This document shows positions 1 to 64,000 of a DNA stretch of 64,000 nucleotides, piece after piece. Both the position numbers and the translations under genes were made by a program. A model generated the notes under the pieces. The model worked only from the letters and a program-made list of their open reading frames with translations. It did not search any database and was not told the origin of the DNA. Source of the DNA: Candidatus Termititenax sp. (GTDB lineage: Bacteria > Margulisbacteria > Riflemargulisbacteria > GWF2-35-9 > DYQY01). Position 1 is the first letter of the stretch. Every line of letters begins with the position of its first letter. The DNA is taken from the NCBI GenBank assembly GCA_020719045.1, contig DYQY01000004.1, positions 88,447 through 152,446 on the forward strand, given 5' to 3'.

Positions 1-753
1 TGTTGAGTGGTTAATACTCATTGTATTAGTATTAATATCTAAAAAAGACTTTATTAATGATAATGACTCCCTAATTTGACCAATTACAGCATCATACTTA
101 GAATTAATCTGTTTAATCATATCTGCTTTATCCTTATCTAATAACACATCATTTTCCATTACTATACTAAGACTTTTTTGTCTTAATTCTTCCAGTAAAG
201 GTATTCTATCTGATAAACGTTTTGCAAAAGATGTAGCCTCTTTTCTTACTGAACTAGCATCTTTTGTAGAAGAAATCAACCTCGTAACTCTTTCACTTAT
301 TACCGTCCTTGACATCGTAATAGCTGCTTCATTCAAAAAAGAAACTTTTTCATCTAATTTAACAGTATCCTTAGTTAATCCTTCTTCACTGTGAGCTAAA
401 CAGACTTTAGGCTCATTAAAAGTAAGATTATTTTCTATTGCGTCTAAAATACCAATTTTTCTAAGTGCACTTCTTACAATATCAGAAGAACAACTCGTCA
501 ATATCACTATATTGGAATCCAAACGTTTGATTTCTTTCTTAACTAGTCCTAAATGTGCTTCCATTTCACTAATTACATTTGCATTAGAGTCACTAACTTC
601 ATTAATTAGAACATTAATACGCTCTGCTAATACTGCTTCTTCTTCTCTTAGAATAGATAAATAAACAAAATGTTTATTTATCATATAAAAATTAGTATTG
701 GCTAAAATAGATAATTCAAATTTTGTCTTAATTGCTACTAGTTTATACTGCAT
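1..753 (-). CDS. Unknown coiled-coil protein, 3' end outside window
   Basis: This open frame is missing from the ORF track because it reaches the window edge without a stop. It starts at ATG 753 after a good ribosome site (AAGGAGTTGGCG) and reads about 251 residues, beginning MQYKLVAIKTKFELS. The visible part is rich in Glu, Lys, Ile, Ser and Asn with long predicted helices, as in a coiled-coil protein. No catalytic motif, signal peptide or membrane segment is visible. It is the last visible member of a run of small same-strand genes. I do not recognise the family and infer no function beyond a probable structural or helper role. Confidence 0.75.
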   Translation of the reverse strand, partial: MQYKLVAIKTKFELSILANTNFYMINKHFVYLSILREEEAVLAERINVLINEVSDSNANVISEMEAHLGLVKKEIKRLDSNIVILTSCSSDIVRSALRKIGILDAIENNLTFNEPKVCLAHSEEGLTKDTVKLDEKVSFLNEAAITMSRTVISERVTRLISSTKDASSVRKEATSFAKRLSDRIPLLEELRQKSLSIVMENDVLLDKDKADMIKQINSKYDAVIGQIRESLSLIKSFLDINTNTMSINHST

Positions 754-827
754 CGCCAACTCCTTGAATTTAAGCTTTCATAAAAGTTATCGTAACTTAA
801 TCTGAAAAGTAGCAACAATTTTAAATA

Positions 828-1001
828 CTATACATCGTCTTTTTCTGGTTTATATTTAGTAATCCTTAATGAGTCCACAATATCAAGCAATCGCTTCTCT
901 ACTGCATCAAGTTTTGTATGCTTCGTTGTTTTTGGTAATTCCTTCATCTTAATTTGTTCATTTATATAAGAATAAAAATTTCCATCATTACTATTCAACA
1001 T
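828..1001 (-). CDS. Small unknown protein (57 aa)
   Basis: This frame is too short for the ORF track. ATG at 1001 is preceded by AGGAGAAG at proper spacing and ends at TAG 828. The product (MLNSNDGNFYSYINEQ...) is charged and probably helical, with no recognised motif. Its first codons overlap the last 11 nt of the 103-aa gene upstream, so translational coupling is likely. The ribosome site, the overlap and the matching strand support a real gene; its function is unknown. Confidence 0.6.
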   Translation of the reverse strand: MLNSNDGNFYSYINEQIKMKELPKTTKHTKLDAVEKRLLDIVDSLRITKYKPEKDDV

Positions 1002-1302
1002 TTTCTTCTCCTAACCTTAACTTTCTAAATAATTGTCTAATTTTTCTTTCAGCTGCCAATATATCATAAGTATCTTCAGCAATTTCACTAAAGTCTTCCA
1101 GTATTTCTACGGTGTCTTTCTTTCTTCTTTTAATTTCAGTGTTTGTGCTACTCATTGCAGATTCAACAGGAATACCTGATAAATGGTTATGCAATACTTT
1201 TTGAAAGTTACTACCAGCAATTAATTGTTCATTCTTAACAACTTGATTTTGCTTATTGATGTTATTTAAATTTGCTTCAAATCTTTCGGAGAAAACCTGC
1301 AT
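991..1302 (-). CDS. Unknown protein (103 aa)
   Basis: ATG 1302 follows AAGGAGT with 6 nt spacing. The product MQVFSERFEANLNN... has a polar Asn/Gln-rich first half and a charged C-terminal half (EIKRRKKDTVEILEDF, ERKIRQLFRKLRLGEE) that looks helical. There is no signal peptide, membrane segment or known motif. It heads a run with the 57-aa and 251-aa frames below it, overlapping the 57-aa frame. Function unknown; a shared structure or chaperone-like partner role is only a guess from the gene sizes. Confidence 0.6.
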   Translation of the reverse strand: MQVFSERFEANLNNINKQNQVVKNEQLIAGSNFQKVLHNHLSGIPVESAMSSTNTEIKRRKKDTVEILEDFSEIAEDTYDILAAERKIRQLFRKLRLGEENVE

Positions 1303-1408
1303 ATATACTCCTTACACAACACTTTATGTATTAATATATGCCCAATATTTATATACTTAAACATTAATTAGAAAAAATAAATATCATCTGTGAAAGAATG
1401 AAAAACTT

Positions 1409-1723
1409 CTACAAAAATAGAAGCGCTTTTAGTGTATCAACTACAACCGGATCTTGAGACAAATCTATTGAATGGTTCTCTAGTATACTATTAAACACCT
1501 CTTTAACAATAGGATTATCCTCTACATTCTGATCAAAACCAAAAGGGTCAGAAGAATAACCAATAAGGAGATCATCATCACAACAAGAAGCTGATTCTAC
1601 ATTCATATTCGTATCATATATATTATTTTGAAATGATAATGATATCTCATCTATAATGTCTTTTTCATTATTAGCGACACTTAAATTCATGCCCTGCGTA
1701 TTTGTTATGTTAATGTCTGACAT
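1409..1723 (-). CDS. Unknown acidic protein (104 aa)
   Basis: ATG 1723 follows AAGGAGAGTAT. The product is acidic and Asn/Asp/Ser-rich, with a CC pair (SASCCDDDLL), and ends in a short hydrophobic tail (VVDTLKALLFL). No domain is recognised. It lies about 100 bp upstream of the 103-aa gene on the same strand, so the two could be co-transcribed. Nothing in the sequence assigns a role. Confidence 0.55.
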   Translation of the reverse strand: MSDINITNTQGMNLSVANNEKDIIDEISLSFQNNIYDTNMNVESASCCDDDLLIGYSSDPFGFDQNVEDNPIVKEVFNSILENHSIDLSQDPVVVDTLKALLFL

Positions 1724-1914
1724 ATACTCTCCTTATACTTGTCCAAAAAACAAAGAAAAACAATTTTCATCTATTTTATTATATATAACGTTTTAACAAA
1801 CCATAAACTTGTACCTATATTTCTTAATATAAATAAAATAATCTAAAATAAAATGTTTAACTTGATATTTTTCGGGCATAACAATAAACAAGATAAATGA
1901 CAGGGGGGATTAGG

Positions 1915-2055
1915 ATGAAAGAATCAAAAACAGAAAGGTTTGACTATTTAATGAACAGCTTATTAAATGAGGACGCTGAGGTTAAAATGGAACTATCAAA
2001 AGAAGAAGAAGACTTCTTTTCAAGTATAGATTTAACTGAAGTGCTATTTATCTAA
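1915..2055 (+). CDS. Small acidic protein (46 aa)
   Basis: This short plus-strand frame is not in the ORF track. ATG 1915 is preceded by a purine run (GGGGGGATTAGG) and the frame ends at TAA 2055, just before the purB stop on the other strand. The product starts MKESKTERFDYLMNSLLNE and is rich in Glu and Lys, with a hydrophobic C-terminus (LTEVLFI). A TTGATA-like box lies about 50 nt upstream with a weak -10. It could be a small regulator or antisense to the purB 3' end; no family is recognised. Confidence 0.4.
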   Translation: MKESKTERFDYLMNSLLNEDAEVKMELSKEEEDFFSSIDLTEVLFI

Positions 2056-2062
2056 TTATAAA

Positions 2063-3355
2063 CTAAGAAAAAACACGTTTAAAAATCATATCTACATTCT
2101 TTTTGTAGATATTAAGATCAAAAACGTCATCGATTTCTTGCTCAGTTAAATTATTAGTTACTTTGCTATCAACTTTGATAACATCTCGAAACTTCAAACC
2201 ATTGTCCCTCGCCTTCATGGCATTTGCTTGAACAATTTGATATGCATCTTCTCTAGTAATCCCCTTATTCACCATAGTTAATAGTAATCGCTGAGAACAT
2301 ACTACTCCACCTAACAAGTCTAAATTCTTAGCTAAACTGTCCTCGTGTACTACCAAGTTCTCTAATACTGATTTAAGTGTAACAAGCATATGATCCATCA
2401 GCATGGTACTATCAGGGAAAATTATTCTCTCTGTTGAAGAATGCGAAATATCGCGCTCATGCCATAAACAAATATTTTCCATACTAACTAACATATTTCC
2501 ACGAATAACTCTTGCAAGACCTGTTAACTTCTCGCAGGTAATTGGATTACGCTTATGTGGCATCGCAGAACTACCCTTTTGGCCTTTTTTGAAACCTTCT
2601 TCCAGTTCATTGAACTCTGTCTTCTGTGAAGCACGAATCTCGGTTGCAATTTTTTCTATTGTTCCAGCCATCACAGCTAAAACAGACATAAACATGGCAT
2701 GCCTATCTCTCTGAATTATTTGAGTAGAAATATTTACCTGTTTAAGTCCTAGCTTCTTACAAACATATTCCTCAACATAAGGATCTATATTGGAATAATT
2801 TCCAACAGCCCCAGAAATCTGACCAACAGCAACTTCCTTAATTGCTGACTCAAATCTTCTAATATTCCTTCCAAACTCATCATACCAAAGAGCAAACTTT
2901 AAACCCAATGTCATTGGTTCAGCATGTACACCATGAGTTCTGCCCATCATCATAGAATCCTTATATTTATAAGCTAAGTCCTTTAATACAGGCAGTAGCT
3001 CCTTCATGTCCTGCAATATTATTTCAGCAGATTGTTTGATTAACACAGAAAATGCAGTATCAACTACATCAGAAGAAGTTAGTCCAAGATGTACATATCT
3101 TGATTCAGGACCAATATATTCAGCAACACAGGTAGTAAATGCAATTACATCGTGATTTGTAATCAGCTCTATCTCATTAATTCTCTCAACATTAATATCA
3201 GCCTTTTTTTTAATAATCTTTAAAGCTTCAGTTGGTATATTTCCTAATTTGTTATGAGCCTCACATGCAACTATCTCTACATCCAACCAAACTCTGAACT
3301 TATTTTCAAGAGACCAAATATCCTGCATAATTTTTCTCGAATATCTTTCAATCAT
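2063..3355 (-). CDS. purB: Adenylosuccinate lyase
   Basis: PurB splits SAICAR to AICAR plus fumarate and adenylosuccinate to AMP plus fumarate in purine synthesis; it is a cytosolic homotetramer of the fumarase/aspartase superfamily. The sequence shows the superfamily signature GSSAMPHKRNP, the upstream TSSD block (LTSSDVVDTAF) and the histidine region GRTHGVHAEPMTLG. At 430 residues it has the usual bacterial length. The start at ATG 3355 has a clear AAGGAG site. It is the last gene of an argS-ispG-purB run with short gaps. No key residue appears missing. Confidence 0.97.
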   Translation of the reverse strand: MIERYSRKIMQDIWSLENKFRVWLDVEIVACEAHNKLGNIPTEALKIIKKKADINVERINEIELITNHDVIAFTTCVAEYIGPESRYVHLGLTSSDVVDTAFSVLIKQSAEIILQDMKELLPVLKDLAYKYKDSMMMGRTHGVHAEPMTLGLKFALWYDEFGRNIRRFESAIKEVAVGQISGAVGNYSNIDPYVEEYVCKKLGLKQVNISTQIIQRDRHAMFMSVLAVMAGTIEKIATEIRASQKTEFNELEEGFKKGQKGSSAMPHKRNPITCEKLTGLARVIRGNMLVSMENICLWHERDISHSSTERIIFPDSTMLMDHMLVTLKSVLENLVVHEDSLAKNLDLLGGVVCSQRLLLTMVNKGITREDAYQIVQANAMKARDNGLKFRDVIKVDSKVTNNLTEQEIDDVFDLNIYKKNVDMIFKRVFS

Positions 3356-3375
3356 CTTTATCTCCTTCTATTCTT

Positions 3376-4416
3376 CTATAGTTTATCTGACTTAATTAGC
3401 TTCATCAACTCATCTACTAATGAATCGAATGGAACTGTCTTTATTTTATTTCCTCTTTCAAAAATCATACCTGCCTCTTTTGTACCACAAATACCATAAT
3501 CAGCATCCTCAGCTTCGCCTGGACCATTAACAATACAGCCCATAACCGCAACTTTCAAATGTCTTTTAACATCTTTGACTCGCTTATCAACTTCTGTTAC
3601 AAGCTTCTCTAAGTCTATCTCAGTTCTACCACAAGTTGGACAAGAAATAATCTCAACTCCCTCTTTAAGTAGTCCTAAAGAACGCAAAAGAACTTTAACT
3701 GGTTTAATCTCTTTTACTGGCTCACCGGTCAATGACATTCTTACAGTATCACCTAACCCGTCTACCAGTAATGCTCCGATTCCAGCTGATGATTTAATAA
3801 GCCCTGCCTCACCAAACCCAGATTCAGTAATACCAATATGTAGTGAATAATTATATTTCTTAGCAAAAAGCCTATTCATTTTAACAGTTGAAATAATGTC
3901 GGAAGATTTTAAAGATATAACAAGTTCTTGAAAATCTCTACTCTCGAAAAAGGAAATATACTCTTCTAAAACTTTCAAGGATAAACTTACCTTATCGTCG
4001 CTCTTACCAATAGAACCGTGGTTAACTCCTATCCTTATTGGAACAGAATACTCTTTAGCCTTAGTTATTATCTCTGTAAGCTTATCTTCCCCACCCATAT
4101 TCCCAGGGTTAATCCTAATCTTAGCTATACCTGACTCAATCGCTCCAATAGCTAACTTATAGTCAAAATGGATATCAGCAACAAGTGGAACCGGACTTGC
4201 CTTTACAATATCTGAAACGCAGTCAAGTGAACGCTTATCTGGAACAGCAATTCTAACTATTTCCGCTCCGGCTTTCTGCAGGTCTTTTATTTGATTAATT
4301 GTCTTAGCGACATCATAGGTAAAAGTATTAGTCATTGATTGAATAACTACCTTATTCTGTCCACCTATTTGAACGTTACCTACTTTAACTGCTTTTGTAT
4401 TTTCTCGTATAAACAT
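3376..4416 (-). CDS. ispG: 4-hydroxy-3-methylbut-2-enyl diphosphate synthase (IspG/GcpE)
   Basis: IspG reductively converts MEcPP to HMBPP in the MEP isoprenoid pathway, using a [4Fe-4S] cluster. The C-terminal part shows the cluster cysteines in SCPTCGR and MGCIVNGPGE, the latter with the conserved Glu; the N-terminal part reads as a TIM barrel (MTNTFTYDVAKTINQI, IRIGVNHGSIG). The length of about 346 residues fits the short two-domain bacterial form. The ORF track begins at GTG 4419, but ATG 4416 is better: it overlaps the argS stop as TGATG, implying translational coupling. Its presence says the host uses the MEP route. Confidence 0.96.
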   Translation of the reverse strand: MFIRENTKAVKVGNVQIGGQNKVVIQSMTNTFTYDVAKTINQIKDLQKAGAEIVRIAVPDKRSLDCVSDIVKASPVPLVADIHFDYKLAIGAIESGIAKIRINPGNMGGEDKLTEIITKAKEYSVPIRIGVNHGSIGKSDDKVSLSLKVLEEYISFFESRDFQELVISLKSSDIISTVKMNRLFAKKYNYSLHIGITESGFGEAGLIKSSAGIGALLVDGLGDTVRMSLTGEPVKEIKPVKVLLRSLGLLKEGVEIISCPTCGRTEIDLEKLVTEVDKRVKDVKRHLKVAVMGCIVNGPGEAEDADYGICGTKEAGMIFERGNKIKTVPFDSLVDELMKLIKSDKL

Positions 4417-5960
4417 CACATTTTCTCTGGAGCACTTACTCCTAATAAATCCAAACCTGTAGCTAATACTTTCTTTATTGCAGAAATTATAGCTAGTCTA
4501 TTTGCTGATAATTTTTTGTCATCTGAAATCACTTTGCATTGATGATAAAAAGAATGAAACATATTTGCTAATTCCATTAAATACGTTGCAATTCGATGTG
4601 GTTCTCTGTTTTGGACAGCAATCATTAGCTCATCCTCAAAATGGACAAGATATCTCATTAAACTATGTTCTATCTCTTCTACTACGATATCTTCATCAAG
4701 TTCTGCCTTAATTTGAGATGTATTCAAAATACTACAAATCCTAGCATGCGCATATTGAACATAAAAAACTGGATTATCTGATGTCTGCTTCTTTGCTAAC
4801 TCTAAATCAAAATCAAGGGCTGTATCTGCTTGCTTAGAAACCAAAAAGAACCTACCAGCGTCACAACCGATGTCTTCTATTACTTCTTCAAGTGTAATCA
4901 TTTCACCTGTTCTCTTACTCATTCTTACTTCTTCGCCATTTCTAAAAAGCGAAACAAGCTGACCAAGCAAAACTTCCAGCTCGACCTTGTCACCAAACAA
5001 AGAAAATAAGGCTGCTTTAACGCGTTTAATGTACCCATGATGGTCTGCGCCCCATATATTAATTAAATGATTGTATCCCCTATCCACTTTATTCTTATGA
5101 TATGCGATATCAGCAGCAAAATAAGTATAACTACCATCTGCTTTAATAAGTACCCTATCTTTATCATCGCCAAAGTCAGTTGAACGAAAAAATAATGCAC
5201 CCTCTTGCTCATAAGTAAGTCCTTTTTCTTTCATCACAGAAACAGCTGAATTAACAAAACCATTCTCGTGAAGTTCTTTCTTTTCACTAAACCATCTATC
5301 GAAAGTAACCTTAAATTTCCTCAAAATATCTGTCTGTTGCAGAAGAACAGCTTGGATTGGATCGGCTTCTTTTACTAAGTCCTTAACATATTCACCAGCA
5401 TACCCATCCTCAGGTAATGGCAGATTGTTTCTTCTTGCTTCAATCGATAGTAGCAAATTTGCTATCTGATTACCTGCATCATTAATATAAAACTCAGTAT
5501 CCACATCATAACCAACGTGCACCAAAATCCTTTTTAAGGTATCACCCATTGCAGCCCAACGACCATGTCCAATATGCAAAGGTCCTGTTGGATTTGCAGA
5601 AACATACTCTAAAAGGACTTTTTTATTACTTTCAACTAACTTTAAACTAAACCCATCATTACCAATATATTCAAAACAATAATTTGATTTTAGTTTAAAA
5701 TTAATAAACCCTCTTAAGGCAAATATCTCGAAGGCTCCACTCATTTTCTCTTCGAAAATCTTTACTATTTCAGGAGTTATCTGATCAGCAATAATCATTG
5801 GGGACAATTTCAGTGTTGCTGATAACTTAAAAGAGATATTTGTAGCATAATCTGCAATTTTCTTATCTTTAGGTATTTCAACTATCCATCCAGTTGCTTC
5901 ATAACCTTTTTGGACAATATACTCGCTAATTACTGCCTGAATTCTATCTATTATTCTCAA
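4416..5960 (-). CDS. argS: Arginine--tRNA ligase
   Basis: This class I synthetase charges tRNA-Arg. The HIGH motif is visible in GPLHIGHGRWAAMGD and the KMSKS equivalent in RMSKRTGEMITL, followed by the helical anticodon-binding DALR region to the C-terminus. At 514 residues it is slightly short for the family because the N-terminal additional domain is compact. The start is TTG 5960 after AAGGAGTAACT, with no better ATG. The stop overlaps the ispG start by one base. The SLH gene lies 21 bp upstream, so read-through from it is likely. Confidence 0.96.
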   Translation of the reverse strand: MRIIDRIQAVISEYIVQKGYEATGWIVEIPKDKKIADYATNISFKLSATLKLSPMIIADQITPEIVKIFEEKMSGAFEIFALRGFINFKLKSNYCFEYIGNDGFSLKLVESNKKVLLEYVSANPTGPLHIGHGRWAAMGDTLKRILVHVGYDVDTEFYINDAGNQIANLLLSIEARRNNLPLPEDGYAGEYVKDLVKEADPIQAVLLQQTDILRKFKVTFDRWFSEKKELHENGFVNSAVSVMKEKGLTYEQEGALFFRSTDFGDDKDRVLIKADGSYTYFAADIAYHKNKVDRGYNHLINIWGADHHGYIKRVKAALFSLFGDKVELEVLLGQLVSLFRNGEEVRMSKRTGEMITLEEVIEDIGCDAGRFFLVSKQADTALDFDLELAKKQTSDNPVFYVQYAHARICSILNTSQIKAELDEDIVVEEIEHSLMRYLVHFEDELMIAVQNREPHRIATYLMELANMFHSFYHQCKVISDDKKLSANRLAIISAIKKVLATGLDLLGVSAPEKM

Positions 5961-5981
5961 AGTTACTCCTTATTAAATAAA

Positions 5982-7265
5982 TTATTTTGGACTTAGACTA
6001 TGTATATCATCAAAACTATGAGACGAAAAGTCAACAGATTTTTTCTCTATTGTAATAACAGGAGACGCAACGACCTCTGATTGTTTGATTATATTTCCTT
6101 CTTTAATACAATCAAAACTTTCACGAAGCTTATACAAATAAGCTAATAAATTGCCTCTTGTAAGACCTACCTCTGGGTTAACCATACTTGCATCAATAAC
6201 CCCTAAATTCGCAAGTTTATTTGCATGCACATAAAACAAATCTCTTTTAGATAAATCCACAAAATCATATTCAATCATCTTCTTATTACTAGTAACTATC
6301 TTGCTAATTACAGTTAGAGCCTCTCGCCTACTAATAATATTTTCAGGAATAAACTTTTCTTGTGATTGAATTAATCCTTTAGAATGAAAGGAAAATAAAT
6401 ACTTTCTAAGTTCTGAATCAGAAATATTTGAAAAAAAATCAGCCTTTGTTACAACTTTATCTTCCAAAAATTCTTCAGTCTTTGGATAATCTGCAACGCT
6501 TAAAAGCCTACCCCATTTATCCTGTAATACAACATCCAAATCATAAAAAGCATACTTTCTTACTATCCTTATGCTATGTGTCTTCTTCCCTGAATACTTT
6601 CCATCCAATGTAATTATGAAATCATTAATACCATATTTGGGAATATCTAAAGATTTAATAAACATACCATCAGAACGCAAGGATATCTCATCTCCGCCGA
6701 AATACACTTTACCATTATCTAAATAATAGCCCTTCACAGTAATATTCTTCCTTGTAGTCTCTAGCTCACCTTTAGGATAAACCATACTAAACAATTCAGC
6801 TTCACTTGAATCAACACCAAGGTCAAACCCATAAGTCAAGCCAACCATTATTCCCTGGGCCTGCTTAACATAAGGAGAAAAAGCACCTAAACTGTAGCTA
6901 AGCTGAAGATACGGAGCAACTTTATCACCCACAGCCTCTATGCCGACCTCTAAGTCAGATAAATCAATCCGAAAAACCATTCCAGCATAAAGAGACTGCT
7001 TAGTATAATTTGCCAACACATCACTAACTCCAAAAATATAGGCTGATGATAATAAATCCTGATACTTATAATTAAAGCCTATTCCTATAGAATAACCATT
7101 TGCCCCACCCAACAATAAATCAGTAGAAAAAGAATTAAGACCATCTAGATACAAATGTCTAGCAAATCCTACTGAAAAAAAATCATCAGAATTACACACC
7201 TTTGCAGAATAATCAAAAGCAAAAATTACCGAAATAAATAAAAAGAATAAAACAATATTTTTCAT
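5982..7265 (-). CDS. Secreted SLH-domain envelope protein
   Basis: A signal peptide (MKNIVLFFLFISVIFA) precedes a Gly/aromatic, beta-strand-rich region (about residues 20-160) that resembles short outer-membrane barrel strands. An Ig-like stretch follows (about 160-250), then two SLH-like repeats (about 275-400; DSELRKYLFSFHSKGLI and FYVHANKLANLGVID). SLH domains usually bind secondary cell-wall polymers, and in some diderms they tether the outer membrane to peptidoglycan. That role is inferred here. SLH repeats sit at the C-terminus rather than the N-terminus as in OmpM. The gene appears to have its own leaderless promoter. It precedes argS by 21 bp. Confidence 0.6.
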   Translation of the reverse strand: MKNIVLFFLFISVIFAFDYSAKVCNSDDFFSVGFARHLYLDGLNSFSTDLLLGGANGYSIGIGFNYKYQDLLSSAYIFGVSDVLANYTKQSLYAGMVFRIDLSDLEVGIEAVGDKVAPYLQLSYSLGAFSPYVKQAQGIMVGLTYGFDLGVDSSEAELFSMVYPKGELETTRKNITVKGYYLDNGKVYFGGDEISLRSDGMFIKSLDIPKYGINDFIITLDGKYSGKKTHSIRIVRKYAFYDLDVVLQDKWGRLLSVADYPKTEEFLEDKVVTKADFFSNISDSELRKYLFSFHSKGLIQSQEKFIPENIISRREALTVISKIVTSNKKMIEYDFVDLSKRDLFYVHANKLANLGVIDASMVNPEVGLTRGNLLAYLYKLRESFDCIKEGNIIKQSEVVASPVITIEKKSVDFSSHSFDDIHSLSPK

Positions 7266-7273
7266 GTCGAATA

Positions 7274-7279
7274 ATTATA
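7274..7279 (-). promoter_or_regulatory. Extended -10 box for SLH protein gene, near-leaderless
   Basis: On the minus strand TGCTATAAT (extended -10) ends 8 nt before ATG 7265, and no Shine-Dalgarno is visible. The expected transcript would begin within 1-2 nt of the start codon. No good -35 is seen at 17 bp, as is tolerated for extended -10 promoters. Confidence 0.5.
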
Positions 7280-7308
7280 GCAATAAAGAGAAATTGAAAA
7301 AATGATAA

Positions 7309-8400
7309 TTATTTAAAAATATCAAAGCCTTTATCAAATAACTTCTTTGCGTCTTCAACCAATGTGACCTTACCATTAACCCCACCTTTGGTCTTGCTAC
7401 CAAGCAAAACAACTAATAGTCGCTTACCATTACGTTTTGCTGTTGCAACTATATTAAAACCTGACATAGATAAAAAACCAGTTTTAAGGCCATCTGCTCC
7501 ATCATATTTTCCAACCAGAATATTTGTATTATTTCTTGTAGTAGTTTTATATCTATACTTTCTACCTTCAACTAAATTATCTTTTAGTGGATAGGTAAAA
7601 GAAGTCATAGAATGAACTTCCTTAAGCAACTTACTATTCTGGTTAATATACAAATTACAAAAATCAGCAAATTGCCTAGCGGTTATTCTATTAAACCCAC
7701 TCATGCCAGATGGTTCTTCAACATGAAGCTGATTAAAACCATACTTAGATAACAAATCATTAATCGTTCTAGCATAGTTATCTTTTCCGCCAAATAGTTT
7801 ATTAACAAACAGATACGCTGCGTCGTTTGCTGAAACAATTGCTAAGCCTTGGATTAACTGTCTATATGTTACTCTTTGACCTTGCTCTAAATGCATTGTA
7901 GTAGCATCTACTGGCATATTTCCAAGCCACTCTTCTTTTTCTATATCTACGTACTCGTCTAAATCTATCTCGCCACGATCAACCTTCTGCATAACTAAAT
8001 ACAACAAAAAAACTTTAGACAATGAAGCAGCTGTCCAATATCTGTCCGCGTTCTTTTCATACAAAACTTCACCAGAATCACAATCAATCATAATGGCAAT
8101 ATCTGTCTTTATCTTGGTTTTGACTTTTCGCAAACCAGAAAAGTTTCCTTCAGCACTGTCATCAAAATGAGACATTACATTCTTTTTATCAGGAACTTCT
8201 TTTACAACAGCTTCTTGTTCTGGGAAATTTGGTATATGTTCAAGAAAAACAGTAATCTGATTATCACAAGTTGAGACTTGAACACTTAGACTAACAGAAA
8301 CATTGCTAGTTTCCACAATCGGCATTTCTGCTTCTTGAAGGATGTTAGGTGTTATTGAAAAAGCTAAGCTAATTAATAAAAAAAATACTACTTTCTTCAA
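7309..8400 (-). CDS. dacA: D-alanyl-D-alanine carboxypeptidase (S11 / PBP5 family)
   Basis: This penicillin-binding enzyme trims the terminal D-Ala from peptidoglycan stem peptides outside the cytoplasmic membrane. The three active-site motifs are present: SxxK (AASLSKVF), SxN (VSANDAAY) and KTG (DGLKTGFLS). A signal peptide (KKVVFFLLISLAFS) is followed by an unusual linker of about 80 residues before the catalytic domain. The usual PBP5 C-terminal beta domain appears absent, as the protein ends soon after the KTG half. The start is TTG 8400, overlapping the yqeY stop as TTGA, so translation is probably coupled to yqeY. Confidence 0.93.
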   Translation of the reverse strand: MKKVVFFLLISLAFSITPNILQEAEMPIVETSNVSVSLSVQVSTCDNQITVFLEHIPNFPEQEAVVKEVPDKKNVMSHFDDSAEGNFSGLRKVKTKIKTDIAIMIDCDSGEVLYEKNADRYWTAASLSKVFLLYLVMQKVDRGEIDLDEYVDIEKEEWLGNMPVDATTMHLEQGQRVTYRQLIQGLAIVSANDAAYLFVNKLFGGKDNYARTINDLLSKYGFNQLHVEEPSGMSGFNRITARQFADFCNLYINQNSKLLKEVHSMTSFTYPLKDNLVEGRKYRYKTTTRNNTNILVGKYDGADGLKTGFLSMSGFNIVATAKRNGKRLLVVLLGSKTKGGVNGKVTLVEDAKKLFDKGFDIFK

Positions 8401-8831
8401 TTAAGCAAACTCTCGACTATTTCTTTTACTAACTGGCTATCAACAGGTAAGCCTTTTTTCATAACTCCACCCATTACTTTGCCTGTTTCCTTTTTGCTGG
8501 TTGCACCAACTTCTGCAATAACCTCTTTAACTAACTTAATTGTTTCTTCTTTAGTAAGTTTCTTTGGTAAATATCTTGATACTACTTCTAACTCAGACTT
8601 AAGCTCCTCTGCTGCTTCAACTCTATTATTATCTTCGGATAATTTTAAAGCATCTTTAAGATTCTTTTCATATGTACTAAGTATCTTAAGCACCTCTTCA
8701 TCGGAAATCTCACCCCTAGCATCAACTGTCATTATTTTGGACTTCATCATCCTTAAAACTTCTAATGTCTTAGAATCTTTTGCTTTCATTGCTGTTTTCA
8801 TATCTTCTGAAATTGTTAAATAAATACCCAC
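8397..8831 (-). CDS. yqeY: YqeY / GatB-tail domain protein
   Basis: The family shares the tRNA-binding tail domain of GatB and is proposed to support amidotransferase-type tRNA functions; the exact role is unknown. The 144-residue length, the all-helical charged sequence and the C-terminal pattern (SKKETGKVMGGVMKKG) match YqeY. The start is GTG 8831, 7 nt after AAAGGAG. An 11-bp perfect inverted repeat sits directly upstream of that ribosome site. The stop overlaps the TTG start of the carboxypeptidase gene. Confidence 0.92.
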   Translation of the reverse strand: MGIYLTISEDMKTAMKAKDSKTLEVLRMMKSKIMTVDARGEISDEEVLKILSTYEKNLKDALKLSEDNNRVEAAEELKSELEVVSRYLPKKLTKEETIKLVKEVIAEVGATSKKETGKVMGGVMKKGLPVDSQLVKEIVESLLN

Positions 8832-8842
8832 TATATTTCTCC

Positions 8843-8870
8843 TTTACTTTTTTCTTGATAAAAAAGTAAA
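8843..8870. repeat. Perfect 11-bp inverted repeat at the yqeY ribosome site
   Basis: TTTACTTTTTT and AAAAAAGTAAA are separated by a 6-nt loop. On the minus strand the second arm runs straight into GGAG, the yqeY ribosome site. It may be an AT-rich terminator for upstream transcription or a weak translational control hairpin. Confidence 0.5.
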
Positions 8871-8983
8871 CAAAAAATCAAGAGCCTCCAACTCGCTTCG
8901 TGACTTTTGGGTAATTTTTTGCGCACCCCTTAATGCGGGGAGCCAAATGCTTAAAAATTACTACAAAGGCATCTTGCTCAAGT
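8871..8983. mobile_element. Hairpin-forming repeat element, copy 1 (left border of R-M island)
   Basis: The arms GACTTTTGGGTAATTTTT and AAAAATTACTACAAAGGC are imperfect inverted repeats around a short loop (about 14 of 18 matches). The flanks CAAAAAATCAAGAG and CATCTTGCTCAAG also recur, inverted, at 13.05-13.19 kb, with different loop sequence. It encodes nothing visible. The pattern resembles a palindromic MITE or REP-like element; no transposase was found. Confidence 0.55.
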
Positions 8984-9076
8984 GGAGTCTCAACTTAATG
9001 TTCAAGATTTTTCAGATGTTATTGTAAAGTTTAGCAAAAAGGATGGCAATAGATAAAACGCTTTATGTTAAGGGGC

Positions 9077-9463
9077 TTACTCTTTAATAAAACCTATACG
9101 ATTCTTATTATTTTCTAGTGGTGGTTCCATTAACTGCTTAATTGCTTCAAAAACAACAGCTATTTCTTTATCATGCTGATTATATTTTTCTTCAAGTTCA
9201 TTTAACTTCTTATATATTTTTATATTAGAGGAAACAACCTTTCTCATTTCAACAAAAGCACGCATTATCTGAATATTCACAGCTACTGCTTCCCTACTTC
9301 TCAATATTCCAGACAACATTGCTATGCCTTGTTCCGTAAAAACCCTTGGCACTTTTCTAGTTCCACCATAACTTGAAGTTCCAAAATGGAACATCAAATC
9401 TTTAAATTCTATGGATGTAAGACTAAACATGAAGTCCTCAGGGAACCTATATATGTTCCTTGA
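9077..9463 (-). pseudogene. 5'-truncated ORF6N-domain gene remnant
   Basis: The frame reads VSRNIYRFPEDFMFSLTS and continues through SSYGGTRKVPRVFTEQGIAML to KNRIGFIKE. This is the distinctive second half of ORF6N-domain proteins, found in phage and mobile-element DNA-binding proteins, with the usual coiled C-terminal tail. The conserved first half of the ORF6N domain is missing: upstream DNA belongs to the AAA ATPase frame. The ORF-track start at 9430 is therefore internal. I read this as a deletion junction at about 9460-9470, leaving a 3' remnant with no start of its own. Confidence 0.75.
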
Positions 9464-10700
9464 AACATCTCAAATCTATTTTTATCACTTATTAAGTGTT
9501 TCATAGCTTCAACTGAAAGTGTTTCTGAATAAATCTTAATAAGAACATCTATTTTGTCTTTAATTATTTCATCTATAATATGAACTAATTTAGTAATTTT
9601 ATCGAAATCAATGTTGAAATTTAAGTTAATTTGTTTCTTCTCTAAATCCGAAATTATATAGGATTTTAGTTCTGATATATCATGATTAAAAGCATCTAAC
9701 TCTACATCAACTCCTAACGATGAAAATTTATTCTTGTGCTCAAGCAATACTTGCTCAACAAAAAATTCACGAAAAAAAGATAAAGACATATTAACAGATT
9801 CATTCAACTGTTTATATGTCTCGCTAAATAATATTTTATAAGAATCAATTAATTGCTCTGCTTCACCTACTATTTTTTGTCCACAAAAAACACAATTGGG
9901 ATGATCTTCTTTTAATAAAGAAGTCCCTTTTTCTAAAAAAAACATTCCTTCATAACTTTTTTTATTAAAATTACCTAATATATGTGTTTTTATTTTCCCT
10001 TGCTCCACCTCAATAGTCCGAGAAAGGTCATCATATCTAATTTTATTAATTATATTTAATTTATCTTTTAAAGAATTCAATAGATCCTTAATAACTAGTT
10101 GATTGCCTATCGCTTGTAATTTTTTATCTATTTCAATAATTTGCTTATCAATATCTCTTTTTTCAGTATACCCTCTGAATTCTTTAAAATTAATAACATC
10201 CTTATTAAATGCACTATTGTATTGATTTGTGATTTCAGTCCTTTTCTTTTTATTTTCATCAAGCGCTTCTTTTGCTTGACTATAACTCATCTCAAGTTCA
10301 ATTCCTTTATCTCCAAGTATTATTGAAACTATCTTTTCTTGTTTGTTAGTGTCTAAAGACTCCTCACTATAAATATTCTCACTAATGTACTTATTATCAA
10401 AAATACAAACATCTTTTTTGTGATTCCATGAACCACTTTCAAAAACATAATTAATCAAATCATCCTTAATAACTACTTTTTGTTCAGTTGTGAATTAAAA
10501 GTCTTTCTACCAATAATGAAATCACTATTCCCTGTACTTAATGACCTAAATATTGATACTAACGTACTTTTGCCATGTGTATTTTTCCCAAAAATAAAAG
10601 TATATTTTTTAAAAGATAACTCACTTAAACCAGAAGAAAAACTAACAAATCTGCCAACATTTTTGATATTTAATATTTTTTCTATCAACTTCGACTCCAA
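9464..10700 (-). pseudogene. Broken AAA_13-type ATPase (frameshift and lost C-terminus)
   Basis: Two ORF-track frames belong to one gene. The first (10473-10700) has the Walker A motif GKNTHGKSTL; the second continues through KVVIKDDLINYVFESGSW, a coiled coil and a zinc-hook-like CVFCGQK. This order matches AAA_13 (RloC/PrrC-like or abortive-infection ATPases). The frames differ, so a one-base shift lies near 10480-10495. The C-terminal half with Walker B is absent: after about residue 410 the frame runs out of register into the ORF6N remnant. In the family such proteins guard or accompany restriction systems. Here the gene is probably dead, unless the shift is an assembly error. Confidence 0.7.
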
Positions 10701-10733
10701 AGATTATCAACTCTTAATTACAAAATGTAATTG

Positions 10734-11432
10734 CTACTCAAATTGAGACCAATACGATTCCTCAATAAAAATCATATTTTTATTAGATTTAACTACCCAA
10801 GAAACAAAATCCCGAAAATCATCCTCGTTTAATCCAACTATCTTAGTAATTCCTTCAAGTTCCATCCATTTATGCTGTCCATTATTAGCATTTAATCTAT
10901 ACCATTTAATTATTTCAGTATTATTTCTAATAGCAGAACTTGAACTATTCTCAGTGTTGCTTCTATTCTTTACTTGAAGCAACTGTCCTCGCTCATTACA
11001 GAAATCTACCGCCCTAATTGATGCTCCCCAGCAACAATACCAACCATATGGTCTCAATTTAATACTCAAATACTCCTCTAATAACTGTCCCAAAATATTT
11101 TCAGCTGACATCGAAAGCCTATGAGCATATTTAATTATTTCTAAATCCATATTTGTTACCTTAGGCAATCTTTCAACTAAAATAAAATCAATTAAAGAAT
11201 CTGGGATTGTACCTATTGGATTACTTCTTCTCAGTGATGGTCTGTTTAAATAACCTTTAAAATATTTTTTAAGCCACTTCTTAATTTCTTTCTCATCAGG
11301 CATCTTATTGCAGTCTTGCTTTATCCAAGTTGTAAAAACAACCTCAGCTTCATGACACCACTCATATCCAGCTTCTCCAATTTCTTCCAAATACGTTCTT
11401 GCTAATTTGATATAATGTTGATGTGTGAGCAT
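10734..11432 (-). CDS. Type II restriction endonuclease, SinI-like (tentative)
   Basis: This 232-residue protein directly follows a C5-methyltransferase gene (40 bp gap) and has the size and position of the partner endonuclease. The block VDFCNERGQLLQVKNRSN looks like a PD-(D/E)xK-type core, followed by a Ser/Asn-rich stretch (TENSSSSAIRNN). From memory this resembles the SinI family that pairs with C5-methyltransferases, but I cannot confirm it or the recognition site. A TAATAT box lies 7 nt before ATG 11432, so it may also have its own weak leaderless promoter. The gene appears intact. Confidence 0.6.
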   Translation of the reverse strand: MLTHQHYIKLARTYLEEIGEAGYEWCHEAEVVFTTWIKQDCNKMPDEKEIKKWLKKYFKGYLNRPSLRRSNPIGTIPDSLIDFILVERLPKVTNMDLEIIKYAHRLSMSAENILGQLLEEYLSIKLRPYGWYCCWGASIRAVDFCNERGQLLQVKNRSNTENSSSSAIRNNTEIIKWYRLNANNGQHKWMELEGITKIVGLNEDDFRDFVSWVVKSNKNMIFIEESYWSQFE

Positions 11433-11472
11433 ACTCTAAATATTACATCATCTATAACAAAAAGTGAAATTG

Positions 11473-12828
11473 CTATATAAAATCTAAATGACTAGTATTC
11501 TTATATCTAGAATAATTAAATTCAGGATATTCTTTTATACCTTCACCATTTAATAACTTCACCACATGTTTTCCAATAGCATAACCAAGGCTTACTGGAA
11601 CGGCATTTCCAATCTGTTTATATTTATCTATCAAAGTGCCACAAACTATCCAATCATCCGGAAATTCTTGAACTCTCTTATATTCCTGCACACTAAGTGG
11701 TCTATCCTCTTTTGGATGAGCTAAATCTGTAGCAGGCATAGCTGGATGAGTAACAAGAGTAGGAGAAGGCTCATCCCAGTCTAACCTTCTTAAAAACCCA
11801 GTCTTTCCTCCACCTGCATAATAAGATGCTCCTAATGCTTTCTTCTGTTTTTCTACTGGTAAATTCTTCCAATTTTCTCCTGACTTAAGCAATCTATAAT
11901 AAACTAATCTCTTCTCAGGAAATGCAATATATTCATGATTAGCTGTTTTTAAATCCTTTACTACACTTTTAAATGTATTCCATTTTAGCAATCCAAATTC
12001 GCCTTTTTCAGAATGAGTTGGCTCAAGAAATGGAACTATTTTGCCATCTCTTGAACAAATCATAACAACTCTTTCCCTTTTTTGAGGAGAACCGAAATTA
12101 GCTGAATTATATAAATTAAAAGAAACCCCATATCCTGCTTCTTTTAATAAAGACAAAATGTATCTTAATGCTCCACCTTTTTGTTCATCAAGTGATAAAG
12201 GAGAAAAGGCAGTACCTCTTTCAGAATGGGGTCTGTGCAACATTGGAGCAGACAACAGCCCCCTTACGTTTTCAATAACTGCAAATTTAGGATTTAGACC
12301 AATTATCCTTTCAATAAAAGTAAGAAAAACATTACCACGTTCGTCATTAAAACCATGCCGATTCCCAGCTGTACTAAATGCCTGACAAGGTGGGCCTCCT
12401 AAAATTACATCAATTTCTTGATTATCAGTTAATCCTGCATATTCTCGAATATCACCTACAGAATACTCACTAATATTACCAATTAATCCAATGTCTGGAT
12501 TATTCGCAAGGATTGTTTGTCTGCAACGTTTATCTATTTCTGATGCTAAACGAACAGAAATGCCTGCTTTCTCTATACCAATATCAAGCCCCATTGCTCC
12601 TGAAAAAAAACTCAATGCTACTATCTCAGACTTCTTGTTATCAGTGAACTTTCTGTCAGATACTAAGCTATTTTTAAATTCATTTTTAGGTAAAGTATTT
12701 TGAAATGCAACCCAAGTACTCCCAACTTTCTTGCCAGGAAGAGATCCTTCTCTTAATAACGTTCTAATATGTTGTTCTGATTTATCATTTTTCTTTGATA
12801 TTTCTTCAACCGAATATAAATTCATCAT
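11473..12828 (-). CDS. DNA (cytosine-5-)-methyltransferase with N-terminal HTH
   Basis: The enzyme methylates cytosine C5 in DNA to protect host sites. The ordered motifs are visible: I (LSFFSGAMGLDIG), IV with the catalytic Cys (GGPPCQAFSTAG), VI (ENVRG), VIII (QKRERVVMI), IX (VQEYKRVQEFPDDW) and X (KQIGNAVPVSLG). The target-recognition region lies between VIII and IX. The first 45 residues look like an excisionase-type helix-turn-helix (YSVEEISKKND...REGSLPGKKVG), suggesting autoregulation. The start at ATG 12828 or 12825 has AAAGG 5 nt upstream. A strong promoter overlapped by a palindrome lies just upstream. The N-terminal HTH could bind it. Confidence 0.93.
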   Translation of the reverse strand: MMNLYSVEEISKKNDKSEQHIRTLLREGSLPGKKVGSTWVAFQNTLPKNEFKNSLVSDRKFTDNKKSEIVALSFFSGAMGLDIGIEKAGISVRLASEIDKRCRQTILANNPDIGLIGNISEYSVGDIREYAGLTDNQEIDVILGGPPCQAFSTAGNRHGFNDERGNVFLTFIERIIGLNPKFAVIENVRGLLSAPMLHRPHSERGTAFSPLSLDEQKGGALRYILSLLKEAGYGVSFNLYNSANFGSPQKRERVVMICSRDGKIVPFLEPTHSEKGEFGLLKWNTFKSVVKDLKTANHEYIAFPEKRLVYYRLLKSGENWKNLPVEKQKKALGASYYAGGGKTGFLRRLDWDEPSPTLVTHPAMPATDLAHPKEDRPLSVQEYKRVQEFPDDWIVCGTLIDKYKQIGNAVPVSLGYAIGKHVVKLLNGEGIKEYPEFNYSRYKNTSHLDFI

Positions 12829-12849
12829 AGGTACCTTTATTTTATTTCT

Positions 12850-12886
12850 TATACGAAAGTATATAATAGGTTCCTTTAGATTTCAA
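12850..12886 (-). promoter_or_regulatory. Promoter and palindromic operator of the methyltransferase
   Basis: The minus strand has TTGAAA (12881-12886), a 17-bp spacer and TATACT (12858-12863). The -10 lies within the inverted repeat TATAC-GAAA-GTATA (12850-12863), so a protein bound there would block the promoter. Expression control of the methyltransferase by its own N-terminal HTH is a reasonable inference. Confidence 0.6.
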
Positions 12887-13052
12887 GAAAACATTTTGGG
12901 GGTAATTATGTTATGAATATACTATCTAGCATAATAAATATAATCATCTTTCACAAGAACATTTTCTATTCCGCTACATTAAAAGTGACCGAACAACTGT
13001 TTGAAAGGATATAAAATTGCAGAAATTCTGCAATCATTTTTCCGAGTACGGA
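12887..13052. other. Non-coding stretch with a 19-bp palindrome
   Basis: No gene is supported between the methyltransferase promoter and the hairpin element. The stretch contains a perfect palindromic hairpin at 13016-13034 (ATTGCAGAA-A-TTCTGCAAT) followed by CATTTTT, which on the plus strand could act as a weak terminator. Nothing else is recognised. Confidence 0.4.
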
Positions 13053-13190
13053 ACTTGAACAAGATGACTTTGTAGTAATTTTAGGAGCATGCCCACATAC
13101 GCTTGAATAATATTTTTCCATTCAACCAATGGGTGCGATTAAAATTACCCAAAAGTCACGCAGTGAATTGTAGCACTCTTGATTTTTTTG
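13053..13190. mobile_element. Hairpin-forming repeat element, copy 2 (right border of R-M island)
   Basis: Read on the minus strand, this repeats copy 1: AAAAAAATCAAGAG, then GTGACTTTTGGGTAATTTT, a different loop, AAAATTACTACAAAGTC and CATCTTGTTCAAG. The arms form an imperfect hairpin. It lies downstream of the recG stop. An adjacent stretch at 13191-13232 carries a separate repeat-like motif (ACTTCGACATGCTCAGTACA), so this site looks like a repeat-insertion hotspot. Confidence 0.55.
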
Positions 13191-13244
13191 CTTCGTTTGG
13201 ACTTGTACTGAGCATGTCGAAGTATCAAGGCAAAAATGAAGAGA

Positions 13245-15284
13245 TTAGTTCATGCCTTCGCTACCTATAAACAAACTTGGTCGTTTATACATTTCATCAA
13301 ACACTGTTTGATACTCATTACTATCTTGTTTCTCAACAACTTCTTCAGCAATCTTTCTTGCCTCATGAATCATCTTTTCATCTTTAATGAGGTTAGCAAC
13401 CAGCATGGTAGGTAACCCGCTTTGTTTCGCTCCAAAATAATCCCCTGGTCCTCTTAATTCCAAGTCTACCTCTGCTAATTCAAACCCATTAGTTGTAGCA
13501 ACTAGTGCACCAATTCTCTTCTGAGATACCTCTGTTTTTGAAGTACTAATTAAATAACAAAAAGATGCTTTATTACTTCTACCAATACGTCCTCTAAGCT
13601 GATGTAATTGTGATAGCCCAAACCTTTCCGCATGCTCAATCACCATGATAGTAGCATCAGGCACGTCCACCCCAACCTCAATAACCGTTGTTGCAACAAG
13701 GATATCTATCTTCTTATCCCTAAAGTCCTTCATTACCTTATCTTTTTCTTCTTGTTTCATCTTCCCATGAAGAAGCCCTACATTTCTGTTTGGAAAATAA
13801 TTAGCTTTAATAAACTCAGAGCCTTCTGTTGCTGCTTTTAAGTCAATCTTTTCGCTCTCCTCTACTAATGGAAAAACCCAATATGCTTGATTACCCTTAG
13901 ATAGCTCTTCTTCAATTTTAATTAAAAGTGGCTTACTGATTTTCCTTAACCAATCAGTTTGTATCGGCGTTCTTCCAGGTGGCATCTCATCCAAAATTGA
14001 CTTATCTAAATCTCCATACAAGGTAAGCGTTAAAGTACGGGGAATCGGCGTTGCTGTAATGACCAACAAGTCAGCTTCTCCCCTTTTGGACTTTTGGCGA
14101 AGCGCTGACCTTTGCAGTACTCCAAACCTGTGTTGCTCATCAATAATTGCTAGGCCTAGGTTAGCAAACTCAACTTTATCCTGAATCAAAGCATGCGTAC
14201 CAACGACTACTTGCGCTGAACCATTGGCAACTAGATATTGTCTTCTATCCTTGCTCTTTGCAGTAATACTACCAACCAGAAGTTCTACCCTTACACCTAA
14301 TGGTTGCAAATAGCGAATCATCTTTTGGTAGTGCTGATAAGCAAGAATCTCGGTTGGAGCCATGATTGCAACTTGATAGTCATTCTCAACTGCTAAGAGA
14401 ATTGAAGACATAGCAACTTCTGTTTTACCAGAACCAACATCACCCTGCACCATCCGATTCATCGGTCTTAAGGAATTCATATCCTTCCTAACTTCTGCCA
14501 TAACACGCTCTTGTGCTCCAGTTAATCTATATGGAAGCGAATCGAAATATTGCTTACTTAGAGTATTCTTGAGCTCAAAAAATATTCCCTCTTCTTTGTC
14601 TCTGTCTTTTTTGCGATTCAACATTAGAGCTAACTGTAAATAAAAAATATCTTCAAAAATTAGTCGACGCTTAGCTGATAAGTAATTATCTCTATCCTTT
14701 GGGTAATGATAGTACCAAATCGCATGGCTTAATGTCATTAAGGAGTACTTCTCCCGTAATTCAAGAGGAAGTGGGTCTAGTAAAGTTTTCAGCTCTTGCT
14801 TTAGACACTTTTCTACAATCATTCTAACTTGTTTTTGATATACGCCTTTGGTTAAAGAGTAAATGGGGATAATCTTGTCTACATTATCTTCGGTAACCAA
14901 CTCATGGTCACTTACCTTCATAGTTTTCCGTCTTGAAATAGGATCTATTTCTATTTTCCCAGAAATAAGAACCTTCATACCAGACTTAAAGGCTTTTAGT
15001 AAAAAAGGCTGGTTAAACCAAGTTGCCTGCATCTCTCCTGTACTATCATCCATAAGAACATTCAGGATATGATACTTACCTTTTTTGTATTCAGTAACTC
15101 TGGAAATCCTACCAATGGCAAAAGTATCTTCACCTGGCACAAGATGATAAATCTTCTTTATGTTCCTTCTGTCTTGATACGATACTGGGAAAAAAGATAA
15201 AACATCTTTTGCTGTGAATAGACCTAACTTTTCTATTTTTTTTGCTAAAGAAGGACCGACACCTTTAACATACTGAATATCCAT
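13245..15284 (-). CDS. recG: ATP-dependent DNA helicase RecG
   Basis: RecG remodels stalled forks and branched recombination intermediates. The N-terminal wedge/OB region (residues 1-230) is followed by SF2 motor motifs: Walker A (GDVGSGKTEVA), DEQH box (IIDEQHRFG), motif III (ITATPIPRT) and motif VI (QLRGRIGRS). It ends with the typical C-terminal RecG tail. The length of 679 residues is normal. The start at ATG 15284 lacks a clear Shine-Dalgarno and lies 9 nt after the stop of the Pro/Gln-rich gene, so coupled translation is likely. Downstream lies the right hairpin element of the R-M island. Confidence 0.97.
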   Translation of the reverse strand: MDIQYVKGVGPSLAKKIEKLGLFTAKDVLSFFPVSYQDRRNIKKIYHLVPGEDTFAIGRISRVTEYKKGKYHILNVLMDDSTGEMQATWFNQPFLLKAFKSGMKVLISGKIEIDPISRRKTMKVSDHELVTEDNVDKIIPIYSLTKGVYQKQVRMIVEKCLKQELKTLLDPLPLELREKYSLMTLSHAIWYYHYPKDRDNYLSAKRRLIFEDIFYLQLALMLNRKKDRDKEEGIFFELKNTLSKQYFDSLPYRLTGAQERVMAEVRKDMNSLRPMNRMVQGDVGSGKTEVAMSSILLAVENDYQVAIMAPTEILAYQHYQKMIRYLQPLGVRVELLVGSITAKSKDRRQYLVANGSAQVVVGTHALIQDKVEFANLGLAIIDEQHRFGVLQRSALRQKSKRGEADLLVITATPIPRTLTLTLYGDLDKSILDEMPPGRTPIQTDWLRKISKPLLIKIEEELSKGNQAYWVFPLVEESEKIDLKAATEGSEFIKANYFPNRNVGLLHGKMKQEEKDKVMKDFRDKKIDILVATTVIEVGVDVPDATIMVIEHAERFGLSQLHQLRGRIGRSNKASFCYLISTSKTEVSQKRIGALVATTNGFELAEVDLELRGPGDYFGAKQSGLPTMLVANLIKDEKMIHEARKIAEEVVEKQDSNEYQTVFDEMYKRPSLFIGSEGMN

Positions 15285-15292
15285 TCAAGCGT

Positions 15293-15853
15293 CTAGGATT
15301 CTTCTACTTGCTCTAACCCTAACACATCACTCAAAATATGAGTAAGTTCTTCAGAAAGCACCTTTGGGACTTTAATTGTAAGAAACTCTTCAGCTTCAGC
15401 AGCTTTATCTTTGGCAATCCAATCAGTATTCTTAAGTATGTACTTAAGAGCACTTCTATTAACTTTCCTACTTACTCGCTTTGCTTCATCTTCGATAGTT
15501 TTTTTCATATTCTTAACTATCTCGTTTTCCTGAGACTTATCTCGGATTCCTTGAAGAGCTTTCTCTTCTACTTTCTTATCAATCTCTACTTTTTTATCTT
15601 CTTTATTCTTTGTATCTGCTACTTGCTGGGACACTACTTGTCCAGCTTGTGCTATTTGACCAGGCTGTGGTGCTTGGTTAGCTACAGGTTGCTGTTGTGG
15701 GATTGGTGCTTGCTGTACATTAGGCATTTGTTGATTAGGCATCATAGGCTGAGTCTGGTCTACTGGTCTATTTTGAACTGAACTTGGCTGAATAACTCCT
15801 GGTTTTGGAGCCATACTTGGCATTTGTGGGGCACCTGAAATGGGATTTACCAA
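15293..15853 (-). CDS. Unknown Pro/Gln-rich protein with charged helical C-terminus
   Basis: The start is TTG 15853 after AGGTGATGTAA. Residues 1-75 are low complexity (Pro, Gln, Met, Ala; QQMPNVQQAPIPQQQ) and look disordered. Residues 80-186 are highly charged and helical (KKVEIDKKVEEKALQG, EDEAKRVSRKVNRSA). There is no signal peptide. It sits directly upstream of recG, but nothing in its sequence ties it to recombination. The family is not recognised. Confidence 0.7.
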   Translation of the reverse strand: MVNPISGAPQMPSMAPKPGVIQPSSVQNRPVDQTQPMMPNQQMPNVQQAPIPQQQPVANQAPQPGQIAQAGQVVSQQVADTKNKEDKKVEIDKKVEEKALQGIRDKSQENEIVKNMKKTIEDEAKRVSRKVNRSALKYILKNTDWIAKDKAAEAEEFLTIKVPKVLSEELTHILSDVLGLEQVEES

Positions 15854-15917
15854 TTACATCACCTATACTTTCCTAATTAATACTTTTAAATATTATACAT
15901 TAATTACTTAAATAATA

Positions 15918-15949
15918 AAGAAAGGGGAACAAAACAGTCCCCCTTTCTT
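15918..15949 (-). terminator. Rho-independent terminator of the small OMP gene
   Basis: A GC-rich stem (AAGAAAGGGG with CCCCTTTCTT, one bulge) has a short loop and a T-rich tail on the minus strand (TTTATTATTT). It lies just downstream of the small outer-membrane-like gene. Confidence 0.65.
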
Positions 15950-15976
15950 GAAATCTCAAACACTCAAACTCTTAAA

Positions 15977-16549
15977 CTATATACCTACTGCTAATCCAGC
16001 TCTGAAGTAAAGACCATTACGATTAACATTGCTCATATCAAAAGAACCGCCAATAACTTGTTTGTTAACTTCTGTTTGACCATCAACCAACTTAAAAAGC
16101 ATTCCAGCTTGACCAAAATATGAAACAAGTGGGATTAACTCTTTCTGATAATGGATAAATGCCCCACCATAGATACTTCCAGGTAGTGCTACTGTCTGCG
16201 TACCATTGTCACCTGTAAGTAAATCTACAAGCAATGTTCCACCAACATTACAATCCATGATTGAAAAAGGAAGTTTTGCTTGCATCTCAAACGCTGTTGC
16301 TTTCATTTTAGCTGTACCTGAAAATGAAACACCACCAATAGTACCTGTACCTGTAACATCAGCATCACCAAGCATATGCAAATAAAATGTAGTGTCTACC
16401 AAAGGAATTAATGGGAAATTTAAACCAAGACCTAACCCACCCTGTTTTGCAAACGCAGAATACGTTCCCTCTACTCTTAATAAAGAAAAGGACATCGATG
16501 TCATTAACAAAACCGCAACCATTAACCCAACTACTCTAAACTTTTTCAT
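15977..16549 (-). CDS. Small outer-membrane beta-barrel-like protein
   Basis: The ORF track starts at 16576, but ATG 16549 has an excellent AAGGAGGTAAAG site and gives a clean signal peptide (MKKFRVVGLMVAVLLMTSMSFS). The mature protein, about 168 residues, is rich in Gly, Thr and aromatics in alternating patterns (GLGLGLNFPLIP, GLYFRAGLAVGI) typical of small outer-membrane barrels. Cytoplasmic motifs are absent. It appears to be a single-gene unit closed by the terminator at 15918-15949. The exact role is unknown. Confidence 0.65.
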   Translation of the reverse strand: MKKFRVVGLMVAVLLMTSMSFSLLRVEGTYSAFAKQGGLGLGLNFPLIPLVDTTFYLHMLGDADVTGTGTIGGVSFSGTAKMKATAFEMQAKLPFSIMDCNVGGTLLVDLLTGDNGTQTVALPGSIYGGAFIHYQKELIPLVSYFGQAGMLFKLVDGQTEVNKQVIGGSFDMSNVNRNGLYFRAGLAVGI

Positions 16550-16641
16550 CTTTACCTCCTTATTTTTTGGTTTCACCCAATTAACTCTATTATACCAATA
16601 AATAAGAAATGATTAATAGTAAATAGCTTAAATCTCATTTG

Positions 16642-16670
16642 TTGCAATATTCATGGCTCTCTGCTATCAT
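16642..16670 (+). promoter_or_regulatory. Sigma70-type promoter of rpsT
   Basis: TTGCAA (16642-16647), a 17-bp spacer and TATCAT (16665-16670) precede rpsT, leaving a leader of about 47 nt. That leader is long enough for the S20 ribosome site AGGAGAGG. Confidence 0.7.
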
Positions 16671-16723
16671 ACAATTTGCTTTTAAAATAACTAATTAATA
16701 TATTTAATACAGGAGAGGTACAC

Positions 16724-16987
16724 ATGGCTAACAGTAAATCAGCAATTAAAAGAATAGAAGTAGCGCAAAGAAACAAAGAGAGAAATGCTTCACAAGAATC
16801 TAGAATGAAATCAAGCATTAATAAAGCAATTACTGCTATTACTGCAAAAGACGAAAAAAGCGCTGAGATTCTAAAGAATACTATTAAGGTTGTAGATACC
16901 GTTGCAACCAAAGGCATTATTCATAAGAATAAAGCTAACAGAATCAAATCAAGATTAACAAAAAAGCTAAACAAAACAGCTGAATAG
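16724..16987 (+). CDS. rpsT: 30S ribosomal protein S20
   Basis: S20 binds 16S rRNA early in small-subunit assembly. The 87-residue, Lys/Arg-rich, all-helical sequence begins MANSKSAIKRIEVAQRN and ends in the typical KANRIKSRLTKKLNK block. AGGAGAGG precedes ATG. It stands alone, as is common for rpsT, with its own promoter, and converges on the WYL gene through a shared hairpin. Confidence 0.96.
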   Translation: MANSKSAIKRIEVAQRNKERNASQESRMKSSINKAITAITAKDEKSAEILKNTIKVVDTVATKGIIHKNKANRIKSRLTKKLNKTAE

Positions 16988-17032
16988 CTCACTCCGTTAG
17001 CAGACGAATAGTGAATGGTGAAAAGTGAATAG
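16988..17032. repeat. Dispersed intergenic repeat (GTGAATGGTGAA type)
   Basis: GCTCACTCCGTTAGCAG is followed by degenerate GTGAATGGTGAAAAGTGAATAG units. Related words recur at about 45.0 kb and 46.7-46.8 kb, the latter with GCTCACTGCGTTCGCAGG. It lies directly after the rpsT stop and is non-coding. Confidence 0.5.
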
Positions 17033-17041
17033 AAAAAAATT

Positions 17042-17067
17042 AAAAGGCCTCTAATGAAGTCTTTTTT
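17042..17067. terminator. Shared convergent terminator of rpsT and WYL gene
   Basis: AAAAGGCCTC and GAAGTCTTTT pair with a 4-nt loop (one wobble, one mismatch), and the stem is bordered by A and T runs on both sides. This suits bidirectional termination between the converging rpsT and WYL genes. Confidence 0.5.
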
Positions 17068-18004
17068 AATACATGCCAATCATATTTAATAAATCTTTTC
17101 TCATCCTTCGCCTAATCTCTATTGGCTCAAGAATCTCAGCTTGCGCACCAAACGACAAAAGCCAACGATAAGTTCCTTCTGTATCATTTGAAGTAAAGCT
17201 TAATAATGCCCTACCTTTATCATCTATCATTATCTCCGAAGATTGACCAAAGACTTTCTCTGACACAATACCAGATAACTCTTTAGCAAACCTAACGACA
17301 ACTTTAAGTTTTTGCTGTGAAATATTTTCTGAAACTGTATTATTTTGAACCACAGCAAATCCTGTCTTTAACACTCGTAACTCTACGATTTTATCTAATG
17401 CATATTTTGCTTCTTCATTTTTTTCATTCAAGGCAATCAAGAACCATTCACCAAAAATAAATGTAAGCCTTAATGGTTTAACGCTTAACTTTACAGACTT
17501 CTTGTTTGAAAGATGTGCTAAATGAACAATACTTAGAATCTTTCTATCTTCTATGGCAGAAGCAATAGTGCGTAACCTAGCAAAATATCTCTTATCCACA
17601 TCAATCTTGTCAGCAAGCTTTAAATCCATAGAAAATGTAGAAGAACTCAAGTCAACTTTATCATCTAAAATAGAAGAGAATTTCTTAAAAGCCGACTCAA
17701 TGATTGTGTAATAAGGGGTATCTTTATAGTTCTCAAGCACAACTCTACCAAGCAACAAGGAAACAATATCACCCTCGGTTAAGGAAATATCCTCAAGCTT
17801 AAATTCCTTACTATAATAATACCCATTCTTGCTCTTGGAGTACCTTAACGGTGCGCTAAAAGATTTCTTCATAAAATCAATATCTCTTAAGATTGTTCTG
17901 TCGGATACATTAAAAAAATGTTGCAATGTCTGACAGTTCGGAAAAGTATTCGCCCTTACAAGTTTATCTATTTCTAATATTCTAAGGTAAGATTCATTAA
18001 CCAT
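17066..18004 (-). CDS. WYL-domain transcriptional regulator
   Basis: An N-terminal helix-turn-helix (residues 10-60; TLQHFFNVSDRTILRDIDFMK, the DeoR-like pattern) is followed by a WYL-type ligand-binding core (about 140-240; SVKPLRLTFIFGEWFLIALNE) and a WCX-like C-terminus. Such proteins sense nucleic acids or other ligands and regulate DNA repair, metabolism or defence genes. The ATG overlaps the lptD stop by one base (TAATG), so it is translated with lptD. Its target genes cannot be told from the sequence. Confidence 0.9.
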   Translation of the reverse strand: MVNESYLRILEIDKLVRANTFPNCQTLQHFFNVSDRTILRDIDFMKKSFSAPLRYSKSKNGYYYSKEFKLEDISLTEGDIVSLLLGRVVLENYKDTPYYTIIESAFKKFSSILDDKVDLSSSTFSMDLKLADKIDVDKRYFARLRTIASAIEDRKILSIVHLAHLSNKKSVKLSVKPLRLTFIFGEWFLIALNEKNEEAKYALDKIVELRVLKTGFAVVQNNTVSENISQQKLKVVVRFAKELSGIVSEKVFGQSSEIMIDDKGRALLSFTSNDTEGTYRWLLSFGAQAEILEPIEIRRRMRKDLLNMIGMY

Positions 18005-19506
18005 TACATCTTAAATACTACACTAAACTGATTCCTAATGTCATCATATGAGAAACTAAAATCTAAACAATTATAAAATGGTAACCGAAAAGTATACTTT
18101 CTCTGATAATAATCACCAGACCATTTCTTTCTGGCATCAAACTCAAACAGAAAATAAGGCAACTTTGCTTTCATTCCATACAATAAATTATTTTCCCTAC
18201 TAATTTCATATAAATCATGACTAAACGGTGAAGAACCGTCAAAAAACAACATGAACTCTGAACCTACATGAAAATCAAAAATAGAATATGGAACTGTAAT
18301 CTTAACAGTATCCCATATCCTTGAGTGACTCCTATCACTATAATAACTTGATAGTCCAGCAAGCTCGTTACCAACACCAAACACTCCAAAACCTAAGTTA
18401 GTAAGCACCTTGGCTTCAACCTGCCTTCTCCAGTCAGAGGTTACAACTCCTGTGCTATATGTTAGCTCGTTTAAGTATGCATACTCATAACTTGCTTTTA
18501 AGGTGTTATTTGAATCTAATTTCGAAACACTCTCAATCGTAATCCTTGGAACCTGATCAACAAACCAATTATTTATAAGCTCCTTTTGATACCACTTAAC
18601 TTTAATCTTTAAACTATCAGACAAAAGTTTATCTTTATCAAAAAGATACCAAAACAAATAACCACTTTTTTCTTCTGTTTGGAAAAAATCGTATGAATAC
18701 TCTGCTCCACCTTGAAGTAACTTTGGATTATAGTAAAAAGAAGCGTTAAGTAAATTTTTAGGCCCCAATATAACAAAATGGTCTACCCCTACTTTAGGAC
18801 CAAGCTTCTCCAAATATCCTAAAAATAAAGACCCACTATTCATGCTATCCATATAGTAAGGTATTCGTTCTTTAACATAATTACCTTCTGCTTCATTACT
18901 TCCAATCTCAGGAATAAACTCACTAACCTTGTTATACTGATGTCCTCCCATAAAATAAGCTGGCAAATAAAAAATAGGAATATTGTAAATATAAAAAATA
19001 GAATTAAAAACCACCATAAAGCCAAGCTTAGGATACATTACCATCTGTCCACTGGAAATATAAAAAACAGGAGGATCACCATCGCAAGCAGTGACTCTTA
19101 CATTATCTAGATGATACTCATTCTTTACAGTACGAAGCTTCTCTCCTTTAATGTTATATTTCTCAAAAAACATTAAAACATTATTGGCAGTAAGCATCTT
19201 TGTCTTATTATTTAGCTCAAGGTTCTTTCCTTGTATCTCTTGCCCATTATACAGTATTGAAAAATCATTATAAAAATTAAAAACATCTTTATCTATAGAG
19301 TATTCTACTAAGTCGCTATTAAACTTATATACAAAGCTACTAATTTGTACGTTTTTAGAAAGGATTAATATCTGCTCATCTGCACTTAGTCTGAAAGCAT
19401 CAGCAGTAACATAAACAGCATTTTCATTAACAGTATCTATTACCTGACTACAAAAACTAATCACTGAAAATAACAGAACAATAACTAGCTTTAACTTACT
19501 GCTCAT
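18004..19506 (-). CDS. lptD: LptD-like LPS assembly outer-membrane protein
   Basis: A signal peptide (KLKLVIVLLFSVISFCS) precedes an OstA/LptA-like beta-jellyroll (about 25-140; VYVTADAFRLSADEQILIL, YNGQEIQGKNLELNN). A long region with alternating aromatic/polar beta strands follows (about 150-500), typical of the LptD barrel. LptD inserts lipopolysaccharide into the outer leaflet, so the cell should be diderm. At 500 residues it is shorter than the proteobacterial form. It overlaps the dnaB 3' end by 11 bp and the WYL gene by 1 bp. The family call is confident; the substrate lipid is inferred. Confidence 0.82.
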   Translation of the reverse strand: MSSKLKLVIVLLFSVISFCSQVIDTVNENAVYVTADAFRLSADEQILILSKNVQISSFVYKFNSDLVEYSIDKDVFNFYNDFSILYNGQEIQGKNLELNNKTKMLTANNVLMFFEKYNIKGEKLRTVKNEYHLDNVRVTACDGDPPVFYISSGQMVMYPKLGFMVVFNSIFYIYNIPIFYLPAYFMGGHQYNKVSEFIPEIGSNEAEGNYVKERIPYYMDSMNSGSLFLGYLEKLGPKVGVDHFVILGPKNLLNASFYYNPKLLQGGAEYSYDFFQTEEKSGYLFWYLFDKDKLLSDSLKIKVKWYQKELINNWFVDQVPRITIESVSKLDSNNTLKASYEYAYLNELTYSTGVVTSDWRRQVEAKVLTNLGFGVFGVGNELAGLSSYYSDRSHSRIWDTVKITVPYSIFDFHVGSEFMLFFDGSSPFSHDLYEISRENNLLYGMKAKLPYFLFEFDARKKWSGDYYQRKYTFRLPFYNCLDFSFSYDDIRNQFSVVFKM

Positions 19507-20842
19507 CAGCCGTTGTCTCTTTAGACCTAAACTTAGTGATATCTTTTTGAAATACTAACTGACATTTACCTGTAGGACCGTTTCTATGCTTTGCAATAAT
19601 AATGTCCGTTAAACTGTTTGGTCCAGCATTCTGATGGTCATAAAAATCTTCTCTATGAATAAATACGACTAAGTCAGCGGTCTGCTCGATTTCTCCAGAC
19701 TCTCTCAAATCGCTTAATTTAGGAGTTTTATCATTTCTCTGCTCAATGGATCTACTAAGCTGAGAAAGTGCCATTACTGGAACTTTAAGCTCTCTTGCAA
19801 TTGCTTTCACTTGCCGTGCTATCTCTGATATCTCCTGAGTTCTATTTTCCGAATTCTTCTTACTACCATGCATTAACTGAAGGTAGTCAATAACAACCAA
19901 ATCTAAGCCTCTCTCCGCTTGTATTCTTCTTGCCTTAGCTCTTATCTCTAACGCTGTCATAGATGGCGAATCATCAATATATATCTTTGCTTCATCTAAT
20001 TTCCCTAAAGAACGCATCAGTTTCTTCCAATCATTATCCTGAAGGTTCCCTGTTTTAAGCTTATTAGAGTCTATCTGAGCGTGGGCACATAACATACGAC
20101 TTACAAGCGACTCTTTAGACATTTCTAAACTGAATATTCCAACGCTCTTGCCTTGCTTAACAGCTGCATCCATCACAAAGTTTAATGCTAGTGCTGTTTT
20201 TCCCATACTTGGTCTTGCAGCTAAAATTATCAAATCCGAAGGCTGGAAACCAGAAGTAATTCTATCTAAATCAACAAAACCTGAAGATAATCCTAAAAGA
20301 CTAATCTCATTATTATACATAGCCTCTATCTCATCCATTACTGTTCCTAGGATATTCCCAATGTGAGTAAAGCCCTTTTTCATCCTCTTATCAGCAACCT
20401 TGAATATCTGCTGTTCTGCGGAGTCCAAAATATCACTAACCTCTAAAGATTCAGAAAAAGCCTGCTCAACTATGTTTGAACCAGTTGTAATTAGGTTTCT
20501 AAGTACTGCCTTTTCCTCAACAATCTTTGCATAATATTCAATATTTGCTGATGTACTAACCACATCAACCAAATCTGTTAAGTAAGTCATTCCCCCTACA
20601 CGTTCTAAATCATTACTAGTTCTTAGCTTTTCACTTAGGGTAACTAAATCTACTGGTTCTGCTTTAGTAATCAAATCTATCATTGTTTGATAGATTATTT
20701 GGTGAGCATTCTTGTAAAAATAATCAGGCATTAGTATCTCTAACACTCTTTGGATTGCTTCTGAATCTATTAATATTGCCCCTAAAACTGACTGTTCAGC
20801 ATCAATATTCTGCGGTGGTATCTTTTTTTCTAGTTCTGCCAT
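19496..20842 (-). CDS. dnaB: Replicative DNA helicase DnaB
   Basis: This hexameric helicase unwinds DNA at the replication fork. The N-terminal DnaB domain (NIDAEQSVLGAILID) and a RecA-like motor are seen: Walker A (ARPSMGKTALALNF), Walker B region (LVVIDYLQLM) and the LSQLSRSIEQR block. The length of 448 residues is standard, and no intein is present. ATG 20842 follows GGAGG. A TATAAT box at 20862-20867 suggests its own promoter with a short leader, despite being last after the walJ-like gene. Confidence 0.97.
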   Translation of the reverse strand: MAELEKKIPPQNIDAEQSVLGAILIDSEAIQRVLEILMPDYFYKNAHQIIYQTMIDLITKAEPVDLVTLSEKLRTSNDLERVGGMTYLTDLVDVVSTSANIEYYAKIVEEKAVLRNLITTGSNIVEQAFSESLEVSDILDSAEQQIFKVADKRMKKGFTHIGNILGTVMDEIEAMYNNEISLLGLSSGFVDLDRITSGFQPSDLIILAARPSMGKTALALNFVMDAAVKQGKSVGIFSLEMSKESLVSRMLCAHAQIDSNKLKTGNLQDNDWKKLMRSLGKLDEAKIYIDDSPSMTALEIRAKARRIQAERGLDLVVIDYLQLMHGSKKNSENRTQEISEIARQVKAIARELKVPVMALSQLSRSIEQRNDKTPKLSDLRESGEIEQTADLVVFIHREDFYDHQNAGPNSLTDIIIAKHRNGPTGKCQLVFQKDITKFRSKETTADEQ

Positions 20843-20886
20843 CTATTCCTCCGATAAAGTTATTATACCTAAGTAACGGGTTTTGT

Positions 20887-21705
20887 TTAAGTCGCTTTAA
20901 TGAAATATCTCTTTAGCTGGTCTGTATGAATCTCTATTTTATCTCCAACAGGATGATTCTTTAGTTTATTCTTAACTGTTTTAACTGCCAATTCTGAACT
21001 ATTACAATCACGACTAATATGAGCTAAAAACACATGTTTGGTTCTACTAACATCTACTAACTCGTATAAATAATCAGCAGTTTGCTCATTTGATAAGTGC
21101 CCTTGGTCGCTAATAATTCTATTCTTTAAAAAAAATGGTCTATCAGATGAGGCCTGCATATCTATATCGTAATTTGCTTCTATAAAATACACATCATTGT
21201 TACTGTGAAACTTCTTCATGTTGTCAGTTAAATGACCAAGGTCAGTCATAAACGACATCCTATGTCCATTTGATTCAAAAACAAAACCAATATGCTCACC
21301 AGTATCATCATATCCTTCACCTTTACCAATATGAGGAAGTCGACAATAACTAACTTTCAAATCAACAATAGTTTCTTCTTTAATGCCGTTCATCACTTTA
21401 ATTCTGTTATCGAATTTTGATAAACCAGGATATTTCTTCATTAATACTGTCTTAGTAGCAGCTCTGGTATAAACATCCGCATTATGATTCTTCATGAAAA
21501 CTAGAAGTCCCTGAACATGGTCAGCATGAGCGTGTGTTATATATACCCTATCAATATCTTCAATCTTAACTTTAAAAAGGTTTAGACTATCTACAATTTT
21601 TTTATAAGAAACACCTACATCAACTAAGACTTTCACATTGGCTGTTTCAACTAAGGTACAATTTCCAGAACTACCACTAAATAAAGGAATATAAGAAAAA
21701 ATAAT
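20887..21705 (-). CDS. WalJ/YycJ-like metallo-beta-lactamase-fold hydrolase, ATT start proposed
   Basis: The metal site THAHADHVQGL (HxHxDH), further metal ligands and the C-terminal HISRD block place this in the MBL fold, closest to WalJ/YycJ-type phosphodiesterase or exonuclease proteins. The ORF track starts at internal GTG 21636, which removes the conserved first strand. In-frame upstream codons read FSYIPLFSGSSGNCTLVE, the family's N-terminus. No ATG, GTG or TTG lies between the in-frame TGA and that block. The likely start is ATT 21705, overlapping the preceding stop as TAATT, with AGGAAAGG upstream. The 272-residue product then has normal length. A mutated or mis-sequenced ATG is the alternative. 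Confidence 0.8.
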   Translation of the reverse strand: MIFSYIPLFSGSSGNCTLVETANVKVLVDVGVSYKKIVDSLNLFKVKIEDIDRVYITHAHADHVQGLLVFMKNHNADVYTRAATKTVLMKKYPGLSKFDNRIKVMNGIKEETIVDLKVSYCRLPHIGKGEGYDDTGEHIGFVFESNGHRMSFMTDLGHLTDNMKKFHSNNDVYFIEANYDIDMQASSDRPFFLKNRIISDQGHLSNEQTADYLYELVDVSRTKHVFLAHISRDCNSSELAVKTVKNKLKNHPVGDKIEIHTDQLKRYFIKAT

Positions 21706-22487
21706 TAATCACCTTTCCTAACATAAAACTTTTGAATACCAGTAAAAGTTTCTCCTGGAGATAATCTTGTCATTGGCCAAACTAATTCAGCTTCCAAATA
21801 AGTATCATTTTTGTAAACTTCAATATTACACCTATGAGGGAACTCTGTTTGCAATTGCTTTTCAGATAAAATAATTTCTTTAATTAAGGTTAGCTTTCCT
21901 AAGCTACACTCAAGAACATTATCATCAGAAATTGCACCTAATTTAAAATCTAATCCTTGCTTAGGTGTTACAGTATATTTATTATTAATACTTAAGTTAT
22001 TTGTTGCAACCAAACTATCCAGCGTTATGTTTTCTGGGTAATCAAACACCTTAACTTCTGTTGCACTGAAAGTAACTGACAACTCATGAACTGGCAGTTG
22101 TGAAATATTCCACAAACCCCACTCAACAGGACTAGAAGATGTATTAGAAAAAGAATTTTCTACAATTAACTCTTCATCAATAAAATAAATGGTTCTAGAC
22201 AAAACAATACCATTCCAAGAAGGAGAAGTAATTTCTAACTTTATATCTGTCTTGGAGAAACTCCATGCCAAGCTATCAAACTCTTTAACTGGTGGCCATC
22301 CGCCCCATTTTGCCTGAGGAGCCAACCAAAGAAAATCGCCACCATAGTTAGTCCATCCACTATCTGTAGGCTTATTTGATGAATAAAATAACGGAATATC
22401 TTGATAGTATACCTGCTCTATCCTTCCACCATGTGTAGGATTCACAACAACTTTCAATTTACCTTTTTCTAAGAAAAGCTGACTCAC
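21705..22487 (-). CDS. DUF4380-like protein (mutarotase-type fold)
   Basis: This 260-residue all-beta protein has patterns (NPTHGGRIEQVYY, GGDFLWLAPQAKWGGWPP, VENSFSNTSSSPVEWGLWN) that match DUF4380-like galactose-mutarotase-fold proteins, which probably bind sugars. There is no signal peptide, so it is likely cytoplasmic. The start is GTG 22487, immediately after the GH8 gene's TAA, with no clear ribosome site; termination-reinitiation is likely. Its place at the end of the sugar-uptake cluster suggests handling of the imported sugar. Confidence 0.65.
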   Translation of the reverse strand: MSQLFLEKGKLKVVVNPTHGGRIEQVYYQDIPLFYSSNKPTDSGWTNYGGDFLWLAPQAKWGGWPPVKEFDSLAWSFSKTDIKLEITSPSWNGIVLSRTIYFIDEELIVENSFSNTSSSPVEWGLWNISQLPVHELSVTFSATEVKVFDYPENITLDSLVATNNLSINNKYTVTPKQGLDFKLGAISDDNVLECSLGKLTLIKEIILSEKQLQTEFPHRCNIEVYKNDTYLEAELVWPMTRLSPGETFTGIQKFYVRKGD

Positions 22488-25400
22488 TTACTTATATTTA
22501 CGGTTCTTTTTATCTTTTCTACGCTTATAAAGATAAAAAACAACTGCAGTAAGAATAATAAGTAAAACAATCCATTTCCATGGAATACCAAAACCTTTTT
22601 GTAGTGATGAGTACATCTTAGGATCAAAATCCAGTAATGAAACTATTAAGAATTTTCTAGTCTTATTTTTCTCATCATATTCAACTACAACACTATCCTT
22701 AACTTTTACAGGAGCTAATGTCATTGGACTATACACTGTTCCTAAATCAACCATCCCTCTGTATCTGCCTGAATGATTTGTTGTTTCAGTTAATCTTACC
22801 TTCACTGGATAGTAGTTATCACCAAGAGGATAAACTAAAACTTTTGAATCAAAAATATCTAACTTAGTAGGATCTGCATCTTTTCCTAATACCTCAACAT
22901 ATACTTTCTTGAACTGAATATTATCATCCTTACCAATCTCTGCTACGTAACCTGGATCATGGAATAACTTAACTGTTTGAACTAGGGTTGGACGCTTCTT
23001 CCCAACTCGATAGTTTTTGTTCTTTAAGTATACTTTATTAATCTTACATGTTTTATCTAATTTACCAGCACTATCTATTAAGAATTGGATATTTCTAACT
23101 TTATTAAAATCAAAATCATCTGTCACATCAACATACTGTTGCTGATCAGCACTCCAACCTTTCCACCAAGACCTATCTCTAATTTTATCCTTCTGCACCA
23201 ACTTCATTTCCACGTCAGAACCTAATCCTTCTGCAGCTGACCATTCATAAACTCCAGCACCTTTTTCTGAATTCCATGCTGCATATCCATTAAGTACAGC
23301 TTTATTACCTGACTCATCCTCGATATCAACCCTTAGCTCACCTGGGTTATTATCTAATTGCATTTCTACAATTAAATCTTCTTTATCTGACCAGTCAGCA
23401 TAACGTCCATTAAGTCCCCAAGCTCCGAAGTATGGATAGTCATCACCACGATATCTCTTATACACATCTAAGTGCTTCTTACCTTTTCCAGCAACTTTAA
23501 GCATATATGATTTATCAGCAGCTTCTGAACCAGCAATCCACCAAATAACTGGATATTTGTCATCAATACTACCATCAGCAAAATCGTCGATTATATGAAT
23601 TAAGTCAAATAATCCAACTTCAAATTGGGCAGCTTTAGCTTTTTCTACAGGAGGAACAATCTTAACCTTACTTCCCCACGCAGCACCTAAAATATCCTCA
23701 TCCTTATATGTATTTAAGTCAGTGCTAAATGCACCTCTATATATTCCTGTATTTGCCCCTGTTTCCTCTAAAACAACAATAATCGACTTATCGTTAACAA
23801 CCGCATCATTACTATAAAGCTCTACATTAATCTTATCTCTACTGTTTTTATCTCCGTCTCTCCCTTTAACTTCTAGATAAACTTTCTGAGTTGTAATTAA
23901 ATTCTTAAGCTCATACTTATACAGTTGGTCTCTGAACAATTTTACATACTCAATATTTTTTGGGTTGGTTCTGCCAATGTGTTTATTGCCTCTTATTAGA
24001 TACATATCGTCAATCTCAACAACAGAATCAGCCTTTTCACCACCACCAATACTAAGCTCTACATTAAGAATATCTCCTAATTTAAACTTACTAGTAACAT
24101 CAACATAGTTCTCTACAGTTGTATCGTATGATTTCCAGAATCTTCTATCTTTAATAGGTCTTGTATCTATAGCCCTATCGGATACTGCTCTACCAGACTG
24201 ATAATTAGAACTCCAACGATACCAACCAGGACCCTTATTATAATTGTACGGATTATAAGAATTTAGAACTGCTGTTTGTCTATTAGAGTCCTCAATGTCA
24301 ACTTGAATGTCCCCAATATTTCCTGGTAAATATATCCAAAAAACGAATTCAGTCTTATCGTTCCATTTTTTCAAATCCCCACTAAGACCCCATTTACCAA
24401 GATATGGATAATCTTTACTAAAATATGTTTTTCTTATCTGCAGTGAATTTGGTCCAGAAACACTTCTCTTATTTGAAATCATTAATTCATAAGATTTAGT
24501 TCTGCCGTATTCCTTAACAATAAAAGGAATAGTGTATGCTTTATTCCAATCGTTTGGACCTACGGAGGTTAATTGTGGATACTTTTTACCATCAATATAG
24601 TTTTCAATCTGCACAAATGTTCCATCAAGCGTAAAATCGATACCATCTTCTGCATATTTCTCAAAAGCTGAAAATTCAACGCTCTTTGGAGTACTCTGAG
24701 CAACAGAATCACCTTGTTCAATATTGTATCTATTAATAATGTTAATATTTCCATCACTCTTTAATGAGCCAGTAAACTTATGAGTTGTTTGGTCTGATGA
24801 CCATCTTAAATACCATGTATTATTATCTTTCCAAAGGAAATAACCAAGCTTTTTTCCTGCTGGATATATAGGTCTGCCATCTGTTGGATCGATATTATCC
24901 ACCCACCAAGAATCAGGATTAATACCAGCAGCAATATCATCAAAATTATCTAGAAGAATCTTTAAGTCAAACTCTCCTATTTTAAGTTGCTTCACAAAAC
25001 CTTTTCTTACATCAGAAAAAACCTTGATTGTACTACCAGCACTTGCACCAATAATCCTATGAGCAAAATCTGAATAAACACCAATCTTCAAATGTCCTCT
25101 ATATATACCAGAATTTATATCAGTCTCAATAAGCTCTAAATCCATGTCCTCACAACCTGGATGCTTATCGCTTGTCTCTATTCTTATTTTAAATCTATCT
25201 ATTGTTTCTTTTGAGGCATCTTTGCCTGTTACTTGAATATATACATTGTCTTTATTTAACAACGATTTATCGGCGATAACTTTAGTAAACTCTTTATCAT
25301 TATAAAATGCTATATCAGCTATTGATTTAGGTTTATTAAAAGCATAATAATAGTTATCTTTCTTTAATGTAAGATTATCAATAATTAACTCTGAGTTGTC

Positions 25401-28400
25401 TTTATTTCCACCATTAATACAAAACATTATATTCTTAATGTTTGCTAGATTAATCTCTTTTGTTCGCTCTACATTTCTTCCTTTGTCAAAAGACCAACCC
25501 TTCCACCAGTTTCTATACCTTATAGAAAAAGGTTGAAGTAAATTAGCATTTACGTCCACGCCGAGCAAGTTATTAGACTTCCATTTATACCAACCTGCAC
25601 CCTTTTCTCTGCTCCAAGGATTATATCCATTTAAAATAACTACTGTTCCATCTTCATCCTGAATATCAACCCTTATTGTTCCAATATCATTTTTCAAATA
25701 AACATCAAATTCAAACTCGTCAAACTGAGTCCAGTCCTTATGTTCTTCATTAAAAACTACTGCTCCAGCATATGGATATCCTTTACCAATATAATTTTTA
25801 TTAATCTTAAGCGCGTAATTTGAATTATAAGCAATACTACTGCTCATTTGATATTTATAAGTTCCTGTTTCACCAATATTTCTTAACACTAATGGAGCAC
25901 CAAAAGAACTTAATGCATCAACACCGATTTTAAATGCTTCAAGGTCATATACACCGTTTCTTTTAATATCAAATATTACGTATTCTCCATCAACAGTAAA
26001 ATCTATTCCATCTTGTCCATTACGTTCCTGAAAACTAAAATCTACTGACCTCTCAAGCTTTTTAAACTGATCTGTATTCTCTGTATCAGAATTACCAGCA
26101 TAAGTAACCTTCCCATCAGTAAGTATCATTCCATGATAAATCTCACCATTATCTCCTGCTAGAAAACGAATATGCCACTTAGTATCTTTCCAAATATATA
26201 TCCCAGCGTCTTTTCCTACATTAAATGCGGGCTTACCGGAACTTGGAAAAATCGAATCTGTCCACCAAGCCATTGGATTTGCATCGTCATATGCTCCATT
26301 TTCGAAGTCTTCTACAATCATAGGAATTACAAGCTTACCAATCATGTATGTTTTATTTATCTTTGGTTGATGATCAATAATAACCTTAATTTCCTTACCA
26401 ACAGAAGCTGCAATTACCTTACCAGCCTTACTACCATCAAGTCCTATACTGAAACTTCCAGTGTACACACCTGTCTTATTACCAGTCTCAGCCACTTTAA
26501 CAATTATAGGGTCTGCACCTTTCTGATTAGATTCCACTCGCACATAGAAGAAATCCCTTCGTTTTGGATTTTTATCTTTTCCAACCGCTTTTACGTAAAC
26601 AGTGTCAACCATTATAGGTTCGTCTTTTACTTTATAATTAAATGCAGAATCTAAATACAAATCGAAATCAATAATGTTTGGCTTAGTATTGTCATGTGTA
26701 TAAAAATTCTTAATCATTCCAGCAAAATGTGCTAAACCAAACCAAGCCCATGTACTACTAAAATAATCCATTTGAGCATTCCATTCAGAGTGATCAAAAA
26801 CTGTCCAATAACCACCCTCTTTACTCTTACTGTACCAACCATCACCATCTTTGTATGGAGTACCAATCTCTACACGAGAATCAACCTTTTCAGCTGGAAC
26901 GTGCTTAGCTAAATTAGCTGGCGTTTCCTTTGCTAACTGATCATCAGGGATAACATACTGTCTTTTACTAAAACCATCTGCCTCTGGTGTTATTAATGGA
27001 GTAAGTAACTTTTCAACTATTTTAAAAGTCTTAGGGTTTGGGTCAGACAAATAGGATGACCAGAAATAAGACAAATAAACACCATACTGAGCACAATTAG
27101 CCCTTGAACTAAATGAATTTTGTACATAAGAATCATTTGGTTTTGGCTCATAATTTGACTCATATAAAGCATAAGAACCATCATGCCAAAATACTGAAGC
27201 AATTTTCTTGGCTTCATCATAGTTAGTTGTTTTATCCCAATTTCCCCTACCGTCATTCATTCTGTATGTTAGAAAATTGTAAGGACCTAGATTGCTGTTT
27301 TTTCTTAAATAGTCTCTTGCCCTGTCATCACTATACCAATCATAATCAACAGCTATACGCCATAATCCTCTAAAAGCATCAGTACCAAACTCTGGCTCTC
27401 TTCTACTCTGACCGTCCCTTAATTTACCATCCTTATCAACATTAACCCAGTCTGGTAAAAGGTTTGCTTTTGCCCAACGCTGTCTTTTCTTTGTATTCTG
27501 ATTATGGTTTTCACCTTTCTTATCAACCCAATCCTTAAGTGGCATTACTGACGATTCATGAAATACCCTGTATGTTGAATCAACAACATCTTGCCAATTG
27601 TGTTCAGGATCAAAATCATCAAAGATTCTATAAGTAAAAGGTGAAAGATATCCTGGCTCAATATCCTTTATATTATCTCCACCAGCAAAGTAACGCTCTC
27701 CATTATTTATAAATGTCTCTTTTTTCCAGATATCCTTAATAATATCTCTAGCATTCTGCTCATAGTCTAAAAACCTATCGCCCTTTTTGCTGCCCCACAG
27801 TTTATGAGCAAATATCAAACTTAACGCAATATCTTCATCTGCATCTGATGCAGCATCATATCCATCTCTCCATGGTTCATTTGGATTATTCTCTTTGGAT
27901 GGAGGTTGCCATCTATAATAGATAATTCCATCTTCCTTCACCCCATCGCCATCTCGGTCTGCTATTGTAGGTGCCCATCTCCAAGCAAACAAATTATCTT
28001 TATCAAGACCTAACTGGCTCATTGATTTCCATCCATTGTCAGGATGGTTAATATCTTTCCAAAAATAAACATACTCTAGCTGACTATGCTGAAGGTTCTT
28101 CTTAGTCCAAGCCCACACTTTGTCGAAAGTTTTCTTGTCTTTCATCCAAATAGCTCTTAATAATGCATAAGAAGAGGATTCACTTACAACTAATAACTCA
28201 AATGGCTTTTTAGGGTCTGACCAATTAATGTCTGCAATACCGTCCCTATCAACATCTCCAGAATCCATAAAAGCATAAGGAGCGCCATCATCACCAATCA
28301 TCTTTGGGTGTGTAAACTTACCAGACCACCAATCTGCATCAAAATTTTCATGAGTAATATAATGGTTCCAAACAGACTCTAATATACCCTTGGAAGCTTT

Positions 28401-28550
28401 TTGATAATCAGAAATCTTACCACTTACATTTTTATTTCCAGCGCATCCTCGTAATAACAAAATAATTATAATTACTACTGCGACAAAACCTAAAAAATAA
28501 AATAAATTTCTTCTTAATTTTGATTGATTGTTATATTGTTTTTTCAGCAT
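22488..28550 (-). CDS. Giant membrane-tethered GH8-type glycosidase with repeated beta-sandwich modules
   Basis: The 2020-residue protein has an N-terminal hydrophobic anchor (residues 15-34; followed by LLRGCAG, a poor lipobox) and a C-terminal membrane helix (1991-2008) with a Lys/Arg-rich tail. Residues about 45-620 match glycoside hydrolase family 8: probable general acid Glu124 in VVSESSSYAL and the Asp-rich block YDAASDADEDIALSL (231-245). EF-hand-like DRDG loops sit in this domain. Four copies of one beta module (about 625, 1075, 1533 and 1856), three jelly-roll-like modules with YPYxG (about 885, 1340, 1655) and two DGIDFTxDG modules follow. GH8 enzymes cut beta-1,4 glycans such as cellulose, xylan or chitosan; the substrate here is unknown. 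Its own promoter seems leaderless. Confidence 0.75.
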   Translation of the reverse strand: MLKKQYNNQSKLRRNLFYFLGFVAVVIIIILLLRGCAGNKNVSGKISDYQKASKGILESVWNHYITHENFDADWWSGKFTHPKMIGDDGAPYAFMDSGDVDRDGIADINWSDPKKPFELLVVSESSSYALLRAIWMKDKKTFDKVWAWTKKNLQHSQLEYVYFWKDINHPDNGWKSMSQLGLDKDNLFAWRWAPTIADRDGDGVKEDGIIYYRWQPPSKENNPNEPWRDGYDAASDADEDIALSLIFAHKLWGSKKGDRFLDYEQNARDIIKDIWKKETFINNGERYFAGGDNIKDIEPGYLSPFTYRIFDDFDPEHNWQDVVDSTYRVFHESSVMPLKDWVDKKGENHNQNTKKRQRWAKANLLPDWVNVDKDGKLRDGQSRREPEFGTDAFRGLWRIAVDYDWYSDDRARDYLRKNSNLGPYNFLTYRMNDGRGNWDKTTNYDEAKKIASVFWHDGSYALYESNYEPKPNDSYVQNSFSSRANCAQYGVYLSYFWSSYLSDPNPKTFKIVEKLLTPLITPEADGFSKRQYVIPDDQLAKETPANLAKHVPAEKVDSRVEIGTPYKDGDGWYSKSKEGGYWTVFDHSEWNAQMDYFSSTWAWFGLAHFAGMIKNFYTHDNTKPNIIDFDLYLDSAFNYKVKDEPIMVDTVYVKAVGKDKNPKRRDFFYVRVESNQKGADPIIVKVAETGNKTGVYTGSFSIGLDGSKAGKVIAASVGKEIKVIIDHQPKINKTYMIGKLVIPMIVEDFENGAYDDANPMAWWTDSIFPSSGKPAFNVGKDAGIYIWKDTKWHIRFLAGDNGEIYHGMILTDGKVTYAGNSDTENTDQFKKLERSVDFSFQERNGQDGIDFTVDGEYVIFDIKRNGVYDLEAFKIGVDALSSFGAPLVLRNIGETGTYKYQMSSSIAYNSNYALKINKNYIGKGYPYAGAVVFNEEHKDWTQFDEFEFDVYLKNDIGTIRVDIQDEDGTVVILNGYNPWSREKGAGWYKWKSNNLLGVDVNANLLQPFSIRYRNWWKGWSFDKGRNVERTKEINLANIKNIMFCINGGNKDNSELIIDNLTLKKDNYYYAFNKPKSIADIAFYNDKEFTKVIADKSLLNKDNVYIQVTGKDASKETIDRFKIRIETSDKHPGCEDMDLELIETDINSGIYRGHLKIGVYSDFAHRIIGASAGSTIKVFSDVRKGFVKQLKIGEFDLKILLDNFDDIAAGINPDSWWVDNIDPTDGRPIYPAGKKLGYFLWKDNNTWYLRWSSDQTTHKFTGSLKSDGNINIINRYNIEQGDSVAQSTPKSVEFSAFEKYAEDGIDFTLDGTFVQIENYIDGKKYPQLTSVGPNDWNKAYTIPFIVKEYGRTKSYELMISNKRSVSGPNSLQIRKTYFSKDYPYLGKWGLSGDLKKWNDKTEFVFWIYLPGNIGDIQVDIEDSNRQTAVLNSYNPYNYNKGPGWYRWSSNYQSGRAVSDRAIDTRPIKDRRFWKSYDTTVENYVDVTSKFKLGDILNVELSIGGGEKADSVVEIDDMYLIRGNKHIGRTNPKNIEYVKLFRDQLYKYELKNLITTQKVYLEVKGRDGDKNSRDKINVELYSNDAVVNDKSIIVVLEETGANTGIYRGAFSTDLNTYKDEDILGAAWGSKVKIVPPVEKAKAAQFEVGLFDLIHIIDDFADGSIDDKYPVIWWIAGSEAADKSYMLKVAGKGKKHLDVYKRYRGDDYPYFGAWGLNGRYADWSDKEDLIVEMQLDNNPGELRVDIEDESGNKAVLNGYAAWNSEKGAGVYEWSAAEGLGSDVEMKLVQKDKIRDRSWWKGWSADQQQYVDVTDDFDFNKVRNIQFLIDSAGKLDKTCKINKVYLKNKNYRVGKKRPTLVQTVKLFHDPGYVAEIGKDDNIQFKKVYVEVLGKDADPTKLDIFDSKVLVYPLGDNYYPVKVRLTETTNHSGRYRGMVDLGTVYSPMTLAPVKVKDSVVVEYDEKNKTRKFLIVSLLDFDPKMYSSLQKGFGIPWKWIVLLIILTAVVFYLYKRRKDKKNRKYK
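22641..26678 (-). repeat. Internal module repeats of the GH8 protein
   Basis: Within the coding region four diverged modules share the pattern VYVxVxGKD...VELxETGxNTGIYRGxF...GAAxGSxVKV. Three share YPYxGxxGL...IGxIxVDIEDExG..VLNGYNPWxxEKGAGWYxW. Protein-level identity is clear and nucleotide identity is low, implying old duplications. Confidence 0.7.
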
Positions 28551-28558
28551 ATCTCTAT

Positions 28559-28587
28559 ATTATGCACATCAACAGAAATATAGTCAA
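28559..28587 (-). promoter_or_regulatory. Promoter of the GH8 gene, near-leaderless
   Basis: On the minus strand TTGACT (28582-28587), a 17-bp spacer and CATAAT (28559-28564) end 8 nt before ATG 28550. No Shine-Dalgarno is present. This gives the glycosidase its own transcript inside the transport cluster. Confidence 0.6.
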
Positions 28588-28600
28588 TTTGGTCTTTTGA

Positions 28601-30409
28601 CTAGCCTTTTACGGCGCCAGCAGTAAGACCTTTTACGATATGTTTCTGTAGCAAGAAAAACAACACTAAAACTGGAAGGGTTGCTATAGTAGCAGCAGCC
28701 ATCATTAGGTCGTATCTGTTTTGATAATTTCCAACAAACAGTCTAATTCCTATTGGAATAGTTAGAGTGTCTGAATCGGTTAAAATCCATGCAAACATTA
28801 GCTCATCCCATGCTTGAAGGAAAATATAAATACCAGTAGCAACAATACCAGGCACCGCTAATGGCAAGGTAATTTTATAGAAAACCTGAAAAGCATTACA
28901 TCCATCTACTCTAGCTGACTCTTCTAGTTCAACAGGAATAGAAGCAAAAAAACTTCTTAATATCCAAATAGAAAAAGGAACAAAAAAAGCAGTATAGATA
29001 AACGTTAAACCACCATGTGTGCCTTGAACCGAAACACCAGTAACATCACTAACCCATTTGAACATAATGAATATTGGGATTAAATACATTATCTGAGGAA
29101 TCATTTGTGTAGCTAATATCGATACACCAAAAGCCTTATTTCCAGGGAAATTAAATCTAACTAAAGCATAAGATGCTAAAGTAGCTAAAATCATAGCAAA
29201 AAGCATTGTAAAGCCTGAAATAATAATACTATTCTTTAAATATAGTCCAAAATCTATATTCTTCCAAAGGTCAGCATAATTCTCTACCATTACTAGTCTA
29301 TGACCAAGTGGAAGCTGGAAAGAATCATATGGCTTTCCTTTTAAGTCTTTTATAAAAGATACTCTACCATAAGATGACCCTAGTATAACCTCATCACCAT
29401 TTGCAATAATTCTAGTTACCTCACTACTAGAATAGTCAGATTTAGGATCTACAACAACCCCATCCTTTAATTCTCTAACTAAATGATAAGCCTCAATATC
29501 AACTTTACCTGTATTCAAATTAGCTACTTTTAATCCTGTTGGACTAACAATGTATACGGTTTCACCTTTAATGATAATATCTTCAAATAAACTAACACCA
29601 AAATCCTTTACATCAAGAACGGCTTGCTTATCAGTATCTATAAAATATATCCCATTCTGAACTAATAGTAATAGATTATTACCCTTAACCTGCTTAACCT
29701 CTTGAACACCTGCTGGTAGATAATTATCACCTAAATCTATCCTTTTCTCCTCAACAAATGTTTGCTTATTTAGAACTAACAAGTACCTGTTTGTATTAAC
29801 ATATAACTTATCACCTATTATTTGAATATTGCGAATAAAACTATCACTATTAGTTTCTAGCTTAACTTTTCTTGCTAAGGATAAATCATTTTTATTATAA
29901 ACATATATTCTATTCATACCTTTAAGTTCTATTGAGTAAACGACAACATCATCGTAGGCAACTATAGATGTTTTACCTAAACGATTAGTGTCTACTCCTG
30001 TAACTGGACTAGATGCTTCTTTTTTAATCTCTAATGTTCTTCTGTCTATTTTATATAGACCCTTAGTCGAATTTGCAAAATAGATAAAATCGCTATCTAA
30101 AAAATAACTTACGTCTCTTCCATTAACCTTTAACTTATTTAGCGATTTCTTTGTATCAGCATCATAGACAGCAATCCCACCATCTTGAGAAAAAACATAG
30201 AAATCCTTTCCAGCAAGCTCCATGCCAATAACATCGTTTTTTGCTCTACTGAATCCAACTTTTCCACTTAAAATATCATTATTATTTTTAAAAGAAGAAA
30301 ACATCATCCAAAATATCGGAAATGAATTTATAATCAAAAAAGCAAACATTATTACAAGAAAAACGTTTCTTAAGATTCTCTCTTTTTGATAATAATTAAC
30401 AAAAGCCAT
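28601..30409 (-). CDS. MalG-like sugar ABC permease with a predicted seven-bladed propeller insertion
   Basis: TM1 (residues 14-36, ending PIFWMMFSSFKNN) and the core from residue 374 on (ENYADLW, LYLKNSIIISGF, EAA loop ELEESARVDGCNAFQVFYKITLP) are a standard CUT1 MalG-type permease. Between them, at residues about 48-370, lie seven repeats of the type GGIAVYDADTKKSLNKL, GLYKIDRRTLEIKK, YVYNKNDLSLARKV and so on. This reads as a seven-bladed PQQ/YVTN-like propeller placed in the first extracytoplasmic loop. Ordinary family members are about 280 residues. The ATG overlaps the MalF-like stop by one base. No ATPase gene is nearby, so a shared MsmK/MalK-type ATPase is presumed. Confidence 0.88.
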   Translation of the reverse strand: MAFVNYYQKERILRNVFLVIMFAFLIINSFPIFWMMFSSFKNNNDILSGKVGFSRAKNDVIGMELAGKDFYVFSQDGGIAVYDADTKKSLNKLKVNGRDVSYFLDSDFIYFANSTKGLYKIDRRTLEIKKEASSPVTGVDTNRLGKTSIVAYDDVVVYSIELKGMNRIYVYNKNDLSLARKVKLETNSDSFIRNIQIIGDKLYVNTNRYLLVLNKQTFVEEKRIDLGDNYLPAGVQEVKQVKGNNLLLLVQNGIYFIDTDKQAVLDVKDFGVSLFEDIIIKGETVYIVSPTGLKVANLNTGKVDIEAYHLVRELKDGVVVDPKSDYSSSEVTRIIANGDEVILGSSYGRVSFIKDLKGKPYDSFQLPLGHRLVMVENYADLWKNIDFGLYLKNSIIISGFTMLFAMILATLASYALVRFNFPGNKAFGVSILATQMIPQIMYLIPIFIMFKWVSDVTGVSVQGTHGGLTFIYTAFFVPFSIWILRSFFASIPVELEESARVDGCNAFQVFYKITLPLAVPGIVATGIYIFLQAWDELMFAWILTDSDTLTIPIGIRLFVGNYQNRYDLMMAAATIATLPVLVLFFLLQKHIVKGLTAGAVKG

Positions 30410-31368
30410 TAAAAAATCTCCTCTGTCTTTTTATAGTGTTTGTACCAAAAATTAACAACTATAATCATCACCAATAGTAATAATACTGACGTCGCTGCAC
30501 CAGCTCCAAAATCCCATCTCATAAACGAGTTACGGAAAATATTTGTCATCATTAAATCGCCCCACTTACCAGGGAATCCAGCACCATTACCAAACATCAT
30601 AATTACAATATTAAAAGAATATGTATTATAAATCATTCCAAATAACACTAAAATCATCCATACTGGACTAAGCATTGGCCATGTTATCTTCCAGAAAGTT
30701 TTCCACTTACCAGCACCATCAATCTTGGCTGCATCATATAAAGACTGAGGAACATTTTGTATGCCTGCAAGTAACATCAACATTGAAAATGGCCAAAATC
30801 TCCATATAGTAGGAATAATAATTGCCCATATTGAGTTAACTCCTACCAACCAAAATGGCTTTTCAGCAAGAAGATGCAACCAGTCAACAAGAATAATATT
30901 GATAATACCTATCGTCTGTTGGAACATAAATCCCCACAAAATACCTGTAACATAAGTTGGAACTATCCAAGAAAACATAAACAAGGTTCTTACAAGTCCT
31001 CTACCTTTAAATTCAATACTAAGCATCAAAGCTACAACCATACCAACTGCTGTTTGCCCAATTGTAACTAAGAAGGAATAAATGATTGTATTTCTTACTG
31101 CATCATAGATACCAATTCTCATTGGACTTGATGGGTTAAACATAACGTCATAAAAATTACCAAAACCAATAAAAGGAGCACCCAAATATTGATTAAGAGT
31201 AAAATTATTTAATCTTAAAAAAGACATATACAATCCCTGAACGATTGGGAAGAAATGCATTAGAACCATAGCTATAGCTGTTGGCAATACAAAGTAATAT
31301 GCTATTTTATACTTATGATAGTAATACTTTGTTTTTTCTAAAAAAGTCATTTCACTTATATTAACCAT
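30409..31368 (-). CDS. MalF-like sugar ABC transporter permease
   Basis: This is a CUT1-type membrane subunit with six predicted helices and the EAA loop LYDAAKIDGAGKWKTFWKITWP, which contacts the ATPase. At 319 residues it is the short form without the large E. coli MalF loop; its partner carries the large insertion instead. It follows the binding-protein gene by a few bases and overlaps the next permease by one base (TAATG). ATG 31368 has no strong ribosome site; Met7 is an alternative start. Confidence 0.92.
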   Translation of the reverse strand: MVNISEMTFLEKTKYYYHKYKIAYYFVLPTAIAMVLMHFFPIVQGLYMSFLRLNNFTLNQYLGAPFIGFGNFYDVMFNPSSPMRIGIYDAVRNTIIYSFLVTIGQTAVGMVVALMLSIEFKGRGLVRTLFMFSWIVPTYVTGILWGFMFQQTIGIINIILVDWLHLLAEKPFWLVGVNSIWAIIIPTIWRFWPFSMLMLLAGIQNVPQSLYDAAKIDGAGKWKTFWKITWPMLSPVWMILVLFGMIYNTYSFNIVIMMFGNGAGFPGKWGDLMMTNIFRNSFMRWDFGAGAATSVLLLLVMIIVVNFWYKHYKKTEEIF

Positions 31369-31375
31369 TATCTAG

Positions 31376-32728
31376 CTATCTATTCATAAGCAATACTTTA
31401 TCAACTTCGATTGCTGCTTTCTTTAATACATCATCATAAATAACATCTGTAGTAAATTTATCTTTGTTATTTAATACATATTCCCACATAATACCAAACC
31501 TTCTGTTAAGTGGTTGCTCAATTTGTGCCCACTCTGGGATACAAGGATATGCACGACCATACTTAACTGCTTCTCTATAAACTGATCTTCTTACATCTTG
31601 AGTAAAATATGGATCATCAAAAGCCTCCATTGCTGATGGCAAGAATCCACTTCTCTTTGAGTATTCAACTTGAGCTTTTTTACCAACTAAATACTTGATT
31701 ACTTCCCATGCTTCATCCTTATTCTTGGAGTTCTTAAACACTGAAAGGTTGCTACCACCTACGAAAGTGACCTTTCCTTTTGGACCTTCTGGATAAGGAA
31801 CAATATCAAATCTTTTTGCAACATATGTATTTGCAGCTCCACCTTGCTCTTCTGGAGTTGTTAGAGCTCTTAACTCATTTGAACCAGTAAATATAATTGC
31901 ATATTCACCATTGTTAAAAGCATTTTCTACTTGAGAAGTATTTTGCTCTAAACAAGATGCTGGGACATAACCTTTGATTACTAAATTAACTAAATATGAT
32001 AACCCGCTTGCTGCTTCATTTGAATAAAGAGCACATTCTTTATTGCCTTCCTTTAAGAAGTCTCCACCAGCCATCCAAATCCATGGCGCTAAGTTATGAA
32101 CAACATTCCAGTCGTTCTTACCAGTAATACCAAGTGGGTATACTTTCTTTCCATCAATTGTTAAATTTGCTTTGTTAATCTTATCTAATGTGTTTTGGAA
32201 TGATTCCCAAGTAGCTAAATCATTTTTCGTTAAACCTAATCTATTAAAAACGTCTGTTCTATAGTACATAGCTCTTGCATCTACAAACCATGGAATAGAA
32301 GTTACTGCATTTGAACCATCTATGCCAGAATACTTCCAAGAAGATGGTAGAAAATATGAAGAACCACCAAGCTCAGATACTTTACTTGTTAAATCAGCTA
32401 AAGCGCCCATGCCAGTAACTGCTCCAACCCATGTCGTACCAAGCTGTAATATGTCTGGACCTTCGCCTGACATTGTAGCGATTGTAATTCTTTGCCACGC
32501 TGAACCCCAATCTAAAGAGGTAATTTGAACTTTAATATCAGGATTTTCTTTATGGAAGTCTTCTAAAACATCAGATAAGTCATTAATTGGCTCAAGCGAG
32601 TTAGGCATTACCCACATAGTAACAACTGTTTGACCACTTTTTTGTTCTTTAGCTCCGCAACCTGAAATTAATATTGAAAACGAAACGAGAATTACTGAAA
32701 TTAATATGGACGAAAAAATTTTATTCAT
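31376..32728 (-). CDS. Sugar-binding lipoprotein of ABC transporter (family 1)
   Basis: A lipoprotein signal (MNKIFSSILISVILVSFS) ends in the lipobox ISGC, after which the mature protein is membrane-tethered. The fold signature of MalE-type binding proteins is seen (VTMWVMPNSLEP, FHKENPDIKVQITSLDWG, GEGPDILQLGTTWV, NNGEYAIIFTGSNEL, FVGGSNLSVFKNSKNKDEAW). The ORF track uses GTG 32740, but ATG 32728 with AAGAGGTGG 8 nt upstream is the better start. It heads the transporter operon behind a near-consensus promoter. The GH8 neighbour suggests uptake of oligosaccharides released from a beta-glycan. Confidence 0.92.
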   Translation of the reverse strand: MNKIFSSILISVILVSFSILISGCGAKEQKSGQTVVTMWVMPNSLEPINDLSDVLEDFHKENPDIKVQITSLDWGSAWQRITIATMSGEGPDILQLGTTWVGAVTGMGALADLTSKVSELGGSSYFLPSSWKYSGIDGSNAVTSIPWFVDARAMYYRTDVFNRLGLTKNDLATWESFQNTLDKINKANLTIDGKKVYPLGITGKNDWNVVHNLAPWIWMAGGDFLKEGNKECALYSNEAASGLSYLVNLVIKGYVPASCLEQNTSQVENAFNNGEYAIIFTGSNELRALTTPEEQGGAANTYVAKRFDIVPYPEGPKGKVTFVGGSNLSVFKNSKNKDEAWEVIKYLVGKKAQVEYSKRSGFLPSAMEAFDDPYFTQDVRRSVYREAVKYGRAYPCIPEWAQIEQPLNRRFGIMWEYVLNNKDKFTTDVIYDDVLKKAAIEVDKVLLMNR

Positions 32729-32762
32729 AATTGGTACCACCTCTTAGTTTTTTTCAGGCGTC

Positions 32763-32791
32763 ATCATAGCATTGGGCTTGGTCCCTGTCAA
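32763..32791 (-). promoter_or_regulatory. Near-consensus promoter of the sugar transport operon
   Basis: On the minus strand TTGACA (32786-32791), a 17-bp spacer and TATGAT (32763-32768) leave a leader of about 28 nt before the binding-protein ATG. No operator palindrome was recognised in the spacer. Confidence 0.75.
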
Positions 32792-32815
32792 TTTAATGAT
32801 TACGTTTTAATGAAA

Positions 32816-32846
32816 GAAAAATGACGTCAATATGACGCCATTTTTC
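32816..32846 (-). terminator. Terminator upstream of the sugar operon
   Basis: GAAAAATGACGTCA and TGACGCCATTTTTC form a 14-bp stem with one mismatch and a 3-nt loop, with U-rich flanks in either direction. It lies after the pyrophosphorylase-like gene and before the sugar-operon promoter, so it isolates the two units. Confidence 0.7.
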
Positions 32847-32880
32847 TAATATTTTATTGAATACAAAAAAACAAAAATAA

Positions 32881-34521
32881 CTAATCTTCTGGCAATAAGT
32901 TTTCAATAGAAAGTGGTTGCCACTTGCCATCCTTTAACATCATTCCATAATCCTTAACTAAAACACTATGCAACCCTTGATTTAATTGAGTTGCCAACTC
33001 TCTATACTCTTCAGGATAATTTGCATTATCTAACCCTATTCCACTGGTCATTAATAACTCGGTGTACATTTTTGCAGCTAAAAATCTTGCATCTTTATTA
33101 ACCGCAATGAACATAGGGTTAGCCATCATACCAATAACTTCCCAAGTAACTTGTTCAGCTTGAACGTACGTCCCTGCATCTTTTTTCTGCACACTAACTC
33201 TCATTGGAAGATTATCTGCAATGTTATCTATATTCGTTATAATCCACTCCAAATCAAACACACCAGTTGCACAATTAAAAAGTATTGGATGACCTTTTTC
33301 ATCTAGTTCCTTAATTTTTTCTTCTTTGACAGCAACACCAATGTCACCACAATTATATTTACCAAACTGATCTTTAATTAAAACGCCACCCTTAACATCC
33401 GCTTTAGTCTTAAAAGAAAAATCAAAAGCACCATTTTTACCAGTAATTGCAAGAGCTGCAACAGAAGCTGGATCATACATATTTGCCATATTATCGATAT
33501 TTCCTAAATAATAATAACGGACTCCTGACTTATATAAAGAAGTAAATACATCTTTTAAAACCTCAAAATTATGACCATGTCCTCTTGGCATTGGAATAAG
33601 GCCATGTTTTTTACCAGTAGCAGTAGTAAACACATCTGCTGGCCTACCTCCTGCAGTAATTGCAGCTAATAATGGCTGAGAACCAGTAAGAAAAATATCT
33701 TTTAAACTTACATCACCTAATGCTTCTAACAAGTCTTTCAATAAAGGACTATTTTGATATTCCTCTAATTTGCTTTGAATAATCTCATGATTTAAAACAC
33801 TATCCATTTGAAACATTTTAACAACATCCTGCGATGTAGTACCTTCATGAGTTCTCATATACTGAAGGGCTCTAATTAATAAAGCTCTTATTTTAATCTC
33901 CATAATATCAAAACCTTTAGAACCATCAGGATTAATATAAGCTTCAGTTAATCCTTTTGGAATTTCATTATAGGTTGAAGCGCTCTCTATTTGATTACGA
34001 TATAACTCATATAAAGCAGGATATCCACCACTATTCTTTTTCTTATCAACGTAGCTACTTGCTGAACCACCATTCAACATCCCATAGCCAACATATGGAA
34101 ATAGTTCATTACCAATCTTTGTAAGTGCATCAAAACTAAAAATAGCGTTTCCAGCTTCATCGATCTCAGCAAAATCTCTAAGCTCAATATTAATACCCTT
34201 AGAATCAAATAACGCTTGAGCCGTTGCTAAGCCAACAATAATATTAGAACCTTCTTTAATCTCAATTACAGACTCTCCATCAATACCTGGAATTTCTTTA
34301 GCCTCTATTGGCTCATATCCATCATACTTCCCTGCATTAAATGCATCTATTGTTCTTTTTGTTAAGCTTGGATCTATATTTACAGACTTCATCTTCGCAT
34401 CTAATTCTGGTGAAAAAACGAAACCACTATCTGCTACCACTTTATTCCTCATATTCTCTATACTCCCTTCAGGTTTATGTTTTAGTATAGAATTATCGTA
34501 ACTTAATTGTACTTTTCCCAA
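32881..34521 (-). CDS. UDP-sugar pyrophosphorylase-like protein (UDPGP family)
   Basis: The 546-residue protein resembles eukaryote-type UTP--hexose-1-phosphate uridylyltransferases. LNGGSASSYV corresponds to the glycine-rich nucleotide loop, MPRGHGHNFEVL to the PPGHGD block and YYLGNIDNMA to NVDNLxA. The canonical LNGGLGT is altered to LNGGSAS, so activity or specificity may differ. The ORF track starts at TTG 34521, which lacks a good ribosome site; ATG at residue 24 (MRNKVVADS), with GGGAG about 10 nt upstream, is plausible. It follows rpoD by about 50 bp and ends at a terminator. Confidence 0.7.
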   Translation of the reverse strand: MGKVQLSYDNSILKHKPEGSIENMRNKVVADSGFVFSPELDAKMKSVNIDPSLTKRTIDAFNAGKYDGYEPIEAKEIPGIDGESVIEIKEGSNIIVGLATAQALFDSKGINIELRDFAEIDEAGNAIFSFDALTKIGNELFPYVGYGMLNGGSASSYVDKKKNSGGYPALYELYRNQIESASTYNEIPKGLTEAYINPDGSKGFDIMEIKIRALLIRALQYMRTHEGTTSQDVVKMFQMDSVLNHEIIQSKLEEYQNSPLLKDLLEALGDVSLKDIFLTGSQPLLAAITAGGRPADVFTTATGKKHGLIPMPRGHGHNFEVLKDVFTSLYKSGVRYYYLGNIDNMANMYDPASVAALAITGKNGAFDFSFKTKADVKGGVLIKDQFGKYNCGDIGVAVKEEKIKELDEKGHPILFNCATGVFDLEWIITNIDNIADNLPMRVSVQKKDAGTYVQAEQVTWEVIGMMANPMFIAVNKDARFLAAKMYTELLMTSGIGLDNANYPEEYRELATQLNQGLHSVLVKDYGMMLKDGKWQPLSIENLLPED

Positions 34522-34572
34522 TAATATTAAATTGAAATAATCTGTTGCTTTAAGAATAACAGGAAAATTTTA

Positions 34573-35607
34573 CTATCTCAAGTAAGACATCATATGGCCA
34601 TCGCGAGTCTGTTGTCTTAGCTTCTCTAAAGCTTTAGCTTCTATTTGTCTAATACGCTCTCTAGTTACATTATATACTTGCCCTACTTCTTCGAGCGTTC
34701 TTGGCATCCCATCATGTAATCCAAACCTTAGTCTAAGAACCATCTGCTCTCTTTCAGTTAGAAATGTCTGAAGAACGGTTTCTAAATCTTCCCTTAAAAG
34801 GTCAGATAATACTCGTTCCTCTGGGTTCTTTTCAACTTCACTCTCTACAATATCAGACAGACTATTACTATCATCATCACCAATTGGAGTCTCAAGTGAT
34901 ATTGGCAACTGAGCTATTTTAGCTAATTCTTGTACCTTAGTTAAAGATAACTCGCTAAACTCTGCAAGTTCTTCGTCAGTTGGTTTCCGTTTATGCTCTT
35001 GCATAAACATTTTAGATATCTTTTTCAATTTATTTAGAGTTTCAACAACATGAACAGGAAGTCTAATTGATCTAGACTGGTCAGCTATTGCTCTTGTGAT
35101 TGCTTGCCTAATCCACCAGGTAGCATAAGTTGAAAACTTATAACCTTTTGTATAGTCATACTTATCAACTGCCTTCATAAGACCAATATTGCCTTCTTGA
35201 ATAAGGTCTAAAAATGATAAGCCTCTACCATTGTATCTTTTAGCGATACTAACAACTAAACGCAAATTAGATCTTATCAGAATCTTCCTTGCTTCATCAT
35301 CATTGTTCTCCTGAATTCTTTGGGCAATATCAAACTCCTCGGCTGTGGTTAATAGTTTGATTCTTCCAATTTCCTTAAGGTACATCTTAATTGAGTCATA
35401 CTTTGTACCCTTATTACTATCTTCCTCAAGTACAATATTTTCCTCTATATCTACTTCTATCTCAACATCATCAAGCTCTTGAGGGTCTACATCATCAGTA
35501 GCCTCTGCATCATTGGTTATTTCAGCAAGATCAACATGAGTATCTTTTAATATTTCTAAAATATCATTTGGGGAATCAATTGATTCGAATAAAACTTCTG
35601 TATTCAT
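34573..35607 (-). CDS. rpoD: Primary RNA polymerase sigma factor RpoD/SigA
   Basis: The housekeeping sigma factor recognises -35/-10 promoters. Regions are in order: acidic N-terminus (1-65), region 1.2 ([16 protein letters not shown]), region 2 ([38 protein letters not shown]), region 3 and region 4 ([33 protein letters not shown]). At 344 residues it is a compact form with a short region 1.1. It overlaps the dnaG stop (ATGA), the classical dnaG-rpoD arrangement. Confidence 0.97.
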
Positions 35608-37322
35608 TTATTTTTGACCAACTCCGACAGTTGCTGATTTAGCAACATAAGTTTATCAAAATCGCCAGTTTTTTCAAGTTCAATTATCTGTTTCTTAAGT
35701 TCAAGCACCTTTTCCCTGTTATTTCTTTTTTTCAATGAATCAACTGCTTCTTGCAAAAATAATGATGGGTTAGAAAAATTAATCTTCATACAAAGACTAA
35801 CCAGCTTCTGGTCAGTAACTAAATCGCATAAATACTGAACATCTTTCTCAGGATTATTCAAAATTAAGGTAAATATTTTCTTATGGTCTATATCCAGAAA
35901 GTCCTCCACAGAAAATTTTCCAAGAAATTCACCTCTAAGCGATGTATGACTAAGAAGGATTGATAAAACGTCTTCCTCTAACTTAAAAAACTTATCTTTT
36001 GAACCTTTATCTTGTTTATAATCCTTCTTTTTTGACACGGATATAGTGTTATAGGTAAAAAAGAAACTTTTAACTTGATCCAAATCAACAGCTAATTTAT
36101 TGGAAATAACTGAAATATACTCATTCTTAATAATGTCATTCTCAAAATGCACTATGGATTTTAATTCCTTTAGAACTCTTGATTTATCCTCTACTGCCAT
36201 CTTCTTAACATCTGTACTATGTCCATGAATTAAAATAGAATGATCAATCAAAAACTCTTTATAAGTTATTGCATCTATCATTTGTTTTTTAAAGCTATCT
36301 AACCCATACTTTTTTATAAACTCATCTGGGTCCTTACTATCTTTTAAGTTTATAACCTTTACTTCTACCTCTGGATCTTGTAAAACATCATTAACCCTAA
36401 ACATTGCATTCTTGCCTGCATCATCATTATCAAAACACATATACAAAACCTTTGCAAAACGCTTCACCAAATTAAACTGTTGAGGAGTTACAGCAGTGCC
36501 TAAAACAGCTGATACATTTTTTATGCCAGCCTGGAAAAGACTAATCGCATCCATATATCCTTCAACTAAAACTAACTGGTCGCTATTTTCTCTAATATAT
36601 TTTTTTGCCATATTGAGGCCATACAGCACATTACTCTTATGATAAAACCTTGTTTCAGGAGAATTAACATACTTTGCTCCCTCACCAGCAATAATCCTGC
36701 CACCAAAACCTAATGTTCTTCCCTGTAAATCTATTATCGGGAACATGAACCTCTTATAAAACCTATCTTTAACTTTACCCTGCGACTCAATTCCAATTCC
36801 AATATCTATAAAATCAGCATCTTTAGAATCCTCGCTACTTAACATCTCATCACAATAAACCTTAGAAGCAAAACCTAACTGAAAAGCTTCAATTGTTTCA
36901 TTATCGAGCTTCCTATCTTTCACAAAATTTTTGGCTTCATCACTAGCTAATTGTTTATGGTAAGCATCCTTGATCTTACTAAGCAAAGCAAAGCCATTTT
37001 CTCTATCATCTTTTTCGAAATTATTTATCTGATCATCATTTATCTCTACTCCAGCTTTTTCAGCTAGCAACCTGACTGTATCAATAAAACTAAGCCCATC
37101 CACTTTCATCAAAAATGAAAACACATTGCCACCAGCGCCACAACCAAAACAGTGAAATATTTTCTTATCAGGACTAACTACAAAAGAAGGAGTTTTCTCG
37201 TTGTGAAAAGGACAAAGACCCAAAAAATTTAAGCCTCTTTTACGTAGCTTAACGTATTGGCCTATAATTTCAACAATGTCAGCTCTTTCCTTAATTAACT
37301 CTATTGAATTTTCATCAACCAT
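35604..37322 (-). CDS. dnaG: DNA primase DnaG
   Basis: DnaG makes RNA primers at the fork together with DnaB. The N-terminal zinc-binding motif ([11 protein letters not shown]...HCFGCGAGG) is followed by the TOPRIM core ([24 protein letters not shown]) and a C-terminal helicase-interaction region (about 430-572). The length of 572 residues is typical. It starts 6 nt after the M20 peptidase stop and overlaps rpoD by 4 bp. Confidence 0.97.
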
Positions 37323-37328
37323 AAAGGA

Positions 37329-38414
37329 TTAGTCTTTTAACTTTTTAACAATAGCCAAAATATACTCTGTTGCTTTTACCATGTCAGATATTTTTATCTC
37401 TTCATCACAAGTATGAACTTTACTCATTCCTGTGCTTATAACAACCGTAGGAATACCACTCTTATTGAAAACATTTGCATCACTACCACCGCCAGTTGAT
37501 TTCTCGACGTGCTTAACGCCAATGCTTTGAGAAGCTTTTTTGCAAATCTTTAGAAGTTCCTTTTCGCCTGAAAGATCAAATGAAATATAATCCTTCTTGG
37601 CTTCAAAATCTACCTTAGCTCCATATTTTTGACATTCCTTTTTAAAAGTACTCTTTATATCCTCAAGATGCTTCTTTACCTTCTGCTTTGACAGACTACG
37701 AACCTCGCCCTTAATAAGCACCCTATCAGGAACAATATTTGTGGCGCTTCCACCTTCTATTATTCCAATATTAGCAACAGTTTCATCATCAATTCTTCCA
37801 ATTTTACAATTTGCTATAACTTTCGAAACTGCAACAATAGCATTTACACCCTTTTCAGGCTCAATCCCAGCATGTGCACTTTTACCAATTACCTCAGCTT
37901 TAAAACTATAATGAGTTGGAGCCTTAATAACAACAGTACCTATATCCCCACTAGTATCAAGAACAAAACCATAATCAACCTGAATTTGTTGTAGCTCTTT
38001 TGCTCCTTTTAACCCTTGTTCTTCTTCTACAGTAAAAATTATTACTATTGATGGACTAGAAATCTCTTTCTCTTTGATTACAAATAACATTTCCAAAATT
38101 TCTGCTATTCCTGACTTATCATCACCACCAAGGATTGTATCTCCACTTGAGCTGATTCTGTCTCCCTTAATCACAGGAACAATACCTTTCCCGGGGATAA
38201 CAGTATCCATATGTGCAGAAAACAAAACAGAAGGACCAGTAACTTTGCCATGATAAATAGCGTAAATATTGCCCTTCTTGTCTAAAGCAACATCTAAACC
38301 AAGCTCACAAAGTACATTCTGCAGATACTTTCTAACTTTTTTTTCATTCCCAGACTCACTATCTATTTTCACTAAATCAATAAAAGTATTAACTAGTCTC
38401 TTAGAGTTAACCAT
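37329..38414 (-). CDS. M20 family metallopeptidase (PepT-like)
   Basis: This is a dizinc aminopeptidase or deacylase. Metal-binding motifs are visible: FSAHMDTVIPG, GGDDKSGIA, TVEEEQGLKGA with the catalytic Glu, and the C-terminal STGGGSDANVF and MSKVHTCDE. The dimerisation domain lies in the middle (KAPTHYSFKAEVIGKSAHAG). Length and motifs fit the PepT/tripeptidase-like clade; the true substrate may be other short peptides. AGAGAGG precedes ATG 38414. It heads the dnaG-rpoD run. Confidence 0.9.
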   Translation of the reverse strand: MVNSKRLVNTFIDLVKIDSESGNEKKVRKYLQNVLCELGLDVALDKKGNIYAIYHGKVTGPSVLFSAHMDTVIPGKGIVPVIKGDRISSSGDTILGGDDKSGIAEILEMLFVIKEKEISSPSIVIIFTVEEEQGLKGAKELQQIQVDYGFVLDTSGDIGTVVIKAPTHYSFKAEVIGKSAHAGIEPEKGVNAIVAVSKVIANCKIGRIDDETVANIGIIEGGSATNIVPDRVLIKGEVRSLSKQKVKKHLEDIKSTFKKECQKYGAKVDFEAKKDYISFDLSGEKELLKICKKASQSIGVKHVEKSTGGGSDANVFNKSGIPTVVISTGMSKVHTCDEEIKISDMVKATEYILAIVKKLKD

Positions 38415-38435
38415 AAAAACCTCTCTTTTTATAGT

Positions 38436-38468
38436 TTAAAGCTAAAAGCTAAAAGCCTAAAGCTAAAA
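38436..38468. repeat. Short tandem AGCTAAA repeat
   Basis: TTAAAGCTAAAAGCTAAAAGCCTAAAGC units lie in the 200-bp gap between the divergent peptidase and glgP genes. Similar words (AAAAGGCTAAAAG) occur in the repeats near 44.9 and 46.7 kb. It may overlap the peptidase promoter. Confidence 0.4.
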
Positions 38469-38616
38469 AACCACTAAATTCTATCTTGATAAATAATACC
38501 ATAATCATTAGTTATGTTTAATCTGTATTATTTATTCATAATCAATTCCAAAGATGATAACTGTTGTGATAAAATAGTTTTGCAACAAAGACGACACAAT
38601 AGTGAGGGGAACTAAT

Positions 38617-41097
38617 ATGGAAAATAATTATAAGGAACGACTTTCAGACATTCTTTCAAGAAAAGAAACACAAGTTAGACCTATTGAAGAAGCTTTTAAA
38701 CATAATCTTACCAATAAGATTGTTAAAGATGAATACAATTCAACACCAAGAGATATTTATAATGCACTTAGTTACACCATTATGGATCAACTTGCAGAAG
38801 GTTGGCTTGAGACGCAGAGACAACACCATTATCACGACGCAAAGAGAGTTTACTATCTTTCAATGGAATTCTTAATTGGCAGACTTTTGAAAACTAATAT
38901 CAACAATCTACACGTTGACTGCCAAGTTCAAGCTCTTCTTTCTAAGCTAAACTTTGACTTCAATACAATTGAAGACATGGAAGAAGATGCAGGATTAGGA
39001 AATGGTGGACTTGGAAGACTAGCTGCCTGCTTCTTAGAATCTATGGCAACTTTAGGGATACCTTCCTTTGGATACGGTATTAGATATGATTATGGCTTAT
39101 TCAAACAAGATATTGAAAATGGATGGCAAATAGAAAAACCTGACAAGTGGCTTGAAAACGGATACCCATGGGAAATCCAAAGAGCTGAAAAATACTCTAT
39201 TAATTTTTACGGTCACGTTGAAAAAAGTATAGATACAGATGGAAAAGAAATTTCCGTTTGGAAAAACTACAATAAAGTTTTTGCAGTTCCTTATGATATA
39301 CCTGTTCCAGGATTTAGCAATAAAACTGTAAACACCTTAAGATTATGGTCTGCCAAAACAGATGACGAATTTAAATTACAAATCTTTAACAATGGTGACT
39401 TTATTAATGCCTATGAAGAAAAACTTCAAGATGAAAACATTACTAAAATTCTGTATCCAAATGACAATGTATATGCGGGATTAGAGCTTCGATTAAAGCA
39501 AGAATACTTTTTCTGTGCTGCTTCACTACAAGACATTATGAGAAGATTCAAGGAGAATCCGTCACATGACTTTAAAAACATACCAAACAAGATAGTTATT
39601 CAGCTTAATGATACACATCCGGCAATAGCTATACCTGAACTAATTAGAATACTTGTTGATGAAGAAAATCTTAACTTTGATGAAGCATGGGATATTACAA
39701 AACATACTTTTGCTTATACAAACCATACATTACTTCCTGAAGCCTTAGAAAAATGGCCTGAAAGAATGTTTTCCTATATGCTTCCAAGACATCTAGAAAT
39801 CATTTATTTAATTAACACAAAGCTTATGGAAGATTTACAGATTAAGTTTGGTCCTGACATGGGAAGAATGCAAAGAATGTCGATTATTGAAGAAGGTAGA
39901 GACAAAATGGTTAGAATGGCTTACTTAGCTGTGGCTAGCTCCTTCTCTGTAAACGGAGTATCAGAGCTCCATAGTGAGTTAATTAAAAAGGAACTACTTC
40001 CTGATTTCTACCAGCTTTATCCTGAAAAATTCAAAAACAAAACTAATGGTATTACACCACGAAGATGGTTATATAAGTGTAACAATAGATTATCTGAACT
40101 AATTACATCTAAAATTGGCACAGGATGGATTACAAATCTTAATGAACTTAAAAAACTATCCTCGCTAAAAGATAAAGATAGACTGATTGAAGGTTGGGAA
40201 ATTATAAAAAACAACAACAAAAAGGATCTTTCTAACTGGCTAGAAAAGAAGTACGGTTTTAGCTTTGACCATAATTCCATGGTAGATGTTCAAACAAAAA
40301 GAATCCACGAATATAAAAGACAACTATTGAACGTAATGCATGTTATTCATTTGTATTTAAAACTTAAAAACAATCCAGACATGCCTTTTGCTCCTCGAAC
40401 AGTTTTAATTGGTGGTAAAGCAGCACCAGCATACCATGTTGCGAAACTATACATTAAGCTTATTAATAATGTAGCCAACGTTATCAATAATGACCCAAAA
40501 GTAAATGCTAAGTTAAAGCTATTCTTTATACCAAACTACAATGTAACTGTTGCTGAAAAGATAATGCCCGCTGCTGACCTTTCTGAACAAATATCTACTG
40601 CAGGAAAAGAAGCCTCAGGAACTGGTAACATGAAATTTGCTCTTAATGGCGCATTAACTATTGGAACTCTAGATGGAGCAAACGTTGAAATTAAAGAAGA
40701 AGTTGGGGACGAGAATATTTACATTTTTGGTCTCACTGCTGAAGAGGTTACTAATCTTAGAGAAGAAGGTTATGACCCTAAAAAATACATAAATGAATAC
40801 GAGCCACTTCAGGAAGTACTTGAGCTAATTAGAAACGGTTTCTTCAGCCCTGAACAACATGACTTGTTCTACCCAATTTATTCTAACTTAATTAACCATG
40901 ATCCATACATGATTATGGCAGACTTCAAATCTTATGTTGAATGTCAGGAACAAGTATCAAAAGACTTCCTTAATAGAGAGTTATGGTTAAAGAAGTCTAT
41001 TGCAAATGTTGCTAATGTAGGTAAATTCTCTAGTGATAGAACAATTGCTGAATATAATTGGGATATCTGGAAAGCAACTCCTGTTGAAATAAAATAA
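38617..41097 (+). CDS. glgP: Glycogen/starch alpha-glucan phosphorylase
   Basis: GlgP releases glucose-1-phosphate from alpha-1,4-glucan stores. The PLP-lysine block EASGTGNMKFALNGAL, the N-terminal MEFLIGR and GNGGLGRLAACF motifs and the C-terminal GTLDGANVEI are all present over a normal length of about 826 residues. The ORF track begins at GTG 38602; ATG 38617, preceded by GAGGGG, is the better start. It indicates glycogen turnover, and its product could feed the pyrophosphorylase-like enzyme at 33 kb. Confidence 0.96.
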   Translation: MENNYKERLSDILSRKETQVRPIEEAFKHNLTNKIVKDEYNSTPRDIYNALSYTIMDQLAEGWLETQRQHHYHDAKRVYYLSMEFLIGRLLKTNINNLHVDCQVQALLSKLNFDFNTIEDMEEDAGLGNGGLGRLAACFLESMATLGIPSFGYGIRYDYGLFKQDIENGWQIEKPDKWLENGYPWEIQRAEKYSINFYGHVEKSIDTDGKEISVWKNYNKVFAVPYDIPVPGFSNKTVNTLRLWSAKTDDEFKLQIFNNGDFINAYEEKLQDENITKILYPNDNVYAGLELRLKQEYFFCAASLQDIMRRFKENPSHDFKNIPNKIVIQLNDTHPAIAIPELIRILVDEENLNFDEAWDITKHTFAYTNHTLLPEALEKWPERMFSYMLPRHLEIIYLINTKLMEDLQIKFGPDMGRMQRMSIIEEGRDKMVRMAYLAVASSFSVNGVSELHSELIKKELLPDFYQLYPEKFKNKTNGITPRRWLYKCNNRLSELITSKIGTGWITNLNELKKLSSLKDKDRLIEGWEIIKNNNKKDLSNWLEKKYGFSFDHNSMVDVQTKRIHEYKRQLLNVMHVIHLYLKLKNNPDMPFAPRTVLIGGKAAPAYHVAKLYIKLINNVANVINNDPKVNAKLKLFFIPNYNVTVAEKIMPAADLSEQISTAGKEASGTGNMKFALNGALTIGTLDGANVEIKEEVGDENIYIFGLTAEEVTNLREEGYDPKKYINEYEPLQEVLELIRNGFFSPEQHDLFYPIYSNLINHDPYMIMADFKSYVECQEQVSKDFLNRELWLKKSIANVANVGKFSSDRTIAEYNWDIWKATPVEIK

Positions 41098-41107
41098 ATA
41101 TAACCAA

Positions 41108-42394
41108 GTGTATAGAAATCTTAATTGGATAATTATTGTTTCTTTTACACTTGGTTTGTTTACTGCTTTCTATATAAGAGTATCCATCCCAGCGCAAAAG
41201 CCTCCTCAAAAGCCTATTGTAATAAAGCAAGCTCCAAACATTGAAATCAAAAAACCAGAACTTGATCAAGCTATTAATTCAATATTAAATAAATATGGAG
41301 TTACAGGTTGTTCACTTATAGTAATAAAAAATAGAAATAACTTTTATCACTATAACTATGGAGTAGCTAATCTAAATACTAAAGAAAAAATGACTAGCAA
41401 TCATGCAATTAGAATTGCATCAATAAGTAAACTAATTACTGCAATATTGTTTCTAGATTCCATTGAAAATAACACTAACATTATTAATACACCTGTCTCA
41501 AAACTAATAAATATTCCTTTTGAAAACCCATACTTTAAAGACAAAATCATAACCCCAAAAGAATTACTCACTCATACCTCAAGCTTTGCTCCAAACAGTT
41601 ATTTAGCTGATTACTTCCTAAAAAACAGCTATAGAAACAAAAGCCTTGAACTATCGAGCCTTATTTCAAGCACAGGAAATTATTATCAAAGCAGCTATTG
41701 GAATAGCGTCTATCCGCCAGGCCAAATATTCAATTATTCAGGATTTAACTTCATACTAGTTGCTGCCATAATAGAAAAAATAACCAACCAGAGATTTAAT
41801 CTTCTTTCGCACACAAAACTAATAAATGAACTTGAAATGAAGAATACCCACCTATCAACATCCTTGCCTTTCAATGAAACCAAATATGCTATTGGCTACG
41901 AATTTATCGAGGATATACCAACAAGGTCTATTAACGACAATAACTTCTACCTAAGTATACCTAATACTAACTATGTTCCAGGCTTAAACCCCACTATACA
42001 CGCTCCACAATCAGGCTTTCGCTCAAACGCAGAAGATCTTTCTAAAGTAATGCTAATGCTACTAAATAAAGGAACATATAATAACAAACGTATTTTAAAT
42101 GAAAAAAGTATTGAACTAATTGAAACACCTACCTTCAATGTTACACAAACCATGCAAAGAGGAATTGGGTCAGAAATCAACCTTGGATTCATCCCAGGGG
42201 TAAAAATGGTCGGACATACAGGGAATGCCTACGGAATAATCACTCACCTCTTCTATAACCGTGAAGAAGACTTTGGAATAGTTTTCATTATCAATGGACA
42301 TCAAAAGAAAGCCTATTTTGGTGGAGACCACTTTTTAATTGAAAAAGAAATAGATTCTACTATTTACGAACAGCTAATTAAAAAAGCTCTATAG
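41108..42394 (+). CDS. Serine hydrolase of the beta-lactamase / class C PBP fold
   Basis: An N-terminal hydrophobic anchor (NWIIIVSFTLGLFTAFY) precedes a catalytic domain with SxxK (RIASISKLITAI), a YxN-type motif (FNYSGFNF) and HTG (KMVGHTGNAYG). Family members include D-aminopeptidases, esterases and DD-peptidases; true beta-lactamase activity is not implied. The start is GTG 41108, with no clear ribosome site, 10 nt after glgP. The 3' end overlaps the converging acyl-ligase gene by 6 bp. Confidence 0.85.
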   Translation: MYRNLNWIIIVSFTLGLFTAFYIRVSIPAQKPPQKPIVIKQAPNIEIKKPELDQAINSILNKYGVTGCSLIVIKNRNNFYHYNYGVANLNTKEKMTSNHAIRIASISKLITAILFLDSIENNTNIINTPVSKLINIPFENPYFKDKIITPKELLTHTSSFAPNSYLADYFLKNSYRNKSLELSSLISSTGNYYQSSYWNSVYPPGQIFNYSGFNFILVAAIIEKITNQRFNLLSHTKLINELEMKNTHLSTSLPFNETKYAIGYEFIEDIPTRSINDNNFYLSIPNTNYVPGLNPTIHAPQSGFRSNAEDLSKVMLMLLNKGTYNNKRILNEKSIELIETPTFNVTQTMQRGIGSEINLGFIPGVKMVGHTGNAYGIITHLFYNREEDFGIVFIINGHQKKAYFGGDHFLIEKEIDSTIYEQLIKKAL

Positions 42395-44896
42395 TTTCTC
42401 TATTGAAGATTTTATTTGTTTATTTATGTCTTCTACTGACTTATTTTTTGGACTTATTCTATCTCCAATAGTTAGTGTTAACTTATGACCAAACCTAAGA
42501 AAGAAGCTTCCACGAGGGAAAACATTATATGCGCCATCAATCTTCATTGTTAAAACATCCTTATTAAACTTGCTTGCTAAATATGCTGCACCATCCTTAA
42601 ATTCTCCTAAGTTACCATCTCTTGTCCTTGTGCCTTCTGGAAAAATAAGTAGCGCACCATTTTGTCTTAAAATATCAGCCCCAGACTTAAGTGCAGGAAA
42701 AATATTTGCTCCTCTATCAACAAAAATAATATGGGACCAAGGGAAAATATATTTTAAAAAAGTAAGCTCTTTTTTGCTTATCATAAATATATTTTTTCTA
42801 ACTTTTCTTGGCAATGAAGCAAGCACAAGAATGGCATCTAAATTAGATTGATGATTGCAAACCAATATGCAATTCTTTGCATCTTTTAATTTTTCTTTAT
42901 TCATCACCCTATATCCAAAGAATAAACTAGCCTTAAGTTTAATTAGTTTAATTAATAAATACACCACTGGATTAAGGAAATTATATTTATTTGTTCTTAT
43001 TTTCCCTAAAAACAACTCATCCTCTCTACTATCGACCTCACTAACCTCTGGTAAAAGACTTACATATTTAACTAACTCCAAAACAGATGAAATAGACATA
43101 AATTTATCCATATCTATTTTAACTTTAAAATTCTTCTCTAATTCCATAACAAATTGAATTTTACTTAGAGAATCAAGGCCAAGATCATCTAAGCTTAAAT
43201 CTAAATATAAATTTTCTATCCCGAACTTCTTAATAATAAACTTTATCAATTGATCTTCTCTTTCATTGGATGGCTGTATGTTATATTGGGAAACAAAATT
43301 CATATCACCAGAACGTTGATACTTTCCTTGTTTAAGATTAGCAATCACCTCTCTAATCATCACCTTCTTTGTGGACGTTCTAGGTAATGGCTCGAATGAT
43401 AATGAAAAGTCAGCGACTCTCATATAGTCTGGCAAAAGATTGTTTAATCTATTCACCTCTGCCTTTATCTGTTGATATGCAGCTCCAGAAACATGTTCTG
43501 GAACGATTACAGCATTAACAATAATGTTATGATTTTTCTCATCACCGAATACCGCAACCTCATTTATTAATTCTGAGGTGATGAATAAATCTTCTATTTC
43601 TTCAGGGAAAACATTCTTACCAGAATCAAGCACAATAATATTTTTTGTTCTTCCAGTAATACGAAGACTACCCTTATTATCAATCAAGCCAATATCTCCC
43701 GAATTGAACCAACCATCGCTATCAAAAACTTCAGAATTAGCTTTTTCGTTATTTAAATATCCCATCATCACAGAAATACCTTTTATCCAGATCTCCCCAA
43801 TGCCTCGTGCATCTTTATTTCTAATTTCTATAAAGTTACCCTTAATAGGTGTTCCAACACAACCAACAGTATTTTCGTGCACTTTATTAGCAACGGCAAC
43901 AGCAGTTGTTTCTGTTAATCCATAACCCTCTAATATAGTAAATCCCATATTATGATAAGCCTTAAAGTATTTCGGCTTTAGAGAAGCTCCCCCACTAACA
44001 AAGAATTTAAGTTGCTCACCAAAAACTTTATGGATAGGCTTAAAAATCACCTTAGGAATAATACCTAGCCCTGCAAGTTTAAAAACATGAGAGTATGCAA
44101 CCATAAACTTTAAAATCTTATATTTAACTGCGGATTGATTCTTTGCTTTATTTAAAATGCTATCAAAAAATAACTCCCATAATTTAGGAACACCAGGAAA
44201 TATAGTAATAGGATAAATTTCTAAAGACTTGATTATATCTGGACCTTTTAACGAAGGTTGAACAACTGTACTGGAACCATTTATTATAAAACCTAAAAAA
44301 GTAGTGATAAGTCCAAAAACATGATAAAGAGGCAATATGGCTAATACTACATCAGGGGCATCTAGCAATCCCATGTGCTCAATACTAGCATAACAAGTAT
44401 TAACAATGTTATTATGCGAAAGCATCACGATCTTTGGATCACCTGTCGTTCCTGAAGTAAACAACATCGCAGCACATTCTTCTTTATTCAATTTTGGGGC
44501 AATATATTTACTACTGTCAGACATTGCATCATCAAGTTCAACTGAAATGAACTCAACCTGTTTATCTGATTTATACTCCATATCATCTGAAACAAATGCA
44601 TATTTACAATCTATCCTAGCAAGCATTTTCTGATGATGTTCAATACTTAAATGATTATCTAAAGCTACAACAACTGCACCTGAATAAGCAATACTAAGAT
44701 ATGTAATCATCCATTCACGGCTATTGGATGCAATCAAAGCAACTGGATCTTTTGTTTGTATACCAAGTGATTGAATATAGGATGCTCTTTGTTTTATAAG
44801 TTCATAAGCACTGGCATAAGTAATATCAGGTTGAAGATAAATATTGCGAGAGAATTTTATAAAATATTTGTCTATATATTCTGGCAAAGTGTACAT
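42389..44896 (-). CDS. Fused AMP-dependent acyl ligase - acyl carrier - 1-acylglycerol-phosphate acyltransferase
   Basis: Three domains are seen. Residues 1-520 are an adenylate-forming ligase (LFTSGTTGDPKIV, EGYGLTETTA, TGRTKNIIVLDSGKN). About 540-610 is an acyl-carrier domain with the phosphopantetheine Ser in LGLDSLSK. About 650-835 is a PlsC acyltransferase (CNHQSNLDAIL as the HX4D motif; FPEGTRTRDG). Together they could activate a fatty acid, load it in cis and transfer it to a lysophospholipid, as in Aas-like recycling; this is inferred. A TTGACC/TATAAT promoter ends 6 nt before ATG, with no Shine-Dalgarno. Confidence 0.9.
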   Translation of the reverse strand: MYTLPEYIDKYFIKFSRNIYLQPDITYASAYELIKQRASYIQSLGIQTKDPVALIASNSREWMITYLSIAYSGAVVVALDNHLSIEHHQKMLARIDCKYAFVSDDMEYKSDKQVEFISVELDDAMSDSSKYIAPKLNKEECAAMLFTSGTTGDPKIVMLSHNNIVNTCYASIEHMGLLDAPDVVLAILPLYHVFGLITTFLGFIINGSSTVVQPSLKGPDIIKSLEIYPITIFPGVPKLWELFFDSILNKAKNQSAVKYKILKFMVAYSHVFKLAGLGIIPKVIFKPIHKVFGEQLKFFVSGGASLKPKYFKAYHNMGFTILEGYGLTETTAVAVANKVHENTVGCVGTPIKGNFIEIRNKDARGIGEIWIKGISVMMGYLNNEKANSEVFDSDGWFNSGDIGLIDNKGSLRITGRTKNIIVLDSGKNVFPEEIEDLFITSELINEVAVFGDEKNHNIIVNAVIVPEHVSGAAYQQIKAEVNRLNNLLPDYMRVADFSLSFEPLPRTSTKKVMIREVIANLKQGKYQRSGDMNFVSQYNIQPSNEREDQLIKFIIKKFGIENLYLDLSLDDLGLDSLSKIQFVMELEKNFKVKIDMDKFMSISSVLELVKYVSLLPEVSEVDSREDELFLGKIRTNKYNFLNPVVYLLIKLIKLKASLFFGYRVMNKEKLKDAKNCILVCNHQSNLDAILVLASLPRKVRKNIFMISKKELTFLKYIFPWSHIIFVDRGANIFPALKSGADILRQNGALLIFPEGTRTRDGNLGEFKDGAAYLASKFNKDVLTMKIDGAYNVFPRGSFFLRFGHKLTLTIGDRISPKNKSVEDINKQIKSSIEKL

Positions 44897-44902
44897 CTTT
44901 TA

Positions 44903-44930
44903 ATTATATTTACAAAAGAATCTTGGTCAA
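44903..44930 (-). promoter_or_regulatory. Leaderless promoter of the acyl ligase-acyltransferase gene
   Basis: On the minus strand TTGACC (44925-44930), a 16-bp spacer and a perfect TATAAT (44903-44908) lie exactly 6 nt before ATG 44896. The expected start of transcription falls at or next to the A of ATG. Confidence 0.7.
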
Positions 44931-45110
44931 TGGCTCAAGAGGCTAAAAGGTCAAAAGGACAAGAGGTAAATAGCTAATTCGTCGCTGTTTATTTGTTTAT
45001 TTGTTGATGTGTTTATTTGAAAAACCCTTAAACTCATCACTTCTCACTTCTCTCACAATTCACGATTTACGATTTACCATTTACCATTCACTGCTTACTA
45101 TTTTGAAACT
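44931..45110. repeat. Dispersed intergenic repeat zone (TTCACGATTTACC type)
   Basis: It combines AAGAGGCTAAAAGG words, TTTATTTGTTTATTTG units and degenerate TTCACGATTTACGATTTACCATTTACCATTCAC units. The last of these run through the stop codon of the gene at 45081, whose final residues (VSSEW) are therefore repeat-derived. Otherwise non-coding. Confidence 0.5.
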
Positions 45111-45803
45111 TGGCTCTCTTTGAAATGGCCAGACCCTAAATATTGACTCCGTTTCTGTTGAAAGAACATCAGCAACATAGAAAGTGTCACGAGGAACTCT
45201 TCTTATGCTAACGCCTTTCTTTTCTGCAAATTTTTTAACTCTTGTAGCCGAAGGCATACCATATGCGTTTACACTTTCTGTGGTTATTACCATTTCTATT
45301 TCAGACAGCTCTGGTTGATTTAATAAAAAGGAAATTACTTTCTTAAATTGAATGAAGACTGTACCAGCTCTGCCTCTATCATCAATTTCTCTAAAATAGT
45401 CTGGCTTATCCTTATCCTCTACAGATGTGGTTGGCTTTAAATGTGCATGTCCAATTATTACTTTATCGCCTCTTCTTGCTTTAATGGCAACGCCTGAACA
45501 CACGCGATGAGATGGAGCATATATTGCACATTGACTATTTTCATCCACTTCCCACAAAACAAGTTCACCAATCTCAGCAAAAACAATATATCCAAGATCC
45601 TTGTCTTTAATCGCTTCTAAATTGTCTTGACTTAGTAATACTGTCCCTTCTTTTAATAAGTCTACTATTGTTATTTTGCCTGGTAATTTAATTCCCTTTT
45701 CAAAAACCATCTCTTCCAGTAAAAGAAAAATAGCGTTATTAGTTTTCAGTAAAGTTTTTTTACTCTCTTCTTGTGATAAACAACTAACTACCTTCCAAAA
45801 CAC
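45081..45803 (-). CDS. Unknown protein (240 aa), possibly CheD-like fold
   Basis: GTG 45803 follows GGAGTAAAATA. The protein has no signal peptide. A central block (GVAIKARRGDKVIIGHAHLKP, then FKKVISFLL and IEMVITTESVNAYGMPSAT) faintly recalls CheD-type amidases, but the catalytic residues are not convincing. It starts 4 nt after the stop of the 291-aa gene, so the two are co-transcribed. Its last codons run into a dispersed repeat. No firm family. Confidence 0.65.
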   Translation of the reverse strand: MFWKVVSCLSQEESKKTLLKTNNAIFLLLEEMVFEKGIKLPGKITIVDLLKEGTVLLSQDNLEAIKDKDLGYIVFAEIGELVLWEVDENSQCAIYAPSHRVCSGVAIKARRGDKVIIGHAHLKPTTSVEDKDKPDYFREIDDRGRAGTVFIQFKKVISFLLNQPELSEIEMVITTESVNAYGMPSATRVKKFAEKKGVSIRRVPRDTFYVADVLSTETESIFRVWPFQREPSFKIVSSEW

Positions 45804-45807
45804 TATT

Positions 45808-46683
45808 TTACTCCAATGCTATGGTTTGAGCTCTTTTACCTAAAAATATCTCGCCAGTATGAATATTAAAAGTAAAAACTTGACCACGCTTTATTAAATC
45901 TGTGGTTCCTCCTTGAATGTTTCTAGCACTTGTGCCAACAATATCTCCATTTGTATAAAAGGTTATTAAATCATGCTTCTTAAAGGCAATACCTTTTATG
46001 GCTAATTCTCTACTTGGTTTAATACTGATAAGCTGACCTTCTATATCAAAATTATAACGAGCATCAGGGGGGATAACTATTTCTGTTTGTTCTGAATCTA
46101 TTAGAGTACATTGAAATTCTCTAGCATAAGTACAAGACCTTAATTTCCCGTTAGGATGAAAGGTAACAGATGAACCGGCATTTGCCATGAAACTTCCTAC
46201 TTGTATTGATCTGGCCAACCTGATTCTGAAAAGACTCCCATTTCTTAATTGAACTGATAATGAATGAACTGTATCTCTTCCTAATCTAATAGGTATATGG
46301 GCAGAACTTCCTGAAGGCAATTGCACTGATGATAAGCTTCCATCTTCTTCACACTTTAACACAGTGCCAGTTGGAACATTTCTGCCACCGATAATCATAG
46401 GTTCAGAAATTGCAGTTCTTTGAATCATACCGTTTCCATGAAGGAACGTTCTTAGTTTCTTACTTAAAGGAAATAAAAAACCACAAACTTCTCTTATATT
46501 CTCAGAACAAGGGATGCCTTGTATTACGGTGGGGCTGGTTAATAAAACTTCATAACATCCATCGGGCATATCAAGCAGAATTGCATCCGCTGGTAATTCA
46601 AACATCATCGCTTTAGAACTATTGTGTTCCGCCATCGCAACAATGCTGTCTCTCATTCCATCACTTACTATCTTACAAAACAT
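45808..46683 (-). CDS. Unknown beta-repeat protein (291 aa)
   Basis: ATG 46683 follows GGGAG. The sequence consists of repeating units of about 40 residues of the form IPTGTVLKCEEDGSLSSVQL and GSSVTFHPNGKLRSCTY, then DLITFYTNGDIVGTS, resembling MORN-like or YwqK-like beta repeats. There is no signal peptide. Its N-terminus (MFCKIVS) resembles that of the next gene (MFWKVVS), hinting at a shared origin or recognition sequence. It pairs with the 240-aa gene downstream. Function unknown. Confidence 0.65.
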   Translation of the reverse strand: MFCKIVSDGMRDSIVAMAEHNSSKAMMFELPADAILLDMPDGCYEVLLTSPTVIQGIPCSENIREVCGFLFPLSKKLRTFLHGNGMIQRTAISEPMIIGGRNVPTGTVLKCEEDGSLSSVQLPSGSSAHIPIRLGRDTVHSLSVQLRNGSLFRIRLARSIQVGSFMANAGSSVTFHPNGKLRSCTYAREFQCTLIDSEQTEIVIPPDARYNFDIEGQLISIKPSRELAIKGIAFKKHDLITFYTNGDIVGTSARNIQGGTTDLIKRGQVFTFNIHTGEIFLGKRAQTIALE

Positions 46684-46699
46684 TATCTAGCTCCCTTTC

Positions 46700-46868
46700 A
46701 AAGACTAAGCTCACTGCGTTCGCAGGACAAGAGATAAAAAGGCTAAAAGTTGAAAGCCTTTCCTTTTCGTTTCATCCTTCTACCTTTTCCTCCATTCACT
46801 CTTCACTTCTCACGTCTCACGATTCATGGTTCACGATTTCCATCCCTCCATACATCCATACCTCTAAA
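46700..46868. repeat. Dispersed intergenic repeat zone, second copy
   Basis: GCTCACTGCGTTCGCAGGAC and AAAAAGGCTAAAAG are followed by degenerate TTCACTTCTCACGTCTCACGATTCATGGTTCACGA units and CCATACATCCATACC. It shares words with the 17.0 kb and 45.0 kb repeats. No coding potential. Confidence 0.5.
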
Positions 46869-46972
46869 CTATCGTAACTCAAAGTAAAAAGTTGCAGGTA
46901 TTTTAAGAGGCAAATTTTCTAGTTAATTGGTTTTGGGTTGATGAAATTAATTGGTTCGGTTTTTTTCTGAAA

Positions 46973-47205
46973 TCATTGATTGTTCAAATATTTTTCAGCA
47001 ATACTTATTGCCATAAGTGCATCTGATTTGCTAATCCTATCACCATGGGGATATCTTCCAAATTGGGAAAGATCATTTACTTTAAACTTGTATCTGGTCG
47101 TTCAGGTAATTTAGAAGCCAATATCAGTAAATCATGAACATATGGAAAATCTACGCCAGCTTCCAGTAATTGTGCTTTCATCCATTTCTCAACAGCTTGC
47201 TGATT
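46973..47205 (-). pseudogene. Decayed HEPN-domain gene
   Basis: Minus-strand translation gives NQQAVEKWMKAQLLEAGVDF, then PYVHDLLILASKLPE, a frameshift near 47090, and FGRYPHGDRISKSDALMAIS, IAEKYLN to TGA 46973. This order (QQAxEKxxKA, HDL, RYP, AxxIAExYL) is diagnostic of HEPN proteins, usually the toxin partner of MNT nucleotidyltransferases. The first few residues are missing: the remnant starts exactly at the glycosyltransferase stop. No nucleotidyltransferase partner is seen. It is too broken to be functional. Confidence 0.7.
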
Positions 47206-47905
47206 ACTTTAAAAAAGGTAAATAAAATTTCTTGAAAAAATACCAGCTACTCTGCAATGCTTGTTTCTTAAGTGATTTAGAAGAAAATGTACTGCCACCA
47301 CCTAAATGAATAAGCACAATACCTGGATGATAGTAATTCTTGTATCCTTTTCTAACTATCGTTTTACTTAGGTCAATGTCTTCATTGTAAAAAAAATAAT
47401 TTTCATCAAACCCACCAACCTCTAAATAAAGCTTCTTCCTTATTAGCATTGCTGCACCCGACAAAAAACTAACAACTCTTGGTTCCTTGCCTAAATATTT
47501 ATACCTTCCTAAAACACTCCCATAATACTGAACAGACCTGTCCTGATTAAGTAAACGAGGCCCAAGTATACCTATGTCCTTATTGCTCTCATAAAAACGA
47601 ACTAGTGGACTTAAAACATCAGTATTAATAACAGTGTCTGAATTAAGCAGAAACAAGTATTCTCCTAACGCTTCTTTTGCTCCTTGATTATTTGCTTTAG
47701 CAAAACCAACATTTTCCTCATTATCTATAAAGCTAATATTGGAATAGTTGTCCATGAACTCATCTTTATCAAACTTATTAGATGAAGCATTATCAACAAC
47801 AATAACTTCAAAACTTACAGCCTTGTTATACTCATAAAATGAATCCAAGCAAGTCTTTATAAGTTCAGGTGTATTGTAATGGACAATAATTACAGAAACT
47901 TTCAT
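47204..47905 (-). CDS. Family 2 glycosyltransferase (rhamnosyltransferase-like)
   Basis: The GT-A fold is indicated by VSVIIVHYNTPELIKTCLDSF, the VVDNASS block, a DxD-like LLNSDT and the C-terminal FFYNEDIDLSKTIVRKGYK. It probably transfers a sugar to an envelope polysaccharide at the cytoplasmic face. The ORF track begins at 47932; ATG 47905, overlapping the preceding stop as ATGA, is preferred. It is the last intact gene of the citrate synthase-aconitase-proS run. The stop touches a decayed HEPN gene, so the extreme C-terminus may have been altered. Confidence 0.88.
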   Translation of the reverse strand: MKVSVIIVHYNTPELIKTCLDSFYEYNKAVSFEVIVVDNASSNKFDKDEFMDNYSNISFIDNEENVGFAKANNQGAKEALGEYLFLLNSDTVINTDVLSPLVRFYESNKDIGILGPRLLNQDRSVQYYGSVLGRYKYLGKEPRVVSFLSGAAMLIRKKLYLEVGGFDENYFFYNEDIDLSKTIVRKGYKNYYHPGIVLIHLGGGSTFSSKSLKKQALQSSWYFFKKFYLPFLK

Positions 47906-48891
47906 GCGTCTTTTAACCTCTCCAGAAAACATTCTATTCGAATCTTTGTTCTCATGTCCAATTCTCCAGGAGCATCCCCCTCAATAGTTAAAACTGGAAC
48001 ACTTAATCTGCTCTTAAGAATAACATCATCTAACTGTCGATGGCAAAAAGCTTGCGCATAATGAATAATACCTTTTAGGTTCCGAAGCTTTATTTGCTTC
48101 TCTATCTCTACGATTCTTCCTTCAAGGTCATAAGGATAATTAAAGTTACTATACTCTTGAACAATATCCTCACTCTCACTTAGCATCGCAAAATCATTTT
48201 CTACTTCAAAATAAGATACTACAGTTGACTGTGATTCCAAGTAGCTAAAAAGATTACTAACAATAGTTGGCACTCCAACATAACCTATCTGAATTTTACT
48301 TAACTGCGGTTCACTTATTTCCGATAAACTAATTAAATCTTCCACCCTCTTAGCGTAACTTGCTAGGTTACTTCCAAAATCTGAAGAAGCTACCATTAAC
48401 TTCTGAAAGTCAGAAACATTAATATTATTCTTGGTATAAAAAAGCTTGTCAAGGACTACTAGCCTTTTTCTGATGACATCTAATTCCGCTTTAGCTTCCA
48501 TAGCTTGAGCATAACTAACTCCGAAATACTCTCCTAATTTATCTAACTCATAACGCAGTTTAAACGCATCTCTTCCAGCCGGATAGGCAAAAGCAACAAC
48601 GCTTAAGTTCGGAATAAAGTGTCTATACAAATTGATAAGGCCGTGGTTATTGCTACAATCACCTTCTGTAACAGCAATTAATGTATCAATCTCGCTTTGA
48701 TGCGTAACAACCGCACCCATTAACCCCTTAATCCAACTACAAGTATTTCGCGGAACACCATGCTTCTCTCCAGATTTTATGAAATCCTTGGAATCACCAA
48801 CGATAAAAAGATTATTCAAATCTACTGGAATATCACCAGCCGCCCAAATATACTCTTGAGGGATAGTGGTTGTAAAGGCTACTTTCCTCAT
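47902..48891 (-). CDS. 2-hydroxyacyl-CoA dehydratase D-component-like protein
   Basis: This belongs to the HgdB/FldC-like superfamily that carries [4Fe-4S] clusters for radical dehydration, or for CoA-ester or benzoyl-CoA-type reductions. Recognisable blocks are IPQEYIWAAGDIPVDL, EGDCSNNHGL, AFCHRQLDDVIL and LTIEGDAPGELDMRTKIR. Cysteines in NTCSW, GDCSN and AFCH are probable cluster ligands. Neither a partner subunit nor the ATP-dependent activator is adjacent, so it may act alone or be a repurposed member. It overlaps the transglycosylase gene upstream by 4 bp. Confidence 0.82.
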   Translation of the reverse strand: MRKVAFTTTIPQEYIWAAGDIPVDLNNLFIVGDSKDFIKSGEKHGVPRNTCSWIKGLMGAVVTHQSEIDTLIAVTEGDCSNNHGLINLYRHFIPNLSVVAFAYPAGRDAFKLRYELDKLGEYFGVSYAQAMEAKAELDVIRKRLVVLDKLFYTKNNINVSDFQKLMVASSDFGSNLASYAKRVEDLISLSEISEPQLSKIQIGYVGVPTIVSNLFSYLESQSTVVSYFEVENDFAMLSESEDIVQEYSNFNYPYDLEGRIVEIEKQIKLRNLKGIIHYAQAFCHRQLDDVILKSRLSVPVLTIEGDAPGELDMRTKIRIECFLERLKDA

Positions 48892-49490
48892 AAACTCTTC
48901 TTTAAGTAATTATAGTTTCTAAGAATCTTATCTACATACAATTGGGTACCAACAGTAAACGGAGCACCTGCACTTCGTTTAATAGCATTTATCCCTTGGA
49001 CATAAGAAGCCAATGCATAATTAAGATTACCTTTCCAAATAACCAAATATTCCTTCATCATTCTCGCTTGAGCTCTCGCTCCATCGTCTATACAGGTTGG
49101 GTCTGATATACCATAAGCATCAAAATTAAATGGCATAAACTGACAGATGCCTCTCGCTCCAGAAACAGAAATCGCGTGTCTATCAAACCTTGATTCTTGT
49201 GCTTGTTGAGCTGTTAAAAGCAAAGGATCAACATTAAATTCTTGACCATATTTGATGTTAGCCTCAGCTATCTGAAGAACATCTGTTATAGGCACATTTT
49301 TATTGTAGTCCATAATATAAGTTACTATCTTTTGCTGAAGGTTCGATGATACAATCTCTATTTGATAACTAGTATCATAGGGTAAATACTGGTCATACTC
49401 ACTCTGTCTTATTCCATTTGGTGGTTCATTAACATTATTTAATATAGTAAACAAACTTACAAAAAGTATTAAAATAGTAGACCAAGTCAT
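48888..49490 (-). CDS. Lytic transglycosylase (SLT fold)
   Basis: It cleaves peptidoglycan glycan strands to 1,6-anhydro products. An N-terminal hydrophobic segment (TILILFVSLFTILN) precedes a lysozyme-like domain with the catalytic Glu in QAQESRFD, then GARGICQFMPFNF and LASYVQGINAIKR. The length of 200 residues fits a minimal SLT enzyme. ATG 49490 follows AAAGGGATAGATA, 3 nt after the proS stop. It acts outside the cytoplasm. Confidence 0.9.
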   Translation of the reverse strand: MTWSTILILFVSLFTILNNVNEPPNGIRQSEYDQYLPYDTSYQIEIVSSNLQQKIVTYIMDYNKNVPITDVLQIAEANIKYGQEFNVDPLLLTAQQAQESRFDRHAISVSGARGICQFMPFNFDAYGISDPTCIDDGARAQARMMKEYLVIWKGNLNYALASYVQGINAIKRSAGAPFTVGTQLYVDKILRNYNYLKKSL

Positions 49491-49493
49491 TAT

Positions 49494-51227
49494 CTATCCC
49501 TTTATTTTTTCTACAAGGAACTGTTTTACTTTTTCAACAGTTAACTCTACTTTTTCATCACCATTCCTAAAACTAAGTTCTACGATCCCTTCTATAGCTC
49601 TTTTACCAATTATTACTCTATATGGAGCACCAATTAAATCTGCATCATTTAATTTAACACCTAGTCGCTCATCCCTATCGTCATATAGCACATCTATGCC
49701 TTTTGCTAATAATTCACTATAAATATCATCGGCCAACTTAACTTGCTCTTCTTTATTCCCGTTTACTGGTAAAACAATAACCTCGAATGGAGCGATACTT
49801 ATTGGCCATAAAGGTCCATTGTCATCATGATACTGCTCAATTGCAGCCATTGCTGTTCTGCCAACACCTATTCCATAACAACCCATAATAAATGGCTGCA
49901 CTTTACCTTGCTGGTCTAAAAATGTAGCATTCATAGACTGAGAATATTTTGTTCCTAGCTTAAATATATGCCCTACTTCTATACCACGTTCTTTCTTATA
50001 AGTTCCTTTAAAGCATGACAAACAAACATCACCTACATTAACAGTTTTAACATCTGCAACCAAGCTATCATCAATAACATAGTCTCTGCCAACATTTGCA
50101 TTCTTTATATGATAGTCCTTTTCATTGGCACCAATAACAGCATTGGTTATCCCAATAATTGAATCATCAATAATTATTTGTACGTCACTTGCTTTAGAAG
50201 AAAATCCCATAAAACCAGGAACAGTCTTAAATACACTAATTATCTCTTCTTCAGAAGCAGGCTCTATCCCTAGAGCATCAAGTCTATTTATAAGCTTAAC
50301 ATCGTTAACTTCATAATCACCACGTATGTATACCATAGCATATTTAGTTTGAACCTTTTCTGGTGCTACTTCTTTATCATATTTATAGGCTACAACTTTT
50401 ATTGTTTTTTCAACACCTACATTTAAAAAACTAGCAACATCCTCGATTGCTTTAATATCAGGAGTATGAACTTTTTCTACCTCTAAACTATCATCACTTT
50501 TATTCGTAACCTTAGTACTAGCTTTCTCAATATTTGCAGCATGATCGCAGGAGGAACAATAAAGTATTTCATCTTCACCTGTTTCTGCGACAATCATAAA
50601 CTCTTGAGATGAATTACCACCTATAGCTCCAGAATCCGCACTTACTACTCTATGATTAAGACCACATCTTCCAAAAATATTACTATATGCCTCATACATG
50701 CCCTTATAAGTAAGGTCTAAACTTTGCTCATCAGCATGAAAGCTATAGGCATCTTTCATGGAAAACTCTCTTGCTCTCATAAGTCCAAACCTTGGTCTTA
50801 TTTCATCACGAAACTTATTCTGAATCTGATAGAAATTAATAGGTAACTGTTTGTAACTTTTTAAATCATCACTTACTAAATCTACAATAACCTCTTCGTG
50901 AGTAGGACCATAACAAAAATCACGACCTGCCCTATCTTTTATTCTAAGTAGCTCTTTACCATACTTAAACCATCTACCACTTTTTTGCCACAACTCAGCA
51001 GGTACCATAGAAGGCATCAATACTTCTACTGCATCCTTCTTATTCATCTCTTCTCTAATGATTCTTTCAACTTTACGAATAACTCTTAACCCTAATGGCA
51101 AATAATCATAAACTCCCGTAGCTATCTTCTTAATATAACCACCTCTCAAAGCTATTGCTTGGCTTGGAATCTCTGCATCTGCAGGATTTTCTCTAAATGT
51201 CGGAATGTAATATTTGCTATATTTCAC
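49494..51227 (-). CDS. proS: Proline--tRNA ligase
   Basis: This class II synthetase has the bacterial-type editing insertion between motifs 2 and 3 (about 240-400; ILYCSSCDHAANIEKA). Motif 2 (KFRDEIRPRFGLMRAREFSMKDAYSF) and motif 3 (GIGVGRTAMAAIEQ) are clear, followed by the anticodon-binding domain. The length of 577 residues is normal. The start is GTG 51227 after GGAGTAGAC, next to the aconitase stop. Confidence 0.97.
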   Translation of the reverse strand: MKYSKYYIPTFRENPADAEIPSQAIALRGGYIKKIATGVYDYLPLGLRVIRKVERIIREEMNKKDAVEVLMPSMVPAELWQKSGRWFKYGKELLRIKDRAGRDFCYGPTHEEVIVDLVSDDLKSYKQLPINFYQIQNKFRDEIRPRFGLMRAREFSMKDAYSFHADEQSLDLTYKGMYEAYSNIFGRCGLNHRVVSADSGAIGGNSSQEFMIVAETGEDEILYCSSCDHAANIEKASTKVTNKSDDSLEVEKVHTPDIKAIEDVASFLNVGVEKTIKVVAYKYDKEVAPEKVQTKYAMVYIRGDYEVNDVKLINRLDALGIEPASEEEIISVFKTVPGFMGFSSKASDVQIIIDDSIIGITNAVIGANEKDYHIKNANVGRDYVIDDSLVADVKTVNVGDVCLSCFKGTYKKERGIEVGHIFKLGTKYSQSMNATFLDQQGKVQPFIMGCYGIGVGRTAMAAIEQYHDDNGPLWPISIAPFEVIVLPVNGNKEEQVKLADDIYSELLAKGIDVLYDDRDERLGVKLNDADLIGAPYRVIIGKRAIEGIVELSFRNGDEKVELTVEKVKQFLVEKIKG

Positions 51228-51229
51228 GT

Positions 51230-53149
51230 CTACTCCTTAAGTAAATTTAGTTTACCGCCAGCAAGTATTTGCTCTATTTCCCTATCTGAAAAACCAGCTA
51301 GTAATTCATACTTAGAACCTGTAGAACTCTCCATTACTACGATATCTTTCTTTATCTGCTCTCTAATGTTGTTAAAAGAAAAAACTTCCTCAACATTTAG
51401 CTTATCATAATCACTCTCTTGTTTAAAAACTAAAGGAATAATACCAAAGTTTATTAAGTTAGCACGATGAATTCTTTCAATAGACTTTACCACAACTACT
51501 TTAACACCAAGATACATAGGACAAATAGCAGCATGTTCTCTTGAGGAGCCTTGTCCGTAGCTTAGACCGGTAATAATTAAATTATCATAACCTTCTGATT
51601 TGTTCGCTTTACATTTATCAGCAAACTTTGGCTCAACATCATTAAAAACTGCTTGAGAGTACTTATCTATATTTGAACGGAACTTCAAGAATCTTCCAGC
51701 AGGCATAATATGGTCAGTTGTTATTTTATCTCCTACCTTAACTACTGCCTTTACCGTTATACTTTCAGCCAACTCTTTACTTATTGGAGGAGGACCAATA
51801 TTTGGACCCTTTAGTATCTCAACGCTGTTTCTTTGCTTTTCAGGCAAAGGATTAACAACTAATGAGTTGTTTACCAAAAACTTTGATGGCTGCTTGTAAT
51901 TCACTGTTTCTTTAAAAAACTCTGATGGGTCAGTAATTTTTCCTGTTAAGGCACAAGCAACTGCTGTTTCTGGACTCACTAAGTAAATACCAGCACTGTT
52001 TGTACCACTTCTGCCATAAAAATTACGATTATTCGTTCTAATACTTACTGCATCAGTTGCAGGAGATTGCCCCATACCGATACAAAAACCACAGCTCGAT
52101 TCCAAAACTCTTCCACCAGCTTCAACGATATTTTTCATGAGACCATTTTCAATCATCATTTCAAATACTTGCTTAGAGCCAGGAGCCACACCAAAGGATA
52201 CCTCCGTTGAAACCTGTTTACCTTTTAACAAAGTTGCAACTGTATACAAGTCCTTATACGAACTGTTTGTACAACTTCCTATTAATGCTTGATCAACCTT
52301 CATACCAGCGACCTCAGAAACCTCTTTAACATTATCTGGGGAATGAGGCAAAGCAATCATCGGCTTAAGAGAAGAAAGATTAATTACCAATTCTTTATCG
52401 TATACAGCGTCTTTATCTGCAATTAATTCTACCCAATCCTGTTCTCTGCCCTGCGCTCTTAAAAATTCTTTGGTTATTTCATCTGATGGGAAAATAGAAG
52501 TAGTTACGCCTAACTCAGCGCCCATATTGGTTATTGTTGCTCTTTCTGGCACAGACAAAGTCTTAACACCTGAGCCTGTATACTCAACGATGTATCCTAC
52601 ATTACCTTTTGTGGTAAGTATCTGTAATAACTTCAAAATTAAGTCTTTGGCAGTAACAAAAGGTGACAGGGTTCCTGTAAGTTCAACCTTCAGAACCTTT
52701 GGTCTAGGAACATAAAATGCTCCACCAGCTAAAGCAGTTGCAATGTCTAAACCACCTGCCCCAATAGCAATCATCCCTATTCCGCCGCCTGTTGGTGTGT
52801 GTGAGTCGGAACCCAAAAGAGTCTTGCCTGGCTTACCAAATGTCTCTAAATGTACTTGATGACAAATACCATTTCCAGCCTTAGAAAAGTACAAACCATA
52901 CTTCATCGCAATAGACTGCAAGTATCTGTGGTCATCGGCATTCTCAAACCCATCCTGGATAGTATTGTGGTCTATATAGCTAACAGAAAGTTCTGTAGCA
53001 ATTGTTTTTCTTCCAATAGCTTCAAACTCCAAATAAGCCATTGTGCCTGTAGCATCTTGGGTTAAAGTTTGGTCAATCTTAATCCCTATTTCTTGTTCTC
53101 CGGTATCATCGACAATATGTTTACTAATAATCTTTTCAACTAAATTCAT
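51230..53149 (-). CDS. Aconitate hydratase
   Basis: It interconverts citrate and isocitrate. Cluster cysteines are seen in IGSCTNSSYKDL and SSCGFCIGMG, along with GSDSHTPTGGGIG and the C-terminal swivel domain (KITTDHIMPAG, YGQGSSREHAA). At 639 residues it is the short single-chain form found in many anaerobes. It follows the citrate-synthase-like gene by 4 bp, which supports that enzyme's identity and an oxidative branch towards 2-oxoglutarate. Confidence 0.95.
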   Translation of the reverse strand: MNLVEKIISKHIVDDTGEQEIGIKIDQTLTQDATGTMAYLEFEAIGRKTIATELSVSYIDHNTIQDGFENADDHRYLQSIAMKYGLYFSKAGNGICHQVHLETFGKPGKTLLGSDSHTPTGGGIGMIAIGAGGLDIATALAGGAFYVPRPKVLKVELTGTLSPFVTAKDLILKLLQILTTKGNVGYIVEYTGSGVKTLSVPERATITNMGAELGVTTSIFPSDEITKEFLRAQGREQDWVELIADKDAVYDKELVINLSSLKPMIALPHSPDNVKEVSEVAGMKVDQALIGSCTNSSYKDLYTVATLLKGKQVSTEVSFGVAPGSKQVFEMMIENGLMKNIVEAGGRVLESSCGFCIGMGQSPATDAVSIRTNNRNFYGRSGTNSAGIYLVSPETAVACALTGKITDPSEFFKETVNYKQPSKFLVNNSLVVNPLPEKQRNSVEILKGPNIGPPPISKELAESITVKAVVKVGDKITTDHIMPAGRFLKFRSNIDKYSQAVFNDVEPKFADKCKANKSEGYDNLIITGLSYGQGSSREHAAICPMYLGVKVVVVKSIERIHRANLINFGIIPLVFKQESDYDKLNVEEVFSFNNIREQIKKDIVVMESSTGSKYELLAGFSDREIEQILAGGKLNLLKE

Positions 53150-53153
53150 CTTA

Positions 53154-54962
53154 CTAATCTACCTCGTTTGCAAATTCATCAAAATTAAAATCAATAGCAA
53201 GTATACCAATAATATGATCTGAATCATCAAAGATTGGCGTCGAAACGGTCATAGTTAAATTACCAGTTACCTTGGACATATATATCTCAGCAATATGTGT
53301 TTGCCCATCTTTCATTGGCTCTATAAACCACTCTCTATCAGAAAAGTCTTCATCAAGCATTTTTTCTTCATAGGCTTTTTGATCACACAGCTGCGTAATA
53401 TTCTTACCTATCTTTTTACCATCAATGTTTGTTATAGAAATAAGCTTCATTGCTATGTCTTTTTGTGCAAGCTCATTCAAAATAGGTTCAAAGTCGCTTG
53501 GTATAAGTGATTTAACTTCTGGCATCATTGATGTTTCTTCAATAATTTTCTCTGCTCGCTGAGATATCCTCTCCCTTAGTTCAATATATGTTGTATGAAC
53601 TAGCTCTGGGAAATAGTGTCTTACGGCTTTTTCCATTTCTTGATCAGAAATAGAAGTAATTCTTCCATGGTTATATTCTTCAACAATCCAATCATACACT
53701 TTAATAACCTTAGGATGCTTTTTAGTAAAACCTAAACTCTGAGCTTTTGGATAATTTTTAAAAATCCAGTGGATAACTCCTGCTGTTCCTGTTTTATCCG
53801 TTATACTAACTCCTGGTGCTCTATTTAAAAGAGAAACAGTATCGAAGACGTTGTAAATCTCTTCATTCTTAACCATTCCATCTGCGTGTATACCAGCCTT
53901 AGTTGTATTAAAATCATCACCTATAAAAGGATAATTTCTTGGGAATACATGTCCCAATTCTTTCTCGAAATATTCCTTTAATTCTGTAATAACCGTTGTG
54001 TCTATTCCCATATTATTTCCATATAAGCTTAGGTACTCGAAAATCATACCTTCAGTTGGACAGTTACCAGTTCTCTCTCCTAGACCAAACAACGCACAAT
54101 TTGCGCCTGCTACACCGTGTAACCATGCTTCTGTTGTATTTACTAAAACCTTATGAAAATCATTGTGTCCATGCCATTCTAGCCACTCTGAAGGAACTCC
54201 AGCATCATGCCTAAACGCATGACAAATCTTAGCAACGCCTCTTGGCGCAGTTGCTCCTGGATATGGGACACCATAACCCATCGTATCACAAAGCCTAATC
54301 TTAACTGGCATACCAGCTTGTTTGGACATTTCCATTAATTTTTGAGCAAGAGGTATAGAAAAACCATACAAGTCTGCTCTGGTAATATCTTCAAAATGAC
54401 ATCTTGGAATAATTCCATTTTCTAAAGAATGAGCAACAATATCAACATAGAAGTCGAAAGCTTGCTTCCTGTCCATTTTAAGCTTCATGTAAATATGATA
54501 GTCAGAAACACTTGTCAAAATACCTGTTTCTTTTAAATTAAAAGGCTTAAGCAACTCAAAATCACTTTTCTGTGCTCTTATCCAACCAGTAACCTCTGGA
54601 AACCTTAACCCAAGCTCAAGAACCTTCTCTAATGCTAACTTGTCTTTCTCAGAGTACATGAAAAACTCAGACTGCCTGATAATCCCTTTGTCTCCACTTA
54701 GCTTACTAAGCAAAACATAAATATCTACAATTTGTTTAACAGTAAAAGGCTCACGAGCCTGTTGTCCATCACGAAATGTTGTATCAGATATAAATACTTG
54801 AGTAGGGACATCGTAAGCAATAAGATGGTCATCAAAAACAATCTTTGGCACTTCTGTATAAGGGAAAATATCTCTATACAGCTCAGGCTCGGTCCTGTTC
54901 ACTAATGAGTAATCATTCTGTGTCTTTCTTAAGAAGTTATTATTTCCTTTTTCAAACTGCAT
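53154..54962 (-). CDS. Re-citrate synthase-like HMGL enzyme fused to a Cache-type sensor domain
   Basis: Residues about 50-370 are an HMGL TIM barrel (VFISDTTFRDGQQARE, PRCHFEDITRAD, WHGHNDFHKVLVNT, GLGERTGNCPTEG, KAGIHADG) like isopropylmalate, homocitrate and Re-citrate synthases. Adjacent aconitase and the lack of leu genes favour citrate formation from oxaloacetate and acetyl-CoA. Residues about 489-602 match a Cache/PDC sensor (ISITNIDGKKIGKN, DREWFIEPMKDGQTHI, VSTPIFDDSDHIIGILAIDF). Cache domains are usually extracytoplasmic, but here there is no signal or membrane helix, suggesting a cytosolic allosteric module. GGAGG precedes ATG. Confidence 0.85.
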   Translation of the reverse strand: MQFEKGNNNFLRKTQNDYSLVNRTEPELYRDIFPYTEVPKIVFDDHLIAYDVPTQVFISDTTFRDGQQAREPFTVKQIVDIYVLLSKLSGDKGIIRQSEFFMYSEKDKLALEKVLELGLRFPEVTGWIRAQKSDFELLKPFNLKETGILTSVSDYHIYMKLKMDRKQAFDFYVDIVAHSLENGIIPRCHFEDITRADLYGFSIPLAQKLMEMSKQAGMPVKIRLCDTMGYGVPYPGATAPRGVAKICHAFRHDAGVPSEWLEWHGHNDFHKVLVNTTEAWLHGVAGANCALFGLGERTGNCPTEGMIFEYLSLYGNNMGIDTTVITELKEYFEKELGHVFPRNYPFIGDDFNTTKAGIHADGMVKNEEIYNVFDTVSLLNRAPGVSITDKTGTAGVIHWIFKNYPKAQSLGFTKKHPKVIKVYDWIVEEYNHGRITSISDQEMEKAVRHYFPELVHTTYIELRERISQRAEKIIEETSMMPEVKSLIPSDFEPILNELAQKDIAMKLISITNIDGKKIGKNITQLCDQKAYEEKMLDEDFSDREWFIEPMKDGQTHIAEIYMSKVTGNLTMTVSTPIFDDSDHIIGILAIDFNFDEFANEVD

Positions 54963-54997
54963 AATCCGCCTCCACTACTTACAAATTAAGTTCAATC

Positions 54998-55026
54998 ATT
55001 TTATCGTATTTGCTTGCTTTTCACAA
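54998..55026 (-). promoter_or_regulatory. Promoter of the citrate synthase-like operon
   Basis: On the minus strand TTGTGA (55021-55026), a 17-bp spacer and TAAAAT (54998-55003) leave a leader of about 28 nt containing GGAGG. It is a conventional leadered promoter, in contrast with the divergent one for the DUF5674 gene. Confidence 0.6.
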
Positions 55027-55080
55027 TAAAAGCATTTGTAAAGACGATTTACGCCCCCCACCCCCTCAACACATACGTCC

Positions 55081-55110
55081 TTGAACGATTGAACTAGAAA
55101 ACGTTATAAT
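55081..55110 (+). promoter_or_regulatory. Leaderless promoter of the DUF5674 gene group
   Basis: TTGAAC (55081-55086), an 18-bp spacer and a perfect TATAAT (55105-55110) lie exactly 6 nt before ATG 55117. No Shine-Dalgarno fits in that space. Confidence 0.7.
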
Positions 55111-55116
55111 ACTGAT

Positions 55117-55467
55117 ATGAATTTCAAAATAGCTACACTTGAAAAAACACTAGCTTTCTTAGAGCTTTGTGAGCTTTTAGGTGACCCTTATGATTCTATG
55201 GTTAAATTCGCAGTTGATGTTGAACAAGAAACTATCGTTTTTGGTGGAGAAATGCATGCTGATGCAGAGCAAGTCCTATTGGAGCAAGAGTCTAACCAAA
55301 AAGACATTTGGGGAGCCAATCTTTATCCAGAAAGAAACCGTTCAGATTGGCTAGAATACACTTCCCTTATCAATATCCGTCCTACACAAGATAATTTTAG
55401 TATGGAAATTTCCTCTGATGAAATAAAAAACAAAATCAATTCTATTGTTAATAAAGTAGTAAAATAA
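55117..55467 (+). CDS. DUF5674 family protein
   Basis: This 116-residue protein matches DUF5674, with MVKFAVDVEQETIVFGGEMH, a WGANLYPE block and INIRPTQDN. The family has no known function. It has no signal peptide and is probably cytoplasmic. It starts a plus-strand run with the 109-aa unknown 1 nt downstream and recO after that. Its promoter appears leaderless. Confidence 0.8.
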   Translation: MNFKIATLEKTLAFLELCELLGDPYDSMVKFAVDVEQETIVFGGEMHADAEQVLLEQESNQKDIWGANLYPERNRSDWLEYTSLINIRPTQDNFSMEISSDEIKNKINSIVNKVVK

Positions 55468-55468
55468 C

Positions 55469-55798
55469 ATGTTACACAAGACACTTACTCAAGGAAAATG
55501 GGATACATATTCAACGATGCAACAGATACTTTCTATTGGAGCAGAAGTTGGAAGAGCAAAGAACGCTATTGCTAAAGATGATCAAAAAGAAACCAGCAAT
55601 TCATACCTTAGAGGAATAGAACTGCTAGAACTAACTGCTGGAGATAAAAAATGGAAAAGTAAGCTTAAAGAAATACTCTACCTTAAAGAATATTTGGCTT
55701 GGCTCTGGATAACTCAAAATACTAATAAAGATATTTGCTACACATTGTATCGCACTCTGTTAGACATAAGTCCTACGACTTATAAGATAAAAATCTAA
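55469..55798 (+). CDS. Conserved-looking unknown protein (109 aa)
   Basis: This helical protein has an opening pattern (LTQGKWDTYSTMQQILSIGAEVGR) and a later WKSKLKEILYLKEYLAW that resemble a small uncharacterised family I have seen beside DUF5674 genes, from memory only. ATG 55469 comes 1 nt after the DUF5674 stop, so translation is coupled. No catalytic motif is visible. Confidence 0.65.
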   Translation: MLHKTLTQGKWDTYSTMQQILSIGAEVGRAKNAIAKDDQKETSNSYLRGIELLELTAGDKKWKSKLKEILYLKEYLAWLWITQNTNKDICYTLYRTLLDISPTTYKIKI

Positions 55799-55802
55799 TC
55801 AA

Positions 55803-56327
55803 ATGATTCAAACATTAACAGCTTTCAATCTAAAAACCATTCCCTATTCGGAAAGCAGTTTAATAGTACAAGTTTTCTCAAAAGAACATGGCAAACAATC
55901 ACTGATTGCTAAAGGTGTTAAAAAATCTAAAAATGGCAATCTTGGCAAACTAAATACTTTCTCACTGAATAAATATCACGTTAGAAAAAGTAGCGAACAA
56001 TCCCTTAGAACTATCATTATTATTGAAACAATTAAAACCTATGATGAACTTCAGTCTGACTACAATAAGCTAGAGATTGCTTACGAAGCCTTTTGGACAA
56101 TCAATTCAATTATTCAAGATAATCAGGTATCTGAAGAGCTGTTTACGCTTACAGAGGCTACTCTAAATCAAATAGAAAAAGCATCCACTGAAGAACTTTT
56201 GACTATACTTCCTGAATTCAAGAAAAAAATTCTTATTTGCGAAGGGGTCTTGAATCCAAAAGATAAACACCTTAATATTGATAATATTTTAAAGAATTAT
56301 ATAGGCAAACAAATGGTTAAACTATGA
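55803..56327 (+). CDS. recO: DNA repair protein RecO, short form
   Basis: RecO loads RecA with RecR and anneals SSB-coated strands. The N-terminal OB fold (TLTAFNLKTIPYSESSLIVQVFSKEHG, then SLIAKGVKKSKN) is characteristic, followed by a helical domain. At 174 residues it is shorter than the usual 230-250 and lacks the C-terminal zinc-finger cysteines. The stop overlaps the GT4 start (ATGA). The short form may be normal for the lineage. Confidence 0.85.
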   Translation: MIQTLTAFNLKTIPYSESSLIVQVFSKEHGKQSLIAKGVKKSKNGNLGKLNTFSLNKYHVRKSSEQSLRTIIIIETIKTYDELQSDYNKLEIAYEAFWTINSIIQDNQVSEELFTLTEATLNQIEKASTEELLTILPEFKKKILICEGVLNPKDKHLNIDNILKNYIGKQMVKL

Positions 56328-57481
56328 ATATAGCTTTCTTTTCTGACACATACTTACCTCAAATTAATGGAGTAGTAACTTCTATGGAAATTTTCCGTCA
56401 AACACTAGAGGAAAAAGGTCACAATGTTTATATTTTTTGCCCTCAAACTTCTTTTGGACAAAAAAAAGCTGACCCTAGCTATGTCTTTAGATTTAAGTCT
56501 GCCAAACTATTTTTTCAACCAGAATACAGATTATCTTGGCCATACTCAAGAGCGCTAAGTAAATTCAAGTCATTAAATATCGATATTATTCATACACATA
56601 CACCTTTTACAATGGGTATGCTTGCAGTTTTTCTAGCCCAAATGTACAAAAAACCACTAGTTCACACTTACCACACTCTATTTATGGAGTATATTCACTA
56701 CCTGCCTATCCCTTCTGACTATGCAAAGAACTTTGTAACCTGGGCGAGTAAATCCTTTTGCAACCAGAACCACTTAGTAATAGTACCATCCAGACACATC
56801 AAGGATGAGATTACTGAATATAATGTTGTATCACCTATTGAAATAATCCCAACGGGAATAAACCTCACTGACTATCATAAAATTACGACTGAAGATGCAA
56901 AAGAAAAATATAATTTAGATACAGACAAGTATTTCTATCTTGTAACTATCTCGAGAATGGCAAAAGAAAAAAATATTTCCTTCCTTTTAGATGCCTTTAA
57001 ATTATTAAAAGAAAAACACAGTAATTTAAAACTAATCATGATTGGTGACGGGCCAGAAAGAGAACATCAAGAAGAAAAAGCTAAAGAGCTTGGAATATTT
57101 GACGATATAATTATGACTGGGTACATTGAACGTTCTCTAATCTTCCCTATCCTTAAACTCTCTAAAATATTTATCTTTGCATCCAAAACCGAAACGCAGG
57201 GACTTGTTCTTCTTGAAGCAATGTCCATGAAAATTCCATGTGTAGCAATAGACTCAATGGGTGTATCAGACGTTATGGAAAATAATCAAGGTGGGTTTTT
57301 ATGTAATGATGACCTACATGAATATGCAAATACTGTTTCAACCCTAATTACAGACACCAATCTCTATGCTGAAAAACAAGAAGATGCCTACCAAAGAGCA
57401 ACTCATCTATCCGCAAACAAAATGACGAAAAAACTAATCGAGGCATACGAAAACCTAATTGCAACGAATGACCTCCAATAA
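56324..57481 (+). CDS. GT4 family glycosyltransferase (glucosyl-diacylglycerol synthase-like)
   Basis: The GT-B fold shows MNIAFFSDTYLPQINGVVTS, HTHTPFTMGMLAVFLA and, in the C-terminal half, TISRMAKEKNISFLLDAF, MIGDGPEREH and a KTETQGLVLLEAMSMK donor-binding block. These resemble alpha-glycosyltransferases that act on diacylglycerol or phosphatidylinositol at the membrane; the acceptor is inferred. It sits between recO and a short radical SAM gene, overlapping both. Confidence 0.9.
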   Translation: MNIAFFSDTYLPQINGVVTSMEIFRQTLEEKGHNVYIFCPQTSFGQKKADPSYVFRFKSAKLFFQPEYRLSWPYSRALSKFKSLNIDIIHTHTPFTMGMLAVFLAQMYKKPLVHTYHTLFMEYIHYLPIPSDYAKNFVTWASKSFCNQNHLVIVPSRHIKDEITEYNVVSPIEIIPTGINLTDYHKITTEDAKEKYNLDTDKYFYLVTISRMAKEKNISFLLDAFKLLKEKHSNLKLIMIGDGPEREHQEEKAKELGIFDDIIMTGYIERSLIFPILKLSKIFIFASKTETQGLVLLEAMSMKIPCVAIDSMGVSDVMENNQGGFLCNDDLHEYANTVSTLITDTNLYAEKQEDAYQRATHLSANKMTKKLIEAYENLIATNDLQ

Positions 57482-58130
57482 TTTTCAGCTAAGCTCTAAA
57501 TGTCCACTCTCTTGCCTTAACTGTTCAATAGATAACCAGCATAGCAAAGAACAGATAATTACCAAAATATACTCTTCAAAAAAAAACAGCTTAAATATGT
57601 TCTTTAACTTAACAATAGATAACAAAGACCTTCCAGATATTATAAAAGTAATTAAAGAAAAAGAGCAAAAATTTGGATTATTTTATAATGGTCTAAGTAA
57701 CGAAGAATACCTACAATATAACCCTGACTATATTTTATTCCCACTCTTCTCTACAGTTGCAGAAACCCATGATTTATATACAGGCAAGAAAACCTTTTAT
57801 AGAACTATATCGTTCCTAAATTCCTTACCTAGAAAAATAAAAAAATCAATTATTTTCTTTGTTACTAAAGATAACATTTCAGAAACAACTGAACTCTCAA
57901 GCTTGATGTATTCCTTAAAAACAAAAGCACATATTCAGCCAATATCGTTTTATAGTCAGGATGATTTTGATAAAGAAACGCTATTATATTTACAAAGGAT
58001 TGCTAATCAAAAAAACATATCTCTCTTAGGAGTTGCTAATAAAAAGGCACATTGCATAAATTGGATACAAACAACCAATATTTATCATACTATTTATGAC
58101 AAAATCCGCTATTATTTCTTAAAATTTTGA
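57468..58130 (+). CDS. Short radical SAM protein
   Basis: The cluster motif CPLSCLNC (Cx3Cx2C) near the N-terminus is the radical SAM signature. The remaining part of about 200 residues has alternating strand/helix patterns of a partial TIM barrel (SIIFFVTKDNISETTELSSL). It is shorter than most radical SAM enzymes and lacks a clear auxiliary-cluster domain. The ORF track uses TTG 57459; ATG 57468, inside the GT4 3' end, is likelier. The substrate is unknown. Confidence 0.75.
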   Translation: MTSNNFQLSSKCPLSCLNCSIDNQHSKEQIITKIYSSKKNSLNMFFNLTIDNKDLPDIIKVIKEKEQKFGLFYNGLSNEEYLQYNPDYILFPLFSTVAETHDLYTGKKTFYRTISFLNSLPRKIKKSIIFFVTKDNISETTELSSLMYSLKTKAHIQPISFYSQDDFDKETLLYLQRIANQKNISLLGVANKKAHCINWIQTTNIYHTIYDKIRYYFLKF

Positions 58131-58154
58131 ATATGCTAAAAAATATATTATAAT
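58127..58154 (+). promoter_or_regulatory. Leaderless promoter of the solute-binding protein gene
   Basis: TTGAAT (58127-58132), a 16-bp spacer and TATAAT (58149-58154) end exactly 6 nt before ATG 58161. No Shine-Dalgarno is present. It overlaps the stop region of the radical SAM gene. Confidence 0.65.
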
Positions 58155-58160
58155 AAGAAT

Positions 58161-59213
58161 ATGATACGAAAACTTAAATTATCATTATTAATTCTACTAG
58201 TCCCAATGATTTTTGCTACTGAAATTTGGTTTACTGTTGATAAAAGTCAGATTGAGGAAATAACCAAAATAACCAAAGAATTTTTCCCTAACGATGAAGT
58301 GAAGTTTTTCTATTGGGATACTGGGCTTAAAGAAATGTCGAAACTAATAAAATCAGGCAAAAAACCAAATGTGCTTTTAACTGGACATACCTTTGTTCCA
58401 TACATTGCCAATATCGACTCACGGTTCGACCATGTTGAGCCTCTATTTTTAGACATCAGAGCATTATACATTTGGGGGTCTCCTGACGTAACACCTGTTA
58501 ATAGATGGCGTGATGTATTGTTTTATGCTCAAAGCCACCCAGACTTTATTGCTTTTCCTCGCACCTGGAGCTCAAATAAATTATATAACTTCTTATCTTT
58601 TTTCAATGACCAGCTTCCATTCTGGATAAGTCAGACCCCTTTCTCTTCGCAGAATATGATTTACACAGTGAAACTAATCTATAAATTAATGGATAACTAC
58701 CCAATGCTCTTTAAAGATAATCCTGAAGAGTCTTTCCTTAAAAAAGAAAACCAATCTATTATTTCTGGAATCTGGATGTTGAATTTACTGAAAAAACAAA
58801 ATGCTACTTTCTCTGTGTTTGACGTCCCAGCATCTCAAAATGGAGTAAGAGGATTTAAGGGTGCATTTGTTGGAATTTACTTTAAAAATGATACCGAAAC
58901 AAAAGCTATTACAGAAAAACTTAGATCTTTTGAGTTCCAAAGTAAAGCTTGGAAAACTATAAATTTACTTCCAACAAACTCAAAGCTAAAAAATTATTTA
59001 CAAACAGCAGATGCTCAACTAAGTAAACTATATGAAATAGCTGACTACTCACCTTGGGCAACCTCTATTGAACCAAAGAAACTTGAAGAAAGAACCAATG
59101 TCCTAAACTTCCTAATAGATAATAAAACTAATTATCAAGCTCTTGATGAAAAAAATATGAATAAATTTTTCAATAATAGTTTATATTTTAAGTTCATGAG
59201 GCTTCTTCACTAG
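58161..59213 (+). CDS. Periplasmic solute-binding-like protein
   Basis: A signal peptide (IRKLKLSLLILLVPMIFA) is followed by a type II binding-protein pattern: TEIWFTVDKSQIEEITKITKEF, KPNVLLTGHTFVPYI, RALYIWGSPDVTPVNRW and a C-terminal helical lobe. The substrate is unknown and no permease genes adjoin, so it could be a receptor-type or orphan binding protein. It has its own leaderless-looking promoter within the plus-strand run. Confidence 0.7.
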   Translation: MIRKLKLSLLILLVPMIFATEIWFTVDKSQIEEITKITKEFFPNDEVKFFYWDTGLKEMSKLIKSGKKPNVLLTGHTFVPYIANIDSRFDHVEPLFLDIRALYIWGSPDVTPVNRWRDVLFYAQSHPDFIAFPRTWSSNKLYNFLSFFNDQLPFWISQTPFSSQNMIYTVKLIYKLMDNYPMLFKDNPEESFLKKENQSIISGIWMLNLLKKQNATFSVFDVPASQNGVRGFKGAFVGIYFKNDTETKAITEKLRSFEFQSKAWKTINLLPTNSKLKNYLQTADAQLSKLYEIADYSPWATSIEPKKLEERTNVLNFLIDNKTNYQALDEKNMNKFFNNSLYFKFMRLLH

Positions 59214-59214
59214 A

Positions 59215-59754
59215 ATGACCCTTTCTGAAAAAGACAAAAAAGACCTTTTAGGGATAGCTAGGCTATCTATTCTCTCAAAATTTTATCCCTTAAATAGCCC
59301 AACTGATTTCTATGATAAACAATCTTTGAGTACTAAACTTGGTGCTTTTGTAACACTACATAAAGCTGGCAATCTCCGTGGCTGTATTGGACAAATGAAT
59401 AGTGATACACCACTGTATAAAACTATCGAGAATATGGCCAAGCAAGCAGCATTTAATGACCATCGGTTCTCGCCATTACGAGAAGAAGAACTTGCAAATA
59501 TTCAAATTGAAATTAGCATATTGTCTCCTTTTGAAAAAATATCCTACGAAGAGGTAGAGATCGGCAAACACGGGTTACTTCTTAAGTACAACTACATGTC
59601 TGGAGTTTTCCTGCCTCATGTTCCAGTAGAACAAGGTTGGAACAAGGAACAATATATTGAGCATCTTTTTCAAAAAACTGGTGTTCCTTTTACGGAAAGC
59701 ACCTTGCATGATGCTGAGCTATTTGGCTTTACAGCCACTGTTTTTAGTGAATAA
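59215..59754 (+). CDS. AMMECR1 domain protein
   Basis: The LRGCIGQM motif, GAFVTLHKAGNLRG and IQIEISILSPFEKISYEEVEIGKHGLLL with a late LPHVPVEQGWNKEQYIEHL are typical of AMMECR1 (system protein A of AmmeMemoRadiSam clusters). The biochemical function is unknown. A Memo-domain partner is absent here, and the only radical SAM nearby (57.5 kb) is short, so a full AmmeMemoRadiSam locus is not present. It is followed by a strong terminator. Confidence 0.93.
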   Translation: MTLSEKDKKDLLGIARLSILSKFYPLNSPTDFYDKQSLSTKLGAFVTLHKAGNLRGCIGQMNSDTPLYKTIENMAKQAAFNDHRFSPLREEELANIQIEISILSPFEKISYEEVEIGKHGLLLKYNYMSGVFLPHVPVEQGWNKEQYIEHLFQKTGVPFTESTLHDAELFGFTATVFSE

Positions 59755-59811
59755 TTCACCCTTCCGTCAGGCTTTGCCTGCCACCTTCCCTTGAAAAGGG
59801 AAGGATTTTCT
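59755..59811 (+). terminator. Double-hairpin repeat acting as terminator
   Basis: CAGGC-TTT-GCCTG (59768-59780) and then CCTTCCCTT-GAA-AAGGGAAGG (59784-59804) with ATTTTC after it form two hairpins. The second is a strong intrinsic terminator for the plus-strand genes. The whole unit (CTTCCGTCAGGCTTTGCCTG) resembles a widespread REP-like intergenic repeat; that likeness is from memory. Confidence 0.75.
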
Positions 59812-59842
59812 TATAACATAAAGAATTTATCAGGACAATACA

Positions 59843-62800
59843 TTATGATTTCGTGAATTCCATTGCTAATAATTCGCTTTGTTCAAGTACTCTGTCTGCT
59901 TCTATTCTGGCAAGGTCAGGAGGATAACCGTATCTCATAAGTATCTTTTTAACTGTAAGTCGTAGCTTTGCTCTAACATCGTCTCTTTTTTCCCAATCAA
60001 CAGTAGCATTTTTACGAATAACATCCACTATTACATGGATTAGTTCTTTCATTTTATTATCTTCAAGAAATTTTGTTGATTCGTTTTCTGATAAGATAGA
60101 ATAAAAGGCGTATTCTTCAGGGGTTAGACCTACTTCCTCTGCCTTTTTATCTTCCAGTTTCATTTCACGAGCAATGTCGGATAATTCTTTAATAACCTGA
60201 GCTGTATCTATTTGATTATTGTGATATCTCTTAACAATATTTTCTAACATTTCACTGAACCTTTTAGCTTGTATCATGTTTTTTCTTTTTCTTGTTTTTA
60301 TTTCTTCGTTTAATAGTTTTTTAAGTAATTCAAAGGCAATATTTTTTTGTTCTAAATTTTTTACTTCTAATAAGAAATCCTCAGATAAAATATCTAGTGA
60401 AGGAGCTTTTATTCCAACAGCATCAAAGATATCTATTATTCCATCACTACTTAGAGCTTCTTCAACTATTTGCTTAATAGCTGTTTCAACTTCTTTATCT
60501 GTTTTCCAGCCACTTTGAGTGTATTTACCTATTCTTGCTTTTACTGCCTGAAAGAATGCTACATGGTCACGTATTAGCTCAGCTTCAAAACTTGGAATTG
60601 CCATTGCGTAAAGTTTAGATAAAGCTGTAACTTCTGCAACAAATCTATTTTGTAATTTTTCATCTTGTAAAATAAAGTTAGTAGCACCCAAAAGAATCTT
60701 TAATTTTTCATTACTTTCAGCTTTAAAGTAATTTTGATAATTAAAACTGTGAAACATTTGTTCTACTGTTTCAAATTTTGATTTCATGCCTGCGATAACC
60801 TCTGCTATATCAATTACTGGATTACCTTCTCCACCACTTTGGATATAAACAGCCATAGCATTCCGAAGGTCTTGCCCAATTCCAATATAATCAACAATTA
60901 GTCCACCTGGCTTATCCCTATAAACACGATTAACCCTAGCAATTGCCTGCATTAGATTAGCGCCTTGCATCTTCTTATCTAGGTACATTGTGTGAAGACA
61001 TGGAACATCAAAACCAGTTAGCCACATTGACTGAACAATTACCATTTTTAAGGAATCCGAAGGGTCTTTTAACCTTAAAGCTAATTTTTTTCTATCTTCC
61101 TTGCTTGTATGGTGTGGTTGAAAGCTCTCTGGGTCATCACTTGAACTAGTCATAACAACCTTTAATGCGCCCTTGGAAAGATCTTTGTTGTGCCATTCAG
61201 GTCTAAGTTTAATTATCTCTGAATATAGATTTACAGCAATTTGTCTGGTCATACATACAATCATTGCTTTACCTTCAAATACTTGTTGTCTAGCTTCAAA
61301 GTGTTCAATGATGTCTTTGGAAATATCTCTAAGTCTGTCAGGATGACCAACTATTGCATCTATTTGAGAATTCTTCTTTTTAGCTTTTTCTTTTTGTTCT
61401 TCTGTTGCCCCTTCTATTTCATCTATTGCATAGTCAATTTGCTTCACTGCTTCTTGATTCATTCTAATTTTTACTAGCCTTGATTCATAACTAATCGGAA
61501 CTGTTGCTCCATCATCAACTGATTGTTTAATATCATAGATATCAATCTCGTTACCAAAAACTGCTCTAGTTGACCTATCTTCTTTTTCTATTGGTGTTCC
61601 TGTAAAGCCTATAAATGATGCGTTTGGTAAGGCATCTCTGAGATACTTGGCGTTACCGTATCTGATTTCTGAACCGTCATCTGTCTCAAACGTTCTGGCT
61701 TTGAAACCATACTGGCTACGATGTGCTTCATCAGCAACAACTACAATATTTGTTCTTTCTGATAATGTTTCATAAATATTGCCTTCTGTGGGGAAAAACT
61801 TTTGGATAGTAGTAAAAACAATTCCACCACCTAAAACCTTTAATAGTTCTTTTAAATGTTCTCTGTTTTCCGCTTGTACAGGGGTTTGTCTTAATAATCC
61901 CTTACAATTACCAAAAGTAGTAAAGAGCTGGTCATCTAAATCGTTTCTGTCAGTTAAAATAACAATTGTTGGATTTTTCATTTCTGGTTCAATAACGATT
62001 TTGCCTGTGTAGTAAACCATAGAAAGAGATTTACCAGAACCTTGTGTGTGCCAAATTACTCCAATTTTACGATTACCTTGTGTTTCATGAGTTGCTTTGA
62101 GTGTTTCTGTTACTGCTTTTTCAACTGCATAATATTGATGATAGGCGGCAATCTTTTTACTCTTAGTAATAGTGACTAGTCCTGTTTTATGGTCTTTGAT
62201 TTCTTCGTTTTCAAAAACAGTGTTAAATCTAATTAGCTTTAGTAATACTTCTTTTTTAAAAAGTTGTTCCGCCATTATTTGCATTTCAGGCAAAATCCCG
62301 TTTTCTTTTTTCTCAGGTGATTTCCAAGCAAGATACCTGCTAAAGGGTGCTGATACAGAAGATACTCTGGCATCGATACCGTCAGAAATTACACAAAGCG
62401 AGTTGTAGTAAAAGATGCTTGGGATAGCTTGTTTATAGTTACGAATCTGGGTATGGGCTCTTTCTAAAGTTGCTTTTTCATCTGTTGCGTTTTTAAGTTC
62501 TATGACTACAAGAGGTAACCCATTCACAAACACAACTACATCTAATCTTTTTTCATTATTATTTTCTTTAATAACTAACTGGTTTACTACCAAAAAGCTG
62601 TTTTTATTAATATCCTCAATATCAATTATTTTTACATTGAGTCCTTTAGTATTACCATTATTAAAATATTCAACAGTAACTCCGTCTGTTAGCATATTGT
62701 GGAACTTTTCATTATTTAGCATTAAGTCTATTGAACCTAGTTTAAGGATATGTTGATAGGCTTCATGTCTGGCTGATTCTGGTAGCTCTGGATTAAGCCT

Positions 62801-62971
62801 TTTTAATGATTCTCTAAGTTCTACCTCTAGAACAACAGAATCAAAACCCTCTCTTTTAGGATTAGTGGAATATGGGGCGATATCTGGACCGTAATAGTAG
62901 GTATAGCCTTGTTTTACAAGAAGGTCTATAAGTGTTTGCTCAATGTGTTGTTCGGTTAGGTTAATGTGCAT
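59843..62971 (-). CDS. hsdR: Type I restriction enzyme R subunit (HsdR)
   Basis: HsdR supplies DNA translocation and cleavage to a type I R-M complex. The N-terminal nuclease region (GFDSVVLEVELRESL, NGLPLVVIELKNATDE) is followed by SF2 motor motifs: Walker A (WHTQGSGKSLSMVYY), DEAH (VVADEAHRSQYG), SFIGFTGTPIE and the MQAIARVNRVYRDKPGG block, then a helical C-terminal domain that would contact HsdM. The length of 1042 residues is normal. HsdM and HsdS are not in the window and may lie to the right. ATG 62971 has a weak ribosome site; its first codons are repeated at 63.9 kb. Confidence 0.95.
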   Translation of the reverse strand: MHINLTEQHIEQTLIDLLVKQGYTYYYGPDIAPYSTNPKREGFDSVVLEVELRESLKRLNPELPESARHEAYQHILKLGSIDLMLNNEKFHNMLTDGVTVEYFNNGNTKGLNVKIIDIEDINKNSFLVVNQLVIKENNNEKRLDVVVFVNGLPLVVIELKNATDEKATLERAHTQIRNYKQAIPSIFYYNSLCVISDGIDARVSSVSAPFSRYLAWKSPEKKENGILPEMQIMAEQLFKKEVLLKLIRFNTVFENEEIKDHKTGLVTITKSKKIAAYHQYYAVEKAVTETLKATHETQGNRKIGVIWHTQGSGKSLSMVYYTGKIVIEPEMKNPTIVILTDRNDLDDQLFTTFGNCKGLLRQTPVQAENREHLKELLKVLGGGIVFTTIQKFFPTEGNIYETLSERTNIVVVADEAHRSQYGFKARTFETDDGSEIRYGNAKYLRDALPNASFIGFTGTPIEKEDRSTRAVFGNEIDIYDIKQSVDDGATVPISYESRLVKIRMNQEAVKQIDYAIDEIEGATEEQKEKAKKKNSQIDAIVGHPDRLRDISKDIIEHFEARQQVFEGKAMIVCMTRQIAVNLYSEIIKLRPEWHNKDLSKGALKVVMTSSSDDPESFQPHHTSKEDRKKLALRLKDPSDSLKMVIVQSMWLTGFDVPCLHTMYLDKKMQGANLMQAIARVNRVYRDKPGGLIVDYIGIGQDLRNAMAVYIQSGGEGNPVIDIAEVIAGMKSKFETVEQMFHSFNYQNYFKAESNEKLKILLGATNFILQDEKLQNRFVAEVTALSKLYAMAIPSFEAELIRDHVAFFQAVKARIGKYTQSGWKTDKEVETAIKQIVEEALSSDGIIDIFDAVGIKAPSLDILSEDFLLEVKNLEQKNIAFELLKKLLNEEIKTRKRKNMIQAKRFSEMLENIVKRYHNNQIDTAQVIKELSDIAREMKLEDKKAEEVGLTPEEYAFYSILSENESTKFLEDNKMKELIHVIVDVIRKNATVDWEKRDDVRAKLRLTVKKILMRYGYPPDLARIEADRVLEQSELLAMEFTKS

Positions 62972-62974
62972 AAA

Positions 62975-63586
62975 TTATTGCAACATTTTAGCAATAAAAA
63001 GCCCAAGAAGTAACCAAATTATATTGGATACAATATTTCCCATCAATATATCAATAAAGAAATGTTTAATTTTATCTATAGCACTTTTCTTTTTAAGTTT
63101 ATGAATTTTATTTTCATCTATAGATTTTAATATCTCCCAACCAATAGATACTGCCTCTCCAAAAGCATCTAGGCTTTTTAAAGGATCAACTCCAACATTT
63201 TCTAGTTCAAGCTTTCTTGCTTCCTGTACTTTACCTCTAAACTTTTCTTTTTTAGCTATAAACTCAGCTTCTGACATGTTTAAACCAAAAGAACGTAAAT
63301 CTTTAGATTGAAAAATAACATCAATTTCACCTTTCATCTTTGCCCAAAGAAGCTTATAGCAATCTAAAGATATTCTCTGCATATGAGCAGTAGCTTTCTT
63401 TAAATTATCTTCCCTTTGAGCTTGTGATATATCGTTATTATATGTCTGGGCAATATGAGAAAAAGTATTTTCTATTTCAATTAAAATTTGCTGGGGTTTA
63501 TCAGCTAAATATGCAACTAAATCACTATATGCAGGAAGAAAGTATTCTTTATAAATTCTAAAGAAATGTGAATAGTCTAAGCTCAA
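62975..63586 (-). CDS. Unknown membrane-tail protein in type I R-M locus (203 aa)
   Basis: A charged helical N-terminal part of about 170 residues (YNNDISQAQREDNLKKA, RGKVQEARKLELENVG) is followed by a single C-terminal membrane helix (NIVSNIIWLLLGLFIAKML). It is placed 3 bp before hsdR on the same strand. No known domain is recognised. Small membrane-linked proteins in defence loci can act as accessory effectors, but that is only context. Confidence 0.65.
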   Translation of the reverse strand: MSLDYSHFFRIYKEYFLPAYSDLVAYLADKPQQILIEIENTFSHIAQTYNNDISQAQREDNLKKATAHMQRISLDCYKLLWAKMKGEIDVIFQSKDLRSFGLNMSEAEFIAKKEKFRGKVQEARKLELENVGVDPLKSLDAFGEAVSIGWEILKSIDENKIHKLKKKSAIDKIKHFFIDILMGNIVSNIIWLLLGLFIAKMLQ

Positions 63587-63593
63587 GTGAAGA

Positions 63594-63818
63594 TTATTCC
63601 TTTAAAGCGTGTTGAAAAATAGTTTCTATGTCTCCATAATCAGAAATAGGAATAACGTTTCCTCTGGAAGATACAATACTATTTATCAAACTAATAACAT
63701 TAGGTTTTCTTTTGCTAAAAACCATATCATCAATTTCTTTTTTGCTTAAATTACTTGGATTTTTTTTATATTTATCTCTGAAGATAAAACCTAATTTCAC
63801 TGTATTTACTCCACTCAT
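63594..63818 (-). CDS. Unknown small protein (74 aa)
   Basis: ATG 63818 leads a basic N-terminal stretch (FIFRDKYKKNPSNLSKKE) and an acidic C-terminus. The sequence suggests a compact helical protein with no motif I recognise. It lies 7 bp before the 203-aa membrane-tail gene, so the two form a pair. No strong ribosome site is seen. Confidence 0.5.
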   Translation of the reverse strand: MSGVNTVKLGFIFRDKYKKNPSNLSKKEIDDMVFSKRKPNVISLINSIVSSRGNVIPISDYGDIETIFQHALKE

Positions 63819-63909
63819 TTTTTATCTACTGTACACAAAAAATGTTCAATTAATAAGATATTATCATTTTTATTAACATTTTGTAAACTTTTTAACTTAA
63901 ATAGTTTAC

Positions 63910-63942
63910 TTACTCAATGTGTTGTTCGGTTAGATTAGTCAT
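63910..63942 (-). pseudogene. hsdR: Duplicated start of hsdR (11 codons)
   Basis: ATG 63942 reads MTNLTEQHIE and stops at TAA 63910; hsdR begins MHINLTEQHIEQTL. The shared 21-nt sequence CTAACCGAACAACACATTGAG is identical in both. It is a vestigial first copy of the hsdR 5' end, placed just after a terminator. Confidence 0.65.
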
Positions 63943-63955
63943 AGTTTAATGAAAA

Positions 63956-63978
63956 ACCCTGTGGCAAGACCACAGGGT
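63956..63978 (-). terminator. Terminator of the gene right of the window
   Basis: A perfect 9-bp stem ACCCTGTGG / CCACAGGGT has a 5-nt loop and, on the minus strand, is followed by TTTTTC. It should end transcription coming from the right (perhaps another hsd gene) just before the duplicated hsdR start. Confidence 0.75.
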
Positions 63979-64000
63979 ATCTAAAGCAATCTTAACTGAA

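Follow-up and report, generated by a model that had tools for sequence, protein, structure and literature searches.

A predicted inner-membrane locus for beta-glucan capture, cutting and import in an uncultured Margulisbacteria-like bacterium

The encoding of a giant glycosidase beside an ABC importer in an uncultured Margulisbacteria-like bacterium raises the question of whether the two serve a single glycan-use system and, if so, which glycan is handled and in which compartment. The DNA considered here, referred to as the window, is a stretch of 64,000 nucleotides from contig DYQY01000004.1 of Candidatus Termititenax sp., and all coordinates are positions in this window. The genome from which it comes (1.75 Mb, 99% complete) was compared with seven relatives, giving a class sample of eight genomes.

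Gene order and conservation of the locus

An initial annotation, made from the sequence of the window, had described five genes, encoding, in order of transcription, a substrate-binding lipoprotein (SBP), a MalF-like permease, a propeller-bearing MalG-like permease, a family 8 glycoside hydrolase (GH8) and a DUF4380-like protein. All of these ORFs were found on the minus strand in the stated order, the first four with Pfam matches (Table 1). The SBP gene has an ATG start at 32728, the end position given in that annotation, with the ORF reaching to 32740. The 3' end of the MalF gene overlaps the start of the MalG gene, and the GH8 and DUF4380-like genes abut. Of the promoter-like sites in the region, the best, a consensus match only, lies just 5' of the SBP gene, and the GH8 gene is also preceded by a consensus promoter-like site; in total, such sites are fewer in the region than the shuffled expectation.

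Table 1. Features of the locus, with positions in the 64,000-nucleotide window
Feature	Position	Strand	Evidence or remark
Promoter-like site, TTGACA-17-TATGAT with TG, just 5' of SBP	32763..32791	minus	Region's best; consensus match only
SBP, cellodextrin-type substrate-binding lipoprotein (predicted)	31376..32740	minus	454 aa; SBP_bac_1 7e-38; lipobox ILISGC
MalF-like permease	30409..31368	minus	BPD_transp_1 2.9e-21
MalG-like permease with extracytoplasmic beta-propeller (predicted)	28601..30409	minus	BPD_transp_1 2.4e-17; MalG profile at residues 389-602
Seven-bladed beta-propeller (predicted), MalG residues about 60-365, first extracytoplasmic loop	29315..30232	minus	AF2 model
Giant GH8 enzyme, anchor at each end	22488..28550	minus	2020 aa; Glyco_hydro_8 1.2e-24
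N-terminal membrane anchor, residues 12-42, Cys36 at end	28425..28517	minus	Hydrophobic segment
GH8 catalytic domain	26706..28418	minus	E124, D236, D391; profile alignment with 1cem/1kwf
Module A1 (Ig/S-layer-like)	26331..26678	minus	Family A alignment
Module B1 (beta domain, no known family; apparently inserted in following C fold)	25896..26327	minus	
Module C1 (CBM11/CBM30-like jelly roll)	25341..25895	minus	1v0a Z 9.3, 1wzx Z 8.4; low-confidence model
Module A2	24966..25334	minus	8c8k Z 11.4
Module B2	24516..24965	minus	Relatives in giant ORFs throughout phylum
Module C2	23976..24515	minus	Family C alignment
Module A3	23604..23972	minus	Family A alignment
Module C3	22965..23549	minus	Third super-repeat: B mostly lost, remnant at residues 1650-1693
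Module A4	22626..22961	minus	Family A alignment
C-terminal membrane anchor, residues 1986-2009, then KRRKDKK	22524..22595	minus	Hydrophobic segment
DUF4380-like, mutarotase-type protein, no signal peptide	21705..22487	minus	TTE1925 mutarotase 3e-6

Conservation of this gene order had been set beforehand as a test of the proposed system, and the order agreed wherever the contigs extend. The giant GH8 gene is found in 8/8 class genomes, and the order SBP, MalF, propeller-bearing MalG and GH8 was read in L001, L002, L003, L089, L090 and L081, with the L008/L091 contig ending within MalG and being readable only to that point. The DUF4380-like gene comes next after GH8 in all contigs of sufficient length. 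The operon order is thus kept class-wide, the distant genome G034 included. Outside of G034, where contigs reach, the operon is flanked by rpoD and dnaG upstream and by dnaB downstream (named from sequence by eye), while in G034 a glmS-like gene is found upstream and a CBM-like gene downstream. As such, the operon looks like a vertically inherited, core part of the chromosome rather than a mobile island. No transcriptional regulator was seen among the operon genes, nor does the operon contain a gene for an outer-membrane import protein. The upstream gene at 32881-34521, which encodes a UDPGP domain, was considered as a linked UDP-glucose pyrophosphorylase and set aside, as it is not orthologous to the UDPGP genes of G028 and G029 and because unrelated genes occupy its place in other genomes.

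The anchored enzyme and the propeller permease

The GH8 domain scored 87.5 bits against profile PF01270, for which the curated cut-off is 24, with the cellulase CelA of C. thermocellum being its best match by 12 orders of magnitude; chitosanase, xylanase Y and BcsZ were matched weakly. In a profile alignment with CelA (1cem and 1kwf), E124, D236 and D391 correspond to E95, D152 and D278 in CelA numbering, 1kwf carrying Q at the first of these positions. The acid (E124), the base (D391) and the third aspartate (D236) are invariant in 5/5 aligned sequences. The active site, whose integrity in a proper alignment had likewise been set beforehand as a test, is intact, and inverting endo-hydrolysis of beta-1,4 bonds is predicted.

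Only two hydrophobic segments are present in the GH8 protein, one at each end, and both anchors, as originally described, recur in 6/6 full-length copies. Since positive charge is found on the terminal side of each segment, an N-in/C-in topology fits. In 7/8 orthologues, a Cys comes after the N-terminal segment; given that the lipobox is atypical ([RH][GS]C) and that the Cys is missing in G034, the safe reading of the N-terminus is that of a signal anchor, perhaps lipidated.

Between the catalytic domain and the C-terminal anchor, the nine accessory beta modules that had been counted could be sorted by hhalign into three families, namely, four of family A, two of family B and three of family C (within-family E 1e-7 to 1e-43). 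These form a stalk built of an A-B-C super-repeat of roughly 455 aa per unit, laid out in the window protein as ABC, ABC, A(b)C, A; the stalk of the G034 protein comprises four complete ABC units, then A. In a weak structure model (mean pLDDT 58.5), module A resembles S-layer Ig domains (8c8k; 102 residues, rmsd 2.2) and module C resembles CBM11 (1v0a; 144 residues, rmsd 4.1) and CBM30 (1wzx). Module C may thus carry a CBM11/30-like fold, with carbohydrate binding being putative. Profile search of the PDB returned no credible relative of modules B and C, nor was module C matched in Pfam. No sequence match was seen between the stalk and the c3 proteins of WOR-1 and Saganbacteria, though both appear CBM11-like by eye.

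The propeller reported for the MalG-like permease was likewise recovered. The AlphaFold (AF2) model of the insert comprises 28-29 strands in seven blades, with block pLDDT mostly 82-95, and Foldseek matched the insert to propellers in the PDB, including BamB (E 1e-12). The insert is an unusual feature whose fold is predicted with confidence. It shares its fold with BamB/PQQ and WD-type propellers, but differs from these in sitting within a loop of an ABC permease. The spacing between TM1 and TM2 is about 342 aa, as compared to 27-32 aa in propeller-free relatives, and similar inserts are found in Saganbacteria (338-343 aa), Fibrobacteria (356-385) and Fibrobacter (472-490). Fibrobacter intestinalis ATCC 43854 (L042) presents the same permease architecture as is encoded in the window. 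Some WOR-1 relatives keep the transporter with an insert of about 220 aa or none, so that transport itself does not require the propeller. In a tree of the permease core, for which the root is not fixed, the two Fibrobacterota groups form one clade each, while the short-insert and insert-free WOR-1 permeases form one supported clade within the Margulisbacteria/Saganbacteria branch, which suggests that the propeller was reduced or lost there. In the open-access literature searched, nothing relevant was found on a propeller in MalG, on doubly anchored glycosidases or on Margulisbacteria glycan loci.

Substrate, energy supply and location

The best solved relatives of the SBP are the 7c63 group (E 5.7e-102), a Thermus beta-glucosides-binding protein, and CbpB (7x0i; E 1.1e-93), with overall E values of 1e-94 to 6e-102. 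Both Trp positions mutated in the deposited Thermus structures are conserved in the SBP (W78 and W104), and the Glu position is Asp154. By sequence, the SBP belongs with these cellodextrin- and beta-glucoside-binding proteins, and a ligand of this kind is predicted. CbpB is the cellodextrin-binding protein of the sole cellodextrin transporter of C. thermocellum, is 39% identical to the Thermus protein and binds laminaribiose as well (PMC9601137).

Although no ABC ATPase is encoded locally, as had been pointed out, a stand-alone MalK-type gene was found elsewhere in the genome (contig C27, G000:C27:53703-54809). This is the only MalK-type gene present, and of just four BPD permeases encoded in the genome, two are the operon pair and two are PstCA; G028 likewise holds only one MalFG pair and one MalK-type ATPase. 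The protein scored 478 bits against 432 for the UgpC subfamily and includes a C-terminal OB_MalK domain. Orthologues of 60-89% identity exist in 6/7 other class genomes, with G033 holding just a 43% relative. Given that the genome offers one MalK-type gene and one MalFG pair, the stand-alone gene is the sole candidate for supplying the ATPase of the operon, as has been demonstrated for transporter B of C. thermocellum (PMC9601137). A CbpB-group SBP, two MalF/MalG permeases and a MalK-type ATPase in the genome are the components expected of a CUT1 cellodextrin importer, for which binding and uptake of cello-oligosaccharides are predicted.

A cellobiose phosphorylase-like GH94 gene was detected in 8/8 class genomes, as opposed to 2/14 control genomes, and in the window genome matches cellobiose phosphorylase 3qde over its full length (802 residues, E 4e-162). 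Here, it lies on a contig other than that of the operon, leaving the locus without an intracellular phosphorylase; a GT2 gene and the ATPase gene are likewise unlinked to the operon. GH5 genes occur in 8/8 class genomes, with two copies in the window genome, and GH9 in one; the window genome also encodes a second, secreted GH8. Fibrobacteria relatives of the transporter adjoin GH9, CBM30-CBM11 and GH1-type enzymes (GH1 named from sequence by eye), and relatives in Endomicrobia L027 and in L007 have GH94 nearby. Permease copy number in Fibrobacterota was discarded as a clue to substrate, there being too many permeases in that group. Together, the relatives of the SBP, GH94 and GH8 point to the beta-glucan class of substrate predicted earlier.

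The location suggested by the initial annotation, namely, the cell surface, was not upheld. Omp85/BamA-type proteins are encoded in 8/8 class genomes, implying an outer membrane. An inner-membrane enzyme would then be exposed to the periplasm, and glucan has to pass the outer membrane before reaching it. The DUF4380-like protein may belong with the DUF4380 or mutarotase-like proteins, in that 4/6 orthologues match PF14315 (best 1.4e-12), even though the window copy has no Pfam match and no solved relative was found by sequence. This protein lacks both signal peptide and TM segment and is thus more probably located in the cytoplasm than engaged in sugar binding at the surface.

The locus is therefore probably a periplasmic, inner-membrane machine that captures, cuts and imports beta-1,4 or mixed-linkage glucans and feeds a GH94 pathway. 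For such a machine, we infer the substrate, the location, a docking role and the coupling of cutting to import as follows. Glucan pieces would enter across the outer membrane and be held by the doubly anchored GH8, which bears three CBM11/30-like modules with Ig-like modules set between them. The enzyme would cut the chain into cello-oligosaccharides near the importer, and the lipoprotein SBP would hand these to MalF/MalG, with the propeller on the outer face of MalG possibly serving as the site at which either SBP or enzyme docks. Import would be driven by the stand-alone MalK-type ATPase, and cytoplasmic GH94 would turn the sugars into glucose-1-phosphate. Retention of the substrate in the periplasm would still be a 'selfish' strategy.

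Competing readings and related systems

The main rival is raised by a GT2 gene that precedes GH94 in the four genomes read and is present in at least 7/8. An MftF-like GT2 could make a beta-1,4-glucan or glucosylated product that reaches the periplasm or surface, with GH8 trimming it, the importer recovering the fragments and GH94 returning glucose-1-phosphate, in which case the locus would serve the turnover of envelope or extracellular glucan and not feeding. Related transporter loci fit such a cycle: in Endomicrobia L027, a GT2-GH94 pair lies between the SBP and MalF genes, and in L006, GT2-GH8 lies downstream of MalG. Retention by all class genomes in a core chromosomal setting (G034 aside) and the action of BcsZ, itself a GH8, in cellulose synthesis are also consistent with such a cycle. 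MftF, the closest curated family of the GT2, makes beta-1,4-glucose chains (PMC7491314), yet the GT2 matches it at 114 bits, far under the cut-off of 280, and no glucan export gene was seen. Moreover, the two GH5 cellulase-family genes and second secreted GH8 fit foraging, as does the proximity of GH9 cellulase to the Fibrobacteria relatives, given that Fibrobacter lives on cellulose (PMC3079729). On balance, a self-glycan cycle is unlikely.

It is very unlikely that enzyme and importer work separately, as an ordinary cellodextrin importer that shares a transcript with a glucanase facing the periplasm, and that the propeller and the two anchors decorate the structure and take no part in docking. 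Contact between enzyme and importer is something that we infer, part of WOR-1 lost or shortened the propeller yet kept the transporter, and GH8 has its own promoter-like site; nonetheless, the class-wide order, the overlapping and abutting genes and the placement of the propeller in the identical loop in Margulisbacteria, Saganbacteria and Fibrobacterota argue for a joint role. A substrate other than cello-oligosaccharide, be it xylan, chitosan, mannan or laminarin as the beta-glycan, is equally improbable, as the SBP and GH94 each indicate beta-glucosides and CelA is by far the best GH8 match, despite the xylanases and chitosanases in family GH8 and the weak profile matches to these, the GH26 genes adjoining WOR-1 relatives of the transporter and the binding of laminaribiose by CbpB (PMC9601137).

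Returning to the capture, cutting and import of beta-glucan, the locus is best read as varying known ABC-based glucan loci, its unusual features being the MalG propeller and the doubly anchored super-repeat stalk. The C. thermocellum transporter B has an SBP homologous over its full length, two MalFG-type permeases and, as here, an ATPase encoded outside the cluster (Clo1313_2554), but no permease propeller is reported and no operon enzyme is described, and the host is a monoderm with cellulosomes (PMC9601137). In the Blautia producta mixed-linkage glucan locus (PMC10318527), labour is divided as here between an anchored multimodular endo-glucanase, an SBP-ABC importer and an intracellular GH94. 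That locus, however, employs GH16 at a Gram-positive surface and includes a regulator and ATPase, whereas in the window the enzyme is a GH8 anchored twice in a diderm, with no regulator seen and GH94 elsewhere. The importer of Thermus thermophilus, which offers the closest solved SBP, is from a diderm and also has its ATPase outside the cluster (PMC9601137), but a giant GH8 and a propeller are not among the features given for it in the literature consulted. CelA-type GH8 endoglucanase (1cem) and BcsZ share the family and the three active-site acids with the window enzyme, yet are short and secreted or periplasmic, as opposed to the 2020-2585 aa, super-repeats and two anchors of the giant GH8 proteins. 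As in a gpPUL (an ABC-based polysaccharide utilisation locus), and in line with the glycan-use locus originally proposed, an anchored endo-glucanase and an SBP-ABC importer are encoded together, but a linked phosphorylase or glycosidase is absent.

ABC importers are usually thought to take substrate from their binding protein only. A bolder and unlikely proposal is that the propeller of MalG acts as a hub dedicated to docking, joining a membrane-bound glycan-cutting machine directly to an ABC importer, that it defines cross-phylum 'propeller permeases' in Margulisbacteria, Saganbacteria and Fibrobacterota, and that its role here may lie in a closed cycle by which the cell makes and recovers a beta-1,4-glucan of its own. 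A folded propeller on the outer face of a permease, in a transporter with relatives encoded beside Fibrobacterota cellulases, suggests a means of tethering or gating glycan delivery. The propeller permease is approachable in a cultured species, namely, Fibrobacter intestinalis ATCC 43854; in the genome paper of Fibrobacter succinogenes, a cellodextrin importer was proposed as a candidate only (PMC3079729). For the uncultured Margulisbacteria class, the locus provides a concrete predicted food source.

Permease variants in related lineages

Coordinates are collected in the table below. At the site of the 655-aa MalF ORF, relatives present a GH26 gene followed by MalF, and this ORF is possibly an in-frame GH26-MalF fusion. 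In some WOR-1 (stretches L011, L012, L013, L015, L016 and L026), the MalG loop spans ~220 aa, the length of roughly four propeller blades. The Fibrobacteria propeller-permease locus is followed by a protein weakly matching an outer-membrane barrel, another that is CBM30-CBM11-GH79-like, and a GH9 cellulase.

Coordinates of the features considered (L, comparison stretches; G000, the window's own genome; C, its contigs)
Feature	Location	Strand
UDPGP-domain protein, upstream of SBP	window 32881-34521	-
Module B2, beta domain	window 24516-24965	
MftF-like GT2 and adjoining GH94 cellobiose phosphorylase	L104:5862-9480 (G000:C1)	+
MalF ORF, 655 aa	L020:3790-5754	+
Second GH8, 591 aa	L080:7039-8814 (G000:C22)	-
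Fibrobacteria propeller-permease locus and genes after it	L009:14677-22228	+

Further glycan-related genes and modules

The second GH8 carries a signal-like segment at its N-terminus, with its catalytic fold apparently interrupted by an inserted domain; in most genomes of the class, it is kept together with neighbors of 200-350 aa and very large ones (up to 1677 aa). Elsewhere in the phylum, relatives of module B2 occur in giant ORFs (1600-5300 aa) of other genomes, without the GH8. A GT2-GH94 pair of the same kind recurs in Endomicrobia (L027), where it adjoins the transporter.

The site upstream of SBP

In two other genomes of the class (G028 and G029), this site holds another UDPGP, a better match than that of the window, and in others, unrelated genes. 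The site is thus a single position occupied by differing genes across genomes.

Follow-up and report, generated by a model that had tools for sequence, protein, structure and literature searches.

Genomic context of the synthase gene

The window, which is the whole stretch of 64,000 nucleotides of Candidatus Termititenax sp. DNA that was analysed, carries on its minus strand a gene at 53154..54962 for a Re-citrate-synthase-like enzyme of 602 aa with a C-terminal Cache domain (HMGL-like 89 bits; MCP-like_PDC_1 49.3 bits). The segment 53154-53498, in which the original prediction had placed a Cache sensor fused to a metabolic synthase, corresponds on this strand to the final 114 codons and the stop codon of the 602-codon ORF, and on the plus strand a stop interrupts the corresponding frame. 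The residues DREWFIEPMKDG...VSTPIFDDSDHIIGILAIDF quoted in that prediction were confirmed in the translated protein. The gene for the next step of the pathway, an aconitate hydratase of 639 aa (51230..53149, minus strand; NF005558 900 bits, cut-off 612), starts 4 bp downstream of the synthase gene on the same strand, in agreement with the predicted soluble HMGL-type synthase beside an aconitase. An aconitase-family match was also located downstream of the synthase gene in 19 of 89 other loci, a count that includes many loci with flanks too short for this comparison. In G014, a genome of the same phylum, a short form of the enzyme was directly followed by an isocitrate-dehydrogenase-family gene, and the third gene in the row resembled malate dehydrogenase as judged by eye.

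The genome to which the window belongs is 99% complete and gave no PF00285 match for a Si-citrate synthase. It encodes an NADP-isocitrate dehydrogenase (719 bits, cut-off 490) and has a glutamate synthase match (E 1.2e-62), and a glutamate dehydrogenase was not evident in it, with PF00208 giving a weak match only. Two further HMGL matches in this genome had 26-27% identity to the window protein, and its sole MCP-like_PDC_1 match was the one in this enzyme.

Catalytic domain and enzyme identity

The HMGL-like catalytic TIM barrel covered residues 56-329 (53976..54797, minus strand; PF00682 89 bits, cut-off 29). The segments FRDGQQ (63-68), H264-G-H266-N-D, GER (295-297) and G299-N300 were invariant in the barrel across 78 aligned rows, R64, D65, H264 and H266 being unchanged in all 78; the Arg-Asp pair and the His-x-His motif are what we take to be the metal and catalytic signature of HMGL-type enzymes. 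The best NCBIfam matches were with isopropylmalate, homocitrate and citramalate synthase models (best E 2.5e-35), all scoring far below their cut-offs (best 122 bits of 517 needed; another 119.5 of 463 bits), the LeuA and homocitrate synthase equivalogs included. The window protein shared 54-57% identity with short Bacillota relatives over 428 aligned residues. Two plasmid-borne Deinococcus relatives with 37-39% identity were also found, and these are annotated as pyruvate carboxyltransferase.

The best assignment from sequence for the enzyme is a Re-citrate synthase of the long form (citrate from oxaloacetate + acetyl-CoA), because aconitase is adjacent, an NADP-isocitrate dehydrogenase is present in the genome and a Si-citrate synthase match is absent. 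On the same grounds, we infer that the protein would have citrate synthase activity. Strong enzyme matches (E under 1e-50) were present in 15 of the 38 genomes of the phylum and Si-citrate synthase in 12 of the 38. Only two genomes (G001 and G006) had both and 13 of the 15 genomes with a strong match had no Si-citrate synthase, so that mutual exclusion of the two types across the phylum is only a tendency.

Re-citrate synthases were reportedly characterised from Clostridium kluyveri by Li et al. in 2007 and from Syntrophus aciditrophicus by Kim et al. in 2013, and the tagged subunit of the latter is said to be 72.9 kDa. The computed masses of long forms grouping with Syntrophales (L017, L033, L045 and L048) were 71.2-74.4 kDa, with L033, L045 and L048 at 71.2-72.5 kDa, and those of the short forms L088 and L089 from Bacillota were 51.7-53.8 kDa. 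Since the mass of the tagged subunit fits the Syntrophales-type long forms, the S. aciditrophicus enzyme probably belongs to the long forms and already bears the Cache domain.

Structure of the C-terminal Cache domain

The Cache/PDC domain was located at residues 489-598 (53169..53498, minus strand) by PF22673, Foldseek and VIA-align and consisted of a helix (488-501) followed by a mixed alpha/beta Cache fold. PF22673 (MCP-like_PDC_1) matched residues 503-598 of the whole protein with 49.3 bits (E 7.6e-13, cut-off 27) and the domain alone with 53.5 bits. PF02743 (dCache_1) scored 37.4 bits with the whole protein and 41.6 bits with the domain alone, which is below its cut-off of 45. A single Cache module was present, after which the protein reaches its C-terminus, and a two-module (double) Cache was not seen.

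The AlphaFold model of the full protein had a mean pLDDT of 91.4 and a pTM of 0.73, and residues 446-602 modelled alone had a pLDDT of 90.3 and a pTM of 0.85; with the full-length pTM of 0.73, the modelled placement of the Cache domain against the barrel is uncertain. DSSP of the model showed a long helix at residues 458-478 (53529..53591, minus strand) leading from the enzyme to the Cache domain and forming part of the sole covalent link between them. A Foldseek search of residues 446-602 against solved structures ranked KinD first (E 3.9e-9), as did VIA-align (Z 16.1, rmsd 3.7, 145 aligned), where WalK, McpA, CtaA, DctB, Tlp3, PctA/B/C and CitA followed with Z of 13-15. The listed fold matches were mainly known Cache/PDC sensor domains, and by sequence the best solved relatives were the ligand-binding domains of Tlp3, KinD, PctA and PctC. 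In the model, the C-terminal domain thus has a Cache fold with the long N-terminal helix typical of it, and the Cache/PDC pattern noted in the last 114 residues was borne out by both profile and structure.

No membrane segment was apparent across the whole protein, the highest 19-residue Kyte-Doolittle window being 0.86, and the prediction of a sensor with no membrane anchor therefore held. The usual extracellular setting between two membrane helices was not found; the Cache domain lies C-terminal to a cytosolic-type enzyme domain. A cytosolic PAS domain was ruled out by the low scores of PAS_6 (16.7 bits) and PAS_9 (14.6 bits) against a cut-off of 27, and by fold matches that were mainly Cache. 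A LeuA-type regulatory domain, or another known regulatory fold, had been named as the outcome that would count against the prediction. LeuA_dimer was absent among the Pfam-A matches listed up to E 1 and the structure matches were Cache domains, by which a LeuA-type domain was ruled out.

Distribution of long and short forms

A first scan of bacterial genomes produced at least 80 loci, a sample biased to long forms as one of the six search peptides lies inside the Cache domain. From the 90-row set of relatives, five were removed (L080 and L083 because a contig end truncates them, and L088-L090 as short forms), and 78 of the remaining 85 rows were used in alignments A1 and A2 after removal of L008, L010, L013, L031, L041 and L087 for redundancy and L078 for an internal stop. 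All 78 members of A1 matched the HMGL-like profile PF00682 as well as PF22673 with E ≤ 1e-3, the combination for which the prediction had proposed an HMM search. A chance match or frame error was ruled out by the presence of the domain in 78/78 aligned relatives, and an assembly fusion by its presence in independent genomes of many phyla.

The whole-phylum draws used the full protein as query. In Bacillota, the query matched 15 of 149 genomes without extending past residue 470 in any of them, and the members end at approximately 450-470 aa without a Cache domain. In the phylum to which the Syntrophales genome G041 belongs, matches came from 73 of 148 genomes; 71 of the 73 matches reached at least residue 595 and two were short. 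The phylum that includes the Spirochaetes genome G045 produced 31 matches in 29 of 149 genomes (11 long and 20 short), including two genomes that carry one long and one short form each. In the phylum of the window itself, 13 of 15 strong matches reached residue 587 or further; of the exceptions, L091 is cut by a contig end and L092 is genuinely short. Because these draws show long forms in several phyla, the long form is a widespread architecture of anaerobes in many phyla and not a local fusion, so that the fusion is not the singular event implied by the prediction but a long form that is widespread within the Re-citrate synthase family. Likewise, the proposal that the Cache domain replaces a LeuA domain was right as to a C-terminal domain on the enzyme and is better worded as an addition to a short enzyme, as the nearest short relatives (~450-470 aa) end where the Cache domain begins.

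A quick tree of the catalytic part, built from hand-chosen rows (29 short forms, 50 long forms and the window protein), required seven changes between long and short forms, and G013, a member of the phylum, grouped with Candidatus Termititenax persephonae with full support, which suggests that the phylum is Margulisiibacteriota. A single clade of short forms was compatible with the data (p-AU 0.266), and repeated loss of the domain is not claimed because this value leaves such a clade unrejected.

Conservation of the ligand-pocket positions

Conservation was counted over 94 long forms that matched to residue 590 or further, with L001, L080, L083, L091, L093 and L094 excluded. PctA numbering in the profile alignment was deduced from spacing and the literature. 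R543 (53334..53336, minus strand), at the position of PctA R126 and of KinD R131, was R in 87/94 long forms and was the single near-invariant basic residue of the domain. W545-F546 (53325..53330, minus strand), at the positions of PctA W128-Y129, were conserved in 94/94 and 93/94. Y561 (PctA Y144) and S563 (53274..53282, minus strand) were Y in 80 and F in 12 of 94, and S in 94/94, respectively. D591 (53190..53192, minus strand), at the position of PctA D173, was D in 94/94. T572, kept in 93/94, likewise ranked among the domain's least variable positions.

Of the six positions that the literature gives for the amino-acid motif of PctA, five were retained in 86 of the 94 long forms, which fitted the pattern [RK].W[FYW]...[YF]...D, and the other 8 deviated at one position or more. 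The Y position was at +18 from R in 94/94 and the D position at +48 in 88/94. The mean entropy of the five motif positions was 0.27 bits against 1.84 for the domain; none of 200000 random five-position sets was as low, and one of 200000 was as low when the draw was made from R/W/F/Y/D positions only. The first motif position, PctA Y121, corresponded to E538, which is not aromatic and is variable (conservation rank 106 of 114). KinD, whose structure was solved with pyruvate, has retained the arginine, lacks equivalents of the tryptophan (W545) and the aspartate (D591), and has S563 and T566-G567 in common with the window domain; entries 4jgq and 4jgr are of its R131A mutant.

R126 is reported to touch the ligand carboxyl (PMC10104139). 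A second source describes strict conservation at the D173 position across the amino-acid and amine motifs and a non-binding G there in a purine sensor, and the W and aromatic parts of the pattern are common to several Cache classes (PMC11245519). R543 and D591 together favour, without proving, an amino acid over a plain carboxylate, and the ligand of the domain is probably an amino acid, judging from the conserved residues.

Cytosolic relatives of the Cache domain

Across 24 genomes from the phylum that includes Syntrophales, PF22673 gave 25 matches, of which 11 were at the enzyme coordinates and one (L151) was on an enzyme fragment. When the remaining 13 were compared with a profile of the enzyme domain, L161 scored 115.7 bits and L164 95.9 bits, and all others scored 30.3 bits or less. 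L161 and L164 have the Cache domain at the C-terminus behind MCPsignal, and it is considered cytosolic because of that position. A profile search of 148 genomes added L170, L171, L173 and L174, which scored 93-123 bits and all carry MCPsignal, and the contig-end fragment L172 (119.9 bits). The closest relatives found for the Cache domain of the enzyme therefore appear to be cytosolic C-terminal Cache domains of chemoreceptors (93-123 bits versus ≤30.3 for ordinary extracellular ones).

The pattern R.W[FY]...Y.S...D was present in 7/7 C-terminal Cache domains outside the enzyme, six of them in MCPsignal proteins, and no membrane-like stretch was found in four of the seven (L161, L170, L171 and L173). 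For the receptor control, 14 matches were taken; L151 was the Re-citrate synthase fragment at a contig end and nine of the 13 others aligned readably. The full pattern was present in one of the seven aligned receptors that position and hydropathy mark as extracellular-type. EAL-type proteins ending in a YkuI-like region (L175-L179) scored 33-41 bits and carry K where the pattern has R and Y/F where it has W, and the EAL domain was confirmed in L175 and L179. Plasmid searches with the Cache domain found little.

In a quick Cache tree, the Re-citrate synthase domains were on one side of a branch and 11 other cytosolic Cache domains on the other (SH-aLRT 91), a grouping which is not decisive. Distances between Cache domains followed those between catalytic parts (Mantel r 0.61, 0/999 permutations as high). 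Tree and Mantel test fit, without proving, a single fusion after which both parts were inherited together.

Discussion

The most economical reading of the locus is that the enzyme opening the citrate - 2-oxoglutarate - glutamate branch carries an allosteric sensor, and the original prediction of a bound carboxylate or amino acid that controls carbon entry into the citrate branch is plausible. We consider it slightly favoured that the cytosolic Cache domain is an allosteric sensor of Re-citrate synthase, with an alpha-amino acid as the likely ligand through R543/D591 and with signalling through the N-terminal helix. A small carboxylate-bearing metabolite, most likely an alpha-amino acid, would occupy the Cache pocket through R543 and D591, and the first candidates would be glutamate or a relative, as end products of the citrate - 2-oxoglutarate branch. 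The ligand-induced change would reach the catalytic barrel via the helix that precedes the Cache domain, an N-terminal exit suggested by the protein ending with or shortly after that domain. If LeuA or homocitrate synthase is taken as the model, the expected direction would be feedback inhibition. Citrate synthase activity, the class and identity of the ligand, its allosteric coupling and the sign of the effect are what we infer here, whereas the domain architecture, the Cache fold of the predicted model, the lack of an apparent membrane segment, the conserved pocket-motif positions, the aconitase neighbour and the missing Si-citrate synthase match in the genome are computational results. The existence of short relatives without the Cache domain argues that it is dispensable for catalysis.

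Sensing of a plain central carboxylate such as pyruvate, 2-oxoglutarate or citrate, by which the domain would report substrate supply or product excess, is a less likely explanation that still deserves some weight. The sensor of KinD, solved with pyruvate, was the top fold match and the second by profile, its R131, which is mutated in the R131A entries, aligned with R543, its serine and Thr-Gly pair recur in the window domain, and citrate-binding CitA was among the fold matches (Z 13.9). Against these, an acidic residue is unexpected in a carboxylate pocket and D591, conserved in all 94 long forms, is non-Asp in KinD, and one near-invariant basic residue is few for citrate. The same conserved positions bear on the idea of a ligand-free module with a structural or oligomerising role, which is improbable: a pure scaffold is not expected to keep the pocket-motif residues W545, D591 and F546 among its top-conserved positions, and the closest relatives found sit on chemoreceptors, even though short forms manage without the domain, so that catalysis does not need it, and PAS/Cache domains are described as also serving dimerisation (PMC8694187).

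The remaining alternative concerns the catalytic part, which could belong to another HMGL condensing enzyme, namely a homocitrate, citramalate or isopropylmalate synthase. We regard this as the most improbable of the readings. The NCBIfam matches do belong to those families and no sequence of a characterised Re-citrate synthase turned up in the collections searched, but all of the models scored far below their cut-offs, the two other HMGL matches of the genome can fill such roles, and the adjoining aconitase, the missing Si-citrate synthase match and the NADP-isocitrate dehydrogenase all fit citrate formation.

Compared with known systems, the window protein shares with Re-citrate synthases of the C. 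kluyveri and S. aciditrophicus type an HMGL catalytic fold akin to that of homocitrate and isopropylmalate synthases, and differs from the Bacillota members of ~450-470 aa in having a Cache domain. With LeuA-type 2-isopropylmalate synthase, it shares the HMGL barrel and the plan of a C-terminal regulatory domain, but LeuA_dimer is not listed for it and its sensor has the Cache fold; the likeness would be one of plan and not of descent. The chemoreceptor domains (L161, L164 and L170-L174) have the same C-terminal cytosolic position and the same pattern as the enzyme Cache at 93-123 bits, and are fused to MCPsignal and not to an enzyme. The dCache_1AA sensors PctA and Tlp3 share the R126, W128, Y129, Y144 and D173 positions with spacing off by at most 1-2 residues, whereas the window Cache is a single cytosolic module with no Y121 equivalent (variable E538). 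KinD, a sporulation kinase sensor and the best fold match (Z 16.1), shares the R131 position and Y-S-x-x-T-G, but its sensor domain is extracellular and has no W545 or D591 equivalents in the alignment. YkuI (EAL + YkuI_C; profile match 4.7e-4) has a cytosolic C-terminal Cache like the window protein, attached to an EAL domain and with K and Y/F for R and W.

The original prediction had regarded Cache domains as normally placed outside the membrane. Upadhyay et al. (2016; PMC4822843) describe all Cache families as principally extracellular save Diacid_rec and YkuI_C, so that an intracellular Cache is indeed rare but not unknown, with the cytosolic C-termini of chemoreceptors as further cases. 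The same authors state that an extracellular Cache can signal through its C-terminal helix only. A more tentative proposal, which we hold to be possible but rather less likely than allosteric sensing as such, is a distinct intracellular Cache family in which a cytosolic amino-acid reader was placed on chemoreceptor C-termini and, once, on Re-citrate synthase, where it would exert feedback control of glutamate-bound carbon.

Re-citrate synthase itself is already known, but an intracellular Cache regulator on it is apparently undescribed in the literature searched. The papers searchable in full text gave no link between Re-citrate synthase and a Cache domain; in the passages covered, no C-terminal Cache type was found for cytoplasmic chemoreceptors and the Re-citrate synthase papers had no mention of a C-terminal sensor. 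Automatic domain databases may well list the HMGL + Cache architecture already.

Citrate synthase is the entry to the citric-acid cycle, and the regulation of the Re-type of anaerobes seems unstudied in the literature searched. If the Cache domain regulates the enzyme, it would be an allosteric switch common to many anaerobes, including sulfate reducers, syntrophs and spirochaetes. The Cache fold, the dominant extracellular sensor, would then double as the allosteric domain of a core metabolic enzyme, and the signal would leave it by the end opposite to that used in receptors. Chemoreceptors with a C-terminal Cache domain would, through their link to the enzyme, gain a candidate ligand and, if the intracellular family is true, the chemoreceptor branch would represent metabolism-driven taxis.

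Among the matches found, the nearest kin of the Re-citrate synthase Cache domain were the Cache domains of chemoreceptors L161, L164, L170, L171, L173 and L174, together with the fragment L172. The Cache domain of these chemoreceptors was cytosolic and located C-terminal to the MCPsignal domain, and no membrane segment was apparent in four of them. The EAL-type proteins L175-L179 had a YkuI-like C-terminal Cache domain, in which the positions of the conserved pocket-motif residues R543 and W545 of the window enzyme were occupied by K and Y/F.

Three of the 78 aligned long-form relatives showed a weak match to Radical_SAM (best 9.2e-5), which probably reflects a barrel pattern in common. The short form and the long, Cache-bearing form co-occurred in two genomes of the Spirochaetes phylum, G345 (L119 and L120) and G381 (L121 and L122). 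At two short-form loci the same frame continued past the stop codon, into sequence that by eye resembled an aconitase in L108 and a GntR-type regulator in L090.

In the window, a 2-hydroxyglutaryl-CoA dehydratase D-component family protein was encoded on the minus strand at 47902-48891 (89.7 bits), flanked by genes that by eye resembled a lytic transglycosylase and a glycosyltransferase. In L092, a locus from a relative, 2070-5408 carried consecutive genes for a short Re-citrate synthase, an isocitrate-dehydrogenase-family protein and a protein that resembled malate dehydrogenase, an apparent citric-acid-cycle operon.
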